Under the pieces are notes generated by a model, which saw only the letters and a list, made by a program, of their open reading frames with translations, made no database searches and was not told where the DNA came from. A stretch of DNA of 36,667 bases, from positions 1 through 36,667 of the IMG/VR virus record IMGVR_UViG_3300036823_000020. One strand, 5' to 3'. This DNA is from a virus. The position numbers and the translations under genes are program-made. Below, piece after piece: positions 1-36,667 of the stretch; within the stretch, counting starts at the first letter, position 1; the number at the start of each line of letters is the position of its first letter.

Positions 1-143
1 AGCGTTACAAATCCGTCCTTTAGCTTTGATTCTTTCGCAACTACCTGATCGGCTGTCGGAAGAAATGGGAAGGTAAACGCGCCGGCTGAAACACCAAAAC
101 AAACCAGCAAACCCAATAAAGCACCCAGAACGAATTTACGCAC
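1..143 (-). CDS. Secreted or membrane protein, N-terminal part (cut by window edge)
   Basis: A GTG start at 143 has a good Shine-Dalgarno (AGGAGAG) 5-11 bases upstream. It opens a frame that runs off the left edge after about 47 codons. The first 20 residues (MRKF, then a run of L, G, V, C, F, S, A) look like a signal peptide or membrane anchor with a possible cleavage after VSA; the visible mature part is short and charged. It starts 16 bases after the stop of the hydroxylase-like gene, so it is probably the next gene of the late operon. I do not recognise the family. The frame and ribosome site are convincing but the gene is incomplete. Confidence 0.55.
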   Translation of the reverse strand, partial: MRKFVLGALLGLLVCFGVSAGAFTFPFLPTADQVVAKESKLKDGFVT

Positions 144-158
144 GATCCTCTCCTTCGT

Positions 159-728
159 TTACAAACTGCACCGCACGTCGACAATCATGTGGATTCGATC
201 GTCGCCGCTGTTATTGATGACTTCATGCACGAGCTTGTTGTTGAACCACCAGCACTCGCCGGTTGCCATGTACGTCTGTTCGTCACCGCACTTGAAGACG
301 ACACCGGGCCTGCTATGCAACACGATGTGGAAGCGGCGCCAGTAGTCGGCGTGTGATGGCGTGTCGGCGTGTGGAAATATTTTTCCACCTGGCCGGATCT
401 TGTTAATCATCACGCGGCCGAGACGCTCGCCGCTCACGAAAGCCATCAAGTCGCGCACCAGCGGCCGGGCTTCCGGAAACTGCGCGTAGATCGGCTGATC
501 AATGTTCTCGTGCTGATCGTGCGTCCGAATCCACTCGGCGCGCTCGGCCTCGTTTTCTATCACCGCGCGCTCCGGGAAGCGCAAGATGACCGATTCCATG
601 TCTTCGAACGGCCCCTGCGGAAATGTGCGTAAGTAGGTGTCGTCTTTCCAGCATTCAGGGCGGCGGCGCAATGCCAACAAAAGCGGCATAACGTTGGCGC
701 CGGTACTGATTTTCAAGAAGTTTTCCAA
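159..728 (-). CDS. Aspartyl/asparaginyl beta-hydroxylase-like dioxygenase
   Basis: The protein matches the double-stranded beta-helix Fe(II)/2-oxoglutarate oxygenases of the Asp/Asn beta-hydroxylase type. Counting from the start chosen here (189 aa), it shows HAD at 120-122, a second iron-ligand candidate H168 in LVHEV, and R178 in DDRIH as the likely 2-oxoglutarate contact, followed by a conserved VD strand. The open frame extends upstream to a TTG at 758, but a GGAG with good spacing precedes the TTG at 728, and the sequence from there (ENFLKI...) looks like a normal start. It sits at the distal end of the tail genes. Phages often carry such a gene next to tail genes; the substrate is unknown and might be a virion or host surface protein. 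Confidence 0.8.
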   Translation of the reverse strand: MENFLKISTGANVMPLLLALRRRPECWKDDTYLRTFPQGPFEDMESVILRFPERAVIENEAERAEWIRTHDQHENIDQPIYAQFPEARPLVRDLMAFVSGERLGRVMINKIRPGGKIFPHADTPSHADYWRRFHIVLHSRPGVVFKCGDEQTYMATGECWWFNNKLVHEVINNSGDDRIHMIVDVRCSL

Positions 729-792
729 ACTGAATGACTCCGCACCTGCCTTTCCCAAGGAGGTTACTCAAGGAGAGCATCAGTTGTGAAAG

Positions 793-3318
793 CTATGCCA
801 GCGCGCCGTTCGTCGCGCCCTGGAAGGCCACGCAGTTCCACCCCTGGCAGATCGTCATGCTGCGATCGTCGATGCGCACGACGGTCAACTTCACCCTGTA
901 GTTGCCGGCTCCGACCGTAACGATGTTTTGCAACATGAACGGGAAGGTTTCCGGCGCCCAGTCGTCGATGACCATGTTCTGAATGTTCTGCACTACGTTG
1001 CCGTTGGCGTCGACGAGATCGGCTGAGATGGTGAACATCTTCGAGTTGCCGCTGTCTGTCGTCGTGTTGTCGCCGTAGTACGACACAAGGAATCCAGACA
1101 CCATGATGACGGTCGGTGCGTTTGCGCCGCCCTTCAGCGAACGAATGTTGATCGTGCTGTTGCTCGTCGCCGTCTGCACCAGAGAACTTGAATTGATCGT
1201 GCTGTTTTTGTGGTCGCCGTTTTGGTTGATGGAAAATGAGCAACCTGGATTGTTCGTGCTCGTGATAGAAGGAATGGCGAGCGCGTTCTTGCCGAGGAAC
1301 AGATCTAGATTGAATCCGCCCTGCGCGGTCGAGCCCGTGATCTTTTGTTCGGCGAGCGTGCTCGGCCGAATCCAGAAAAATCCGTTGCCCTCCATCTGCG
1401 CCGCCGGTGTTGCGTAGTCGGAGTCGGCGCCGCACCAAAAAGTATACGCAAGACCGTCGGCTGACTTTACGCCCATCGCAACGGCACCGCCTTGCCGCAA
1501 GTTCAGCGTCGCGTTGCCGCCGAGACGGAAGTCGCCGTTGACGTACATATACGGCAGCGTGTTCGAGCGCGGGTCGCCGCCGAACACCTGCATCAATACA
1601 CCGCCAGGCTGCGCCTGACGCTTAGGGTTATAAATCTGCAATGGGAATTCACCGGGACCCGGCGTCGACAGTTCGACGATCCACGCATCGAGCGTCGACA
1701 GTGATTCGTCGTCGATCGCGCCGTCTTCAACAAAGGTGTCTGGAATGCCGGCGCCAGCAATGATGCGTTGTCCGCAGACAAGGTTCGCGTTGACGATACC
1801 GGCGCGCAGTGAATTGATGAAAGCCGTTCCGGCCGTGAGATTGTCGAAGTCACCCGACGTTGCGCGCACCAGTCCGTCAACGACGAGCTTGCCGCGGATA
1901 CCGACCGTGCTCGTCGTCGTGTCGACGATGAATGGAATGTTCGTCGCCAGCGTGATGTACTTTGTGCCCTTGCTCGTAGAGAAGCTCGGCCACGAATTGA
2001 GCGTCGTCTGATCGGCCGGCGTGTTGATCATGCAGGTGATGCGACTGCCGTTGATCGCAGTGACCGTTGCTTCGACACCATCGAACGGATCACTGGCACC
2101 CGTCGCCGACTTGATGACGACCACGCACGACGTCGTCGAGTTGGCTGCATTCGCCGCATTGAATGCGCTGACAATGTCCGGCGTGCTGTTAGGAACAGAG
2201 AACGTTCCGTTTTGCGCATCGATGCGACTGAAGCTGCTGATCGGCGTGTACGTTCCGTTACCGCCCATGATCGCAAACTGATCGGCATCGACGGCGAACA
2301 GCGACGTTGCGACGCCTGTTTGATTGTCGACGGTGATGCCAAGTCCAAAACCTGCCGCGATGATGTTGCCGTTCGGCAATGTCGTACCTGCGCGAACGGT
2401 GTAAAGCTGATTGAGAGAATTCTTGTTGTCGGTCGTCGTCGTGTAAACGCCGCTCACGCCACCACCTGCGCCGACGGCAGCAGGATCGGCGCCAAGGAAG
2501 GCCGTCAAGTTCGTATAGGCGTTGCTCGCCTTCACGTCGGCCATCAGTAGGTCCAGAACGCGCAACGGATCAATGGACGGCTGACCGGTTGCTGCATTAC
2601 CGGCGGGGCCAAACGGACCAGCTATCCCGGCAAGCGACACGAAGCGCACGAACGCGAACCACGTTGGCGGATTGACTGCAGCGCCAAGCGTCGAGCCGCC
2701 GTTGTTTAGTTCTGCCGCAGTGAGAGCGATCGTCGCATTCGAACCATCCGCCTTGCCGCGATACCACACATTCGGGTTCGTGCCTGTCGTGCCGGTGCAG
2801 ACCTTCGTTTGATTGAACCCTGGCGACACAGCGAGGAACTGCGCGAATGATAGCGAACTCGTCTGACTTTGATCTGGTGAGATCAAATAAACTTCCGTGT
2901 AGGCGTGATTGCCGTACGCCGGCGGATTCCAGATGACCATCAAATTGTTTGGCGCAACGGACTTGATGGCGACGCCTGTCGGAGTTGGCGGCGGCGTGTA
3001 GTCATTCGTGCCGTAGTCCGGCGGCGTATTGTCCGGCAAGCCGTTGATGCTACCCGGCGTGTCGACACCAACCTGCCCGCCGACGCTAGTGCCGGCTGAT
3101 ATTCCGCCGCTGCCATCGTTCTTTGTAGACGCGAGTCCTGCGTTCTGAAGATCGCGCACGGTGACGAAGCGATCGACAGGATCTCCGCGCCGGCCGAGCC
3201 CAACGTCGACGGCTTCAGCGAGCGCGTTGATCGATACGTTCTGAGACGTCGATGTAGAGCCCGGCCGCGGGATGGCGGGAACTTTCGTCGGCGTCGTTTT
3301 AAGAGATGCTTTAGGCAC
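793..3318 (-). CDS. Tail-tip / central fibre protein with FnIII-like and DUF1983-like regions
   Basis: This is a large structural protein of 841 aa from a GTG at 3318 that overlaps the end of the preceding gene by 8 bases. The frame stays open to 3453, but that extra 45 residues lies inside the upstream gene and is low-complexity antiphase sequence. About residues 95-190 contain a proline-bounded fibronectin type III-like segment (PTPTGVAIKS... VIWNPP). Around 270-350 is a block typical of the DUF1983 region of phage J-like tail-tip proteins (YTVRAG, AAGFGLGI, LFAVDADQFAIMGG). The C-terminal ~250 residues are beta-rich (GDFRLGGNATLNL), as in receptor-binding domains. Likely role: host recognition at the tail tip. 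Last gene of the tail cluster proper. Confidence 0.7.
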   Translation of the reverse strand: MPKASLKTTPTKVPAIPRPGSTSTSQNVSINALAEAVDVGLGRRGDPVDRFVTVRDLQNAGLASTKNDGSGGISAGTSVGGQVGVDTPGSINGLPDNTPPDYGTNDYTPPPTPTGVAIKSVAPNNLMVIWNPPAYGNHAYTEVYLISPDQSQTSSLSFAQFLAVSPGFNQTKVCTGTTGTNPNVWYRGKADGSNATIALTAAELNNGGSTLGAAVNPPTWFAFVRFVSLAGIAGPFGPAGNAATGQPSIDPLRVLDLLMADVKASNAYTNLTAFLGADPAAVGAGGGVSGVYTTTTDNKNSLNQLYTVRAGTTLPNGNIIAAGFGLGITVDNQTGVATSLFAVDADQFAIMGGNGTYTPISSFSRIDAQNGTFSVPNSTPDIVSAFNAANAANSTTSCVVVIKSATGASDPFDGVEATVTAINGSRITCMINTPADQTTLNSWPSFSTSKGTKYITLATNIPFIVDTTTSTVGIRGKLVVDGLVRATSGDFDNLTAGTAFINSLRAGIVNANLVCGQRIIAGAGIPDTFVEDGAIDDESLSTLDAWIVELSTPGPGEFPLQIYNPKRQAQPGGVLMQVFGGDPRSNTLPYMYVNGDFRLGGNATLNLRQGGAVAMGVKSADGLAYTFWCGADSDYATPAAQMEGNGFFWIRPSTLAEQKITGSTAQGGFNLDLFLGKNALAIPSITSTNNPGCSFSINQNGDHKNSTINSSSLVQTATSNSTINIRSLKGGANAPTVIMVSGFLVSYYGDNTTTDSGNSKMFTISADLVDANGNVVQNIQNMVIDDWAPETFPFMLQNIVTVGAGNYRVKLTVVRIDDRSMTICQGWNCVAFQGATNGALA

Positions 3319-5377
3319 TGTGCAGTTCGCCCATCGTGGTTGCCATGCGTACCGTTTGCACCGGCGCGGTTCCACCAATATGTAGTTGCCACTCACGCGC
3401 GCGGAAACCAGCCGGTAAGCGAATTGGTTGTGAGTTAGTGATATTGAATACACCGATCGATGTCAGCGCATCCGGATCGCCGAGCGCGTCTGTCGTCGCC
3501 AGCACTTCGCAATTTATCGGGTACTGCGTCGCGAAAATCTGCAACGCAGACATCGAGACAGGGTGCGTCATCGTAAAAAGTTTCGAGTACCAGGTATACG
3601 CCTGTTGACTCGGCGACGCATCCCACTTCGTCAGACTGCACCAGAAGCCGCCAGTCTTGGTGATGAAGTACATAGAGTCGTCGATAGGATCCTTCACGGC
3701 TGATTGCGCCTGCAGCGTACTCAGCGTGAACATGCGCATTTCTGCGCCATCGAAGCACAGCGCGAATGAAGGCTTCGCTGGGTTTTGCGAGAATGCGAAA
3801 TACGTGTTTTCGTGGAAGCACGCGCTCATGCTCGAGTCCCACATCGCGAGCCAGTCTGCTCGACTCATGAGAGAGTTAGTAACGATCGTTGCGGCGGTGT
3901 CGCTGACGACGGCAAGTCCTTCGTACGTCGGATATGCCACGCCGGTGCCGACACTACAGATACCGTCGATGTTGATGCATGGTGCGTTCAGATCGACTTT
4001 CGAAACAGTAAGACTCGCCGGATCTGCGCCGGTGACAAGGTACGGCTGCCGCTGCGTGCATATCACCGCCGACTGACCGTAGCTCGCGCCGCCGACAATG
4101 TTGTAGTCGACGGTCTTCGTGTAAGCGAACGGCCATGCGTGCGGCTGATAGGCTTCGCTCGCATAGATCGTGTTGCCTGTAAAGCCAAGGAAGAATCCGT
4201 TCGGCATCGTCATGAGGCCAAACAACCCGGCAGGCGGAGGCGTCCACGTCGTTGACGGCAATTCCTCGCCGAGCGAAATGGATGGCACGGTGTCAGTGAG
4301 ATTAGTGCTGCCGCCTACTTCCTCGCTAATCGTCGCCGCACTGCCGTTGCTGCCGCCGGTGACGTTGAATTCTTTGACGAAATAGAACTGTGCTCCGCTG
4401 TCGCCTGATTCCGTTCGATACAGGCGCGCGCGATTGATGCCCTCGTACCCCGTTGGACGATTCCACGCAATACCGATCGACGCATTGCCGACCGCGTTGA
4501 CGAGCAGGATGTTTGCGACATCACTCGGCGGCGACGGTGGACCTTCCTCGCCCCAGTCACTGACGAGCGTGTAGACGTATGCGCGCGATTCGTAATCAGA
4601 ATCGTCGAACACAACGCCGACGGTGTTGTTGAGCTGGAATTGGAACGTCGAAAAATGCGTCGTGTCGGAGTCTTGCAACTGGATCGTCAAGCCCTGCGTA
4701 TCCCCGGCCGGGATGGTGACGAGAAATTCCTTGCCGGATATTTCCCACATGCCTGTGTTGTTCGCTTGCGACGCTTCTGGCAATTGAATCATCACCTGGT
4801 CGCCTTGCTTGAACGGATGTTTCGTCGCGAACGTCACCGTCGCCGGCGCCGCATTCGAGATGATCTGCGGATTCATCGTCAACGCAGCGGTGTTGTTATT
4901 CGGCGTGATTGTCGGTTTGTTGATCGGCGCCGGAATGCCTAGCAGTCGCCCACCCGACGTGAAGATGAAAGTGTCACCAATCGTCGGATTAGAGAAGACG
5001 CGAGGCGGCGTCGTATTGCCGGTTGAGCCCGGCGCCACCGTCTGATAAACGCGAGAGAATGCGTCATTCGCGATCGGTGACATTTGCACGTCGATGTGAC
5101 CGAACGGATTTCCGCCATCGGCCCAGCCGAGCCAACGCTTTGTCAGCCCATCAGTCGAAACGTACCGAAAAATTTTCTTGATGTTTGTGCTGCCTGCAAT
5201 CTGAAGATTGCCAGGCTGCGTGGGGTCGGGCGCCACAATCAGCGGCGCGAAGAACGGCCGCACGTCCGCGCCGTCGAGGCGCGTGAAATCTGAAACGGTT
5301 GCGCCATCGTCTGGCAGCTTTCGCGGCTTGACGATCGGTCGCAGACCGCCGAATTTATTGATCGATATTACCGACAC
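3311..5377 (-). CDS. Large virion protein with FCCH-like domain (tail hub/nozzle candidate)
   Basis: This 688-aa protein begins with a GTG. The N-terminus has the FGGLRP-x-KPRKLPDDGA signature seen at the start of a widespread family of phage structural proteins. Around 175-245 is a segment (FATKHPFKQGDQVMIQ... GMWEISGKEFLV) resembling the ubiquitin-activating-enzyme FCCH-like fold often reported in these proteins. Near 285-330 there is a second FnIII-like strand pattern (GIAWNRPTG). The rest is beta-rich with aromatic patches (CFHENTYFAFS). In short-tailed phages a protein of this size between adaptors and fibres commonly forms part of the tail hub; that assignment is inference. It overlaps genes on both sides, showing translational coupling. 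Confidence 0.6.
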   Translation of the reverse strand: MSVISINKFGGLRPIVKPRKLPDDGATVSDFTRLDGADVRPFFAPLIVAPDPTQPGNLQIAGSTNIKKIFRYVSTDGLTKRWLGWADGGNPFGHIDVQMSPIANDAFSRVYQTVAPGSTGNTTPPRVFSNPTIGDTFIFTSGGRLLGIPAPINKPTITPNNNTAALTMNPQIISNAAPATVTFATKHPFKQGDQVMIQLPEASQANNTGMWEISGKEFLVTIPAGDTQGLTIQLQDSDTTHFSTFQFQLNNTVGVVFDDSDYESRAYVYTLVSDWGEEGPPSPPSDVANILLVNAVGNASIGIAWNRPTGYEGINRARLYRTESGDSGAQFYFVKEFNVTGGSNGSAATISEEVGGSTNLTDTVPSISLGEELPSTTWTPPPAGLFGLMTMPNGFFLGFTGNTIYASEAYQPHAWPFAYTKTVDYNIVGGASYGQSAVICTQRQPYLVTGADPASLTVSKVDLNAPCINIDGICSVGTGVAYPTYEGLAVVSDTAATIVTNSLMSRADWLAMWDSSMSACFHENTYFAFSQNPAKPSFALCFDGAEMRMFTLSTLQAQSAVKDPIDDSMYFITKTGGFWCSLTKWDASPSQQAYTWYSKLFTMTHPVSMSALQIFATQYPINCEVLATTDALGDPDALTSIGVFNITNSQPIRLPAGFRAREWQLHIGGTAPVQTVRMATTMGELHSA

Positions 5378-5530
5378 TGGGCTCGTCCTTGATCGCTACA
5401 TTCACGACGCGCGCGTGCTTTTGCACGTACTCGACAACTGCTTCGCGCGTCCCGGCAGGCAGACCAGATGCATAGTCGATGCACACCTGCACGAGCTTGC
5501 CGAGAGAATCTGCTGCTGCGTTAGTTTGCA

Positions 5531-5531
<1 letters not shown>
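5355..5531 (-). CDS. Small phage protein of unknown function (58 aa)
   Basis: An ATG at 5531 overlaps the stop of the glycine-rich fibre gene as TAATG, and the frame runs 58 codons to a TAA at 5355, overlapping the start of the FCCH-domain protein by 23 bases. The protein is compact and looks helical (DSLGKLVQVCIDY, TREAVVEYVQKHARVVNVA). No signal peptide or membrane segment is visible. The perfect stop-start coupling on one side and the overlap on the other argue for a real gene in the tail cluster. A small chaperone or assembly factor would fit its position, but nothing in the sequence shows it. Confidence 0.6.
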
Positions 5532-6831
<1,300 letters not shown>

Positions 6832-6832
<1 letters not shown>

Positions 6833-7140
6833 TAGGATTTTTTCACCTTGACCTTGAAATTTTGTTCGACGATACGGCCGTCGCTAGATGAAGTGCACAG
6901 CACCGTGACTTCGTACGTCGTACCGGTGACGCCTTGCTTGAGCCACACCTTGACCTTCTGCGACGGGTTGCCGATCTTGATGATGCCGTCCGTCACCATG
7001 TCGCCGGCATTACCGGTCGGTACGACGGTCGCCGTCACGGTCGTCGAGCTATCGAATCCGTCCTGATCGTCCTGAAAGAATTGCGAGTAGTCGATGTCGT
7101 AGTCGAGACGTTCTTCAGGTTGTTTGTAGAAGATTTGCAT
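6832..7140 (-). CDS. Phage fibre-tail adaptor protein
   Basis: At 102 aa it has the expected length and order of motifs for the small family annotated as phage fibre-tail adaptor: an N-terminal LDYDIDYSQFF segment, a central VKVWLKQGVTGTTYEVTV strand pair and a C-terminal SSSDGRIVEQNFKVKV strand pair. The predicted fold is an all-beta sandwich. It lies directly before the glycine-rich fibre, which is where an adaptor joining fibre to tail hub would be expected. Both ends are TAATG stop-start overlaps, so it should be made in fixed proportion to its neighbours. Confidence 0.72.
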
Positions 7141-8024
7141 TAGTGCGGTTCCACAAGTGGGTAGCGAGGCGCATACGGCGCGTAGACAACGCGCGGCGTG
7201 TACGGCACGGAGATGATTCGCGCCGATGGAGCGGGTGCGAAAATGTTCATTGCTAGGTCAACGCTTGCATCCGCCTCGGCGCGTGACGTGACGTTCAAGA
7301 ATTTCAGCTTGAAGATCGGCGGCGGAGAGTTGATGCTAGCTGTTGCAGTACCGTTAGCAGACAGACTCCAAACGAACCCGATGGCCGCGTTAGATGAAGA
7401 TGCTGTCGCCGACGCGCTTGCCGCGAGAGAGCGAAGGCGTTGCACGTCCGGATTGGAACTTGACGTCGCTGCCGTTGCCGATGCATTGACACTGAGTCCG
7501 CGTTGGTTTTGAAATCCAACCTTGATGGTCGCCTGCGCAATTGCGCCGACGCTCATGTATGCGTTCGAGAAAAAACCCGTGTCGAATGCGATGGCCGTTG
7601 CATTCGCATTCGCGAACAACGCGCGCCGCACATTCATCGTGACCGATGCTGAAGCGCCGGCGCCGGCAGCGACATTCATGTAGCCGGCGATCAATAGTGC
7701 AGCGGCAGGCGCCTGTTTGGCGACCGGAAAAACGCTGGCGCTGAGGTACGTTAGCGTCTGCCCCGTCGCGGACTTGAACAAGTCCATATCGGTGACGACT
7801 TTCGTTACCCCAGCGCCAGCCACCACGCCAAGAAATTTGACCTTGTAGAGCGAAACGTTGGTCGCAGAAATTCCCGCGCCGCTGGTCGCGCTCATAAACG
7901 ACTGCTTGGCTAGCGTCACCGTTGCCGATGCGCTAGCGCCCGCAGTCACACTCATCCGACCCGAGGATCCGTAGATCCCCGGTGAATTGATCGGAGAGCG
8001 GTTTAGGGAGATGCCGTTAAGCAC
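7140..8024 (-). CDS. Repetitive Ala/Ser/Val-rich virion protein
   Basis: I do not recognise a named family for this 294-aa protein. It is built from irregular repeats of about 20-40 residues with the pattern hydrophobic-x-V-x-A-x-A-x-A-S-A-T-V-x-L, seen near residues 24-37, 113-130, 152-165, 174-183 and 197-206. Repeats of this kind usually fold as stacked beta strands. The C-terminus changes character to a proline/tyrosine-rich tail (RVVYAPYAPRYPLVEPH). It sits between a fibre-like protein and the fibre-tail adaptor, so a structural role in the tail or fibre shaft is likely. Confidence 0.55.
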   Translation of the reverse strand: MLNGISLNRSPINSPGIYGSSGRMSVTAGASASATVTLAKQSFMSATSGAGISATNVSLYKVKFLGVVAGAGVTKVVTDMDLFKSATGQTLTYLSASVFPVAKQAPAAALLIAGYMNVAAGAGASASVTMNVRRALFANANATAIAFDTGFFSNAYMSVGAIAQATIKVGFQNQRGLSVNASATAATSSSNPDVQRLRSLAASASATASSSNAAIGFVWSLSANGTATASINSPPPIFKLKFLNVTSRAEADASVDLAMNIFAPAPSARIISVPYTPRVVYAPYAPRYPLVEPH

Positions 8025-8033
8025 GGCAACTCC

Positions 8034-8468
8034 TTAGTCCCACGTAATGTTAAAGGAACCCGCCGGGAAACTCGGCACGTCCGAAGGATCGATCGACTTC
8101 GATGCGTTTAGCGGACCCCAGAACAACATCGATCCGCCCGTGACTGCATTGAAGACGCCCCAGCTCGTGACCGTCTGTGACGTGCCGGCGTTTGCCGGGA
8201 ACGTAATCGTCTGCGCGTTCGACGCGGTGCCGGTGCCATCGGGCGCCGTGAACTGCAAGTCATCCGTCTGCGCGCCGGTGCGGAACGGCTGACGCGCGTA
8301 GCTGGTGTAGGTAGCTTCCGTGCCCCCGCCCGCATCGCTCGGCGTCGCCGTGAACAGCGCGACCCACAAGCGAGTGCCCAGCGAATAACCAAAACCAGTA
8401 CCGGAACCGCCGCGCAACACGAGGTTGCTCAAGGCTGTTTCCAGCGCGTCCGTCATATTGCCTGCCAT
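8034..8468 (-). CDS. Phage tail fibre-like protein (144 aa)
   Basis: The sequence follows a common phage pattern: MAGNMTDALETALSNL at the start, LWVALFTATPSDAGGGTEATYTSYARQ in the first half, a SQTVTSWGVFNA strand and a closing SFPAGSFNITWD. Proteins with this pattern are usually annotated as tail fibre or tail fibre-associated proteins. A strong Shine-Dalgarno (AAGGAGATAGG) precedes the start. It follows the connector genes in the late operon. Confidence 0.65.
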   Translation of the reverse strand: MAGNMTDALETALSNLVLRGGSGTGFGYSLGTRLWVALFTATPSDAGGGTEATYTSYARQPFRTGAQTDDLQFTAPDGTGTASNAQTITFPANAGTSQTVTSWGVFNAVTGGSMLFWGPLNASKSIDPSDVPSFPAGSFNITWD

Positions 8469-8492
8469 GCCTATCTCCTTCCCTGGAGTGAA

Positions 8493-9128
8493 TTACACAA
8501 ATCGAGGAATCTGCACGCGCATCGGACGGACATACTGCCCGCTCACCGATTCGCGCTTCGCGCGCTGGACGTATTCCCAATAAACGCCTTCGCGCTTCAA
8601 GCCGAGTTCGTGGTTCGTCCACGGCCGGTTGTTCGTTTGGAGCAGTCGGCCGACAGCGCCGGCGATGATGCCAGCGCGCCAGCGATTGCCGATTGCATCC
8701 GGAATGGTGACAATCTCTCGCGACGCGGTGACGCATGCGATAGCTCGAAAGCTATCTGTCGTCGTCGCGTCGGGTGTCGGCCAGAACAATATCGTTCCGG
8801 TCGACTCTGCGATTGCGTACTTGTTCGGACTCGGCGCTGTCGACGACGGATCAAGCGAGAAGAATTCCTTCTCTGTGATCGGCGTCATCGGACACGTTGA
8901 AGAAGACAGCAGCACGTTTTCGACGCGGGCGAGCTGCGTACCTGCCGGTACGTCAATGTCGTATTCGAAAACGCCTACTGACAGTGCCGACGGATCAATG
9001 CGCTCGCGCCACGCGCCGGACTGGTGGAAGAACTCCATGCACGCGCCTTGCAGAGCGTCCAGGAGCTGAGCATCCGGACATCCCTTCACTTCGCGACGTG
9101 TGTCGTCGTAGAGATCGCTAAGCTGCAT
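8493..9128 (-). CDS. Head-tail connector / adaptor protein (211 aa)
   Basis: The N-terminus (MQLSDLYDDTRREV) and helical opening (LLDALQGACMEFFHQSGAW), a beta-rich middle (YDIDVPAG, RVENVLLSS) and a C-terminal helical region (RWRAGIIAGAVGRLLQTNNRPWTNHELGLKR is the core, positions about 160-190) match adaptor proteins that ring the portal in short-tailed phages. The preceding gene has the same architecture, so the two may be paralogous connector rings. Its start overlaps the stop of that gene by 11 bases. Confidence 0.6.
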   Translation of the reverse strand: MQLSDLYDDTRREVKGCPDAQLLDALQGACMEFFHQSGAWRERIDPSALSVGVFEYDIDVPAGTQLARVENVLLSSSTCPMTPITEKEFFSLDPSSTAPSPNKYAIAESTGTILFWPTPDATTTDSFRAIACVTASREIVTIPDAIGNRWRAGIIAGAVGRLLQTNNRPWTNHELGLKREGVYWEYVQRAKRESVSGQYVRPMRVQIPRFV

Positions 9129-9750
9129 TCGACTTACCTGCCGCCGACACGCCCTGCATGAAGAATTGCGCGTGCATCTGCGCGCGCGGTTGTTCGTTAC
9201 CGATTTCGTAGTCCTTCTGCAGGCACCGCGAAATCACGTAGTCAATGAGCACTTCGTGGTACATCGCGTCGATCGTCAACGACTGGTTCGCGAAGACGTC
9301 CGCGAGATCCAGCGCGAGCGTCGCGTCGATCGCCATTCCCGTTGCGCCTGGGCACGGAGACACCCAAAAGATGCTGTCGTCTTTCGCCGGCTCGTACACA
9401 AAGTTTTCGACGTACGCCTGAGTCGGCTTGACGTGCCAGTTCGTATTTTCTTCGTCGAGCGTCGCTCGATCGATATTGCGAACAATGCGCCCCGGCGCAT
9501 TGCCGGCGACGTTGTTGTTGCGGATCACGTCGACGAGCCGGATATATCCGCTCGGCATTGCGACCTTGGTTTGTCCGACAGTCAGTGGAATCGTGACGGT
9601 TTTCGTTGCGGCCGACGGCGCCATCTCGACGACGCGCCGTTGACCGTCGCTGATGTAACGACACAATTCTGTAACAGGCCAGCGAGTGTGGCCGGCGTCG
9701 GCCATGATGTCGCCGACGCGCGTTACGATGTCGTTGACGGTCAGCGCCAT
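9118..9750 (-). CDS. Phage adaptor protein, DUF6682-like
   Basis: At 210 aa it shows a helical start (VNDIVTRVGDIMAD), a WPVTELCRYISDGQRRVVEM segment, a beta-strand region (TKTVTIPLTVGQTKVAMP), an IRLVDVIRNN strand and a C-terminal helix pair (MYHEVLIDYVISRCLQKDYEIG). This order is typical of the phage adaptor family labelled DUF6682, found between coat and tail genes. Likely role: a head-completion ring under the portal. The family name is from memory and should be confirmed by profile search. Confidence 0.62.
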   Translation of the reverse strand: MALTVNDIVTRVGDIMADAGHTRWPVTELCRYISDGQRRVVEMAPSAATKTVTIPLTVGQTKVAMPSGYIRLVDVIRNNNVAGNAPGRIVRNIDRATLDEENTNWHVKPTQAYVENFVYEPAKDDSIFWVSPCPGATGMAIDATLALDLADVFANQSLTIDAMYHEVLIDYVISRCLQKDYEIGNEQPRAQMHAQFFMQGVSAAGKSNAA

Positions 9751-9753
9751 AAC

Positions 9754-10248
9754 TTACGCCGCCGAATCATTCATGACGTGATCGCCTTCCGTCAGCGCAA
9801 CGCCGCGGATCGCGAGAGTCGGATCGAACTTGGCTTCTTTCGCTGAGACACCGGCGATGTATTGCGCCTGCATGTTCTTGAACGTGCAGTTGGTATTGAG
9901 TTCGAAGCCGTGCACTTCTTTCGCGTGTTCGTTGAGCTTCGACTTCGTAGTGATCTTGGTCCAGTCGCGACCCGCTGGCGGCGGTTCCGGCGCGGCTTCC
10001 GGCTCGTCGCCGTCAAGCCCTGCCGCAACGCGCGTTGCGTATTTCACATCGGCCTGGCGCGCTTTCGCGGCGGCTTCTGTCGGGAAGAATTCCATATCCT
10101 GCGGAATGCGCCACGCGCTGCCGTCGTTGGGACGATGGAACATATCGATGTGCGAAACAAACAAAACGCCTGTTTTTACGTTGACCGCGAACTTCTTGTC
10201 CTTCGGAACTTCTGGATCTTTTACGACGGTGCTCTGGACGAGTGCCAT
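9754..10248 (-). CDS. Phage protein of unknown function near the coat gene (164 aa)
   Basis: No family is recognised. The first half is compact (KKFAVNVKTGVLFVSHIDMFH, WRIPQDMEFFPTEAAAKAR); residues 78-92 form an acidic, proline-rich linker; the second half (WTKITTKSKLNEHAKEVHGFEL) looks like a small helical domain reminiscent of SAP-type or end-binding folds, which is only a guess. A good ribosome site (AAAGGT) precedes the ATG. It is the first gene after the intrinsic terminator at 10274-10304, so its expression depends on readthrough. Confidence 0.5.
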   Translation of the reverse strand: MALVQSTVVKDPEVPKDKKFAVNVKTGVLFVSHIDMFHRPNDGSAWRIPQDMEFFPTEAAAKARQADVKYATRVAAGLDGDEPEAAPEPPPAGRDWTKITTKSKLNEHAKEVHGFELNTNCTFKNMQAQYIAGVSAKEAKFDPTLAIRGVALTEGDHVMNDSAA

Positions 10249-10273
10249 GAGTAGTACCTTTGGTTGTGGTGAA

Positions 10274-10304
10274 GAAAAAATCCCGCGGCCGTGTAGCCGC
10301 GGGA
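10274..10304 (-). terminator. Intrinsic terminator after coat/decoration genes
   Basis: On the minus strand a perfect 9-bp stem of G and C (TCCCGCGGC paired with GCCGCGGGA, loop of 6) is followed directly by six T residues (plus-strand positions 10275-10280). It lies between the 149-aa gene and the 164-aa gene, inside the late operon. Confidence 0.88.
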
Positions 10305-10326
10305 CGTATTACTTTCCCGCGACTTC

Positions 10327-10776
10327 TTAGAAGCTGCCGCCGATGAAAGCCGCGACAGTTGCTTTGCCGGTGTTCAACGCGAACGCAGCAACGTTGGTGA
10401 GCTGCAAGTAACCTGCGCTGGTCGTGCCCACGCCGGAGACGAGTCCGAGCGCGCCACCAGCGGCAAGCACGGTCGTGCCAGCAGCGGAGGCGGACGACGT
10501 TGCCGCGAGGACCGCGCCCGAGCTGGCAGCGCCAGTGCGGGTATCGGTCAACGAAACAGTCGTCGAAGCATTGCCAGGAGAGTCGACGCGCATTGCTACG
10601 GTCTGCAGCCATTCACCCTGATTCAGGGGGATGACGTTGACCTGGTTTGCGCCGCCAGTTGCGGTGAACGTGTAGACCGAGAAGTCGATCTGATTGACGC
10701 GGACGAAAAACGGGCTGGACGGGTTGTACCCACCAGTGCCGCGGTTCGCTGCGCCAGTTGCATCGTAAAGTGCCAT
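10327..10776 (-). CDS. Capsid decoration / head protein candidate (149 aa)
   Basis: The protein is rich in Ala, Gly, Ser, Thr and Val with alternating beta-strand patterns (FSVYTFTATGGANQVNVIPL, QTVAMRVDSPGNASTTVSLTDT, GYLQLTNVAAFALNTGKATVAAFI). The gene lies directly after the coat gene, has a strong ribosome site (AAGGA), and shares its terminator, so it is probably highly expressed with the coat. Small beta-rich proteins in this place commonly stabilise or decorate heads. No motif proves that role. Confidence 0.5.
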   Translation of the reverse strand: MALYDATGAANRGTGGYNPSSPFFVRVNQIDFSVYTFTATGGANQVNVIPLNQGEWLQTVAMRVDSPGNASTTVSLTDTRTGAASSGAVLAATSSASAAGTTVLAAGGALGLVSGVGTTSAGYLQLTNVAAFALNTGKATVAAFIGGSF

Positions 10777-10803
10777 GTTTCGATTCCTTTCGAGTTGGTT
10801 GAT

Positions 10804-10831
10804 GGAACCGCTGTATTGCTACAGCGGTTCC
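10804..10831 (-). other. Perfect 12-bp hairpin after the coat gene, no U-tract
   Basis: GGAACCGCTGTA is followed by a 4-base loop and its exact complement, 9 bases after the coat stop codon. Neither strand has a T-run after the stem, so it is not an intrinsic terminator. A structure here could protect the 3' end of the coat message or mark a processing site. Confidence 0.7.
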
Positions 10832-10839
10832 GCTGGCGG

Positions 10840-11760
10840 TTAGCGGCGGATGTACAACCGGCCGAGTGCTTCCGGCTTGTTGACGTTGAAGCCGTAGACC
10901 TGCAGGCCGCGGTACAACATGCCGAACGTGCTCTCCGCTTTGACCGTCTCGTTCTTGACGAGCTGGGTCGCGAAGGAGATGCCCGACTTCTGGCCGAAGA
11001 TGCAGTTCCATGCCTGCACGCTCGAGCTGTCCAGAACCTGCGACAGGTTGTTCGAAGACATGACGAGGGTGCGATCGATCGTGCCGACCAGGCCGTTGCG
11101 CAACGGAGACTTAGCGTCGCCGGTGATCATCGCGCTCTGCAAATCCGAACGCTTGATCTTGTTCACTGCCCATGGCGGCAGAACGATGAAGCGATCGTTC
11201 TCCGGAATGTTCTGCTCGTCCATGCAGGTATTGCAGTCGAGGATCGTGTCAAGCACGTTCGCTGCCGTGACCTGCACCGGAGTGCCGCTCACGCCGAGGT
11301 TGATCGAGCCCGACTTGGCGCCGGCAGTGTTGCCGGTGTTGAACGCGGACACCTGCGTGTACACGTTGCCGAGCACGGACTTGTCGACCGCGATCTTGAG
11401 CTGTTCCGACGCGTCTTCCGACCACTTCTCGAGATACGCAAGGTCGGACTGCATGACCTGAACGTCTTCGCCGAGGAAGTTGAAGTATTTCGCGTAGGCG
11501 ATCTGCAACTCGATCTTGCTGGGAGTCGGTTTCTGGATTTCCAGAGCCGTACCCGGCGTGTAGTCGCGGATCGTGATGTCCGGCGTGGTGCGAATTTCAA
11601 CGCGGTCGCCGTGACCTTTGATCTCGCCCTCGTAGTCGGTGTTGGCAATCATGCCGAACACGGTCGCTGCGTAGAACTTGACCAGCATTTTCCCCGACCA
11701 AACTTGGGGAATATAAGTACCCTGCAGATTCGGCAGGTCGCTTGCGGTACCAAGAGCCAT
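10840..11760 (-). CDS. Major capsid (coat) protein
   Basis: At 306 aa this protein is the expected size for an HK97-fold coat subunit and follows the scaffold gene. Typical coat features are the N-terminal IPQVWSGKMLVKFYAATVFG helix, GHGDRVEIRTTPDITIRDYTPG (E-loop-like beta hairpin), a conserved helix with AYAKYFNFLGED, a central ANVLDTILDCNTCMDEQNIPENDRFIVLPPW segment and a C-terminal strand region (KAESTFGMLYRGLQVYG). HK97-fold assignment is from pattern, not from a structure search. It is likely the most abundant late protein; a 12-bp hairpin follows it. Confidence 0.85.
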   Translation of the reverse strand: MALGTASDLPNLQGTYIPQVWSGKMLVKFYAATVFGMIANTDYEGEIKGHGDRVEIRTTPDITIRDYTPGTALEIQKPTPSKIELQIAYAKYFNFLGEDVQVMQSDLAYLEKWSEDASEQLKIAVDKSVLGNVYTQVSAFNTGNTAGAKSGSINLGVSGTPVQVTAANVLDTILDCNTCMDEQNIPENDRFIVLPPWAVNKIKRSDLQSAMITGDAKSPLRNGLVGTIDRTLVMSSNNLSQVLDSSSVQAWNCIFGQKSGISFATQLVKNETVKAESTFGMLYRGLQVYGFNVNKPEALGRLYIRR

Positions 11761-11811
11761 GATTATCTAATCCCATCCTTGGGAGGACACCGAGCGAAAC
11801 TGGGGCACCGC

Positions 11812-12810
11812 TTATTGGCGGATGCGACCTTCAGTTACCGCGAGATCGATGTCCCGGTTTTGTGATTCCAGCCGTTCGCGTTCCTGCGAACTCATGCCGG
11901 GGAATCCCACGCGCGCGTATTCCACGTAGTGCCGCGAAATCTCGGCCTGGGTGTAGGTCCGCTTGGGCGGAGTACTCACCAGCCCTGACGTTGTCGTCTG
12001 CGCCGGCGTAACCAGGTGAGCGCGCGGATCCACAAGGGGAGCCGTAGCGGGGACCGGAGCCGGCGCGTTTACAGGTGCGCGGCTGGGTCGTGTGCGGTTG
12101 AAGAAGTCGTTGTAGAAGAATGCAACGCGCGCCGCGTCGTTCTGTTGCATTGCCTGATTCAGCAGAATGCCGCGTGCGGCACCCGCTGCAGGTTCGATCG
12201 AGTGCATGTACGCCTGGAATTCCGGATGCGCTTCGATCTCCGACCAGGTGGTGCCAGTGGCATCACGGACGAAGTCGTCGACATCGGATCGGAATTGATT
12301 CAGGCGACGCTCGGCCGCTTCGTGCTCGTTCACGGCTAGTCGGTCTTCGAGCGGCTTCGTCGCCGTGCGCACCGCATCAGCAGTAGCCCTGCCGATAGCT
12401 TGAGTGAGCGCGGGATCGAATTCGCTGTCAGGCTGCGTGTTCGTAGCTGGATTCGTTACTCGCAGTTTTGCGATTTCTTCGGTCAGGGAAAGGAGCTTGC
12501 TGGTTTGCGCGTGGAGTTCAGCCTTGAGTCCACGTACTTCCTGCGCATAACGCGGGACTTCCGCGTCATACTTGCCCTTTAGAACCAGGAACTTTTGCTT
12601 CCAATCTGTACGGCTAGCCTGATTCGGATCGACCACTGGCGCCGCCGGCTCAACCACTGCCGGTGCCGCCGGTGTTACAGGAGTGTCGACTGCCGTCGGT
12701 TCCTGGATCGGAGTCGGGGAAGGTGCCCCTTCCGGACTAATTTCGTACTGACGGCGCCAAGCCGCTTCTGCTTCATCTGCCTGCCGTTGAACGGCTGCGG
12801 GGATACTCAT
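11812..12810 (-). CDS. Scaffolding protein
   Basis: The 332-aa protein has the typical make-up of scaffolds: a charged N-terminus, a Pro/Ala/Val-rich linker (about 25-65), a long coiled-coil-like helix (about 68-120), charged helices rich in Asp and Arg (145-225), another proline-rich linker (240-280) and a basic C-terminal helix that could contact the coat. It lies immediately before the coat gene, the classical place for a scaffold. No protease motif is seen. Confidence 0.72.
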   Translation of the reverse strand: MSIPAAVQRQADEAEAAWRRQYEISPEGAPSPTPIQEPTAVDTPVTPAAPAVVEPAAPVVDPNQASRTDWKQKFLVLKGKYDAEVPRYAQEVRGLKAELHAQTSKLLSLTEEIAKLRVTNPATNTQPDSEFDPALTQAIGRATADAVRTATKPLEDRLAVNEHEAAERRLNQFRSDVDDFVRDATGTTWSEIEAHPEFQAYMHSIEPAAGAARGILLNQAMQQNDAARVAFFYNDFFNRTRPSRAPVNAPAPVPATAPLVDPRAHLVTPAQTTTSGLVSTPPKRTYTQAEISRHYVEYARVGFPGMSSQERERLESQNRDIDLAVTEGRIRQ

Positions 12811-12892
12811 CCGTGTTTTCCCATTGAGTCCGTCGAATGACGGGTATTCGGAGTGCGACGTGAGGCCGGCTGGGGCTTTTCACTGTCGCTGC

Positions 12893-12910
12893 GAGCGAAT
12901 CCATTCGCTC
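12893..12910. other. 8-bp inverted repeat between scaffold and 91-aa gene
   Basis: GAGCGAAT-CC-ATTCGCTC forms a perfect hairpin in the 135-bp gap before the scaffold gene. There is no T-run directly after it on either strand; it may be a processing or stability hairpin. Nothing else is seen in this gap. Confidence 0.45.
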
Positions 12911-12945
12911 ACAAAAAGGAGGTTATTCAAGGCGTGCGGCGAAAA

Positions 12946-13221
12946 TCAAAGCTGTCGACGCGCGCTGGCGGCCGCCTTGCGCGTCATAATTTCGCTGTAT
13001 GTCTTTTCCGGCGTTTCGAAATATCGAAGGATTTCGTTCAACTCGCCGCTGGCGCCGCGAAGTTTATGAACCAGGTCGCCGCCATCGATATCTTCAGTTT
13101 CCTGTCGCAGCCGATCGCGGCGCGCGCGCAGCGACGCCGTAATGCGCACGAACGGCTCGTACTTCGACAACTCGCACAGATCGCGCAGCTCACGTTCTTC
13201 GAATATTAAGATCGAGGCCAT
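12946..13221 (-). CDS. Small helical phage protein (91 aa)
   Basis: Almost entirely charged helix (ELRDLCELSKYEPFVRITASLRARRDRLRQET, then SGELNEILRYFETPEKTYSEIM), ending in a basic tail (RKAAASARRQL). It lies between portal and scaffold, and its start sits 3 bases from the portal stop. The family is not recognised. It could be a head-assembly factor. Confidence 0.55.
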   Translation of the reverse strand: MASILIFEERELRDLCELSKYEPFVRITASLRARRDRLRQETEDIDGGDLVHKLRGASGELNEILRYFETPEKTYSEIMTRKAAASARRQL

Positions 13222-13224
13222 TGG

Positions 13225-15348
13225 TTAGTGAGCCCCTTGGAAGTGATTGACGCCGCCCGCCGGAACGCCGTTCGGACCCATCGCTGCAAGTCGCGGCGGT
13301 GGCGGACCGGCACTTGGCTGGCCCGGCTGTCCTGGCGGACCAGGAGGTGGGCCACCAGGACCCGGTGCGCCCGGAGGCGGCTGCTGAGCAGCGGCCATAG
13401 CGGCCTGTTGCTGCTGCGCCTGCTGCATGATCTTGAAGCGAATGCTGTCTTCGTCGGGAACCACTTCGTCGACGCCCGTCGACTCTGCTGCTGCGCGCAG
13501 AAGATTCGCGCGGCCGTCTGGACCCATGATTCCGAAGTCGAACGGATTCGCCGTCGCCTGCAGCATGTTGTTGCGAGCCATCGCTTGCTGCTCGCGCGCC
13601 ACGAGTGACGCCGCGCCGCGTGCGACGATGCGAATGTCGCCGTGCAACGTCGTGTCGGGTACGTACATCATGATGTGCGTGTGCGTGCGCTGCACCGTGC
13701 CGGAGATGAGGTTGTCGATACGCGCGACCGCGCGCTTGATGCCACGCGCCGCGTTGCCCATGAGCTGCGACAATCCGGAGCTGGTCGTCGCGGCGCCACC
13801 AACGCTGCTCGAGCCGTAGGCATACGCCGGCACGCCGGTGTAGTCGTCGGCGAGTCGCGAGAAAAACGTGTAGACCTGCATCAGTTCGGCGGCGATGATG
13901 TCCGGCTGATTCCAGCGAACTGCTGGTGACGGCGACGTACCGCGGCCTGACTTTGTTTGCACGATGCGCCACGGATAAAGCTGTTCGATCGTTTCGCCTT
14001 CCGCGAGTCGATCGACTTCAACTTCCACCATCGGGCCGCTGGCGATGGCCATGTTGTTGATCAGGTTGCGCGCGGTCGCGTTGCAGATATCCTGCAGGTC
14101 AGACATGATCTGCGGAACGCCCTGCCCCCAAATCGATCCGACGACTTTTTCAAAGCTCTCGATTTCGTACGGCCGGCGGCCGAGCGGATCGTCGTTGACG
14201 ATGCAACGCACGACGAAGCGACCGACCTTTAACGCCACGATCGGATATTCTTGCATCGGATCAGGAACCTGACTCGCCGGCATTCCCCACTGCAGAAGCA
14301 GCGCACCAGGGACGTTGCAATACACCTCGACGCCGCTGATCGGTTTGTCGGCGGCGCTCCACCATTGATCTTGCGAAAGCTGTTCGCGGAATTCCTGTTC
14401 CTGCACATCGGGGAACAGGTAGCCATCCTTGTATTCGGCGAGCGCTGCGCGGATGCGCTGCTCGTTGTACCCCGGCACGCCGATCATCTTGTAGAGATCA
14501 TTGCGACGGAAACGAATGTGCTCGCACATATTGCCGTCGTTCGGCCCTTTCGAATCTGCCGACGGGTAGAAGTCAGGCGGCGCGACGCGATAGAAGAACG
14601 GCGTGAGTTCTTCCTGCACGATAGGCACGGATTGTCCGTTCGCCGCGCGCCGCCACTCGAGGCGTTTGTTCTTGCGCGTGACCGGACCCTTGATGATGCA
14701 CGAAGGGTAAGTGACGAAGTCGGAAATGCACTCGTCGAGTGACTTGTACCATTCGCCTTCCGTAAGCGTGTCGTCGATCTCGTCTTCCATTCGCTTGCAA
14801 ACGCGCTTCGCTTGTTGCTTGAAACGCGCCATCACAGTGTCTTTCAGCTCGTCGATGCGCTCGCGCATTTTTTCCGGCGTTGGATACAAGCCATGCGCTT
14901 GAATCATCTGAAGTTCTTGCTGCGCGATCTGCTGGATCTGCGCGGATATTTCCGGCGGCAGATCAGGAACTGGAGTCGGATCGACTTCGAATGGACGCTG
15001 GCCGGACTCGGGAAAGATGACGTCACGCACCCAGCTCTCCGCGGCGCGGCACTTGACGTTCGTGAGCATCATGAAGATTTCAGAACCGCCCTGCTGGCGG
15101 ATAGCTGCAATTTTGTCCGCCGTGTATTCGCCGCGTCGCTGGCGCAGACAGTTCATCATCACCGTTTGAATACCGCTCATTTTAGCGGTGCGATTCGTTT
15201 GCCAGATACGATCGATGTGCGACGACAGCATGTCGACAAGATGTTGGTTCGGGTCTGTAGTAAACGGCTGTTGCTGCGCACCGGCGACGGCATTTTTATG
15301 CGCCATCGTGTCCTGCGCGTTCATCACATTGATCGTTCCAACATTCAT
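13225..15348 (-). CDS. Portal protein (podovirus type)
   Basis: At 707 aa it has the size of portals from short-tailed phages (siphovirus portals are usually shorter). Diagnostic stretches include VKCRAAESWVRDVIFP near the N-terminus, WYKSLDECISDFVTYPSCIIKGP, FYRVAPPDFYPSADS, and a wing-to-crown region (SFEKVVGSIWGQGVPQIMSDLQDICNATARNLINNMAIASGPMV). The C-terminal ~70 residues are a Gln/Pro/Gly-rich low-complexity tail. It forms the dodecameric DNA channel at the packaging vertex. A good ribosome site (AAGGAC) precedes the ATG, 9 bases after terL. Confidence 0.88.
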   Translation of the reverse strand: MNVGTINVMNAQDTMAHKNAVAGAQQQPFTTDPNQHLVDMLSSHIDRIWQTNRTAKMSGIQTVMMNCLRQRRGEYTADKIAAIRQQGGSEIFMMLTNVKCRAAESWVRDVIFPESGQRPFEVDPTPVPDLPPEISAQIQQIAQQELQMIQAHGLYPTPEKMRERIDELKDTVMARFKQQAKRVCKRMEDEIDDTLTEGEWYKSLDECISDFVTYPSCIIKGPVTRKNKRLEWRRAANGQSVPIVQEELTPFFYRVAPPDFYPSADSKGPNDGNMCEHIRFRRNDLYKMIGVPGYNEQRIRAALAEYKDGYLFPDVQEQEFREQLSQDQWWSAADKPISGVEVYCNVPGALLLQWGMPASQVPDPMQEYPIVALKVGRFVVRCIVNDDPLGRRPYEIESFEKVVGSIWGQGVPQIMSDLQDICNATARNLINNMAIASGPMVEVEVDRLAEGETIEQLYPWRIVQTKSGRGTSPSPAVRWNQPDIIAAELMQVYTFFSRLADDYTGVPAYAYGSSSVGGAATTSSGLSQLMGNAARGIKRAVARIDNLISGTVQRTHTHIMMYVPDTTLHGDIRIVARGAASLVAREQQAMARNNMLQATANPFDFGIMGPDGRANLLRAAAESTGVDEVVPDEDSIRFKIMQQAQQQQAAMAAAQQPPPGAPGPGGPPPGPPGQPGQPSAGPPPPRLAAMGPNGVPAGGVNHFQGAH

Positions 15349-15357
15349 TGCACGTCC

Positions 15358-16815
15358 TTATGTCCAGCCGCTAGCGGCGCGTTTCGAATTGACGACCGCG
15401 CGCGCTTTCGTTGGTTGATAGCCGAGTTTCTCGTTGAGTCCTAGCGCGGCGTATTCGCCGGCTTCACACGGATGCGAGAAGCGATTCTTTTCTGGTTTTT
15501 CCTGATACTTAGCGTCGCCGGCAACTTGCATCCGCTTGTAGCGGAAGCCGCCATTCATGCCCTTGCGGTACATCGAACACTTCGGCGACACGACGAAGGC
15601 CGGCTTGCCGCCGATCATTGACTTGAGATGCTTGTTGATCGCGTCGCGGCGGAGCGTGGGATCGTTGCTGCCCGGCGCGGGTTCGACAAACAGACCTTCC
15701 TCAGCCTGAATGTCCATGCACGACAGTTCGTCGCCTTGTCCGCCCTGAGTGCCGGCCGGATCTCCGTAGGCAACGTAAATCATGTCGCGATAATTGTTGC
15801 GCAGGTGCGGCATCACGAGTTCACGCATGAACGTTCGAATGCTCATGCCGTTGCCTTCCGCGTCCGCGTCAACAAGCAGCTCGTCGATCACGCGCACCTG
15901 CCCCTCGGGGGTGTGCTGCATGAAAATGCAGGCCGGTGTGCGGCCGTAGTCGAATCCGAGATACAGCGGCAAGCCCTTGATGACGTCAAGCGACTCTGCC
16001 GCGCAGTGAACCGAATCGAGGTAGTCGGTGTAGACCGGCTTGCCGTCCATGACGGAGCCGTACTCACCCTGGAGCATTACCTTGATCCAGTCTTCCTTGT
16101 TCGCCGACGTCTGCCGCAGCCAATACTCGTAGCCGAGCGTGTGATTGCGAACGTTCTCCGCGTCGGGATTTCCAACCCACTGACCCTGCGGGTTTTTGAT
16201 GATGGCCGGCGGCTGTCGGAAAAACTCCCAGCCGTCAGGCTTCTCCGTTTCGGCAAGGCGATACCACCACGAGTCGTCGTCTGGCGGGTTCGTGTCCATG
16301 ATCAAGCCGGACCAATCGAAGCCGCCGTCGCGCTTGGCCGGGTAGCGACCGATGCGCGACATCACCGCTTTGATCACATCGAAATTCAACTCGCGCGCTT
16401 CGTTGATGAAGGCGCCAGTTAGCTCGAGCGACAGAAGTTTTCGAACGTCTTTCGGCTGATCGAGAGCAAGGAATATAACTTCCGCTTCGATATCGTTGAA
16501 CTTAATATCGCAGGTGATCGGCGGATCCCACTTGATGTGGCCGATTTCTTCCGGGATCCACTCCTGGAACGTCTTGATCGTCGTCGACTTCAGCTCGGGG
16601 TACGTGTTTCGAATCACCGCCCAGCGCGATCGACGCTTGCCGTCAGATAGAACCTTCGCCGACTGAATGCGGCGCCACAATTCCATCATGCACGCGACGG
16701 ACTTTCCGGAACCGATAGGCCCCATGATTCCGCGCGCCATCTTCCCCGAATTGTGAAACCGCCGCGCCGTTGCTTCCGCGCGATAGCGAATGGTTTGTTC
16801 GTTACTCAATGCCAT
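15358..16815 (-). CDS. terL: Terminase large subunit
   Basis: The packaging motor ATPase/nuclease (485 aa). The Walker A motif GPIGSGKS lies at 32-39, the Walker B-like GAFINEARE at 134-142 (E139 as catalytic glutamate, N in place of the usual D), and MDTNPP at 173-178 fits the coupling motif. The RNase H-like nuclease begins at YLGFDYGRTP (D289 as a metal ligand), and a second acidic site is in AYGDPAG near 345-351. The ATG is only 15 bases from the 3' end of the upstream tRNA-Met, with AAGG directly in front of it. Confidence 0.93.
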   Translation of the reverse strand: MALSNEQTIRYRAEATARRFHNSGKMARGIMGPIGSGKSVACMMELWRRIQSAKVLSDGKRRSRWAVIRNTYPELKSTTIKTFQEWIPEEIGHIKWDPPITCDIKFNDIEAEVIFLALDQPKDVRKLLSLELTGAFINEARELNFDVIKAVMSRIGRYPAKRDGGFDWSGLIMDTNPPDDDSWWYRLAETEKPDGWEFFRQPPAIIKNPQGQWVGNPDAENVRNHTLGYEYWLRQTSANKEDWIKVMLQGEYGSVMDGKPVYTDYLDSVHCAAESLDVIKGLPLYLGFDYGRTPACIFMQHTPEGQVRVIDELLVDADAEGNGMSIRTFMRELVMPHLRNNYRDMIYVAYGDPAGTQGGQGDELSCMDIQAEEGLFVEPAPGSNDPTLRRDAINKHLKSMIGGKPAFVVSPKCSMYRKGMNGGFRYKRMQVAGDAKYQEKPEKNRFSHPCEAGEYAALGLNEKLGYQPTKARAVVNSKRAASGWT

Positions 16816-16830
16816 CCTTGGCGTGAGTTG

Positions 16831-16904
16831 AGGCGGGAGCTGGATTCGAACCAGCGCGCTACTGCTTATGAGGCAGTTGAGATAGACCGCTTCTCTATCC
16901 CGCC
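16831..16904 (-). tRNA. tRNA-Met (anticodon CAT)
   Basis: A complete cloverleaf reads on the minus strand: 7-bp acceptor GGCGGGA/TCCCGCC with no mismatch, D stem GAGA/TCTC, anticodon stem ACTGC/GCAGT with loop CTCATAA, 5-base variable loop and T arm GCTGG-TTCGAAT-CCAGC. The 1-72 pair is G-C, so this is elongator-like, not initiator. CAT could also belong to a lysidine-modified Ile tRNA. CCA is not encoded and the base after the acceptor is T, an unusual discriminator. It lies between a small gene and terL. Confidence 0.9.
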
Positions 16905-16925
16905 ATTAACAATTTCTATGATTCG

Positions 16926-17186
16926 TCACTTACCGGCTGGACGTTTGCTCAAGCCGGCATCGACGATCAGCTTGGCGACGTCGTAGTAATGCAGGCAGTC
17001 GCACAGGCACGCGCCGACAACAGCGCCGCCGAGCGTAGGAGCAATGCTGCCGTTGCAGTGGTCGCTTCCGGGTATCGCGTCGTACAAAATGCCGATCGCG
17101 TTGATATTGACCGGCCCGGAACCGTATCCGGCGAGCGAGATGATCTTGTCGCCGTTCTTTGCTTCACGTCCGTTTCTGTAGTGCAC
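16926..17186 (-). CDS. Small phage protein between the two tRNAs (86 aa)
   Basis: The frame is open up to 17267, but that extension would translate the tRNA-Ala gene. The GTG at 17186, preceded by GGAG at a spacing of 8, is the sensible start. The protein begins VHYRNGREAKNGDKIISL, a pattern of many short phage proteins of unknown role, has a possible small beta-barrel core (INAIGILYDAIPG) and a cysteine cluster (GACLCDCLHYYD) that might bind metal. It lies between terS and terL. Confidence 0.65.
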   Translation of the reverse strand: MHYRNGREAKNGDKIISLAGYGSGPVNINAIGILYDAIPGSDHCNGSIAPTLGGAVVGACLCDCLHYYDVAKLIVDAGLSKRPAGK

Positions 17187-17206
17187 GCTATGCTCCAAAA
17201 TTAAAT

Positions 17207-17282
17207 TGGTGGACAAGACAGGAATCGAACCCGCGACCCGCTGCTTGCAAAGCAGCCGCTCTCCCAACTGAGCTACTCGCCC
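17207..17282 (-). tRNA. tRNA-Ala (anticodon TGC)
   Basis: A full cloverleaf with encoded CCA: acceptor GGGCGAG/CTTGTCC (two G-T pairs), D arm GCTC/GAGC, anticodon stem GCTGC/GCAGC with loop TTTGCAA (TGC), T arm GCGGG-TTCGATT-CCTGT, discriminator A then CCA. The 5' end at 17282 abuts the terS stop codon at 17283 with no gap, so cleavage by RNase P would cut the message right at the end of terS. Confidence 0.93.
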
Positions 17283-17846
17283 TTATTCTTTCGACTTTTC
17301 TTCTGGCTTTTCTTCGAGCCCGAAGTCAGTGACGTAATTCACGACCGTGCCGCTGTGCTCGACCTTGTCCTTGAACATGCCTAGCTGCTTGCCGAGCAGT
17401 TCGAGCGCTTTCATCTTGTTACCCGGCTGCGCCTTGACGATGTGACCGCCGGTTTTGTCGAGCACCACGATGTCGAAATTGACGAGAGCGCGCAGCTCGT
17501 CTTCGTTCATGTCGAACGGGTCTTTCCGAAATTGCTTTGTCACCGGATCGAACAGTGTTCGAACATCGAAGAAAGCGATCGACTTCAGTTCGCGGACGAT
17601 GTCGTCCTGCGTGACGTCGATGCGCTCGGCGCGTTTTTCTTCTCGATTATTGACAGCGTCCTGCACAACTTTGTACCTCAACATGCGCGGACCATCACCT
17701 TCCGCTAGATGAGCCGGAATCCCCATGCGCAGCGCAGCCGCCGACGCGTTGTGATCCAGCATGTATTCGTCGACGAATTGGCGCTGGCGCTCAGTAAGGC
17801 CAGCCGCCCCCATTGCTCGCGCGCGCTCAGGCGTACGCTTGGTCAT
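17283..17846 (-). CDS. terS: Terminase small subunit
   Basis: The 187-aa protein starts with a helix-turn-helix typical of the Terminase_2 family (LTERQRQFVDEYMLDHNASAAALRMG, residues 17-42), the DNA-recognition part, followed by an oligomerisation region (VTQDDIVRELKSIAFFDVRTLF) and an MKALELLGKQLGMFKDKVE segment common in phage small terminases. The C-terminus is a charged tail of Glu and Lys. It recognises phage DNA for packaging and pairs with terL about 470 bp downstream. Good ribosome site GGGGAA. Confidence 0.87.
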   Translation of the reverse strand: MTKRTPERARAMGAAGLTERQRQFVDEYMLDHNASAAALRMGIPAHLAEGDGPRMLRYKVVQDAVNNREEKRAERIDVTQDDIVRELKSIAFFDVRTLFDPVTKQFRKDPFDMNEDELRALVNFDIVVLDKTGGHIVKAQPGNKMKALELLGKQLGMFKDKVEHSGTVVNYVTDFGLEEKPEEKSKE

Positions 17847-17892
17847 TTACATTCCCCAGGATGTTAATCAAGGCGACCGTCAAAAGTGAAAG

Positions 17893-18201
17893 TCACGCGG
17901 CCAGCGTGGTATGAGCGGTGCCGCTCGTGTAAGCGCCGGTCTTGAATCCGATCTGAACTTGCCACGTTCCTTTGAGAACACGACTCTCGGCAACCACCGG
18001 CCCGGTGTAGGTCTGCTCGTCCACCCAGTTGTGCGCAACATCGCGCACGAGCGGACGAAGCTGTAACGTCAGAGTTCCGACGAAAGTTCCGCTAACGGCC
18101 AACAAGAAAAAATCATCAGACACCGTGAAGGAATCGCTGAACGTATTGGCAGCACTGATGTTGTTGTCGACCACATTGTTGAAGCTGTCACTCGTGCTCA
18201 T
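17893..18201 (-). CDS. Probable virion-associated protein (102 aa)
   Basis: No family is recognised. A Ser/Asn/Asp-rich N-terminus leads into a beta-rich domain (FFLLAVSGTFVGTLTLQLRPL, SRVLKGTWQVQIGFKTGAYTSGTAHTTLAA). That composition is like small jelly-roll or fibre-associated phage proteins. It has a good ribosome site (AAGGG), lies upstream of terS and follows another beta-rich gene, suggesting a fibre or decoration module with the collagen-like gene. Confidence 0.5.
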   Translation of the reverse strand: MSTSDSFNNVVDNNISAANTFSDSFTVSDDFFLLAVSGTFVGTLTLQLRPLVRDVAHNWVDEQTYTGPVVAESRVLKGTWQVQIGFKTGAYTSGTAHTTLAA

Positions 18202-18209
18202 GCGCGCCC

Positions 18210-18713
18210 TTAGAGAGTCATTAAGAGGCCGATCGCCATCGGATACACGTCAACGGTGTAACTGGCGATGATCGTCCAGTGCGGCGTTGCGTTCGCGCCG
18301 CTGGTGTTTGTCCAAGTACCTTCGGCGAAAGGTCCGTCGGTAGCGTCCATTGGTTGCCCGGCCACGGGGATGTCCGCGCGGGTATAGAAAACGTTGTGAG
18401 TCGACGCCGTTGTCGTCAGGTTCCAAGGGTTCACGACGGTCGTCGACAGTGCGCTCGAGCTGCTCTTGCCAACCCACTCCTGACCGTTGCCGGCTGCTGT
18501 TCCGCTCGCCAGGAAGAACGCAACACTGGATTCGATTCCCGTACCAGTGAGATTGACGGTCATGTAACTCCCGTCCGGCCCCTGCGTGCGTGCCGCGCCG
18601 TTGATCTTCCACACGGTGCCCTGACTAGTTTGCGTCGTACTGTTTCCTGAGAATATAGAGATCGAACCAGACGACGTGTTCGAGCAGGTGAATTGAAAGC
18701 CAGCGACAGCCAC
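18210..18713 (-). CDS. Probable virion-associated beta protein (167 aa)
   Basis: The GTG at 18713 starts a protein rich in Ser, Thr, Gly and Asn with alternating hydrophobic residues (SGSISIFSG, YMTVNLTGTGIESSVAFFLASG, PHWTIIASYTVDVYPMAIGLLMTL). No signal peptide or named motif is seen. It lies 6 bases after the collagen-like gene and 8 bases before the 102-aa gene, so the three are probably made together. A structural or fibre role is an inference from composition. Confidence 0.5.
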   Translation of the reverse strand: MAVAGFQFTCSNTSSGSISIFSGNSTTQTSQGTVWKINGAARTQGPDGSYMTVNLTGTGIESSVAFFLASGTAAGNGQEWVGKSSSSALSTTVVNPWNLTTTASTHNVFYTRADIPVAGQPMDATDGPFAEGTWTNTSGANATPHWTIIASYTVDVYPMAIGLLMTL

Positions 18714-18719
18714 GACTAA

Positions 18720-19517
18720 TTATCCGCAGTTGACCAGCGCCGAACCCCAGTAGGCGGCGCCGTCGTAATACACAGAGAATATGGATGTGCGCGTGCCGGT
18801 GCCTGCGGTAACGTCGGGCAGCGTCTTGCCCGCCCAGTTGACGGTCGTCGCGAACGTGACGGCCTGGCCGGTGCCGACGACCTTGAGCAGATGCGTGTGA
18901 CCCGCTTGCGGGTTGGTCATCGTGATCGCGGCGGTGCCGGTCGTTGTGATCTTGTGACGGATGCCGAGCGACCAGTCGATCGTCGTGGCGCCAGTGACGC
19001 TGCCATCGTTGACTTCTGTTAGGTTGGGAAATCCGACGCCTGTCGCACCTGTTCCGCCGGTCGCGCCCGTTGCCCCGGTTGGTCCGGTAGATCCAGCCGA
19101 GCCATTTGTGCCGTTCGTCCCCGGCGGCCCGCCGAAACTCACGACGGCGCCGAAACTCATCGTGTTGCCTGCCGCGCCGGCGATAATGGCGATCGTCTGC
19201 ACCGTTAGCGTCGAGCCTACCTTTGCCGTCACCTTCCCGATGATCGTGCGAACGTTGTCGCTGATCTGCACGTAGTAGTTGACGGCAAACGCCACCGCGT
19301 CAAGAACCGGCACCGACTGTGTCGAGCTGACGGCCGCGATCGTGAAAGTCGACGACGACGTTGTTGAGCCGTCTCCGGTAGGCCCCGTTCCACCGGTAGG
19401 GCCAGTTTGTCCCGTCGCGCCAGTTGCGCCCGTTGACCCCGTGGCACCAGTTGGCCCGGTTGCGCCAGTCGCGCCAGGGCCGCTGGAGCCCAGCGGGTCT
19501 TGCATTATCCCCGTCAT
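18720..19517 (-). CDS. Collagen-like phage fibre protein
   Basis: Two Gly-X-Y blocks are visible: residues about 11-49 (GPGATGATGPTGATGSTG and on) and about 131-165 (GPPGTNGTNGSAGSTGPTG and on). They are separated by a globular beta domain (TFTIAAVSSTQSVPVLDAV... NNYVQISDN-like) of ~80 residues. The C-terminal ~95 residues (GIRHKITTTGTAAITMTNPQAGHTHLLKVVG... FSVYYDGAAYWGSALV) look like a trimeric fibre tip common in phages and virus-like particles. Gly-X-Thr repeats form bacterial/phage collagen triple helices. It lies away from the tail cluster, before terS. Confidence 0.72.
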   Translation of the reverse strand: MTGIMQDPLGSSGPGATGATGPTGATGSTGATGATGQTGPTGGTGPTGDGSTTSSSTFTIAAVSSTQSVPVLDAVAFAVNYYVQISDNVRTIIGKVTAKVGSTLTVQTIAIIAGAAGNTMSFGAVVSFGGPPGTNGTNGSAGSTGPTGATGATGGTGATGVGFPNLTEVNDGSVTGATTIDWSLGIRHKITTTGTAAITMTNPQAGHTHLLKVVGTGQAVTFATTVNWAGKTLPDVTAGTGTRTSIFSVYYDGAAYWGSALVNCG

Positions 19518-19544
19518 CTAAGCGCGCTCCCTGCGCAAGTTATA

Positions 19545-20873
19545 TCAAGCAGTTCTTCCCATGAACTGCTCGCCGTGCCAGCACTCGCTGATATCACGAT
19601 GGTAGTATCGGCCGCCCACGACAGCCATGTCCGTCACCGGCACGTATTCAGCGTTCGTTTGCTTCTTCACGCTGTCGACATGCCACAAGATGAAACCGTT
19701 GCCCCAGCTCTCGCCGTTGCAGTAGGTTGCATCTCTGCGATGACCAGACCCCACCTGGTGCCATTCATAGACGCCGAACACCGGCGACGTGTACTGCGCG
19801 ACTTTGTGCGAGTGATGATGCCCGTTCCAGCCAGGCAGCCCTCGACGAGCAGCATCAGGAAAATGATTGGCCAGCACACAGTCATAGTAGATCTTCGTGT
19901 TGCGCGCGACTTCTTCCTTGATATCGGAAACGCGGTACGCGGCGAGATCCGCTTTAGCGATGTAGTTGCATTCGAACTGCGGCAGCTTGAATAGATCGGC
20001 GACCGTCATCTTGTGCACTTCGCTGAGCAGCGACATCGCTGCCGGTGACGCATCACTGAGATGCCGAACGAGTCGGTATTCGTGATTGCCTTCGATCAGG
20101 TCGAACTGCGCATCCGGACAGGCTTCGCGCAACTCGCGGAGGAATTCGTGAACCCACTGCATGCGTCCAACCACATCGAAGGTTCGCGGATCTTGTGTGT
20201 ACTTTCCGAATTCAGGCAGATCGAACACGTCTCCATTGAGACAGATGATGTCAGGCTGCACGCGGCGCGCGGTGTCAATGAAAACTCGCCGCCAGAACGG
20301 ATCACAATCTTTGTCGTGAATGTCGTTCGCGCCGAGGATTGTCTTGTAGCGCTTCGTGTTGTTGCGAATATAGGCTTCGCCCCACACGTCGCCGCGATTG
20401 TTCTGCGCGCGATAGTGATCGACGCTAACGTGTTTAGAAATCTGCTTGCCGAGCTGACTGAGCTGACGAATACGACCCATGCCAGCCTGTCGACAGAATT
20501 CTTCGAACGTTCCGAAGATACCGTTCCACGTCGTGTCTTTGACGCCAGTCGTGTGTGCGTAGAAGCGTGACGTGATCCACTTCGTCGGATGCGCGGCTTG
20601 CAACGCCTTCAGTGAATCGATGCACTGCTCCGGCGTCCAGTCGTATTGCGTCAGCTTCGTCTGGTCGACGCGCTGCGGCACTAGCTCGGCGGTCTTGAAC
20701 TGCGAGAAGTGATGCGCGTCGCCATGCGCGTCCGTCATGCGGTCACGGCGCCGTTCGACGTTCCTCTTGTCGATACCGATCTCGCGCGCGAATGCCGCCA
20801 TCGAGATGCCGCGGTCAACCGCCGCATGCCAAAGTTCGTGGAATTGCTTATCGGTGTACTGCGAAGCAGGCAT
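19545..20873 (-). CDS. Calcineurin-like metallophosphoesterase with N-terminal HTH and HNH-repeat-like region
   Basis: The 442-aa protein has a phosphoesterase domain with all the usual metal-binding blocks: D184-I-H186, NGD ending at D215, GNHE 262-265, H337 in ANHFPD and GHHHSH 351-356. In front of it, residues 20-45 resemble a DNA-binding helix-turn-helix (ISMAAFAREIGIDKRNVERR), and 78-132 resemble the homing-endonuclease-associated repeat (WTPEQCIDSLKALQ ... GIFGTFEEFCRQAGM). Such an arrangement suggests a sequence-guided DNA-processing nuclease or phosphatase. Its start overlaps the o-spanin stop as TGATG. Role in this phage is unknown; DNA repair or packaging-related processing are options. 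Confidence 0.75.
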   Translation of the reverse strand: MPASQYTDKQFHELWHAAVDRGISMAAFAREIGIDKRNVERRRDRMTDAHGDAHHFSQFKTAELVPQRVDQTKLTQYDWTPEQCIDSLKALQAAHPTKWITSRFYAHTTGVKDTTWNGIFGTFEEFCRQAGMGRIRQLSQLGKQISKHVSVDHYRAQNNRGDVWGEAYIRNNTKRYKTILGANDIHDKDCDPFWRRVFIDTARRVQPDIICLNGDVFDLPEFGKYTQDPRTFDVVGRMQWVHEFLRELREACPDAQFDLIEGNHEYRLVRHLSDASPAAMSLLSEVHKMTVADLFKLPQFECNYIAKADLAAYRVSDIKEEVARNTKIYYDCVLANHFPDAARRGLPGWNGHHHSHKVAQYTSPVFGVYEWHQVGSGHRRDATYCNGESWGNGFILWHVDSVKKQTNAEYVPVTDMAVVGGRYYHRDISECWHGEQFMGRTA

Positions 20874-21187
20874 CAGTTATTGTCTCCGGCATGCGCAGCG
20901 GACCACGCGGCAAGATCGCCGAACTGGCCGTTGCCTTTCGCAACAACCGATCGACACAGCACGTCATCACTCACCGATCCGCCGACGGTCTTCGGCGCGG
21001 CGGGCAACACCATTGGCACGATGTCAGCCGCCGGCGGGAGTACGTACTTGACTTGCGTTACCGTCGCTACTGCCGGACTGGTTTTCGTCGGCGCCTCCGA
21101 ACAGGCCGTCAGGCAAAGGAGCGTTGAGACAAGACTGCATAGCGCTGCTCGCCGTAGACTTCCATTTCGCGAGTGTAGTGTTTGCAT
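20873..21187 (-). CDS. Rz1: o-spanin (Rz1-like outer-membrane lipoprotein)
   Basis: The gene overlaps the 3' part of the i-spanin gene in another frame, the hallmark of Rz/Rz1 pairs. The N-terminus has basic residues, a hydrophobic stretch and a lipobox LTAC with Cys29, so the mature lipoprotein of ~76 residues would sit in the inner leaflet of the outer membrane. The mature part is proline-rich at first (YVLPPAADIVPMVLPAAP), as in known Rz1 proteins, then has an extra C-terminal ~40 residues beyond the usual short length. It acts with the i-spanin to fuse inner and outer membranes in the last step of lysis. Confidence 0.82.
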   Translation of the reverse strand: MQTLHSRNGSLRRAALCSLVSTLLCLTACSEAPTKTSPAVATVTQVKYVLPPAADIVPMVLPAAPKTVGGSVSDDVLCRSVVAKGNGQFGDLAAWSAAHAGDNN

Positions 21188-21500
21188 TTTTCAGATCCTT
21201 TGTCAGTTGCGCGTTGCGGGTGGCACTTTCCGTTGCCAGCTTGTCGCGAAGCGCAATCTCGTCGACGAGCTTTTGTTTGTCCTGCTGATCGTTCTTTATG
21301 GTTGACGCCAGACCAGTGATCTGATCGTCATCCTGATGAATCGTTTCGAGCTGCTGCTTCACCTGAATCTGCAGCGCCGCGCGCTGGGCGTAGGCGTTGT
21401 GAACAGAGTTGATTCCCCACGCTCCGCCGAGACACAGCAGCAACGCGGCCAGCGCGCCAAGCACCCATTTGTTCGTGAATAGCGAAAACAGAATGCCCAT
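21024..21500 (-). CDS. Rz: i-spanin (Rz-like)
   Basis: From the ATG at 21500 (GGAG at good spacing) the 158-aa protein has one N-terminal membrane segment (about 10-30, LGALAALLLCLGGAWGI) and a periplasmic coiled coil (about 36-115) rich in Gln, Asp and Lys. The frame is open for another 32 codons upstream, but these lie within the holin gene. It anchors in the inner membrane and binds the o-spanin encoded within its own 3' part. Lysis cassette order here is endolysin, (several small genes), holin, Rz, Rz1. Confidence 0.82.
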   Translation of the reverse strand: MGILFSLFTNKWVLGALAALLLCLGGAWGINSVHNAYAQRAALQIQVKQQLETIHQDDDQITGLASTIKNDQQDKQKLVDEIALRDKLATESATRNAQLTKDLKNANTTLAKWKSTASSAMQSCLNAPLPDGLFGGADENQSGSSDGNASQVRTPAGG

Positions 21501-21502
21501 GC

Positions 21503-21736
21503 CTATCTCCGAGAAATTGATCCGTTGCCGAACGCCATCGCGCCGACGTTGCCGACCACGTACGTGCCGTAGATCGTGAGGCTCACCATCGCCCATGTCC
21601 CGGCGTCGATGAATTTCGTCACGAGCAAACCCGTCGCCAGAACCTGCAGCACGACGGAGTACCAGAATTTCGTACTCCGCCAGCGCGGCTCGTCGGGCGT
21701 CGCGGCAACATCAGGCTTGGCGCAGTCATCTGCCAT
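21503..21736 (-). CDS. Holin
   Basis: A 77-aa membrane protein. After a polar N-terminus (about 1-23, ending PRWRSTKFW) come two predicted membrane segments, about 24-42 (YSVVLQVLATGLLVTKF) and 47-69 (TWAMVSLTIYGTYVVGNVGAMAF), and a short basic C-terminus (SISRR). It ends 2 bases before the i-spanin start. Size, topology and position support a pore-forming holin that triggers lysis. Its start shares an overlap with the upstream 102-aa gene. Confidence 0.72.
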   Translation of the reverse strand: MADDCAKPDVAATPDEPRWRSTKFWYSVVLQVLATGLLVTKFIDAGTWAMVSLTIYGTYVVGNVGAMAFGNGSISRR

Positions 21737-22044
21737 TACTGGTCTTGTGACACGCCGAGATTGAAGTTCACGACGCCGCGGATGACGCCGTAGGTGCCGG
21801 GTGTCGACAGACGAATCTGGAGCTGATCCTGCGAGATGATCACCGGCTTGTTCTTGTCGGCGTAGTACGGCTGATACGTAGCGTTCGGCGTCTTCTGAAC
21901 GACGGTGAGCTGGAAGCCATTCGGAATGACGCCGCCGTTGTCGGTCGTGTAGGCCGCGATGAGCGCCGGCGTTGTCGCCGTCACCACGATGTCAGCCGAC
22001 TGAGCGGCAGTTAAACCCGGTGCGAGAATTGCTGTCTGTGCCAT
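21736..22044 (-). CDS. Small protein of unknown function upstream of the holin (102 aa)
   Basis: Not recognised. The chain looks like an all-beta domain with an Ala-rich start (MAQTAILAPGLTAAQSADIVVTATTP), strands NGFQLTVVQKTPNATYQPYY and VIISQDQLQIRLSTPGTYGVIRGVVNF. There is no membrane segment or signal. A good ribosome site (AAGGAA) precedes it. The composition resembles small virion proteins, so it may be structural in spite of lying in the lysis region. Confidence 0.5.
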   Translation of the reverse strand: MAQTAILAPGLTAAQSADIVVTATTPALIAAYTTDNGGVIPNGFQLTVVQKTPNATYQPYYADKNKPVIISQDQLQIRLSTPGTYGVIRGVVNFNLGVSQDQ

Positions 22045-22057
22045 TTACGTTCCTTCG

Positions 22058-22357
22058 TTAGTTGCAGAGTTGTGTTTTGCCGACACCCGACATTGGGCCG
22101 TGAGCTACCGCCTGCATGGATGTTTCACACGTCAAGATAGGCCATTGCAGCGGATACTCCGGCGGCGCCGGGATCGGCGTCTCCCAGAATCGCTGTTTCG
22201 ATCTGCCACACGGCCACTGCGGATTGAAATGATTGCGGCAGTCAGGGCACGGGCAATAACTCAAATAGCCGACAGCTGACGCGTGCAATCGCGATACCGC
22301 ACGACCAGTTCCAGTAAATGCCTGTGCGTAGCCATCAACAGTACGAATATCGCTCAT
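22058..22357 (-). CDS. Small cysteine-containing protein (99 aa)
   Basis: The ATG at 22357 overlaps the preceding stop as ATGA; the open frame further upstream lies inside that gene. The protein has a CPCPDC cluster (near residue 36-41) and more Cys/His residues (RNHFNPQWPCGR), suggesting a small zinc site. Repeated prolines follow (ETPIPAPPEYPLQWPI). Unknown function. Confidence 0.5.
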   Translation of the reverse strand: MSDIRTVDGYAQAFTGTGRAVSRLHASAVGYLSYCPCPDCRNHFNPQWPCGRSKQRFWETPIPAPPEYPLQWPILTCETSMQAVAHGPMSGVGKTQLCN

Positions 22358-22599
22358 GCCGCCCTCTCCATAAGTGCGATCGACGTCGGATCTGTCGGTT
22401 GCGGATTCGCCGGGTTGCGCGCGCCGACCATCGGCAAGCTGATCACCGCCGATCCGTCGTCGTCGAAGACGACCGCAAACGCGCGGCGCTTCTCGAGAAA
22501 TCCAGTGATCGCAAACTTCAGCGCGTAGTAGTGATGCCGGTCGAACACGCACTGCTCGATATAGCTGTGCTCCGGATAGAGTTGGCGAACGTCGCTCAT
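22354..22599 (-). CDS. Small phage protein of unknown function (81 aa)
   Basis: Begins MSDVRQLYPEHSYIEQCVFD and continues with a beta-type segment (YYALKFAITGFLEKRRAFAVVFDDDGSAVISLPMVG). Both ends are ATGA stop-start overlaps with the genes on either side, which supports it being real. No motif is recognised. Its N-terminus (MSD-x-R) resembles that of the next gene, but the rest differs. Confidence 0.5.
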   Translation of the reverse strand: MSDVRQLYPEHSYIEQCVFDRHHYYALKFAITGFLEKRRAFAVVFDDDGSAVISLPMVGARNPANPQPTDPTSIALMERAA

Positions 22600-23285
22600 G
22601 CCGCGAGCCTCAACGACGTCGGATTGATGAAGCAGTCCTGATTGTCCTTGACCGAGTTGCGCAACTCCTTGCGGATGTCTTCGAAGTCAGCGAGGCTGCG
22701 AATGCACGGCATCAGAGATCCGGTGACGCGGCCGTAGAGATCGGCAGCGCTGCCGTCGTTCTGGATGATGACGTCAATAAGGCTTGACGAGACGCCGCGC
22801 TCGCTGGCGTGCATGTCGCCTGACGTTCCCAAACTAGGTCGATCGACCTGCACGACGTAGCCGCCGCGCCGGTGGATCATGTGAGCTTCGTTGTCGAAGC
22901 GCACGTCGGTGATGACGATGTAGTCGGCGAGATAGTCGCCCTCATGCTCAATCGAACGTATCCACCGCTCGCACACACCAACCCAGATGTCCGGATGAAC
23001 TTCGCGACCCCACTCAGTGCCCAGCGCCTGCATCGCAAACCGCGGCAGGAAGCGGACGTTCGATCCGGGTATCGTGTACTCGCTGTCCTTCAATTCCTCA
23101 AGCTGACCGCGCGTCACGCCCATGATGCCTGCGACGAATTCACGGATCGGCTTGGCGAAGCTGTGCTTCAACACGCGGTTGCGGCCGAACTTGCTTTCGA
23201 TGATCGCCGCAACTGTGTCCTTGCCTGCGCGCTTGCGCCCTGTCAGGCCAATCAAAATCGGTTTTGCCGCCTTCGTATTTTTCAT
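22596..23285 (-). CDS. Deoxynucleoside monophosphate kinase-like P-loop protein
   Basis: From the ATG at 23285 (overlapping the endolysin stop as ATGA) the protein is 229 aa. A P-loop GRKRAGKDT lies at 16-24 after a beta strand (PILIGLTG). The later pieces AKPIREFV, FLPRFAMQALGTEWGR, DYIVITDVRFDNEAHMI and VVQVDRP follow the layout of phage dNMP kinases (T4 gp1 type). These phosphorylate dNMPs to dNDPs to feed phage DNA synthesis. Its location among lysis genes is unusual for nucleotide metabolism but is seen in other phages. Confidence 0.8.
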   Translation of the reverse strand: MKNTKAAKPILIGLTGRKRAGKDTVAAIIESKFGRNRVLKHSFAKPIREFVAGIMGVTRGQLEELKDSEYTIPGSNVRFLPRFAMQALGTEWGREVHPDIWVGVCERWIRSIEHEGDYLADYIVITDVRFDNEAHMIHRRGGYVVQVDRPSLGTSGDMHASERGVSSSLIDVIIQNDGSAADLYGRVTGSLMPCIRSLADFEDIRKELRNSVKDNQDCFINPTSLRLAA

Positions 23286-23761
23286 TCCCGCACCTGTGTT
23301 TGTGGATCGATGCCGACTCCGCGGCACCACTCCATGACATTGAAGCAGGGACATTCCTTGATCCACTCGCTCGGTTCGATCTCGCCGTCGTTGTTCAAGT
23401 CAGGACTGAAGTCGCGGTGTCCGAGAATCTCCGTGTCGGCATAGGACAAACGGAGTCGGGACAGCAACGCCTTCAGCGTGTCGAACTGCGCCGGCGTGAA
23501 GTTGTTCTCAGCTTTGTTATTCGCGTCGACTCCGCCGACCAGGCAGATGCCGATGGAAAAAGCGTTATGCCCTTTCACATGCGCGCCCACGCGATCCACG
23601 GAGCGGCCGTTTTCCAGGATGCCACTACGCCTGATGACGAAGTGGTATCCAATACAGTCCCAACCTTGAGCCCTATGTTCGGCGTCAATTTCTGCAGCGC
23701 CGATGTCTTGATCGGGGCGCGTTGCAGCGCAGTGAACGACGAGCTGATCGATGGGACGCAT
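23282..23761 (-). CDS. Endolysin: N-acetylmuramoyl-L-alanine amidase (T7 lysozyme type) with EF-hand-like loop
   Basis: From the ATG at 23761 (GGAG 8 bases upstream) the protein has 159 aa, close to T7 lysozyme. The frame also has an ATG at 23800 with a poorer site. Zinc ligands are likely H10 (VVHC), H115 (GHRD) and C137, with Y39 and K135 as the catalytic residues (KEC matches the K-x-C of the family). Between H115 and K135 there is an extra loop, D121 to E132 (DLNNDGEIEPSE), that fits the 12-residue EF-hand calcium loop exactly. It cuts the amide bond between N-acetylmuramic acid and L-alanine in peptidoglycan after the holin opens the membrane. No signal peptide. Confidence 0.9.
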   Translation of the reverse strand: MRPIDQLVVHCAATRPDQDIGAAEIDAEHRAQGWDCIGYHFVIRRSGILENGRSVDRVGAHVKGHNAFSIGICLVGGVDANNKAENNFTPAQFDTLKALLSRLRLSYADTEILGHRDFSPDLNNDGEIEPSEWIKECPCFNVMEWCRGVGIDPQTQVRE

Positions 23762-23806
23762 AGCGTTTACTCCGGACGTCTCGTAGGCTGAGATCGGCAT
23801 AGCAGC

Positions 23807-24022
23807 TCAGTTTGGCAGGATGAGTTTTGGAACTTGCGGCTCCAGAATGCAGTCGCGCTCGTCGACGACAACCACTCCATCGTCGTCCGCCTTCACGCCT
23901 ATGCGGCAGACGTTCTGCGGCAGGAATCCCGCCGTCATCACTTCACCGCTGACCGTCGTGCCGTCGGACAAACTGGCAGTCACGCGGTCGCCGATCGCAA
24001 AGTTGCAGATGTAGGTGGCCAT
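23807..24022 (-). CDS. Small phage protein of unknown function (71 aa)
   Basis: The ATG at 24022 is chosen because it overlaps the stop of the upstream 31-codon gene as TAATG. The frame stays open to a GTG at 24049 with no ribosome site. The protein looks like a small beta-barrel (FAIGDRVTASLSDGTTVSGEVMTAGFLPQNVCRIGVK), with a charged turn (ADDDGVVVVDERDC). Not recognised. Confidence 0.5.
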   Translation of the reverse strand: MATYICNFAIGDRVTASLSDGTTVSGEVMTAGFLPQNVCRIGVKADDDGVVVVDERDCILEPQVPKLILPN

Positions 24023-24117
24023 TATTCGTGTGACGTCGAGAATGCCCACACAAAAAATCCGAACACACCGACCGCACCAACAAAAACACCAGCAATAAAA
24101 GCAAGCACAGGACTCAT
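24022..24117 (-). CDS. Single-pass mini membrane protein (31 aa)
   Basis: ATG at 24117 with AGGA upstream; 31 residues, almost all hydrophobic (PVLAFIAGVFVGAVGVFGFFVW), ending AFSTSHE. The stop overlaps the next ATG as TAATG, and its start lies 2 bases after the previous stop. A helix with small residues (GxxxG, AxxxG) could pack in the membrane. It may be a holin partner or antiholin; this is an inference from its place next to the endolysin. Confidence 0.5.
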   Translation of the reverse strand: MSPVLAFIAGVFVGAVGVFGFFVWAFSTSHE

Positions 24118-24119
24118 AG

Positions 24120-24416
24120 TCAGTCTTCCTTATCGGCTTTGTCGTCGAGCTTGTTGTAGATCTCTTTCAGCAACGACTTGATCTCGCCCATCTCGCGGTC
24201 GTGCCGCAAGCGGTCTTCGTTGCCGGTAAATTCCATGAAGCCTTGTTTCTGTTCCAGCAGCGCTTGCTTGCTTTCCAGCGCCGTCATCTTGGTGTTGCCA
24301 GCGATCTCCTTTGCAGCGAGATCGCGGCCGAACTTCCAGGTGAGTAGAACGACAGACCCGACGAAGCTGAGCAACGTGAGAATGTTTCCAAAGCTGATCG
24401 TCGGATCGAATTGCAT
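24120..24416 (-). CDS. Membrane-anchored coiled-coil protein (98 aa)
   Basis: One N-terminal membrane segment (about 9-27, FGNILTLLSFVGSVVLLTW) is followed by a long charged helix (about 35-98, with heptad-like Leu/Met/Ala pattern: ALESKQALLEQ, GEIKSLLKEIYNKL). This resembles XhlA/hemolysin-like or holin-accessory proteins of phages. It lies 3 bases downstream of the 193-aa gene and is followed by another mini membrane gene. Likely lysis-related, not proven. Confidence 0.55.
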   Translation of the reverse strand: MQFDPTISFGNILTLLSFVGSVVLLTWKFGRDLAAKEIAGNTKMTALESKQALLEQKQGFMEFTGNEDRLRHDREMGEIKSLLKEIYNKLDDKADKED

Positions 24417-24419
24417 GAC

Positions 24420-25001
24420 TTACGCGCCGTGAACGGTCGAGTAGTCCCCCGACTCGGCTGCTGCAATCAACACTTCGGCGACGTTACCCGCCAGCTTCAG
24501 CGCGAACTGCTTGAGATGAATCGATGCGCAGATACCGGCTTGGGTTGCCCGAGCGCCCCACCACGCTTTCGCGTTTTCCGGAGGGTTCGGACCATTTGCT
24601 ATCACGGCGTCATGCGCGACTTTCAGTTTCGGCAGCAACGATCGAATCGTATCGTTCGGGTAGCCGTCACCACTGGTCGCGGCAGCCGTCACTTCGGCGG
24701 GCGCCGGAATGTTCGGGTCCGACGGCGCCGGCAATACCGGGATCGGGCCGACTGGTGAGGCAACCGGCGCGACGACTGGCGGCGTCACCGGCTTATTGGT
24801 CGCGGCCCCGCCTACGGAAGTCGGCGCACTGGAATTTGCAGAGCCGGACGCCGCAGACGGTTGCGACGTTGTCGGCGCAGCCACGGTAACTGGTTTGGCA
24901 GCAGCGGCTGCCTTCTTCGCGGTGTTGTTCTTCCAGATCAGGAAGGCAACAACGACAGCGGCGAGAATTGCGACGAAGACGAATGCTTTCAGAAAGAACA
25001 T
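24420..25001 (-). CDS. Membrane-anchored protein with Pro/Ala linker (193 aa)
   Basis: A membrane segment at about 3-22 (LKAFVFVAILAAVVVAFLIW) is followed by a positively charged stop, a long Ala/Pro/Ser/Thr/Val linker (about 30-108) and a C-terminal helical domain of ~75 residues (TIRSLLPKLKVAHDAVIAN, KAWWGARATQAGICASIHLKQFALKLAGNVAEVLIA). The topology is N-in, with the C-terminal domain outside the inner membrane. Not recognised. Its place before two other membrane genes and the endolysin suggests a periplasmic role in lysis or superinfection exclusion. Confidence 0.5.
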   Translation of the reverse strand: MFFLKAFVFVAILAAVVVAFLIWKNNTAKKAAAAAKPVTVAAPTTSQPSAASGSANSSAPTSVGGAATNKPVTPPVVAPVASPVGPIPVLPAPSDPNIPAPAEVTAAATSGDGYPNDTIRSLLPKLKVAHDAVIANGPNPPENAKAWWGARATQAGICASIHLKQFALKLAGNVAEVLIAAAESGDYSTVHGA

Positions 25002-25012
25002 GAGCGGGTTCC

Positions 25013-25144
25013 TCAGAGGTGGATGAGAACAAACAAAGTGAGTGCGACTGCCGCAGTCGACGTCATTGCGACGCGGACTGCGGGATGCAGCGAAATCCAG
25101 AAATCCAGTGGAGCGTTCGAGCCCATTGCATGAAGGGTTGCCAT
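25013..25144 (-). CDS. Mini membrane protein (43 aa)
   Basis: The ATG at 25144 has a good ribosome site (GGGAG at 5 bases); the frame stays open to 25195 without one. The last ~22 residues (VRVAMTSTAAVALTLFVLIHL) form one membrane helix. The protein starts MATLHAMGSNAPLDFW. Function unknown; it is one of several small membrane proteins before the endolysin. Confidence 0.45.
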   Translation of the reverse strand: MATLHAMGSNAPLDFWISLHPAVRVAMTSTAAVALTLFVLIHL

Positions 25145-25244
25145 AGCTACTCCCGTCTCGCGCCGTGTTGGTTTCGTTGAAGGTTTCGGGATCATCAGGT
25201 GGACGTCCTTGTCCGTGACGTCAGCGTGAGTCCCTGCCGACCAA

Positions 25245-25802
25245 TCAAAGCAACAGCAGGCGCTTGGCCCGCTTGAATTCGATTTTCAGTTCTTCGATCT
25301 TGGCGAAGCACAAGTCGATGTTGTCGCCGGCGATGTCTTTAGCCGCCGTGTTGTCGGCCTTGTTGTGCTCGGCGTCGAAGTCAAACAAATCCTGCTCGAG
25401 TCGTTCGAGTGTGGTGTCGAAAGCCGCTGCGGCTTCGGCGAGATCGGTCGGGCGATCGTCGCTGTCGTTTTCCGGGTTCGGATAACAGGATTCGCAGTCG
25501 GAGTTACCGCAGAAAACCTGCGTGGTCTTCTGGTTTTGGTCGCTGCCGAGCGGCTGCGTTGGTCCGCCGACAAAATCAGCGACGAAACTTCCTTCGCCGA
25601 GCAGCGATTGCGTGCTGGCATAGGCGCCGGTGCCGTTGTCGAGATCTTTCGCGGCGTTTTCAAGCTCGCGTATGTAGTCACCGCTCAGCGCGCCGCCGAG
25701 CGACGGGGACAAGACGTTGCCATTGCGGGACGTCACTTCGAATCCGAAGTCCGGGACGACGCAGAAGCCATCAACGGCCACCACAAAGACAGACTGAAGC
25801 AT
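25245..25802 (-). CDS. First late-operon gene, unknown function (185 aa)
   Basis: First gene after the late promoter and leader, with a strong GGGGA ribosome site. The protein is acidic. A small motif CGNSDCESCYP (near 98-108) carries four Cys/Asp positions that may bind metal, followed by an acidic patch (NPENDSDDRPTD) and a C-terminal helical region (AEAAAAFDTTLERLEQDLFDFDAEHNKAD, then LCFAKIEELKIEFKRAKRLLLL). No family is recognised. A first-in-operon position is often held by regulators of late transcription, but nothing here proves that. Confidence 0.5.
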   Translation of the reverse strand: MLQSVFVVAVDGFCVVPDFGFEVTSRNGNVLSPSLGGALSGDYIRELENAAKDLDNGTGAYASTQSLLGEGSFVADFVGGPTQPLGSDQNQKTTQVFCGNSDCESCYPNPENDSDDRPTDLAEAAAAFDTTLERLEQDLFDFDAEHNKADNTAAKDIAGDNIDLCFAKIEELKIEFKRAKRLLLL

Positions 25803-25841
25803 GATTTTTTCCCCGTAGGCGCTCAGCGGCGCGAAAAATTT

Positions 25842-25874
25842 TTAGGACAGACGAATTCGACACAGGAATTTCAT
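25842..25874 (-). CDS. Leader mini-ORF 2 (10 aa)
   Basis: ATG at 25874 overlaps the stop of mini-ORF 1 as ATGA and codes MKFLCRIRLS, ending 39 bases before the start of the 185-aa gene. The GGGGAG upstream (around 25890) could serve it or the internal ATG. Whether it is translated is unknown. Confidence 0.35.
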   Translation of the reverse strand: MKFLCRIRLS

Positions 25875-25903
25875 TTCATGGCCGTTTTCTCCCCAGTAAA
25901 CAT
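25871..25903 (-). CDS. Leader mini-ORF 1 (10 aa)
   Basis: ATG at 25903 opens MFTGEKTAMK and stops at 25871 inside the start of mini-ORF 2. It lies in the late leader downstream of two hairpins. Two coupled frames of equal length in a leader suggest translation-based attenuation, but this is inference. Confidence 0.3.
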   Translation of the reverse strand: MFTGEKTAMK

Positions 25904-25922
25904 TTCCGTTAGCCTGCCGCCC

Positions 25923-25971
25923 GTGTGAAACCGGTATCGAATTTCACCCCCGGCCTCAGAAAATCGGCCGG
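25923..25971 (-). ncRNA. Two hairpins in the late leader RNA
   Basis: On the minus transcript the first hairpin is CCGGCC/GGCCGG with a 10-base loop (25950-25971). The second is GTGAAA/TTTCAC with a 14-base loop containing ACCGGT (25923-25947 in plus numbering). They begin about 13 bases after the predicted transcript start and come before the mini-ORFs. Candidate antitermination or attenuation element. Confidence 0.45.
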
Positions 25972-25990
25972 ACAGGGCTGGCGTATGGGT

Positions 25991-26019
25991 ATTATGGCAC
26001 GTCGGTAATCATTACTCAA
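25991..26019 (-). promoter_or_regulatory. Late promoter, extended -10
   Basis: On the minus strand: -35 TTGAGT (26014-26019), 17-bp spacer, TGC extension, -10 CATAAT (25991-25996). This fits sigma-70 well and predicts a start near 25984, giving a leader of about 180 bases before the 185-aa gene. Confidence 0.62.
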
Positions 26020-26330
26020 TATCGGAAATGCAATCGCGCGCGGCGCGCGCGGCGGATCGTCTAAAAGCGCCTGCTTTTAAAAGCGCCGGAATCGCCCACC
26101 CCTCGAATTCAGGCGGTCAGCAACGCACGTTTCAGCACATATGCGCGCTAATCAATTGAATTAAAACTAAATACTTCGCCCTACTGAGGCGTTGGCGTAG
26201 CTGGAGACGCTGCGGCGGCTGATGCCATTGCTCGACTGCGCCAACGTCTGCCGATCTGCGCTCAGCATCACGCATGTATAGGAATTTCCTAGGAATTCCC
26301 ATGCAACACACACACGGCGCGAGATTAACA

Positions 26331-26344
26331 ATTACACGTGTAAT
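26331..26344. promoter_or_regulatory. Perfect 14-bp palindrome ATTACACGTGTAAT
   Basis: A fully symmetrical site 12 bp upstream of the first TACCG dyad. It differs from that dyad in sequence, so it may bind a second regulator, phage or host. Confidence 0.45.
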
Positions 26345-26355
26345 CGATTAAAAAC

Positions 26356-26370
26356 TACCGATAAACGGTA
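26356..26370. promoter_or_regulatory. Operator-like dyad 1 (TACCG-ATAAA-CGGTA)
   Basis: Perfect 5+5 dyad with a 5-bp AT-rich centre. It overlaps the first bases of a possible -10 (TATACA, 26369-26374) of the rightward early operon. Confidence 0.6.
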
Positions 26371-26376
26371 TACAAA

Positions 26377-26391
26377 CGCCGACGAACGGTA
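26377..26391. promoter_or_regulatory. Operator-like dyad 2 (CGCCG-ACGAA-CGGTA)
   Basis: Keeps CCG-N5-CGG with one arm weaker. Its centre is 21 bp from dyad 1, two helical turns, which allows two repressor dimers to sit on the same face. It overlaps a TTGACG (26393-26398) closely. Confidence 0.5.
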
Positions 26392-26433
26392 GTTGACGAA
26401 TCTGGAAATGGGTTTACCTTCGTCGGCGATAGT

Positions 26434-26448
26434 TACCGTTATTCGGTA
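26434..26448. promoter_or_regulatory. Operator-like dyad 3 (TACCG-TTATT-CGGTA)
   Basis: Perfect 5+5 dyad 40 bp before the ATG of the first early gene, in its likely untranslated leader. Confidence 0.58.
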
Positions 26449-26488
26449 GCGCTCACACCAACACCAACAACAAGAAGGACACCAACAA

Positions 26489-26920
26489 ATGAAAACGAAC
26501 GAGATCACCAACACCGAAGACACCATCGATAGCCGCGACGTGATCGCGCGCATTGAAGAACTGCGCTCGGACCTCGACAGCTTGAACGATGACATCGCCG
26601 ACGCTGAAGGCGCGGACGCGACAGAGGCGGCTCAGGAAGTGCTGAAAGAATGGGAAGAAGAATACGTCGAAGAACTGCGCGCGCTCGAAGCGCTCGCCAG
26701 CGAAGCCGAAGGATATGCGGCGGATTGGAGCTACGGCGAGACGCTGATTCGTGACAGCTACTTCAAGGAATACGCACAAGACCTCGCCGACGATATCGGC
26801 GCCGTCGACCGCGACGCGAAATGGCCAAACACCTGTATCGATTGGGACCAAGCAGCGCGTGAGCTTCTTCAGGATTACACGTCCGTCGATTTCGACGGCG
26901 TCACGTATTGGGTGCGCTGA
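26489..26920 (+). CDS. Strongly acidic early protein, ArdA-like C-terminal pattern (143 aa)
   Basis: First gene of the rightward early operon. About 40 Asp/Glu against 12 Lys/Arg gives a very negative charge. A long charged helix (16-75) is followed by a domain (WSYGETLIRDSYFKEYAQDLADDIGAV, then IDWDQAARELLQDYTSVDFDGVTYW) that recalls the C-terminal part of ArdA-type antirestriction proteins and is common in small phage proteins. A DNA-mimic role against restriction would fit charge and early expression, but is inference. Its stop overlaps the next start as TGATG. Confidence 0.62.
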   Translation: MKTNEITNTEDTIDSRDVIARIEELRSDLDSLNDDIADAEGADATEAAQEVLKEWEEEYVEELRALEALASEAEGYAADWSYGETLIRDSYFKEYAQDLADDIGAVDRDAKWPNTCIDWDQAARELLQDYTSVDFDGVTYWVR

Positions 26921-27147
26921 TGAACCTCGCTGCTGCTTACGAACTCCGCCAGATCGACGCCGCGCATGAATCGATGGAACTCGCTCGCGAGAAGCTTTCG
27001 ATGCTCAGCAACGACCAGCACACCAGCCTCGCGCAGACGCAGCGTATTGACCGCGTCGCACGCAAGCTAACGAAGGCAATCACCGACCTGAAGACCGCGC
27101 AGCGCTCAGCGCGTGCGCGCTTCACCGCTCAGGAGGCTGCAGCATGA
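26920..27147 (+). CDS. Small helical early protein (75 aa)
   Basis: The ATG at 26920 overlaps the previous stop. The protein is nearly all helix (LRQIDAAHESMELAREKLSML, then IDRVARKLTKAITDLKTAQRSARARF) with a basic second half. No family is recognised. Its stop overlaps the next start (ATGA), showing tight coupling. Confidence 0.55.
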   Translation: MNLAAAYELRQIDAAHESMELAREKLSMLSNDQHTSLAQTQRIDRVARKLTKAITDLKTAQRSARARFTAQEAAA

Positions 27148-27236
27148 AATTTTCACCAGTGGAAAAACTGATCGGATTCGCCGCGCTTCTAATCATGGCC
27201 TGGTCGATAGGTTCGGTCGTTGGAGCGTGCCCATGA
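27144..27236 (+). CDS. Mini membrane protein (30 aa)
   Basis: ATG at 27144 (ATGA overlap) to TGA at 27236, which in turn overlaps the next ATG. The 30-residue product has a charged start (MKFSPVEK) and one membrane helix (LIGFAALLIMAWSIGSVVG). Double coupling in a row of overlapping genes supports its reality; function unknown. Confidence 0.5.
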   Translation: MKFSPVEKLIGFAALLIMAWSIGSVVGACP

Positions 27237-27433
27237 AAACCAACGACACCATTAACGACATCGCTCGTCGCGCTTGGCAAAACCTCATAGCCGAAGCATG
27301 CAGCGATGTCGGCAAAGCTCAGGCTCGCGCGTTGCGCTACGACCTCAACCGTCACGACTGCGAAGCGCTCGCGGTTGCCTTCCGTGCCGCATTGTTTGAT
27401 CAGGCATTCCCGGAAAGGAGTAAGGCAGCATGA
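27233..27433 (+). CDS. Small early protein (66 aa)
   Basis: The ATG at 27233 follows the ATGA overlap; the frame is open further upstream but those codons lie in two other genes. Helical throughout (INDIARRAWQNLIAEACSDV, DCEALAVAFRAALFDQAF). Starts MKTND, like the first gene of the operon (MKTNE). Not recognised. Its end overlaps the next start as ATGA. Confidence 0.52.
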   Translation: MKTNDTINDIARRAWQNLIAEACSDVGKAQARALRYDLNRHDCEALAVAFRAALFDQAFPERSKAA

Positions 27434-27606
27434 AAACCTATTTTTGCAACAGCTACACGAACGGAGATGGCCATCACGTTTGGAGCGTGAAGCATTCGCG
27501 CTTCGGAGACTCACCGACGGGAATTGTCGTTTGCGACGTGACGAACAGGCAGGACGCCGAAGAATTGGTAGAGCTTCTAAACAGCTACGAAAGCAAAGCA
27601 GCTTAA
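27430..27606 (+). CDS. Small early protein (58 aa)
   Basis: ATG at 27430 by ATGA overlap to TAA at 27606. The product MKTYFCNSYTNGDGHHVWSV... has two beta strands, then GIVVCDVTNRQDAEELVELLNSYES, an alpha/beta mini domain. Ribosome site AAGGAG lies in front of it (27415-27424). Unknown function. Confidence 0.55.
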   Translation: MKTYFCNSYTNGDGHHVWSVKHSRFGDSPTGIVVCDVTNRQDAEELVELLNSYESKAA

Positions 27607-27687
27607 CGCCAGCCGTTGCCGTTTCCAACGAGACGGCAGCCACGGGCGACAAGACCCGAACACCAACGCACCAACAGAGGCAAGACA

Positions 27688-27879
27688 ATGACTTTGCAGA
27701 CCGTACGCCACGAGCGCAACGAACGCCCGCAGTTCATCATCCGCAACGCCGACGGCTCCGAATGGATTCGCGTTCTCTACCGCGACATGGCCGAAGGCAT
27801 TGTCAAGCGCAACAAGTCCGACGGATGGCTTGTAAATCAAAACCTGTTGCCGCAAACCATCGAGCAGGTGCAGCCATGA
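27688..27879 (+). CDS. Small early protein (63 aa)
   Basis: Starts at the ATG 27688 with AGAGG upstream; the open frame before it has no ribosome site. The sequence (RPQFIIRNADGSEWIRVLYRDMAEGIVKRNKSDGW) suggests a small alpha/beta domain with an aromatic strand. The 81-bp gap before it holds no other feature. Its stop overlaps the next start as ATGA. Confidence 0.52.
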   Translation: MTLQTVRHERNERPQFIIRNADGSEWIRVLYRDMAEGIVKRNKSDGWLVNQNLLPQTIEQVQP

Positions 27880-28172
27880 CCGCCGCTCGCTACTGGACTG
27901 TAGTTCAAGGCACCAGCACGGCACGCGTCCGCGCGGATGATCACGCCGGAGCTGTTGCGCGCGCCGCTCAACTCGGATTCAAGACACCCGACAGCATCGT
28001 ACTCGCCTACGACCTCACACTTCCCGCGCAAGTGACTGATGAGTCTGTAGCCGAATGGCGCGACAAGGTGAACCGCGCGAACCTGTCGCACTCATCGCCT
28101 TGGCAATTTCTGTCACAAGCTGAGCAAATATTCTGGCGTCAGCAGTGCATGAAGCGCGTCGCGAAGACGTAA
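27876..28172 (+). CDS. Small early protein (98 aa)
   Basis: ATG at 27876 overlaps the previous stop. The N-terminal half (ARYWTVVQGTSTARVRADDHAGAVARAAQLGFKTPDSIVLAYDL) looks like a small alpha/beta fold; the C-terminal half (SVAEWRDKVNRANLSHSSPWQFLSQAEQIFWRQQCMKRV) is helical. It is the last gene of the operon, 28 bases before the terminator. Not recognised. Confidence 0.52.
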   Translation: MTAARYWTVVQGTSTARVRADDHAGAVARAAQLGFKTPDSIVLAYDLTLPAQVTDESVAEWRDKVNRANLSHSSPWQFLSQAEQIFWRQQCMKRVAKT

Positions 28173-28199
28173 CCGCCGACCGAACCACAGCGGCACTTT

Positions 28200-28226
28200 A
28201 GCCGGCCTCGCGCCGGCTTTCTTTTG
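28200..28226 (+). terminator. Intrinsic terminator of the rightward early operon
   Basis: AGCCGGC, a 5-base loop and GCCGGCT, followed by TTCTTTTG. It stops the plus-strand operon before it meets the convergent minus-strand genes; the minus strand has no T-run after the stem. Confidence 0.85.
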
Positions 28227-28257
28227 TGAAATGCTCGATCACCTGTCGTCGCGACCA

Positions 28258-28386
28258 CTACCTGTAGCCAGAAGTCCCCGATCCCAGCCACGAAGGCTCG
28301 AAGACGGCAAACAGAATCACGCCAGCGATGCACGCCATGAACAACAGCCCGCCAATGTTTTCCGGATCACGCAGCCATGCTTTCAT
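28258..28386 (-). CDS. Mini membrane protein at the end of the replication operon (42 aa)
   Basis: The ATG at 28386 has GGAG 7 bases upstream and overlaps the end of rusA by 20 bases. The protein MKAWLRDPENIGG is followed by a membrane helix (LLFMACIAGVILFAVFEPSW) and a short tail. It lies at the convergent junction with the plus-strand early operon. Function unknown. Confidence 0.5.
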   Translation of the reverse strand: MKAWLRDPENIGGLLFMACIAGVILFAVFEPSWLGSGTSGYR

Positions 28387-28828
28387 CGTCATTCTCCGCT
28401 GGACGTGAAAATCCTACCACCTTCCGCACCGCCGGCAAAATCAATCCCTGCCATCCCTCGCCAAGCTCACCGATCGACACGATGACTCGTGCCCGCTTCG
28501 ACTTCATGCCGCGCTCGACCGTCAACAGGTCTATCTGACCGTCGTTTGCATATACGCCAGGCCATCCCAATTTCTCGTCGGCTTCCATTGCGTCCTGCAA
28601 TCCCTTCAGGACGTTGTCAAGGTCCGCGCGTCGCGCGTCGGCACGCTCAACCAAAACGTGCATCCATAATCGCATGTCAGCCGCGTACGGCATCACCTGC
28701 TGCTCGATCACGGCTAGCCTGACCGCTTCCTTGTACGCGCGGCCATCAGCGCTGATCATCACCATACGACCTACGTGCCGGTAGTATCGATTCAGACTCG
28801 GCGGCAGGTCTAGCGTCAGGCTTTGCAC
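28367..28828 (-). CDS. rusA: RusA-family Holliday junction resolvase
   Basis: The 153-aa protein begins with a strand and PPSLNRYYR, the usual RusA opening. The catalytic block ADLDNVLKGLQDAME lies at 68-82, with D69 and D71 as metal ligands and the third acid expected in VYANDGQID (D96 or D100). K-rich segments KSKRARVIVSI follow. RusA cuts four-way junctions as a homodimer and resolves branched DNA before packaging. It has an extra C-terminal ~30 residues. The start overlaps the upstream gene. Confidence 0.87.
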   Translation of the reverse strand: MQSLTLDLPPSLNRYYRHVGRMVMISADGRAYKEAVRLAVIEQQVMPYAADMRLWMHVLVERADARRADLDNVLKGLQDAMEADEKLGWPGVYANDGQIDLLTVERGMKSKRARVIVSIGELGEGWQGLILPAVRKVVGFSRPAENDDESMAA

Positions 28829-29067
28829 GGGAATATCTCAGCCAGCGCGCTAGCGATGACGTCGTCCTTGTCTTGCATATCGTACAAATCGTCGCAGTTG
28901 TCCCACATATCAGACATCTCGTCGATCCACATCAGCGACGCCGGCCTCACCGCGACATCAGGCTTCGCGCGCTCGCGCGATTCGGCCAGCAGCTTGTGCG
29001 CGACCGACTTCCCGCGCCGCTGTTGTGTCATTCGGTAGGCAAGGTTTTGCAATCCACTACGCCGCAT
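28816..29067 (-). CDS. Small phage protein (83 aa)
   Basis: The ATG at 29067 has GGAG 7 bases upstream and overlaps the preceding gene's end. The N-terminal half is basic (MRRSGLQNLAYRMTQQRRGKSVAHKLLAESRERAK), the C-terminal half acidic with many Asp/Met/Trp (MWIDEMSDMWDNCDDLYDMQDKDDV). Unknown; could be a nucleic-acid-binding accessory to RusA, which it precedes. Confidence 0.5.
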   Translation of the reverse strand: MRRSGLQNLAYRMTQQRRGKSVAHKLLAESRERAKPDVAVRPASLMWIDEMSDMWDNCDDLYDMQDKDDVIASALAEIFPCKA

Positions 29068-29224
29068 CTTCCGTCTCCGTGAACCTGCATTCAGTTTCGA
29101 TCTCACCATCCCACAGCAAGTCATCGTTCTCCGCCTCGATCTCCGTCAGCGCAGGATCCAGCCTGCCGACAGCCACGCCGCTGGTCATGCCGTAGTGAAA
29201 GTTCACCTCGACAGCGGTGATCAT
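29057..29224 (-). CDS. Small acidic phage protein (55 aa)
   Basis: The ATG at 29224 overlaps the upstream stop as ATGA; the longer open frame to 29332 is inside that gene. The protein (MITAVEVNFHYGMTSGVAVG, then an acidic tail with many Glu and Asp) is not recognised. Spacing and overlaps on both sides support it. Confidence 0.48.
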   Translation of the reverse strand: MITAVEVNFHYGMTSGVAVGRLDPALTEIEAENDDLLWDGEIETECRFTETEDAA

Positions 29225-29478
29225 GTCTCGACCCTGATGTCGAACTCTCCACGCAGCATCGAAACGCACACCTCGTCGTCGCGGCAAAGACCAGTAACCC
29301 GCTTCGACATGAGCTCGACACCATCCTTCCAAAAGCTCACCTTCACATCCGGGCCGAGATTCTTGACCTTGATCGAATCGAAGGCGACCGAAACCAGATT
29401 CTTCCTGCCTGCACTCATGTCCAAACCGACCACTGCCTGAGCGACAGCGTTATTTGTTAAATCCATCCTGCCGTGCAT
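29221..29478 (-). CDS. Small phage protein, beta-rich (85 aa)
   Basis: AAGGAG precedes two ATGs (29484, 29478); the second has better spacing. Segments NLVSVAFDSIKVKNLGPDVKVSFWKDGVELMSKRVTG and EVCVSMLRGEFDIRVE suggest a small beta domain. First gene after the AT-rich iteron-like region, so probably driven by the promoter there. Not recognised. Confidence 0.5.
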   Translation of the reverse strand: MHGRMDLTNNAVAQAVVGLDMSAGRKNLVSVAFDSIKVKNLGPDVKVSFWKDGVELMSKRVTGLCRDDEVCVSMLRGEFDIRVET

Positions 29479-29493
29479 TTGCATTCTCCTTCA

Positions 29494-29654
29494 TTAGTCA
29501 GTAGTCATTCTTTAGTCATGCCCAAAGACTTACCATAAGATTATGTTTTTATTATTATTTAATATATATATTAGTCAATAGATAGTAGTAGTAAGAGAAG
29601 ATATAAAAGCAGTATTCGTACAGAGAGAGGGGACCACCATGACTATTTGACTAA
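29494..29654. repeat. Iteron-like TAGTCA repeats in an AT-rich segment
   Basis: TAGTCA occurs four times forward (29495, 29502, 29513, 29572) and twice inverted as TGACTA (29640, 29648); four of the six have an extra T giving TTAGTCA. Between them lies the most AT-rich stretch of the window (29540-29572). This arrangement is that of replication origins or of a multi-site operator. No gene lies in 29485-29698. Confidence 0.6.
29550..29578 (-). promoter_or_regulatory. Possible promoter for the 29478-28258 genes
   Basis: On the minus strand TTGACT (29573-29578) is followed after 16-17 bases by AATAAT/ATAATA. The AT-rich run makes the exact -10 ambiguous. One TAGTCA repeat overlaps the -35, so a repeat-binding protein could regulate it. 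Confidence 0.4.
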
Positions 29655-29698
29655 GATTCCCCTCCAGCCCTACTGCCACAACGCCTGCACGTTGGTCA

Positions 29699-32146
29699 CT
29701 AGTCGTCACCGTCAGTCGCCGATTCAACGGCTACCCACACCGTCGCCTTCTTCCCGCTAGCGCGCGTGACTTCGCGCAACTCGATCCTTCCCATCTTCAC
29801 CAGACGGTCGAGAACCTGCTTTGCCATCGGCTCCGTTAGCCGCCGCAGCGCCCGGCAGTCGCTCACCAGCCTGCTGGGAACCACTCCGCGCTCGCCCTGC
29901 TTGAGAACGTACTGATGAACCCTCTGCACGCTCTCATCGAACTCCGATTCGAACACGCGGTTCTCGACGCCAGCCACCACGATGCGGCCACACCACCGCA
30001 CGTAGCCGACAGCCCAGCGCGCGCATTCCTCGTCAATGACCGGCCGCACTGGGTGCTTCGCCACTGCTGCGATCAACGCCAGCTTGTGGGCGTTCTCGTA
30101 CCATCTGACGAGGGCATCATCCAGGCCACGGCCCTGCGCGTGCATCTTGTCCCGCTGCTCGTCGACTTCGACCTGGAAGCTCTCCAGCACCTGCTGCGAC
30201 AGCGTGTCCTCGTATTCGACCTGAACCGGGTTGCTCGGCGTCGCACCGAGACTCTGCGCGCCGTCCACCGCATACCCAGGATTGCGCACGCTGTCAGACC
30301 ACAGCTTCAGCCCGTTAGGCATGTCAGCCAGCGACGCGCGGTTCACGTTCGCCTTCGGCTTCGCGTCAGGGGCTTGAGCCACCATCAGCCGATTGATGAA
30401 GCCGCTCGCGACGTCGGCACCCTTCACGTTCGACCAGAACTTGTCGGGCGTCGTGAAGCCGATCACCGTCAGGTGCGGATAGGCCAGCGCCTCGCTGCGC
30501 TTCTCCTTGCGATTCGCGTAGTCCGTTCCCTTGTACAGCGGGTTGCTGCTCGCCGAATACAGACTCATCATTTGATCCGTGATCTCGCGGATATGCGCCT
30601 GAGCATTCACGCCCAGCGCCGCGCGCAAGAGGCCATCAACCTCGTCGAGCACATAGATCGCCGCCGACCCCGTCGCGCCGTCGCTCAGCATCGAGACAAT
30701 CGCCTGGCCGCTCGCAATCTTCGACCCTCCGAGCACGCGCTCCTGTCCGCAGTGAGCCAGCAAGCGCATCAAACACTCCTGCGGATGCGCCTTGCCAAAC
30801 CCTGAGCGAGCAATGCCTATCAGGTTCAGGTTCGAGCGCGAGCCCGTCGGCCCAACGTAAATCTGCCGCGCCATCATCGAGCAGAACGCGATCGTCGCGT
30901 GCAAGCTCATCTCCGGCAGCGGCTGCTGCGCCGTCGCCAGCATCCAGCGGAATATGTCGGCCATGATTCCCGGCGGCTTCAACAGTTCGTTCGGAATGCC
31001 TTCGTCGACGATCACCGATTCCTTCGCGATGGGCCGCAACACCGTCACGCCGTCGTCGACCACCACTTTCACCGGCACGCTGGTGCCCGCCATCGACGCC
31101 GCGTCCCGCGCGCGCTTCTCCGCTGCCAGCTCCGCCTTGACTTCGTCGATCGTCTTCGCAAAGTCGCCGCCGACTTCAACCTTCTCCGGCACGACGATGA
31201 TCCCCAACTTCTCGCCGAGATACTCCATTGCCGTGTGCACGCCGCAGCCACGAATTGCCATTACCAGATCGATCGGCGTGTAGCCGCGATTCTCCGCGAA
31301 GTCGCGAATGCCATGTCGCGTGATGCCGACCTTGTCTGAATCCGTCACGCCGCGCCAGAACGGAACCACGCGGTGCGTGTCGCCCCACTTCACATACTTG
31401 CGATAGTTCTCCGGCACGATGTCGTACAGCCACGCCGCGACGTCAGCCAGCGCCGCATCGTTCAATCGCCTGCCGAGTTCGTCGCTCTCGTTAACAACAT
31501 GCGCTGACCGCTGCAGGTCGTCGGCTTGCTTGCGCTTGTCGTCGGCACTCTGAAATGGCTCGATCGCGCGCTGACACCGCTCGACGATGTCGGCCGGACA
31601 CGGCGGCAGCTCGTCCAGGTTGTACGCCTTGAATGGTGTCTGCCACTCGTACGCCTGGTGCGTGTCGGGATGAATCGTCGGCGGCATCACCACCTGCCGA
31701 CCTGTGTGCAACAGATCCAGCACGCGCATTCCGTCCACATTCCATTTCGACTGCTTCAGTCCGAAACCTTCCGGCGCCAGCACGAACGCGCAGTAGCCGC
31801 GCTTGCCCCTGCGACGCGCAATCAGACAGCCACCAAGTTCGCGCTCGAGCGCGTCGACAATGTCCTTCCTATCCGTGTCAATGTCGATGCCAAGCAATCC
31901 GCTGTTGCCGCCCATCGGCACACAGATGCCGGCATCCGGCCAGTCGTCAGCCCAGATGTCGAGCTGCACGTCGTTCGGCATCTTGTGCGCGTATTCCTGC
32001 CAGTCGCGCATGTTGTTCCAGCCGTGCTGCCCGTCGTAGGTGCCAGGCACCTTCGTCCCTGGCCCGACCGGCAAACAAGGAATCCCGGCTTCGACGTACC
32101 GCGAGTACTCCGCGCCGAATGGACTCGTCGCTACAGCTTGTGTCAT
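29699..32146 (-). CDS. Primase-polymerase fused to a DUF3987-like ATPase/helicase
   Basis: From the ATG at 32146 (GGGGAG ribosome site) the protein is 815 aa. Residues ~10-190 match the bifunctional primase/polymerase N-terminal fold: an opening helix with GIPCLPV, the metal-binding IDIDTD (D88, D90) and GRQVVMPPTIHP at 149-160. Residues ~390-640 resemble the DUF3987-type P-loop region: IGIARSGFGKAHPQE (P-loop-like SGFGKA, 448-453, Ala where Ser/Thr is usual) and IYVLDEVDG (497-505, Walker B). The C-terminus has a likely winged helix (PSRLVSDCRALRRLTEPMAKQVLDRLVKMGRIEL). It should prime and perhaps unwind phage DNA. Confidence 0.83.
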   Translation of the reverse strand: MTQAVATSPFGAEYSRYVEAGIPCLPVGPGTKVPGTYDGQHGWNNMRDWQEYAHKMPNDVQLDIWADDWPDAGICVPMGGNSGLLGIDIDTDRKDIVDALERELGGCLIARRRGKRGYCAFVLAPEGFGLKQSKWNVDGMRVLDLLHTGRQVVMPPTIHPDTHQAYEWQTPFKAYNLDELPPCPADIVERCQRAIEPFQSADDKRKQADDLQRSAHVVNESDELGRRLNDAALADVAAWLYDIVPENYRKYVKWGDTHRVVPFWRGVTDSDKVGITRHGIRDFAENRGYTPIDLVMAIRGCGVHTAMEYLGEKLGIIVVPEKVEVGGDFAKTIDEVKAELAAEKRARDAASMAGTSVPVKVVVDDGVTVLRPIAKESVIVDEGIPNELLKPPGIMADIFRWMLATAQQPLPEMSLHATIAFCSMMARQIYVGPTGSRSNLNLIGIARSGFGKAHPQECLMRLLAHCGQERVLGGSKIASGQAIVSMLSDGATGSAAIYVLDEVDGLLRAALGVNAQAHIREITDQMMSLYSASSNPLYKGTDYANRKEKRSEALAYPHLTVIGFTTPDKFWSNVKGADVASGFINRLMVAQAPDAKPKANVNRASLADMPNGLKLWSDSVRNPGYAVDGAQSLGATPSNPVQVEYEDTLSQQVLESFQVEVDEQRDKMHAQGRGLDDALVRWYENAHKLALIAAVAKHPVRPVIDEECARWAVGYVRWCGRIVVAGVENRVFESEFDESVQRVHQYVLKQGERGVVPSRLVSDCRALRRLTEPMAKQVLDRLVKMGRIELREVTRASGKKATVWVAVESATDGDD

Positions 32147-32173
32147 AATTCTCCCCGTTGGTGTCAATCTTCA

Positions 32174-32197
32174 GCCCGCGATCTACGCGGGCTTTTT
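32174..32197 (+). terminator. Plus-strand intrinsic terminator inside the minus operon
   Basis: GCCCGCG, a 5-base loop and CGCGGGC, then TTTTT on the plus strand. On the minus strand there is no T-run after the stem. The loop contains the stop codon (TAG) of the DUF551 gene. Confidence 0.75.
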
Positions 32198-32896
32198 ATT
32201 GGTCGGCGTCACCCCGTCGTGTCCCTGCTGCGGCTCATTCTTTAATGTTGGTTGGAAGCAGTCGCCATTCGGCCAGTGGTCCGGGAAGTCGCGACCGCAA
32301 GTGTCGCAAACGCCGAACTCTCGCTGCTGCGGTTTGCCGACTTGCGGCTGAATCATTGGCCCTGTACAGACCGGGCAGCCCGTTTCCCCGCAACACTCAT
32401 CCGATGGAATGGGCTTGAGCGGCTCATCGCGTGCGGAGGGTGGGGTTGGCAGTGGCATCCAGTGTGTTGGGTTAGTGTCCCAGCAATTAGGCTCGTCAGG
32501 CTCAACTGCGGTTTCGTACCAGCCGGCTTCGCAACAGTCACCATTTTCCCAATCAGTATCAATCATTTCTTTGGTGAACCACTGACCGCGGAGTGTTCGC
32601 CAATTACCCAGTACGTTGTAATAGCCAAGCAGAATTGTCCGGCCCGTTTTCGGCGCTGACTCAATCGATTGCCATTCCCCCACCGGCTGCGCGGCGCGTT
32701 CGAGGGCTGAGGCGGCGGCGAGCATTAACTCTTCGTCCGCCATAGAAAAAGTAGAAACTGATTCGCGCCTTCTCTGATATTCGACGCGTTCTGTTAATTC
32801 CTTCACCAGCACAGTGTTGTCGCTCATGGCTTGGCCTCGGTTGCATAGACACCATTTCTCAGGATTCATACATTGCGAACAGACTGGGCCGTCCAT
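32183..32896 (-). CDS. DUF551-containing phage protein
   Basis: The ATG at 32896 overlaps the upstream stop as TAATG, giving 237 aa; an internal ATG 24 codons on (MSDNTV) is an alternative. The first 20 residues have Cys pairs (CSQC, CLC). After a helix (about 28-70) comes the DUF551 pattern GEWQSIESAPKTGRTILLGYY ... GQWF ... THWMPLPTPP (about 73-150). The tail has three Cys-rich parts: DECCGETGCPVCTG, CDTCG and a C near NGDCF, so it may carry zinc sites. Small DUF551 proteins are common in phages; function unknown. Confidence 0.68.
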   Translation of the reverse strand: MDGPVCSQCMNPEKWCLCNRGQAMSDNTVLVKELTERVEYQRRRESVSTFSMADEELMLAAASALERAAQPVGEWQSIESAPKTGRTILLGYYNVLGNWRTLRGQWFTKEMIDTDWENGDCCEAGWYETAVEPDEPNCWDTNPTHWMPLPTPPSARDEPLKPIPSDECCGETGCPVCTGPMIQPQVGKPQQREFGVCDTCGRDFPDHWPNGDCFQPTLKNEPQQGHDGVTPTNKKPA

Positions 32897-33957
32897 TAGC
32901 CACGCTCGGCGTTGGCGGCTATCGCGGCGTCCCAATCTTTGTTGCGCCTGTCGAGTTCGTTCGCGATTGCATGCAAGTGATTTGAGTTCAAAAATCCTTG
33001 CTTGCCGTGCATGTCGAATACGAAATAGCCGTCCACCTCTTGATAAATTTCCTTTGCCAACTGCTCGGGCATGGCCGCATCCCTTGCATCCGCGTGAGTG
33101 GGTGAGGTGTAGAGAGGCGTGTTAGCAAATAGGTATTCCAGCAACTGCAATGCTTCGCCGTGCGTGAGCATGCTCGTTCCGAAGCGCGGGTGCGCGTAGT
33201 CCTGCATCGACATGCACGCATCGCTACACACCGATTTCGGAACTGGCCAGCGCATGATGAGATCGGCCATTCGTTCCAATCGCTCTGCCGCATCACCGGC
33301 AAGTGATGCCGCGTCAGCCTCTCTGGTTGCCCATTCGCTTTCGCGTCGCGCTTCAGCCGACCTGCTATTCGTTGGTTCGCCGTGATGCCAAAGAAATGCA
33401 CAGTACGCAGCGACATCGCGCGGATCGCCCTTAAATAAGTGATCCAGCAGCCTTTGGCGGCATTCATCCATCCAGTCGGATTGCGCCCATCCATCGCTAT
33501 AACCGTACTTCTTTTCAGCAGCAGCCAGCTTCTCCAGCAACGCACGGCTGAAACGCTCGACTAACTCACGCGTGCGTGGATGTATCGCAACAGCCTGCGC
33601 CTCGGTCGGGGTGGCTGTCGGTGCGTGCGTGGGCGCTAACGGGACGAAACGGCATTCGGCAGATTTATCGTGTAGACGTTCATTGAAAACATCACGCGCA
33701 TATTCCTCCGTAAGAAAAACATTAGTTGGCAAACCATTGCGCATGATGGCCCAAGCCACCGCCTCACCTTCCGCGTTGCCGGGAGACGTGAGCAAGGAAG
33801 CTGCGAATCTCATCATGTCAGCCCACTTACAAACGAGGTAACGTTCGATGCGTGGATCATCTTCCGGGATGTGGTTTAAGAGCGCATCACGCGCGATATT
33901 GAAATCGTGTTGATCGTAAATGTTTTGCGCTTTCGCGCCGGGCGATTCGACGGTCAT
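32896..33957 (-). CDS. Mosaic phage protein, Eaa/Ea-like modules (353 aa)
   Basis: It appears to be built of three common phage segments. The first (about 65-110, GEAVAWAIMRNGLPTNVFLTEEYARDVF) is found in Ea22-like proteins. The second (about 150-205, YGYSDGWAQSDWMDECRQRLLDHLFKGDPRDVAAYCAFLWHHG) recurs in enterobacterial and Burkholderia phages. The third (about 230-275, ERMADLIMRWPVPKSVCSDACM) also recurs in phage early regions. The parts seem to shuffle in different phages. No catalytic motif is visible. Its ends overlap neighbours by ATGA and TAATG. Confidence 0.55.
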   Translation of the reverse strand: MTVESPGAKAQNIYDQHDFNIARDALLNHIPEDDPRIERYLVCKWADMMRFAASLLTSPGNAEGEAVAWAIMRNGLPTNVFLTEEYARDVFNERLHDKSAECRFVPLAPTHAPTATPTEAQAVAIHPRTRELVERFSRALLEKLAAAEKKYGYSDGWAQSDWMDECRQRLLDHLFKGDPRDVAAYCAFLWHHGEPTNSRSAEARRESEWATREADAASLAGDAAERLERMADLIMRWPVPKSVCSDACMSMQDYAHPRFGTSMLTHGEALQLLEYLFANTPLYTSPTHADARDAAMPEQLAKEIYQEVDGYFVFDMHGKQGFLNSNHLHAIANELDRRNKDWDAAIAANAERG

Positions 33958-34166
33958 GGCTTATCCTCTGATACTGCATTGGCGTGGCGACGTTCAGAAG
34001 CAACTTGGTCGTCTGGAACTTCTTCGATCTCTGCGCCGTTTATTACACAGTCGCCAACCGTTACCTGAGCTATGGCATATTCGTATGCCTTTTCTTCAGA
34101 CTCCGCGCCAATGACTAGCACGTCGCAGATTACTTCCATCTTCACCAAGTAATTTTTCTTGCTCAT
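33954..34166 (-). CDS. Small phage protein (70 aa)
   Basis: The ATG at 34166 overlaps the previous stop as ATGA and has a strong ribosome site (GGGAGG). The protein (NYLVKMEVICDVLVIGAESEEKAYEYAIAQVTVGDCVING) looks like a small alpha/beta domain with an acidic tail. The frame is open upstream, but that part is antiphase to the zinc-ribbon gene. Unknown function. Confidence 0.55.
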   Translation of the reverse strand: MSKKNYLVKMEVICDVLVIGAESEEKAYEYAIAQVTVGDCVINGAEIEEVPDDQVASERRHANAVSEDKP

Positions 34167-34357
34167 ACATCCTCCCTTCGCCGATCCTGTTTCTCGCACA
34201 CAAAGAATCCATCGTCGCCAAAGCACGGCGGCATAAAACAACCACCAGTGCGTTCTCCGCAATTCGGACACGGTGACGACTTAGAGCGAATAACGTCCCT
34301 CAACTTGCTAAGGTAGTTAGCGCTACGCGCCGCCTTCTCCAGACGATGACTCGCCAT
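34163..34357 (-). CDS. Small zinc-ribbon-like protein (64 aa)
   Basis: The ATG at 34357 lies inside the end of the HTH gene, with GGAG upstream. The protein has CPNCGERTGGC, then PPCFGDDGFFVC, four or five Cys able to hold one zinc. The N-terminus is basic and helical (SHRLEKAARSANYLSKLRDVIRSK). Possibly a nucleic-acid-binding early protein. It ends with an ATGA overlap. Confidence 0.55.
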   Translation of the reverse strand: MASHRLEKAARSANYLSKLRDVIRSKSSPCPNCGERTGGCFMPPCFGDDGFFVCEKQDRRREDV

Positions 34358-34805
34358 TGCAATGCTCCTTAATCCACTTGTATACAGTTACAGTCGATAG
34401 CCCGGCTTCGTCAGCAACCTTCGTGATCTTGCGGCCAGGAACGGAAAGCAGAGTGCGTAGCTGTTGATCGCGAAGCATCCCTGGCGGCAGTCGACGCTTC
34501 GCGCGCTCAGTGTCAGCGATCTTCTTTTTGATCCTGGTGTACTTATCCGTGACGCCGAAGATGCGCGCGCCGGTGTCGAACAAAGAACCCTGCGGACGCT
34601 GCTGTCGGTAGGCGCCCCACTGCCGCTTCTGCGCGACACAGTTATTGCGCCGGCATTCGCGCGCGAATATCTGCGCGACCCTGCCTTTAGAAATTCCGAA
34701 CTCTGCCGCTATAGATTCATACGTCCGGCCGTCACGCAGCACGGCGACAACAAGGCGCGCGTCCCGCTCCATCCCATCGAATCGTTTCTGTAAAAGAGAA
34801 TTCAT
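34323..34805 (-). CDS. Protein with two helix-turn-helix segments (160 aa)
   Basis: The ATG at 34805 is favoured; the upstream extension to 34880 would cover the divergent control region. An N-terminal HTH is visible at about 25-50 (RTYESIAAEFGISKGRVAQIFARE), and a second at about 130-152 (KITKVADEAGLSTVTVYKWIKE). The middle is basic (ECRRNNCVAQKRQWGAYRQQR). It is the first gene of the leftward replication operon and faces the XRE repressor, the position of a Cro-like or replication-initiator/early regulator. No clear ribosome site is seen. Which of these roles applies is open. Confidence 0.6.
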   Translation of the reverse strand: MNSLLQKRFDGMERDARLVVAVLRDGRTYESIAAEFGISKGRVAQIFARECRRNNCVAQKRQWGAYRQQRPQGSLFDTGARIFGVTDKYTRIKKKIADTERAKRRLPPGMLRDQQLRTLLSVPGRKITKVADEAGLSTVTVYKWIKEHCNGESSSGEGGA

Positions 34806-34834
34806 TTGACGTACACGGTAACGAATGTTAAGTT
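34806..34834 (+). promoter_or_regulatory. Possible rightward promoter of the repressor
   Basis: TTGACG (34806-34811), 17-bp spacer, then TG-T-TAAGTT (-10 34829-34834, extended but weak). It would drive the 55-codon frame and the repressor. A leftward promoter TTGTTA-N18-TAACAT (34854 to 34825, minus) overlaps it. Confidence 0.35.
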
Positions 34835-34874
34835 GCGCGACCTTCCGGTAACAAAAAGCGAAGGGATGGCTAAC

Positions 34875-35042
34875 ATGCATGACGTTGCGCGAGAGGAAAG
34901 TTTACCGAAATTCGGAAACGGGGGCAACCATCACATGAATTCCGGCATTACCGAAAAACAGGAACTTGCTGACAAATCGGATTCGATAGGCGACGATACG
35001 CGTGCCAAGGGGAACTTGACGCGATGCCTAAAGAAGACTTGA
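34875..35042 (+). CDS. Possible small gene before the repressor (55 aa)
   Basis: The ATG at 34875 has AAGGGA 8 bases upstream; the frame ends within the repressor gene. The product (MHDVAREESLPKFGNGG...) is polar with no motif. It contains dyad A (34903-34917), so the segment may be a control leader with only chance coding ability. Confidence 0.3.
   Translation: MHDVAREESLPKFGNGGNHHMNSGITEKQELADKSDSIGDDTRAKGNLTRCLKKT
34903..34917. promoter_or_regulatory. Operator-like dyad A (TACCG-AAATT-CGGAA)
   Basis: CCG-N5-CGG with AT-rich centre, as in the sites at 26356-26448. It lies between the divergent HTH and XRE genes. A half-site (ATTACCG) follows at 34948. Confidence 0.52.
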
Positions 35043-35422
35043 GCAAACTTAACGAGAAGCAACTGAGACAGCTATCGGGTAGCAGGATGCGGCTTGCCCG
35101 CCAGCGGAAGAATATGTTCATGCGCGAGGTTCGTGAACAGATGGCGCGCCGCGGCATCGTCTGGGCTTTCGAGTCCAGGGTCGCCGGCTACGAGAACGGC
35201 GACAACGCAATGACGGCTTACACAGCGCGGATGTTGGGCGAGATACTCGACGTCTCACCAGCGTGGTTGCTATGCGTTGAAGACGCCCTGCCGTTCGATG
35301 CCGACACCATCGATACCGTGCGTCGATTCAACGAGGCACCACCTGACGTAAGAGAGATGATTTCAAAGATGCTGTCGATGCGATCGGCGTCTCTCACTCC
35401 AAGTCCAAAGGGCCGGCAATAG
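35024..35422 (+). CDS. XRE-family (CI/Cro-type) transcriptional regulator
   Basis: The 132-aa protein has an HTH of the XRE type at about 20-80: GSRMRLARQRKNMFMREVREQM, then VWAFESRVAGYENGDNAMTAYTARMLGEILDVSPAWLL, with the usual ESR-x-x-x-YENG recognition stretch. After it there is only a ~45-residue tail (FNEAPPDVREMISKML), with no S24 self-cleaving domain. Thus it would not be inactivated by RecA in the lambda way. AAGGGGAA precedes the ATG. It is the best candidate binder of the TACCG-N5-CGGTA sites. Confidence 0.8.
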   Translation: MPKEDLSKLNEKQLRQLSGSRMRLARQRKNMFMREVREQMARRGIVWAFESRVAGYENGDNAMTAYTARMLGEILDVSPAWLLCVEDALPFDADTIDTVRRFNEAPPDVREMISKMLSMRSASLTPSPKGRQ

Positions 35423-35436
35423 CCGGCTCTTTTTTT
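35412..35436 (+). terminator. Intrinsic terminator of the repressor gene
   Basis: GCCGGC, a 4-base loop, GCCGGC, then TCTTTTTTT. The stem includes the repressor stop codon, so termination overlaps the end of the gene. Confidence 0.88.
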
Positions 35437-35446
35437 GTCTATCGAT

Positions 35447-35461
35447 TACCGAAAAAAGGTT
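35447..35461. promoter_or_regulatory. Operator-like dyad B (TACCG-AAAAA-AGGTT)
   Basis: Left arm perfect, right arm one mismatch. Its centre lies 20 bp from dyad C and it overlaps the -35 of the promoter. Confidence 0.42.
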
Positions 35462-35487
35462 GACACTTCCGAATATCGGTATAGAAT
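35460..35487 (+). promoter_or_regulatory. Strong promoter with operator in its spacer
   Basis: TTGACA (consensus -35, 35460-35465), 16-bp spacer, TAGAAT (5 of 6, 35482-35487). The spacer holds dyad C, TTCCG-AATAT-CGGTA (35467-35481), so binding there would block RNA polymerase. It drives the gene at 35538. Confidence 0.75.
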
Positions 35488-35537
35488 GCGCTCCTACATA
35501 GCGGCAGTCGTTGCCGTTAAAGAGTAATCGGGGACGT

Positions 35538-35990
35538 ATGGCTGACGCCGCAGACAAGCCACTGTCAGAGCTGACAGTTGCAGAACTCGCAAAGTTGTGG
35601 CTGCGCGAAAAGGCCGTTGAAAACGACGCCATCGAACGCCGTCGTCAAATAGGCAACGCACTGCTTGCAAAGATCGAAGCGCCGGCTTCAGGCGAAGGCA
35701 CCACGCACCCAGAGATTCCAGGGTTCAAGACGACCGTCACGTACGGACTGAAGCGTGAGATCGACGACGCCATCAGCGTAGACGACCTTCGCCAGAAGTT
35801 GCCCGAACAAGTCTTCGACGATCTCGTCCGCTTTAAAGCCGAAGTCAACGTTACCGCGCTGAAAGAAATTCGCGACCGCTTCCCAGAAGCGTGGGACGTC
35901 ATCGTCGCCAACATCACCACAAAGCCCAGTTCCCCGCAGATCAAGCTCGAACCGATCGACGGCGGACTGCGCGAAGAAATCTCAGAGTAA
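35538..35990 (+). CDS. Early phage protein of unknown function (150 aa)
   Basis: The ATG at 35538 has GGGGA at 5 bases; the open frame before it has no ribosome site. An N-terminal helix (LSELTVAELAKLWLREKAVENDAIERRRQIGNALLAKI, about 9-46) is followed by a beta part (HPEIPGFKTTVTYGLKREID), a helix (VDDLRQKLPEQVFDDLVRFKAEVN) and a polar tail. The shape recalls a set of short phage proteins (possibly those labelled DUF7173). It is transcribed by the operator-controlled promoter. Confidence 0.58.
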   Translation: MADAADKPLSELTVAELAKLWLREKAVENDAIERRRQIGNALLAKIEAPASGEGTTHPEIPGFKTTVTYGLKREIDDAISVDDLRQKLPEQVFDDLVRFKAEVNVTALKEIRDRFPEAWDVIVANITTKPSSPQIKLEPIDGGLREEISE

Positions 35991-36015
35991 TCACAACACC
36001 AACACGAGAACTCTT

Positions 36016-36667
36016 ATGAAGAAGCCGCAACCGAAAAATAAAAACACGAAGGCCACCGTCAAGAAGCGCGTAAAGAAAGTCTCTACTTCGCTCGTCTTGC
36101 GTTGCTGTGACGCCAACATGCGCAGCTACGACGGCTTTCAGTGGCCGGATAAGGTCGGCGCCACTGTCAAAGCTAAAGACTGGAGCAGCGCCCCGTATTT
36201 CGGCAACGGACTTCATGGATGGCTGCATGGAGCCGGTGATCATTCGTCGAGCAGCTACGTCGATCGCGACAACGCGAAGTGGCTTGTTGTCGAAGTTGCT
36301 TCCGCGGGTATCGTGATGCTCGGCGGCAAATGCAAGTTTGAGTCGTGCGTCATTCGCCACATCGGCGACAAGAAATCAGCGACCGACTTCCTGCTCACCC
36401 ATGACCAACTCGCCAGAGAAGTCGCGGTGATAGGCGCCACTCGTGCCGTTGCCGATCTTGAATCGGCGCTCGTCGGCGCCCGCGGCACTGCAACGGCTGG
36501 CTACGGCGGCACTGCAACGGCTGGCGCCCGCGGCACTGCAACGGCTGGCTACGGCGGCACTGCAACGGCTGGCGACAGCGGCACTGCAACGGCTGGCGAC
36601 AGCGGCACTGCAACGGCTGGCGCCAGCGGCACTGCAACGGCTGGCTCCGGCGGCACTGCAACGGCTG
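36016..36667 (+). CDS. DUF7666-like protein with GTATAG repeats (cut by window edge)
   Basis: ATG at 36016 opens a frame running off the right edge after 217 codons. After a Lys-rich start (about 1-25) comes a domain (LVLRCCDANMRSYDGFQWP, WLVVEVASAGIVMLGGKCKFESCVIRHIGD) of the type found in phage proteins annotated DUF7666, about 25-150. From residue 157 the chain is a run of 8-residue units, GTATAG plus two variable residues (YG, AR, DS, AS, SG), like pentapeptide/hexapeptide-type beta solenoids. Promoter is probably shared with the 35538 gene, 26 bp upstream. Confidence 0.65.
   Translation, partial: MKKPQPKNKNTKATVKKRVKKVSTSLVLRCCDANMRSYDGFQWPDKVGATVKAKDWSSAPYFGNGLHGWLHGAGDHSSSSYVDRDNAKWLVVEVASAGIVMLGGKCKFESCVIRHIGDKKSATDFLLTHDQLAREVAVIGATRAVADLESALVGARGTATAGYGGTATAGARGTATAGYGGTATAGDSGTATAGDSGTATAGASGTATAGSGGTATA
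36484..36667 (+). repeat. 24-bp tandem repeat, at least 7.7 copies
   Basis: The 18-bp core GGCACTGCAACGGCTGGC repeats every 24 bp from 36484 (36508, 36532, 36556, 36580, 36604, 36628, 36652). The core is invariant in all seven full copies; only the 6-bp spacer changes. The array continues past the window end. Confidence 0.95.

Follow-up and report, generated by a model that had tools for sequence, protein, structure and literature searches.

A dispersed TACCG-N5-CGGTA dyad at the early control regions of an uncultured phage, the candidate operator of a small XRE-type repressor

Phages with dispersed operators, in which one repressor is served by several separate sites, include P1 with its C1 repressor and the cluster A mycobacteriophages with their stoperators. 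In phage lambda, the CI/Cro switch is organised around OL and OR, with 17-bp operators on either side of the repressor gene, one set in the divergent gap and the other past the distal end of the gene. The C.Csp231I protein is a small XRE-type controller without a cleavage domain, which binds as a dimer to CTAAG-N5-CTTAG, a dyad with an A-rich centre (PMC4321490). Here, we describe a 15-bp dyad, TACCG-N5-CGGTA, in a linear viral record of 36,667 bases (G000), which was analysed as a whole and is referred to as the window. No near match to the window was found in the phage collection. The phage would make a credible new case of the familiar virus switch between staying dormant and multiplying, because matching 15-base dyads lie beside its early genes together with a small regulator gene, as in known switches.

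The late genes of the window run leftward from position 25,802 downward and encode the terminase, portal/adaptor, major head protein and amidase. A rightward operon on the plus strand (26489-28172) begins with a gene (26489-26920) related to ArdA-like/antirestriction proteins. The leftward replication operon (34805-28258, minus strand) includes RusA and primase, and its first gene (34323-34805, minus strand) encodes a double-HTH protein of 160 amino acids, assuming a start at the likely ATG at 34805. In the opposite orientation, the divergent gene at 35024-35422 (plus strand) encodes the small XRE-type protein, which is the proposed binder of the dyad. The DUF7173 gene (35538-35990, plus strand; E 1.7e-11) follows downstream of an operator-promoter region at 35447-35487, and a repeat-rich gene runs off the right end of the window. 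The record, possibly an incomplete one, yielded no integrase.

The layout resembled that of lambda, since sites 34903/34949 (in the OR position) and 35447/35467 (in the OL position) flank the XRE gene, with the HTH gene as its divergent partner. Paired sites lie about 20 bp apart at one control region, and the operators overlap promoters, clearly at 35447/35467 and more weakly at 34903, with no good promoter recognised at 26356. Unlike in lambda, the dyad is 15 bp long, the XRE protein carries no S24/LexA-like domain, a third operator region is located 8.5 kb away, and the partner is a double-HTH protein instead of Cro. The locus shares with C.Csp231I a small XRE protein without a cleavage domain, whose DNA binding is putative here, and a 5-N5-5 dyad with an A-rich centre. 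It differs in the half-site (TACCG versus CTAAG), the kinship in sequence is weak, and C.Csp231I controls restriction-modification, whereas the window belongs to a phage; among the window proteins covered by general scans, none was recognised as a restriction-modification protein. As in P1 and the cluster A phages, the sites are found at several separate places, but they are far fewer and all lie within control regions.

The DNA side of this arrangement, that is, the sites themselves, is well supported. When all 1,024 five-base words were combined with gaps of 0-12, TACCG-N5-CGGTA was the most over-represented palindromic word and gap in the noncoding DNA of the window among the 13,312 combinations tested, with a probability of 1.0e-6 uncorrected and about 0.014 after correction for all tests. 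With one mismatch or fewer, four copies were present in the window, all of them (4/4) in noncoding DNA and none in genes, so the motif is not as frequent inside genes as in the control regions. The noncoding share of the window was 7.8% according to the gene map made in this analysis, and the shuffle expectation at this stringency was 0.09 copies in noncoding DNA and 0.59 in the whole window. With up to two mismatches, the pattern was no commoner than chance (13 copies versus 10.4 expected in the whole window), and the copies at 26377 and 35447 therefore required separate evidence. The first-pass annotation had given the core as CCG-N5-CGG with an AT-rich centre. The centre did matter, the discriminating feature being five bases that are all A/T; the bare core did not discriminate, as the majority of its 28 copies in the window were located inside genes.

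A 17-base profile was built solely from sites in other viral contigs. Since these had themselves been retrieved with ACCG-W5-CGGT-like pattern searches, the profile is independent of the window positions but not of the general form of the motif. Its seven best matches in the window were, in order, 26434 (score 22.2), 26356 (21.6), 34903 (20.2), 35467 (18.0), 35447 (16.5), 34949 (12.5) and 26013 (10.3), and all fell in control regions. A gap separated them from the eighth match, which scored 6.5 bits and lay inside a gene. The fifth-best score of 16.5 compared with values of at most 8.9 in 200 shuffles, and the profile scan of 102 kb around generic XRE genes returned zero sites of at least 14 bits. 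The first-pass annotation had listed six copies, and the sequence was indeed present at each position, albeit in uneven quality: the profile led us to drop 26377, uphold 35447, add 34949 and, weakly, add 26013.

The strongest site in the window, the exact dyad TACCGTTATTCGGTA (26434-26448), is located approximately 40 bp upstream of the ATG at 26489. The other exact dyad, TACCGATAAACGGTA (26356-26370), lies 5' of the same rightward early operon, and its CGGTA end continues into TATACA. In the divergent region, a leftward promoter-like sequence, TTGCCC-17-TAAACT (34927-34899), was read by eye before the HTH gene; it matches at 8/12, under the cut-off of the promoter scan, and its 17-bp spacer is occupied by the operator TACCGAAATTCGGAA (34903-34917, one mismatch). 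The weaker operator TACCGAAAAACAGGA (34949-34963), absent from the earlier list, shares this region and is a direct repeat of 34902-34919. The best sigma-70 promoter match in the window, TTGACA-16-TAGAAT (35460-35487, plus strand; 11/12), does hold a copy of the dyad in its spacer, as had been claimed: TTCCGAATATCGGTA (35467-35481, one mismatch) fills the spacer, and TACCGAAAAAAGGTT (35447-35461, two mismatches) overlaps the -35 element. The spacing of 20 bp between 35447 and 35467 bears out one of two proposed pairs set two helical turns apart. Doubt falls on the other pair (26356/26377, 21 bp), one member of which, 26377, belongs to a 14-bp stem.

The copy CGCCGACGAACGGTA at 26377-26391 (two mismatches) was rejected as an operator, as it scored 0.6 in the profile (rank 33) and its left half forms the 5' arm of a stem-loop with 26415-26428. 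In this stem, CGCCGACGAA-c-GGTA pairs with TACC-TTCGTCGGCG (-23.4 kcal/mol, z -3.7, RNA fold). The stem-loop (26377-26428) separates operators 26356 and 26434 upstream of the rightward operon; it could represent a second dyad or a leader structure. The candidate weak operator at 26013-26027, which reads TTCCGATATTGAGTA on the minus strand and was also absent from the first list, overlaps the -35 element of a promoter (26019-25991) that points leftward towards the late genes; these may belong to the same regulon as the early regions. The stretch 25991-26027 contains this promoter, TTGAGT-17-CATAAT with TG before the -10, and two degenerate half-operators 20 bp apart.

Five further uncultured viral contigs, representing three groups (the closely similar G003-G005 were treated as one), carry the dyad solely at two control regions each. 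In G001, G003, G004 and G005, ACCG-W5-CGGT occurs three or four times per contig and at two places only, one separating a CI-type repressor gene from a small HTH gene that diverges from it, the other immediately past the repressor, before the next operon. The dyad and its placement around the repressor are thus the same as in the window, whereas these repressors possess an S24/LexA-like C-terminal half that is missing from the XRE protein; a direct BLAST comparison of the latter with the repressors of G001 and G004 detected no significant similarity. The divergent partner gene varies among these contigs, and an integrase is present in G001 and G004. In G002, two copies lie 16 kb apart, each within a promoter spacer, and one of them (TTGACACTACCGAATATCGGTATATA) almost matches TTGACACTTCCGAATATCGGTATAGA of the window; neither an HTH_3 match nor the regulator was identified in this contig. 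What is unusual here is that a single dyad recurs, across several phage groups, beside repressors that are built differently. We consider it rather improbable that the small XRE protein and the S24-type CI proteins, being unrelated, settled on the same ACCG-W5-CGGT operator. If they did, phages without sequence kinship might cross-repress (heterotypic immunity), and immunity between unrelated phages could be predicted from DNA wherever differently built repressors read one operator. Within the literature covered, searching for the exact dyads brought up neither a phage paper nor a description of the operator sequence.

A scan of genome contigs for tandem dyads yielded repeats, scattered single cases and a Clostridiales metabolic regulon, with no prophage recognised. 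Two contigs of one Clostridiales genome carry tandem ACCG-W5-CGGT copies, spaced by 21 bp, upstream of metabolic operons (L011, 2059-2091; L015, 5451-5483), which constitutes a bacterial regulon with a similar dyad. Dyad matches in L003, L004 and L005 were discarded, as they were located inside genes.

The XRE protein is small (132 amino acids), and scans of Pfam, PHROGs and NCBIfam detected no S24/LexA-like cleavage/oligomerisation domain, in line with its initial description. Its match to the Pfam family HTH_3 was weak (13.2 bits, cut-off 23, E 0.097), and it matched phrog_7396 at 6e-6. The best matches among sequences of solved structures were lambda CI DNA-binding domains, which were not significant (E 0.1-0.25); in the comparison with the C.Csp231I class, the value for 4o8b was E 0.73. 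The protein also aligned with L035, which is closely related to C.Csp231I, at a BLAST pair E-value of 1e-7, which flatters the match because L035 was picked out of 398 genomes (per-genome E 0.005). Alignments with C.Csp231I-type proteins disagreed on the length of the HTH and on the placing of extra residues around it. These resemblances are taken as leads to the binder and not as proof. A single-sequence AlphaFold2 model reached a pLDDT of 50 and was not used for a fold search. Searches of 398 Pseudomonadota genomes with the XRE protein, and with phrog_7396 in 398 genomes, returned generic XRE matches alone, without the dyad nearby. No homologues of the XRE and HTH proteins turned up in the viral contigs, and no close XRE homologue was found that would have allowed co-variation between the protein and its candidate sites to be traced.

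These data accord with the proposal that the sites, though far apart, form one phage repressor regulon: the enrichment among 13,312 dyads, the profile from outside the window and the dyads at both ends of the CI genes in G001 and G003-G005 all agree with it. The sites are very probably operators of a phage regulon. We regard the complete reading, in which an XRE-run repressor regulon blocks the early promoters, as reasonably probable, and the XRE protein is slightly favoured as the main binder. An XRE dimer would bind TACCG-W5-CGGTA (W = A or T) with one recognition helix per TACCG half, and the A/T-only centre would be read through its shape. Bound between the -35 and -10 elements, it would exclude RNA polymerase and silence the 35460 promoter, which is predicted to drive the 35538 genes, as well as the leftward promoter of the HTH gene and replication operon. 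The rightward operon starting with the antirestriction-like gene would likewise be silenced, and the XRE gene itself would possibly be tuned from the 34903/34949 divergent region. The divergent HTH protein, in the Cro position, may compete for the sites. The result is an operator code, open to testing, for a phage that is uncultured and for which no close sequenced relative was found; the same dyad is tied to the repressor loci of other, unrelated viral contigs.

The same regulon might instead be bound mainly by the double-HTH protein (34323-34805), in a Cro-like or early-to-late switch, with the XRE protein acting elsewhere. This gene is divergent from the XRE gene and its product has two HTH segments; moreover, operator 34903 lies in its own promoter region, which makes autoregulation natural. 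However, the HTH segments matched sigma region 4 and transposase-type domains, not phage repressors, and the dyads of G001 and G003-G005 lie on both sides of a CI/XRE-type gene whose divergent partner varies from contig to contig, so we judge this assignment unlikely, if still worth weighing. It is less probable still that the sites serve a host regulator, or a phage regulator encoded outside the record, whose operator was adopted by the phage promoters. G002, with two promoter-embedded copies and no HTH_3 match, and the Clostridiales genome, with tandem dyads before unrelated metabolic genes, would be explained in this manner, but the sites of the window surround its own XRE/HTH pair, and those of four comparator contigs surround the phage's own repressor gene.

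Two further explanations were considered. The dyads could be RNA hairpins, such as leader structures or weak terminators, given that the dyad can pair as RNA and that 26377-26428 and 26434-26448 fold as consecutive hairpins. This is very improbable, as the arm sequence is kept, beyond pairing, across distant positions and unrelated phages, and the sites at 35447/35467 lie inside a promoter, upstream of the start site, and would not be transcribed from it. Chance resemblance, to which the shuffle-level frequency of the two-mismatch motif might point, seems the least plausible of all, since the one-mismatch motif is enriched and wholly noncoding, and the outside profile recovers the same places. 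The XRE-run repressor regulon is retained as the preferred reading.

Several other features of the window were recorded. Genes for tRNA-Met and tRNA-Ala were located at 16830-16904 and 17207-17282, both on the minus strand, and the ORF at 16926-17267, which overlaps one of them, is probably not a gene. At 36475-36667, a 24/48-bp tandem repeat encodes GTATAG-type repeats in the right-end gene, and the end of the contig inside this gene is perhaps an assembly break. A 214-bp AT-rich gap beside the primase gene (29485-29698, 37% GC) contains divergent promoter-like sites and inverted repeats, and is a possible replication origin.

Follow-up and report, generated by a model that had tools for sequence, protein, structure and literature searches.

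Does the 214-bp gap at 29485-29698, bounded by the stop codon of a gene for 822 aa and by an 87-aa ORF, both on the minus strand, hold the origin of replication of this phage, or do its repeated words serve another purpose? The window, by which we mean the whole stretch of DNA that was analysed, is a virus record of 36,667 bp from IMG/VR, with linear as its class. It is likely not complete, because the assembly probably broke in a 24-bp tandem array of eight copies at the contig end (36475-36667), inside an ORF (phrog_18079). Genes for tRNA-Met (cat) and tRNA-Ala (tgc) lie between the terminase genes (16830-17282). The first-pass annotation had placed a candidate iteron origin between the primase and rusA genes. 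The right-hand neighbor is indeed the primase, but on the left the gap adjoins the 87-aa ORF, for which searches of Pfam and PHROG gave no match, and rusA comes behind two further small ORFs (Table 1). We consider it probable that the gap is the iteron-type origin of the phage, recognized by the adjacent primase-helicase through its C-terminal winged helix.

Table 1. Features in and around the gap at 29485-29698, in window positions
Feature	Position	Strand	Basis
RusA-like Holliday junction resolvase	28367-28828	-	PF05866, phrog_34
87-aa ORF, leading gene of a short operon on the left side of the gap (followed by 91 aa, 102 aa and RusA)	29221-29484	-	
Left iteron group, three copies: TTAGTCA 29494-29500, TAGTCA 29502-29507, TTAGTCA 29512-29518	29494-29518	+	exact matches
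AT-rich core, candidate DNA-unwinding element	29535-29594	.	13% GC; same place after the primase stop in many homologues
Sigma-70-like promoter match TTGACT-16 bp-AATAAT, towards the 87-aa ORF	29551-29578	-	10/12 consensus positions; consensus match only
TTAGTCA within the AT-rich core, over the -35 box of the minus-strand promoter-like site	29571-29577	+	exact match
Right iteron pair: TAGTCA 29640-29645, TTAGTCA 29648-29654	29640-29654	-	exact matches
Candidate initiator, 822 aa: Prim-Pol (PF09250), DUF3987 AAA+ domain and C-terminal winged helix	29699-32167	-	family and fold matches
Winged helix predicted in the primase (residues 742-813), suggested to read the iterons	29729-29944	-	AlphaFold2, fold comparison

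Repeated words around an AT-rich core

Six TAGTCA hexamers, four direct and two inverted, had been reported within about 160 bp, and exact matching finds them in 159 bp (29495-29653): three on the plus strand at 29495, 29502 and 29513, a fourth plus-strand copy in the core at 29572, and a minus-strand pair at 29640 and 29648. Such a cluster is above chance, as had also been claimed. Indeed, 2000 dinucleotide shuffles of the gap contained 0.23 TAGTCA on average and none of them held six copies of any 6-mer, nor did any of 60 shuffles of the whole window place six copies of any 6-mer inside 165 bp. The hexamer occurs 12 times in the 36,667-bp window, where the mean of whole-window shuffles is 5.9, and the six copies outside the cluster are dispersed. 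Denser 6-mer clusters exist in the real window and, among the matches listed, belong to a GCC-rich run (5778-5780) and to the terminal tandem array (36482-36496). The 60-mer with the lowest GC content of the window begins at 29535, with 13% GC versus 33% for the next lowest elsewhere. The words had been described as flanking this most AT-rich part of the window; they surround it rather than purely flank it, because the copy at 29572 falls inside the core.

An iteron origin is expected to combine a short word repeated several times within a limited non-coding stretch, an adjacent AT-rich unwinding element and an adjoining initiator gene with a DNA-binding domain. The gap holds the first, the 13% GC 60-mer corresponds to the second, and the Prim-Pol/DUF3987 gene that ends at 29699, with its predicted winged helix, corresponds to the third. 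GC skew, which had been proposed as a check, does not change direction at 29.5 kb, where both sides have a value of about -0.2, and its cumulative minimum lies near 34.5-36.5 kb, the nearby genes being all on one strand and coding strand being a confounder of skew.

The words might instead form a multi-site operator, at which the double-HTH protein (34323-34880) or the CI-like protein (35024-35422) would bind TAGTCA and control the leftward promoter of the genes from the 87-aa ORF to rusA, the AT-rich run being that promoter with an UP-like element. The minus-strand sigma-70-like match does overlap the core TAGTCA with its -35 box, and words are found on both sides of this promoter as well as over it, an arrangement possible for operators. 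Yet we regard the operator as an unlikely main explanation. All four copies of the 7-mer TTAGTCA in the window fall in the gap, and 13% GC over 60 bp is far more extreme than in any other gap of the window. Outside the gap, TTAGTCA with one mismatch is densest in the divergent early promoter region, where three copies fall in 214 bp starting at 34867; this would suit a shared regulator, but that region has a different repeat of its own, TTACCGAAA. Three TTACCGAAA-like repeats lie there (34843-34965), beside the CI-like gene, and are probable operators of the lysis-lysogeny switch. Still, since one TAGTCA site overlaps the -35 box, a second, regulatory role is allowed, and part of the AT-richness could serve transcription because of the promoter-like match in the gap.

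A primase-helicase with a predicted winged helix

The 822-aa protein matches the Prim-Pol family (PF09250, E 5.6e-19), DUF3987 (PF13148, E 1.1e-6) and phrog_3022, DNA primase. In an AlphaFold2 model built from 32 sequences (mean pLDDT 81.9), its C-terminus is predicted to be a winged helix, with three helices and a two-stranded wing at residues 742-813. In Foldseek, the protein's N-terminal part resembles the Prim-Pol of pRN1 (3m1m, 1rni), and its remainder resembles MCM and Orc1/Cdc6. Predicted alone, the C-terminal domain keeps a pLDDT of 81.2 and aligns with many winged helices, with VIA Z up to 9.8 (87 residues, rmsd 3.0); in Foldseek it has no match better than E 0.001, and the P4 alpha domain is absent among its listed fold matches. 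The winged helices matched by Foldseek and VIA have many functions, so the fold alone is no proof of DNA binding; among them are cullin WHB domains, whose role is not known to be DNA binding.

Several known systems resemble this arrangement in part. Passages of PMC7581432 describe iterons directly downstream of the initiator helicase genes of SaPI Rep and SCCmec Cch2, whose C-terminal domain binds the duplex repeats. The likeness to the window would lie in the short-repeat origin directly downstream of the initiator gene; the difference is that those helicases have no fused Prim-Pol, whereas the window protein unites primase, helicase and DUF3987. In P4 alpha, according to passages of PMC4234260, one protein both primes and acts as helicase, and its C-terminal winged helix binds the ori and crr repeats; a similar combination is proposed here for the window protein. 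The difference is that the primase of P4 alpha is of Toprim type, and that of the window is a Prim-Pol (PF09250). The combination of Prim-Pol and DUF3987 is also seen in proteins of the PrimPol-PV1 supergroup, whose fused DUF3987 is predicted to be a replicative helicase in passages of Kazlauskas et al., 2018 (PMC5862659). The term iteron never occurs in that article, and its passages on PrimPol-PV1 and DUF3987 describe no such origin. In the open-access PMC literature we found no description of iteron origins behind Prim-Pol/DUF3987 phage genes, and the genome paper of Sinorhizobium phage AP-16-3, one of the homologues below, never mentions primase, iteron or replication (PMC10460002).

The closest precedent in protein architecture is also a competing model. 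ORF904 of pRN1 and the proteins of Bordetella phages BIP-1 and BPP-1 share with the window a Prim-Pol fused to a helicase and a winged helix, with the origin 3' of the gene. Berkner et al., 2014 (PMC4234260) showed that pRN1 replication depends on a stem-loop located in the 166 bp that follow the primase gene; the same model is proposed there for BIP-1, with iterons rejected, and BPP-1 is called nearly identical to BIP-1. Were this the case here, the primase would recognize a large stem-loop behind its gene and the TAGTCA words would be incidental. A GC-rich arm pair (29627-29633/29658-29664) does enclose the right word pair, and the location 3' of a Prim-Pol gene agrees. However, the 214-nt minus strand folds no better than its shuffles (z -0.83, with 46 of 200 shuffles as good), the right half of the gap taken as RNA does no better either (z -0.82), and word clusters with different sequences recur behind homologues. 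Unlike pRN1, with its published stem-loop and no iterons, the window has clear words and no significant stem-loop, and we give a pRN1-type origin a very small chance. BPP-1 itself carries four copies of AACGAGGCA, two per orientation, which surround the lowest-GC 60-mer of a 7.5-kb stretch, 467-570 bp behind the primase (L155:2500-3180, about 26,500-27,180 of NC_005357).

The same layout behind homologous primases

Close relatives could not be used for comparison: the window had no DNA match among phages, and no viral contig was found with the primase's own peptides. Distant homologues of the primase are about 27-30% identical to it. An alignment of the window primase with three rhizobial phage primases, at 27-29% identity, retrieved 45 viral loci and 17 genome loci, of which six are near full length; the 11 partial matches (L144-L154) were left out. 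Relatives of TerL and of the capsid exist, but 29 of the 30 records examined for them have no primase match and the thirtieth has one of 77 residues (E 4.9e-4) with a stop inside. The replication module is therefore not common to the structural-gene relatives. A sister origin was also sought by scanning viral contigs for the paired-word pattern, and none came out among the 80 loci listed: four have at least four TAGTCA in 214 bp, and L178 alone among these has a primase match, a weak one. Two unrelated viral contigs with no primase match carry regular TAGTCA arrays, one of eight copies mostly every 14 bp (L181:2091-2180) and one of six copies every 9 bp (L163:3200-3250), which perhaps serve other phages as origins or operators.

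Comparison of the repeat in related phages had been put forward as a check. TAGTCA itself was not found behind any primase homologue examined; what recurs in distant homologues is the architecture, an AT dip with a locally repeated word. In 25/35 clusters at 90% identity, 15/22 at 70% and 8/11 at 50%, the 60-mer poorest in GC of the entire locus is found no more than 220 nt past the primase stop. This test took 44 homologue loci of 7-12 kb and the window, with a threshold of fewer than 0.2% of the locus's 60-mers being lower, and left out L126, L131, L135 and L137, which have no primase stop on the locus, and L097, with 59 bases behind the stop. The upstream side of the primase served as control (51 loci in 26 clusters at 70%, 25 of them testable; L097, L106 and L115 have no downstream value). 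Within 1.6 kb of the primase, a 60-mer of at most 30% GC is found downstream in 15 clusters versus upstream in 2, a repeated 7-mer in 11 versus 1, and the two together in 8 versus 0.

Significant exact 7-mer repeats stand directly behind the gene in 13/35, 9/22 and 5/11 clusters, by a test that misses degenerate words. In the comparison with the upstream side, L139, with seven copies of CGGTTGTC directly behind its primase, was scored as a repeat miss because its lowest-GC 60-mer sits further on. The layout is not universal: a downstream dip of 30% GC or less is missing from at least seven clusters (the L093 group, L095, L101, L116/L143, L129, L130, L132 and L140), and in L096 and L141 the repeats accompany a dip that reaches 35%. 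Some clusters are displaced, to +1342 to +1559 in L112, around +394 in L113 and around +964 in L141. The words themselves belong to lineages. AATTCCA is repeated behind the primases of phage AP-16-3 (L089), Rhizobium phage RHph_TM3_3_14B (L091) and L110; TTGCAA-type words occur in L105, L127, L134, L108, L109, L121, L128 and L122; others are CCTATCG (L103), CAGTTCG (L117), CGAAAAC (L123) and AAGTTCG (L136). In the rhizobial group, the interval from the AT-rich core to the last word pair contains a stretch, near GTCTATCTCTTT...GGAATGAATAATAG, that stays similar in L091, L134, L089 and L112 while the words on either side of it change; this stretch is perhaps a promoter or a host-factor site.

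Ten homologues were tested for the first gene behind the gap. It is AAA/UvrD-like helicase in L103 and NusG-like in one group (L118:3379-4035, L123:7720-8301), has a weak VRR_NUC match below the cut-off in L098, and is without match in six. The gap thus goes with the primase, because the gene on its far side differs, small ORFs and RusA standing there in the window. This counts against the operator, since AT dip and repeats stay in the homologues while the downstream gene changes. The double-HTH protein, which had been suggested as the binder, fared no better: a search without positive control found no homologue of it in any of the 14 homologue records. A plain transcription terminator and AT-rich spacer after the primase, with a chance cluster of words, is hardly credible either. 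The gap does lie directly behind a stop codon, and AT-rich spacers are common behind genes, but word cluster and AT dip exceed shuffles, a scan found no terminator-like site, and the layout recurs in homologues in a comparison with an upstream control.

Candidate origin words and winged helices change together

The kind of word goes with the type of winged helix. Among 47 pairs whose bodies are at least 60% identical, drawn from 32 loci and not independent of each other, a repeated word is shared by 14/15 pairs whose winged helices are at least 75% identical, versus 6/32 pairs below this value. The set excludes six near-duplicates (L094, L107, L118, L119, L120, L138) and any locus in which no 60-mer within 1.7 kb has 36% GC or less. 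In partial correlation over these non-independent pairs, word sharing is associated with the winged helix given the body (0.51) and not with the body given the winged helix (-0.06).

Individual cases illustrate this behavior. L134 and L112 are 95% identical in the body and 64% in the winged helix, and have no repeated word in common. L112 and L091, at 91% in the body and 96% in the winged helix, both have AATTCCA, and L089 and L091 (87% and 88-90%) have an identical word. Conversely, L134 and L091 are 91% identical in the body and 65-67% in the winged helix, and their words are TTGCAA-type versus AATTCCA. Simple linkage fails as an explanation, because L112 keeps AATTCCA though its cluster is 1.3-1.6 kb from the gene. 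There are counter-cases: L110 has AATTCCA like L089, L091 and L112 with a winged helix just 64-67% identical, and L090 and L108, with winged helices 97% identical, have no word in common by the threshold used. In a comparison of eleven sequences, seven columns split the two word classes, 3 of the 83 columns of the C-terminal domain and 4 of the 812 of the body. One of the three C-terminal columns lies inside the winged helix, and the alignment suggests that this residue, at the end of helix 2, tracks the word, being Arg with TTGCAA and Ala or Thr with AATTCCA. To judge from sequence, each lineage's private word is apparently matched to the C-terminal end of its own primase. That word type tracks the primase winged helix also speaks against an operator bound by another regulator.

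The iteron-origin reading is therefore supported, as the layout recurs behind homologous primases, the far-side gene differs and the word follows the winged helix; an origin served by its own primase-helicase appears to us the most economical account of the locus. We propose that, much as described for SaPI Rep and P4 alpha, the primase-helicase made from the adjacent gene would use its C-terminal winged helix to bind the TTAGTCA/TAGTCA words, and that the word groups on either side of the core would load two helicase rings. The AAA+ domain would then melt the core (29535-29594), the Prim-Pol domain would lay the first primers, and host or phage proteins would extend them. Protein bound to the site on the -35 box may also adjust expression of the genes from the 87-aa ORF to rusA, a form of autoregulation. 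The operator would in this way keep a secondary role, being less supported than the origin as the main function of the gap.

We lean, with some reserve, towards a wider reading, in which phage proteins with Prim-Pol, helicase and winged helix make up a large group of replicons run by a single protein, each with a private origin word behind its gene, and in which changes in the word accompany those in the winged helix, whatever happens in the rest of the protein. The group would then amount to a natural set of initiator-origin pairs that are mutually orthogonal, in the way of plasmid incompatibility groups, and the stem-loop model for phages of the BIP-1/BPP-1 type would be replaced by a previously unreported repeat cluster around an AT-rich core behind the primase. 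The case of L112, L134 and L091 makes this directly testable in vitro.

To our knowledge, replication origins are unmarked in nearly all genomes of uncultured phages. If the rule holds, the origin could be read from sequence in any phage with such a protein, by seeking an AT dip and a locally repeated word after the primase gene or as much as about 1.5 kb beyond. Their winged helix would give these proteins a role in reading origins and DUF3987 proteins would gain a role as initiators, and the group would offer many matched protein-DNA pairs from which to learn how winged helices choose their sites.
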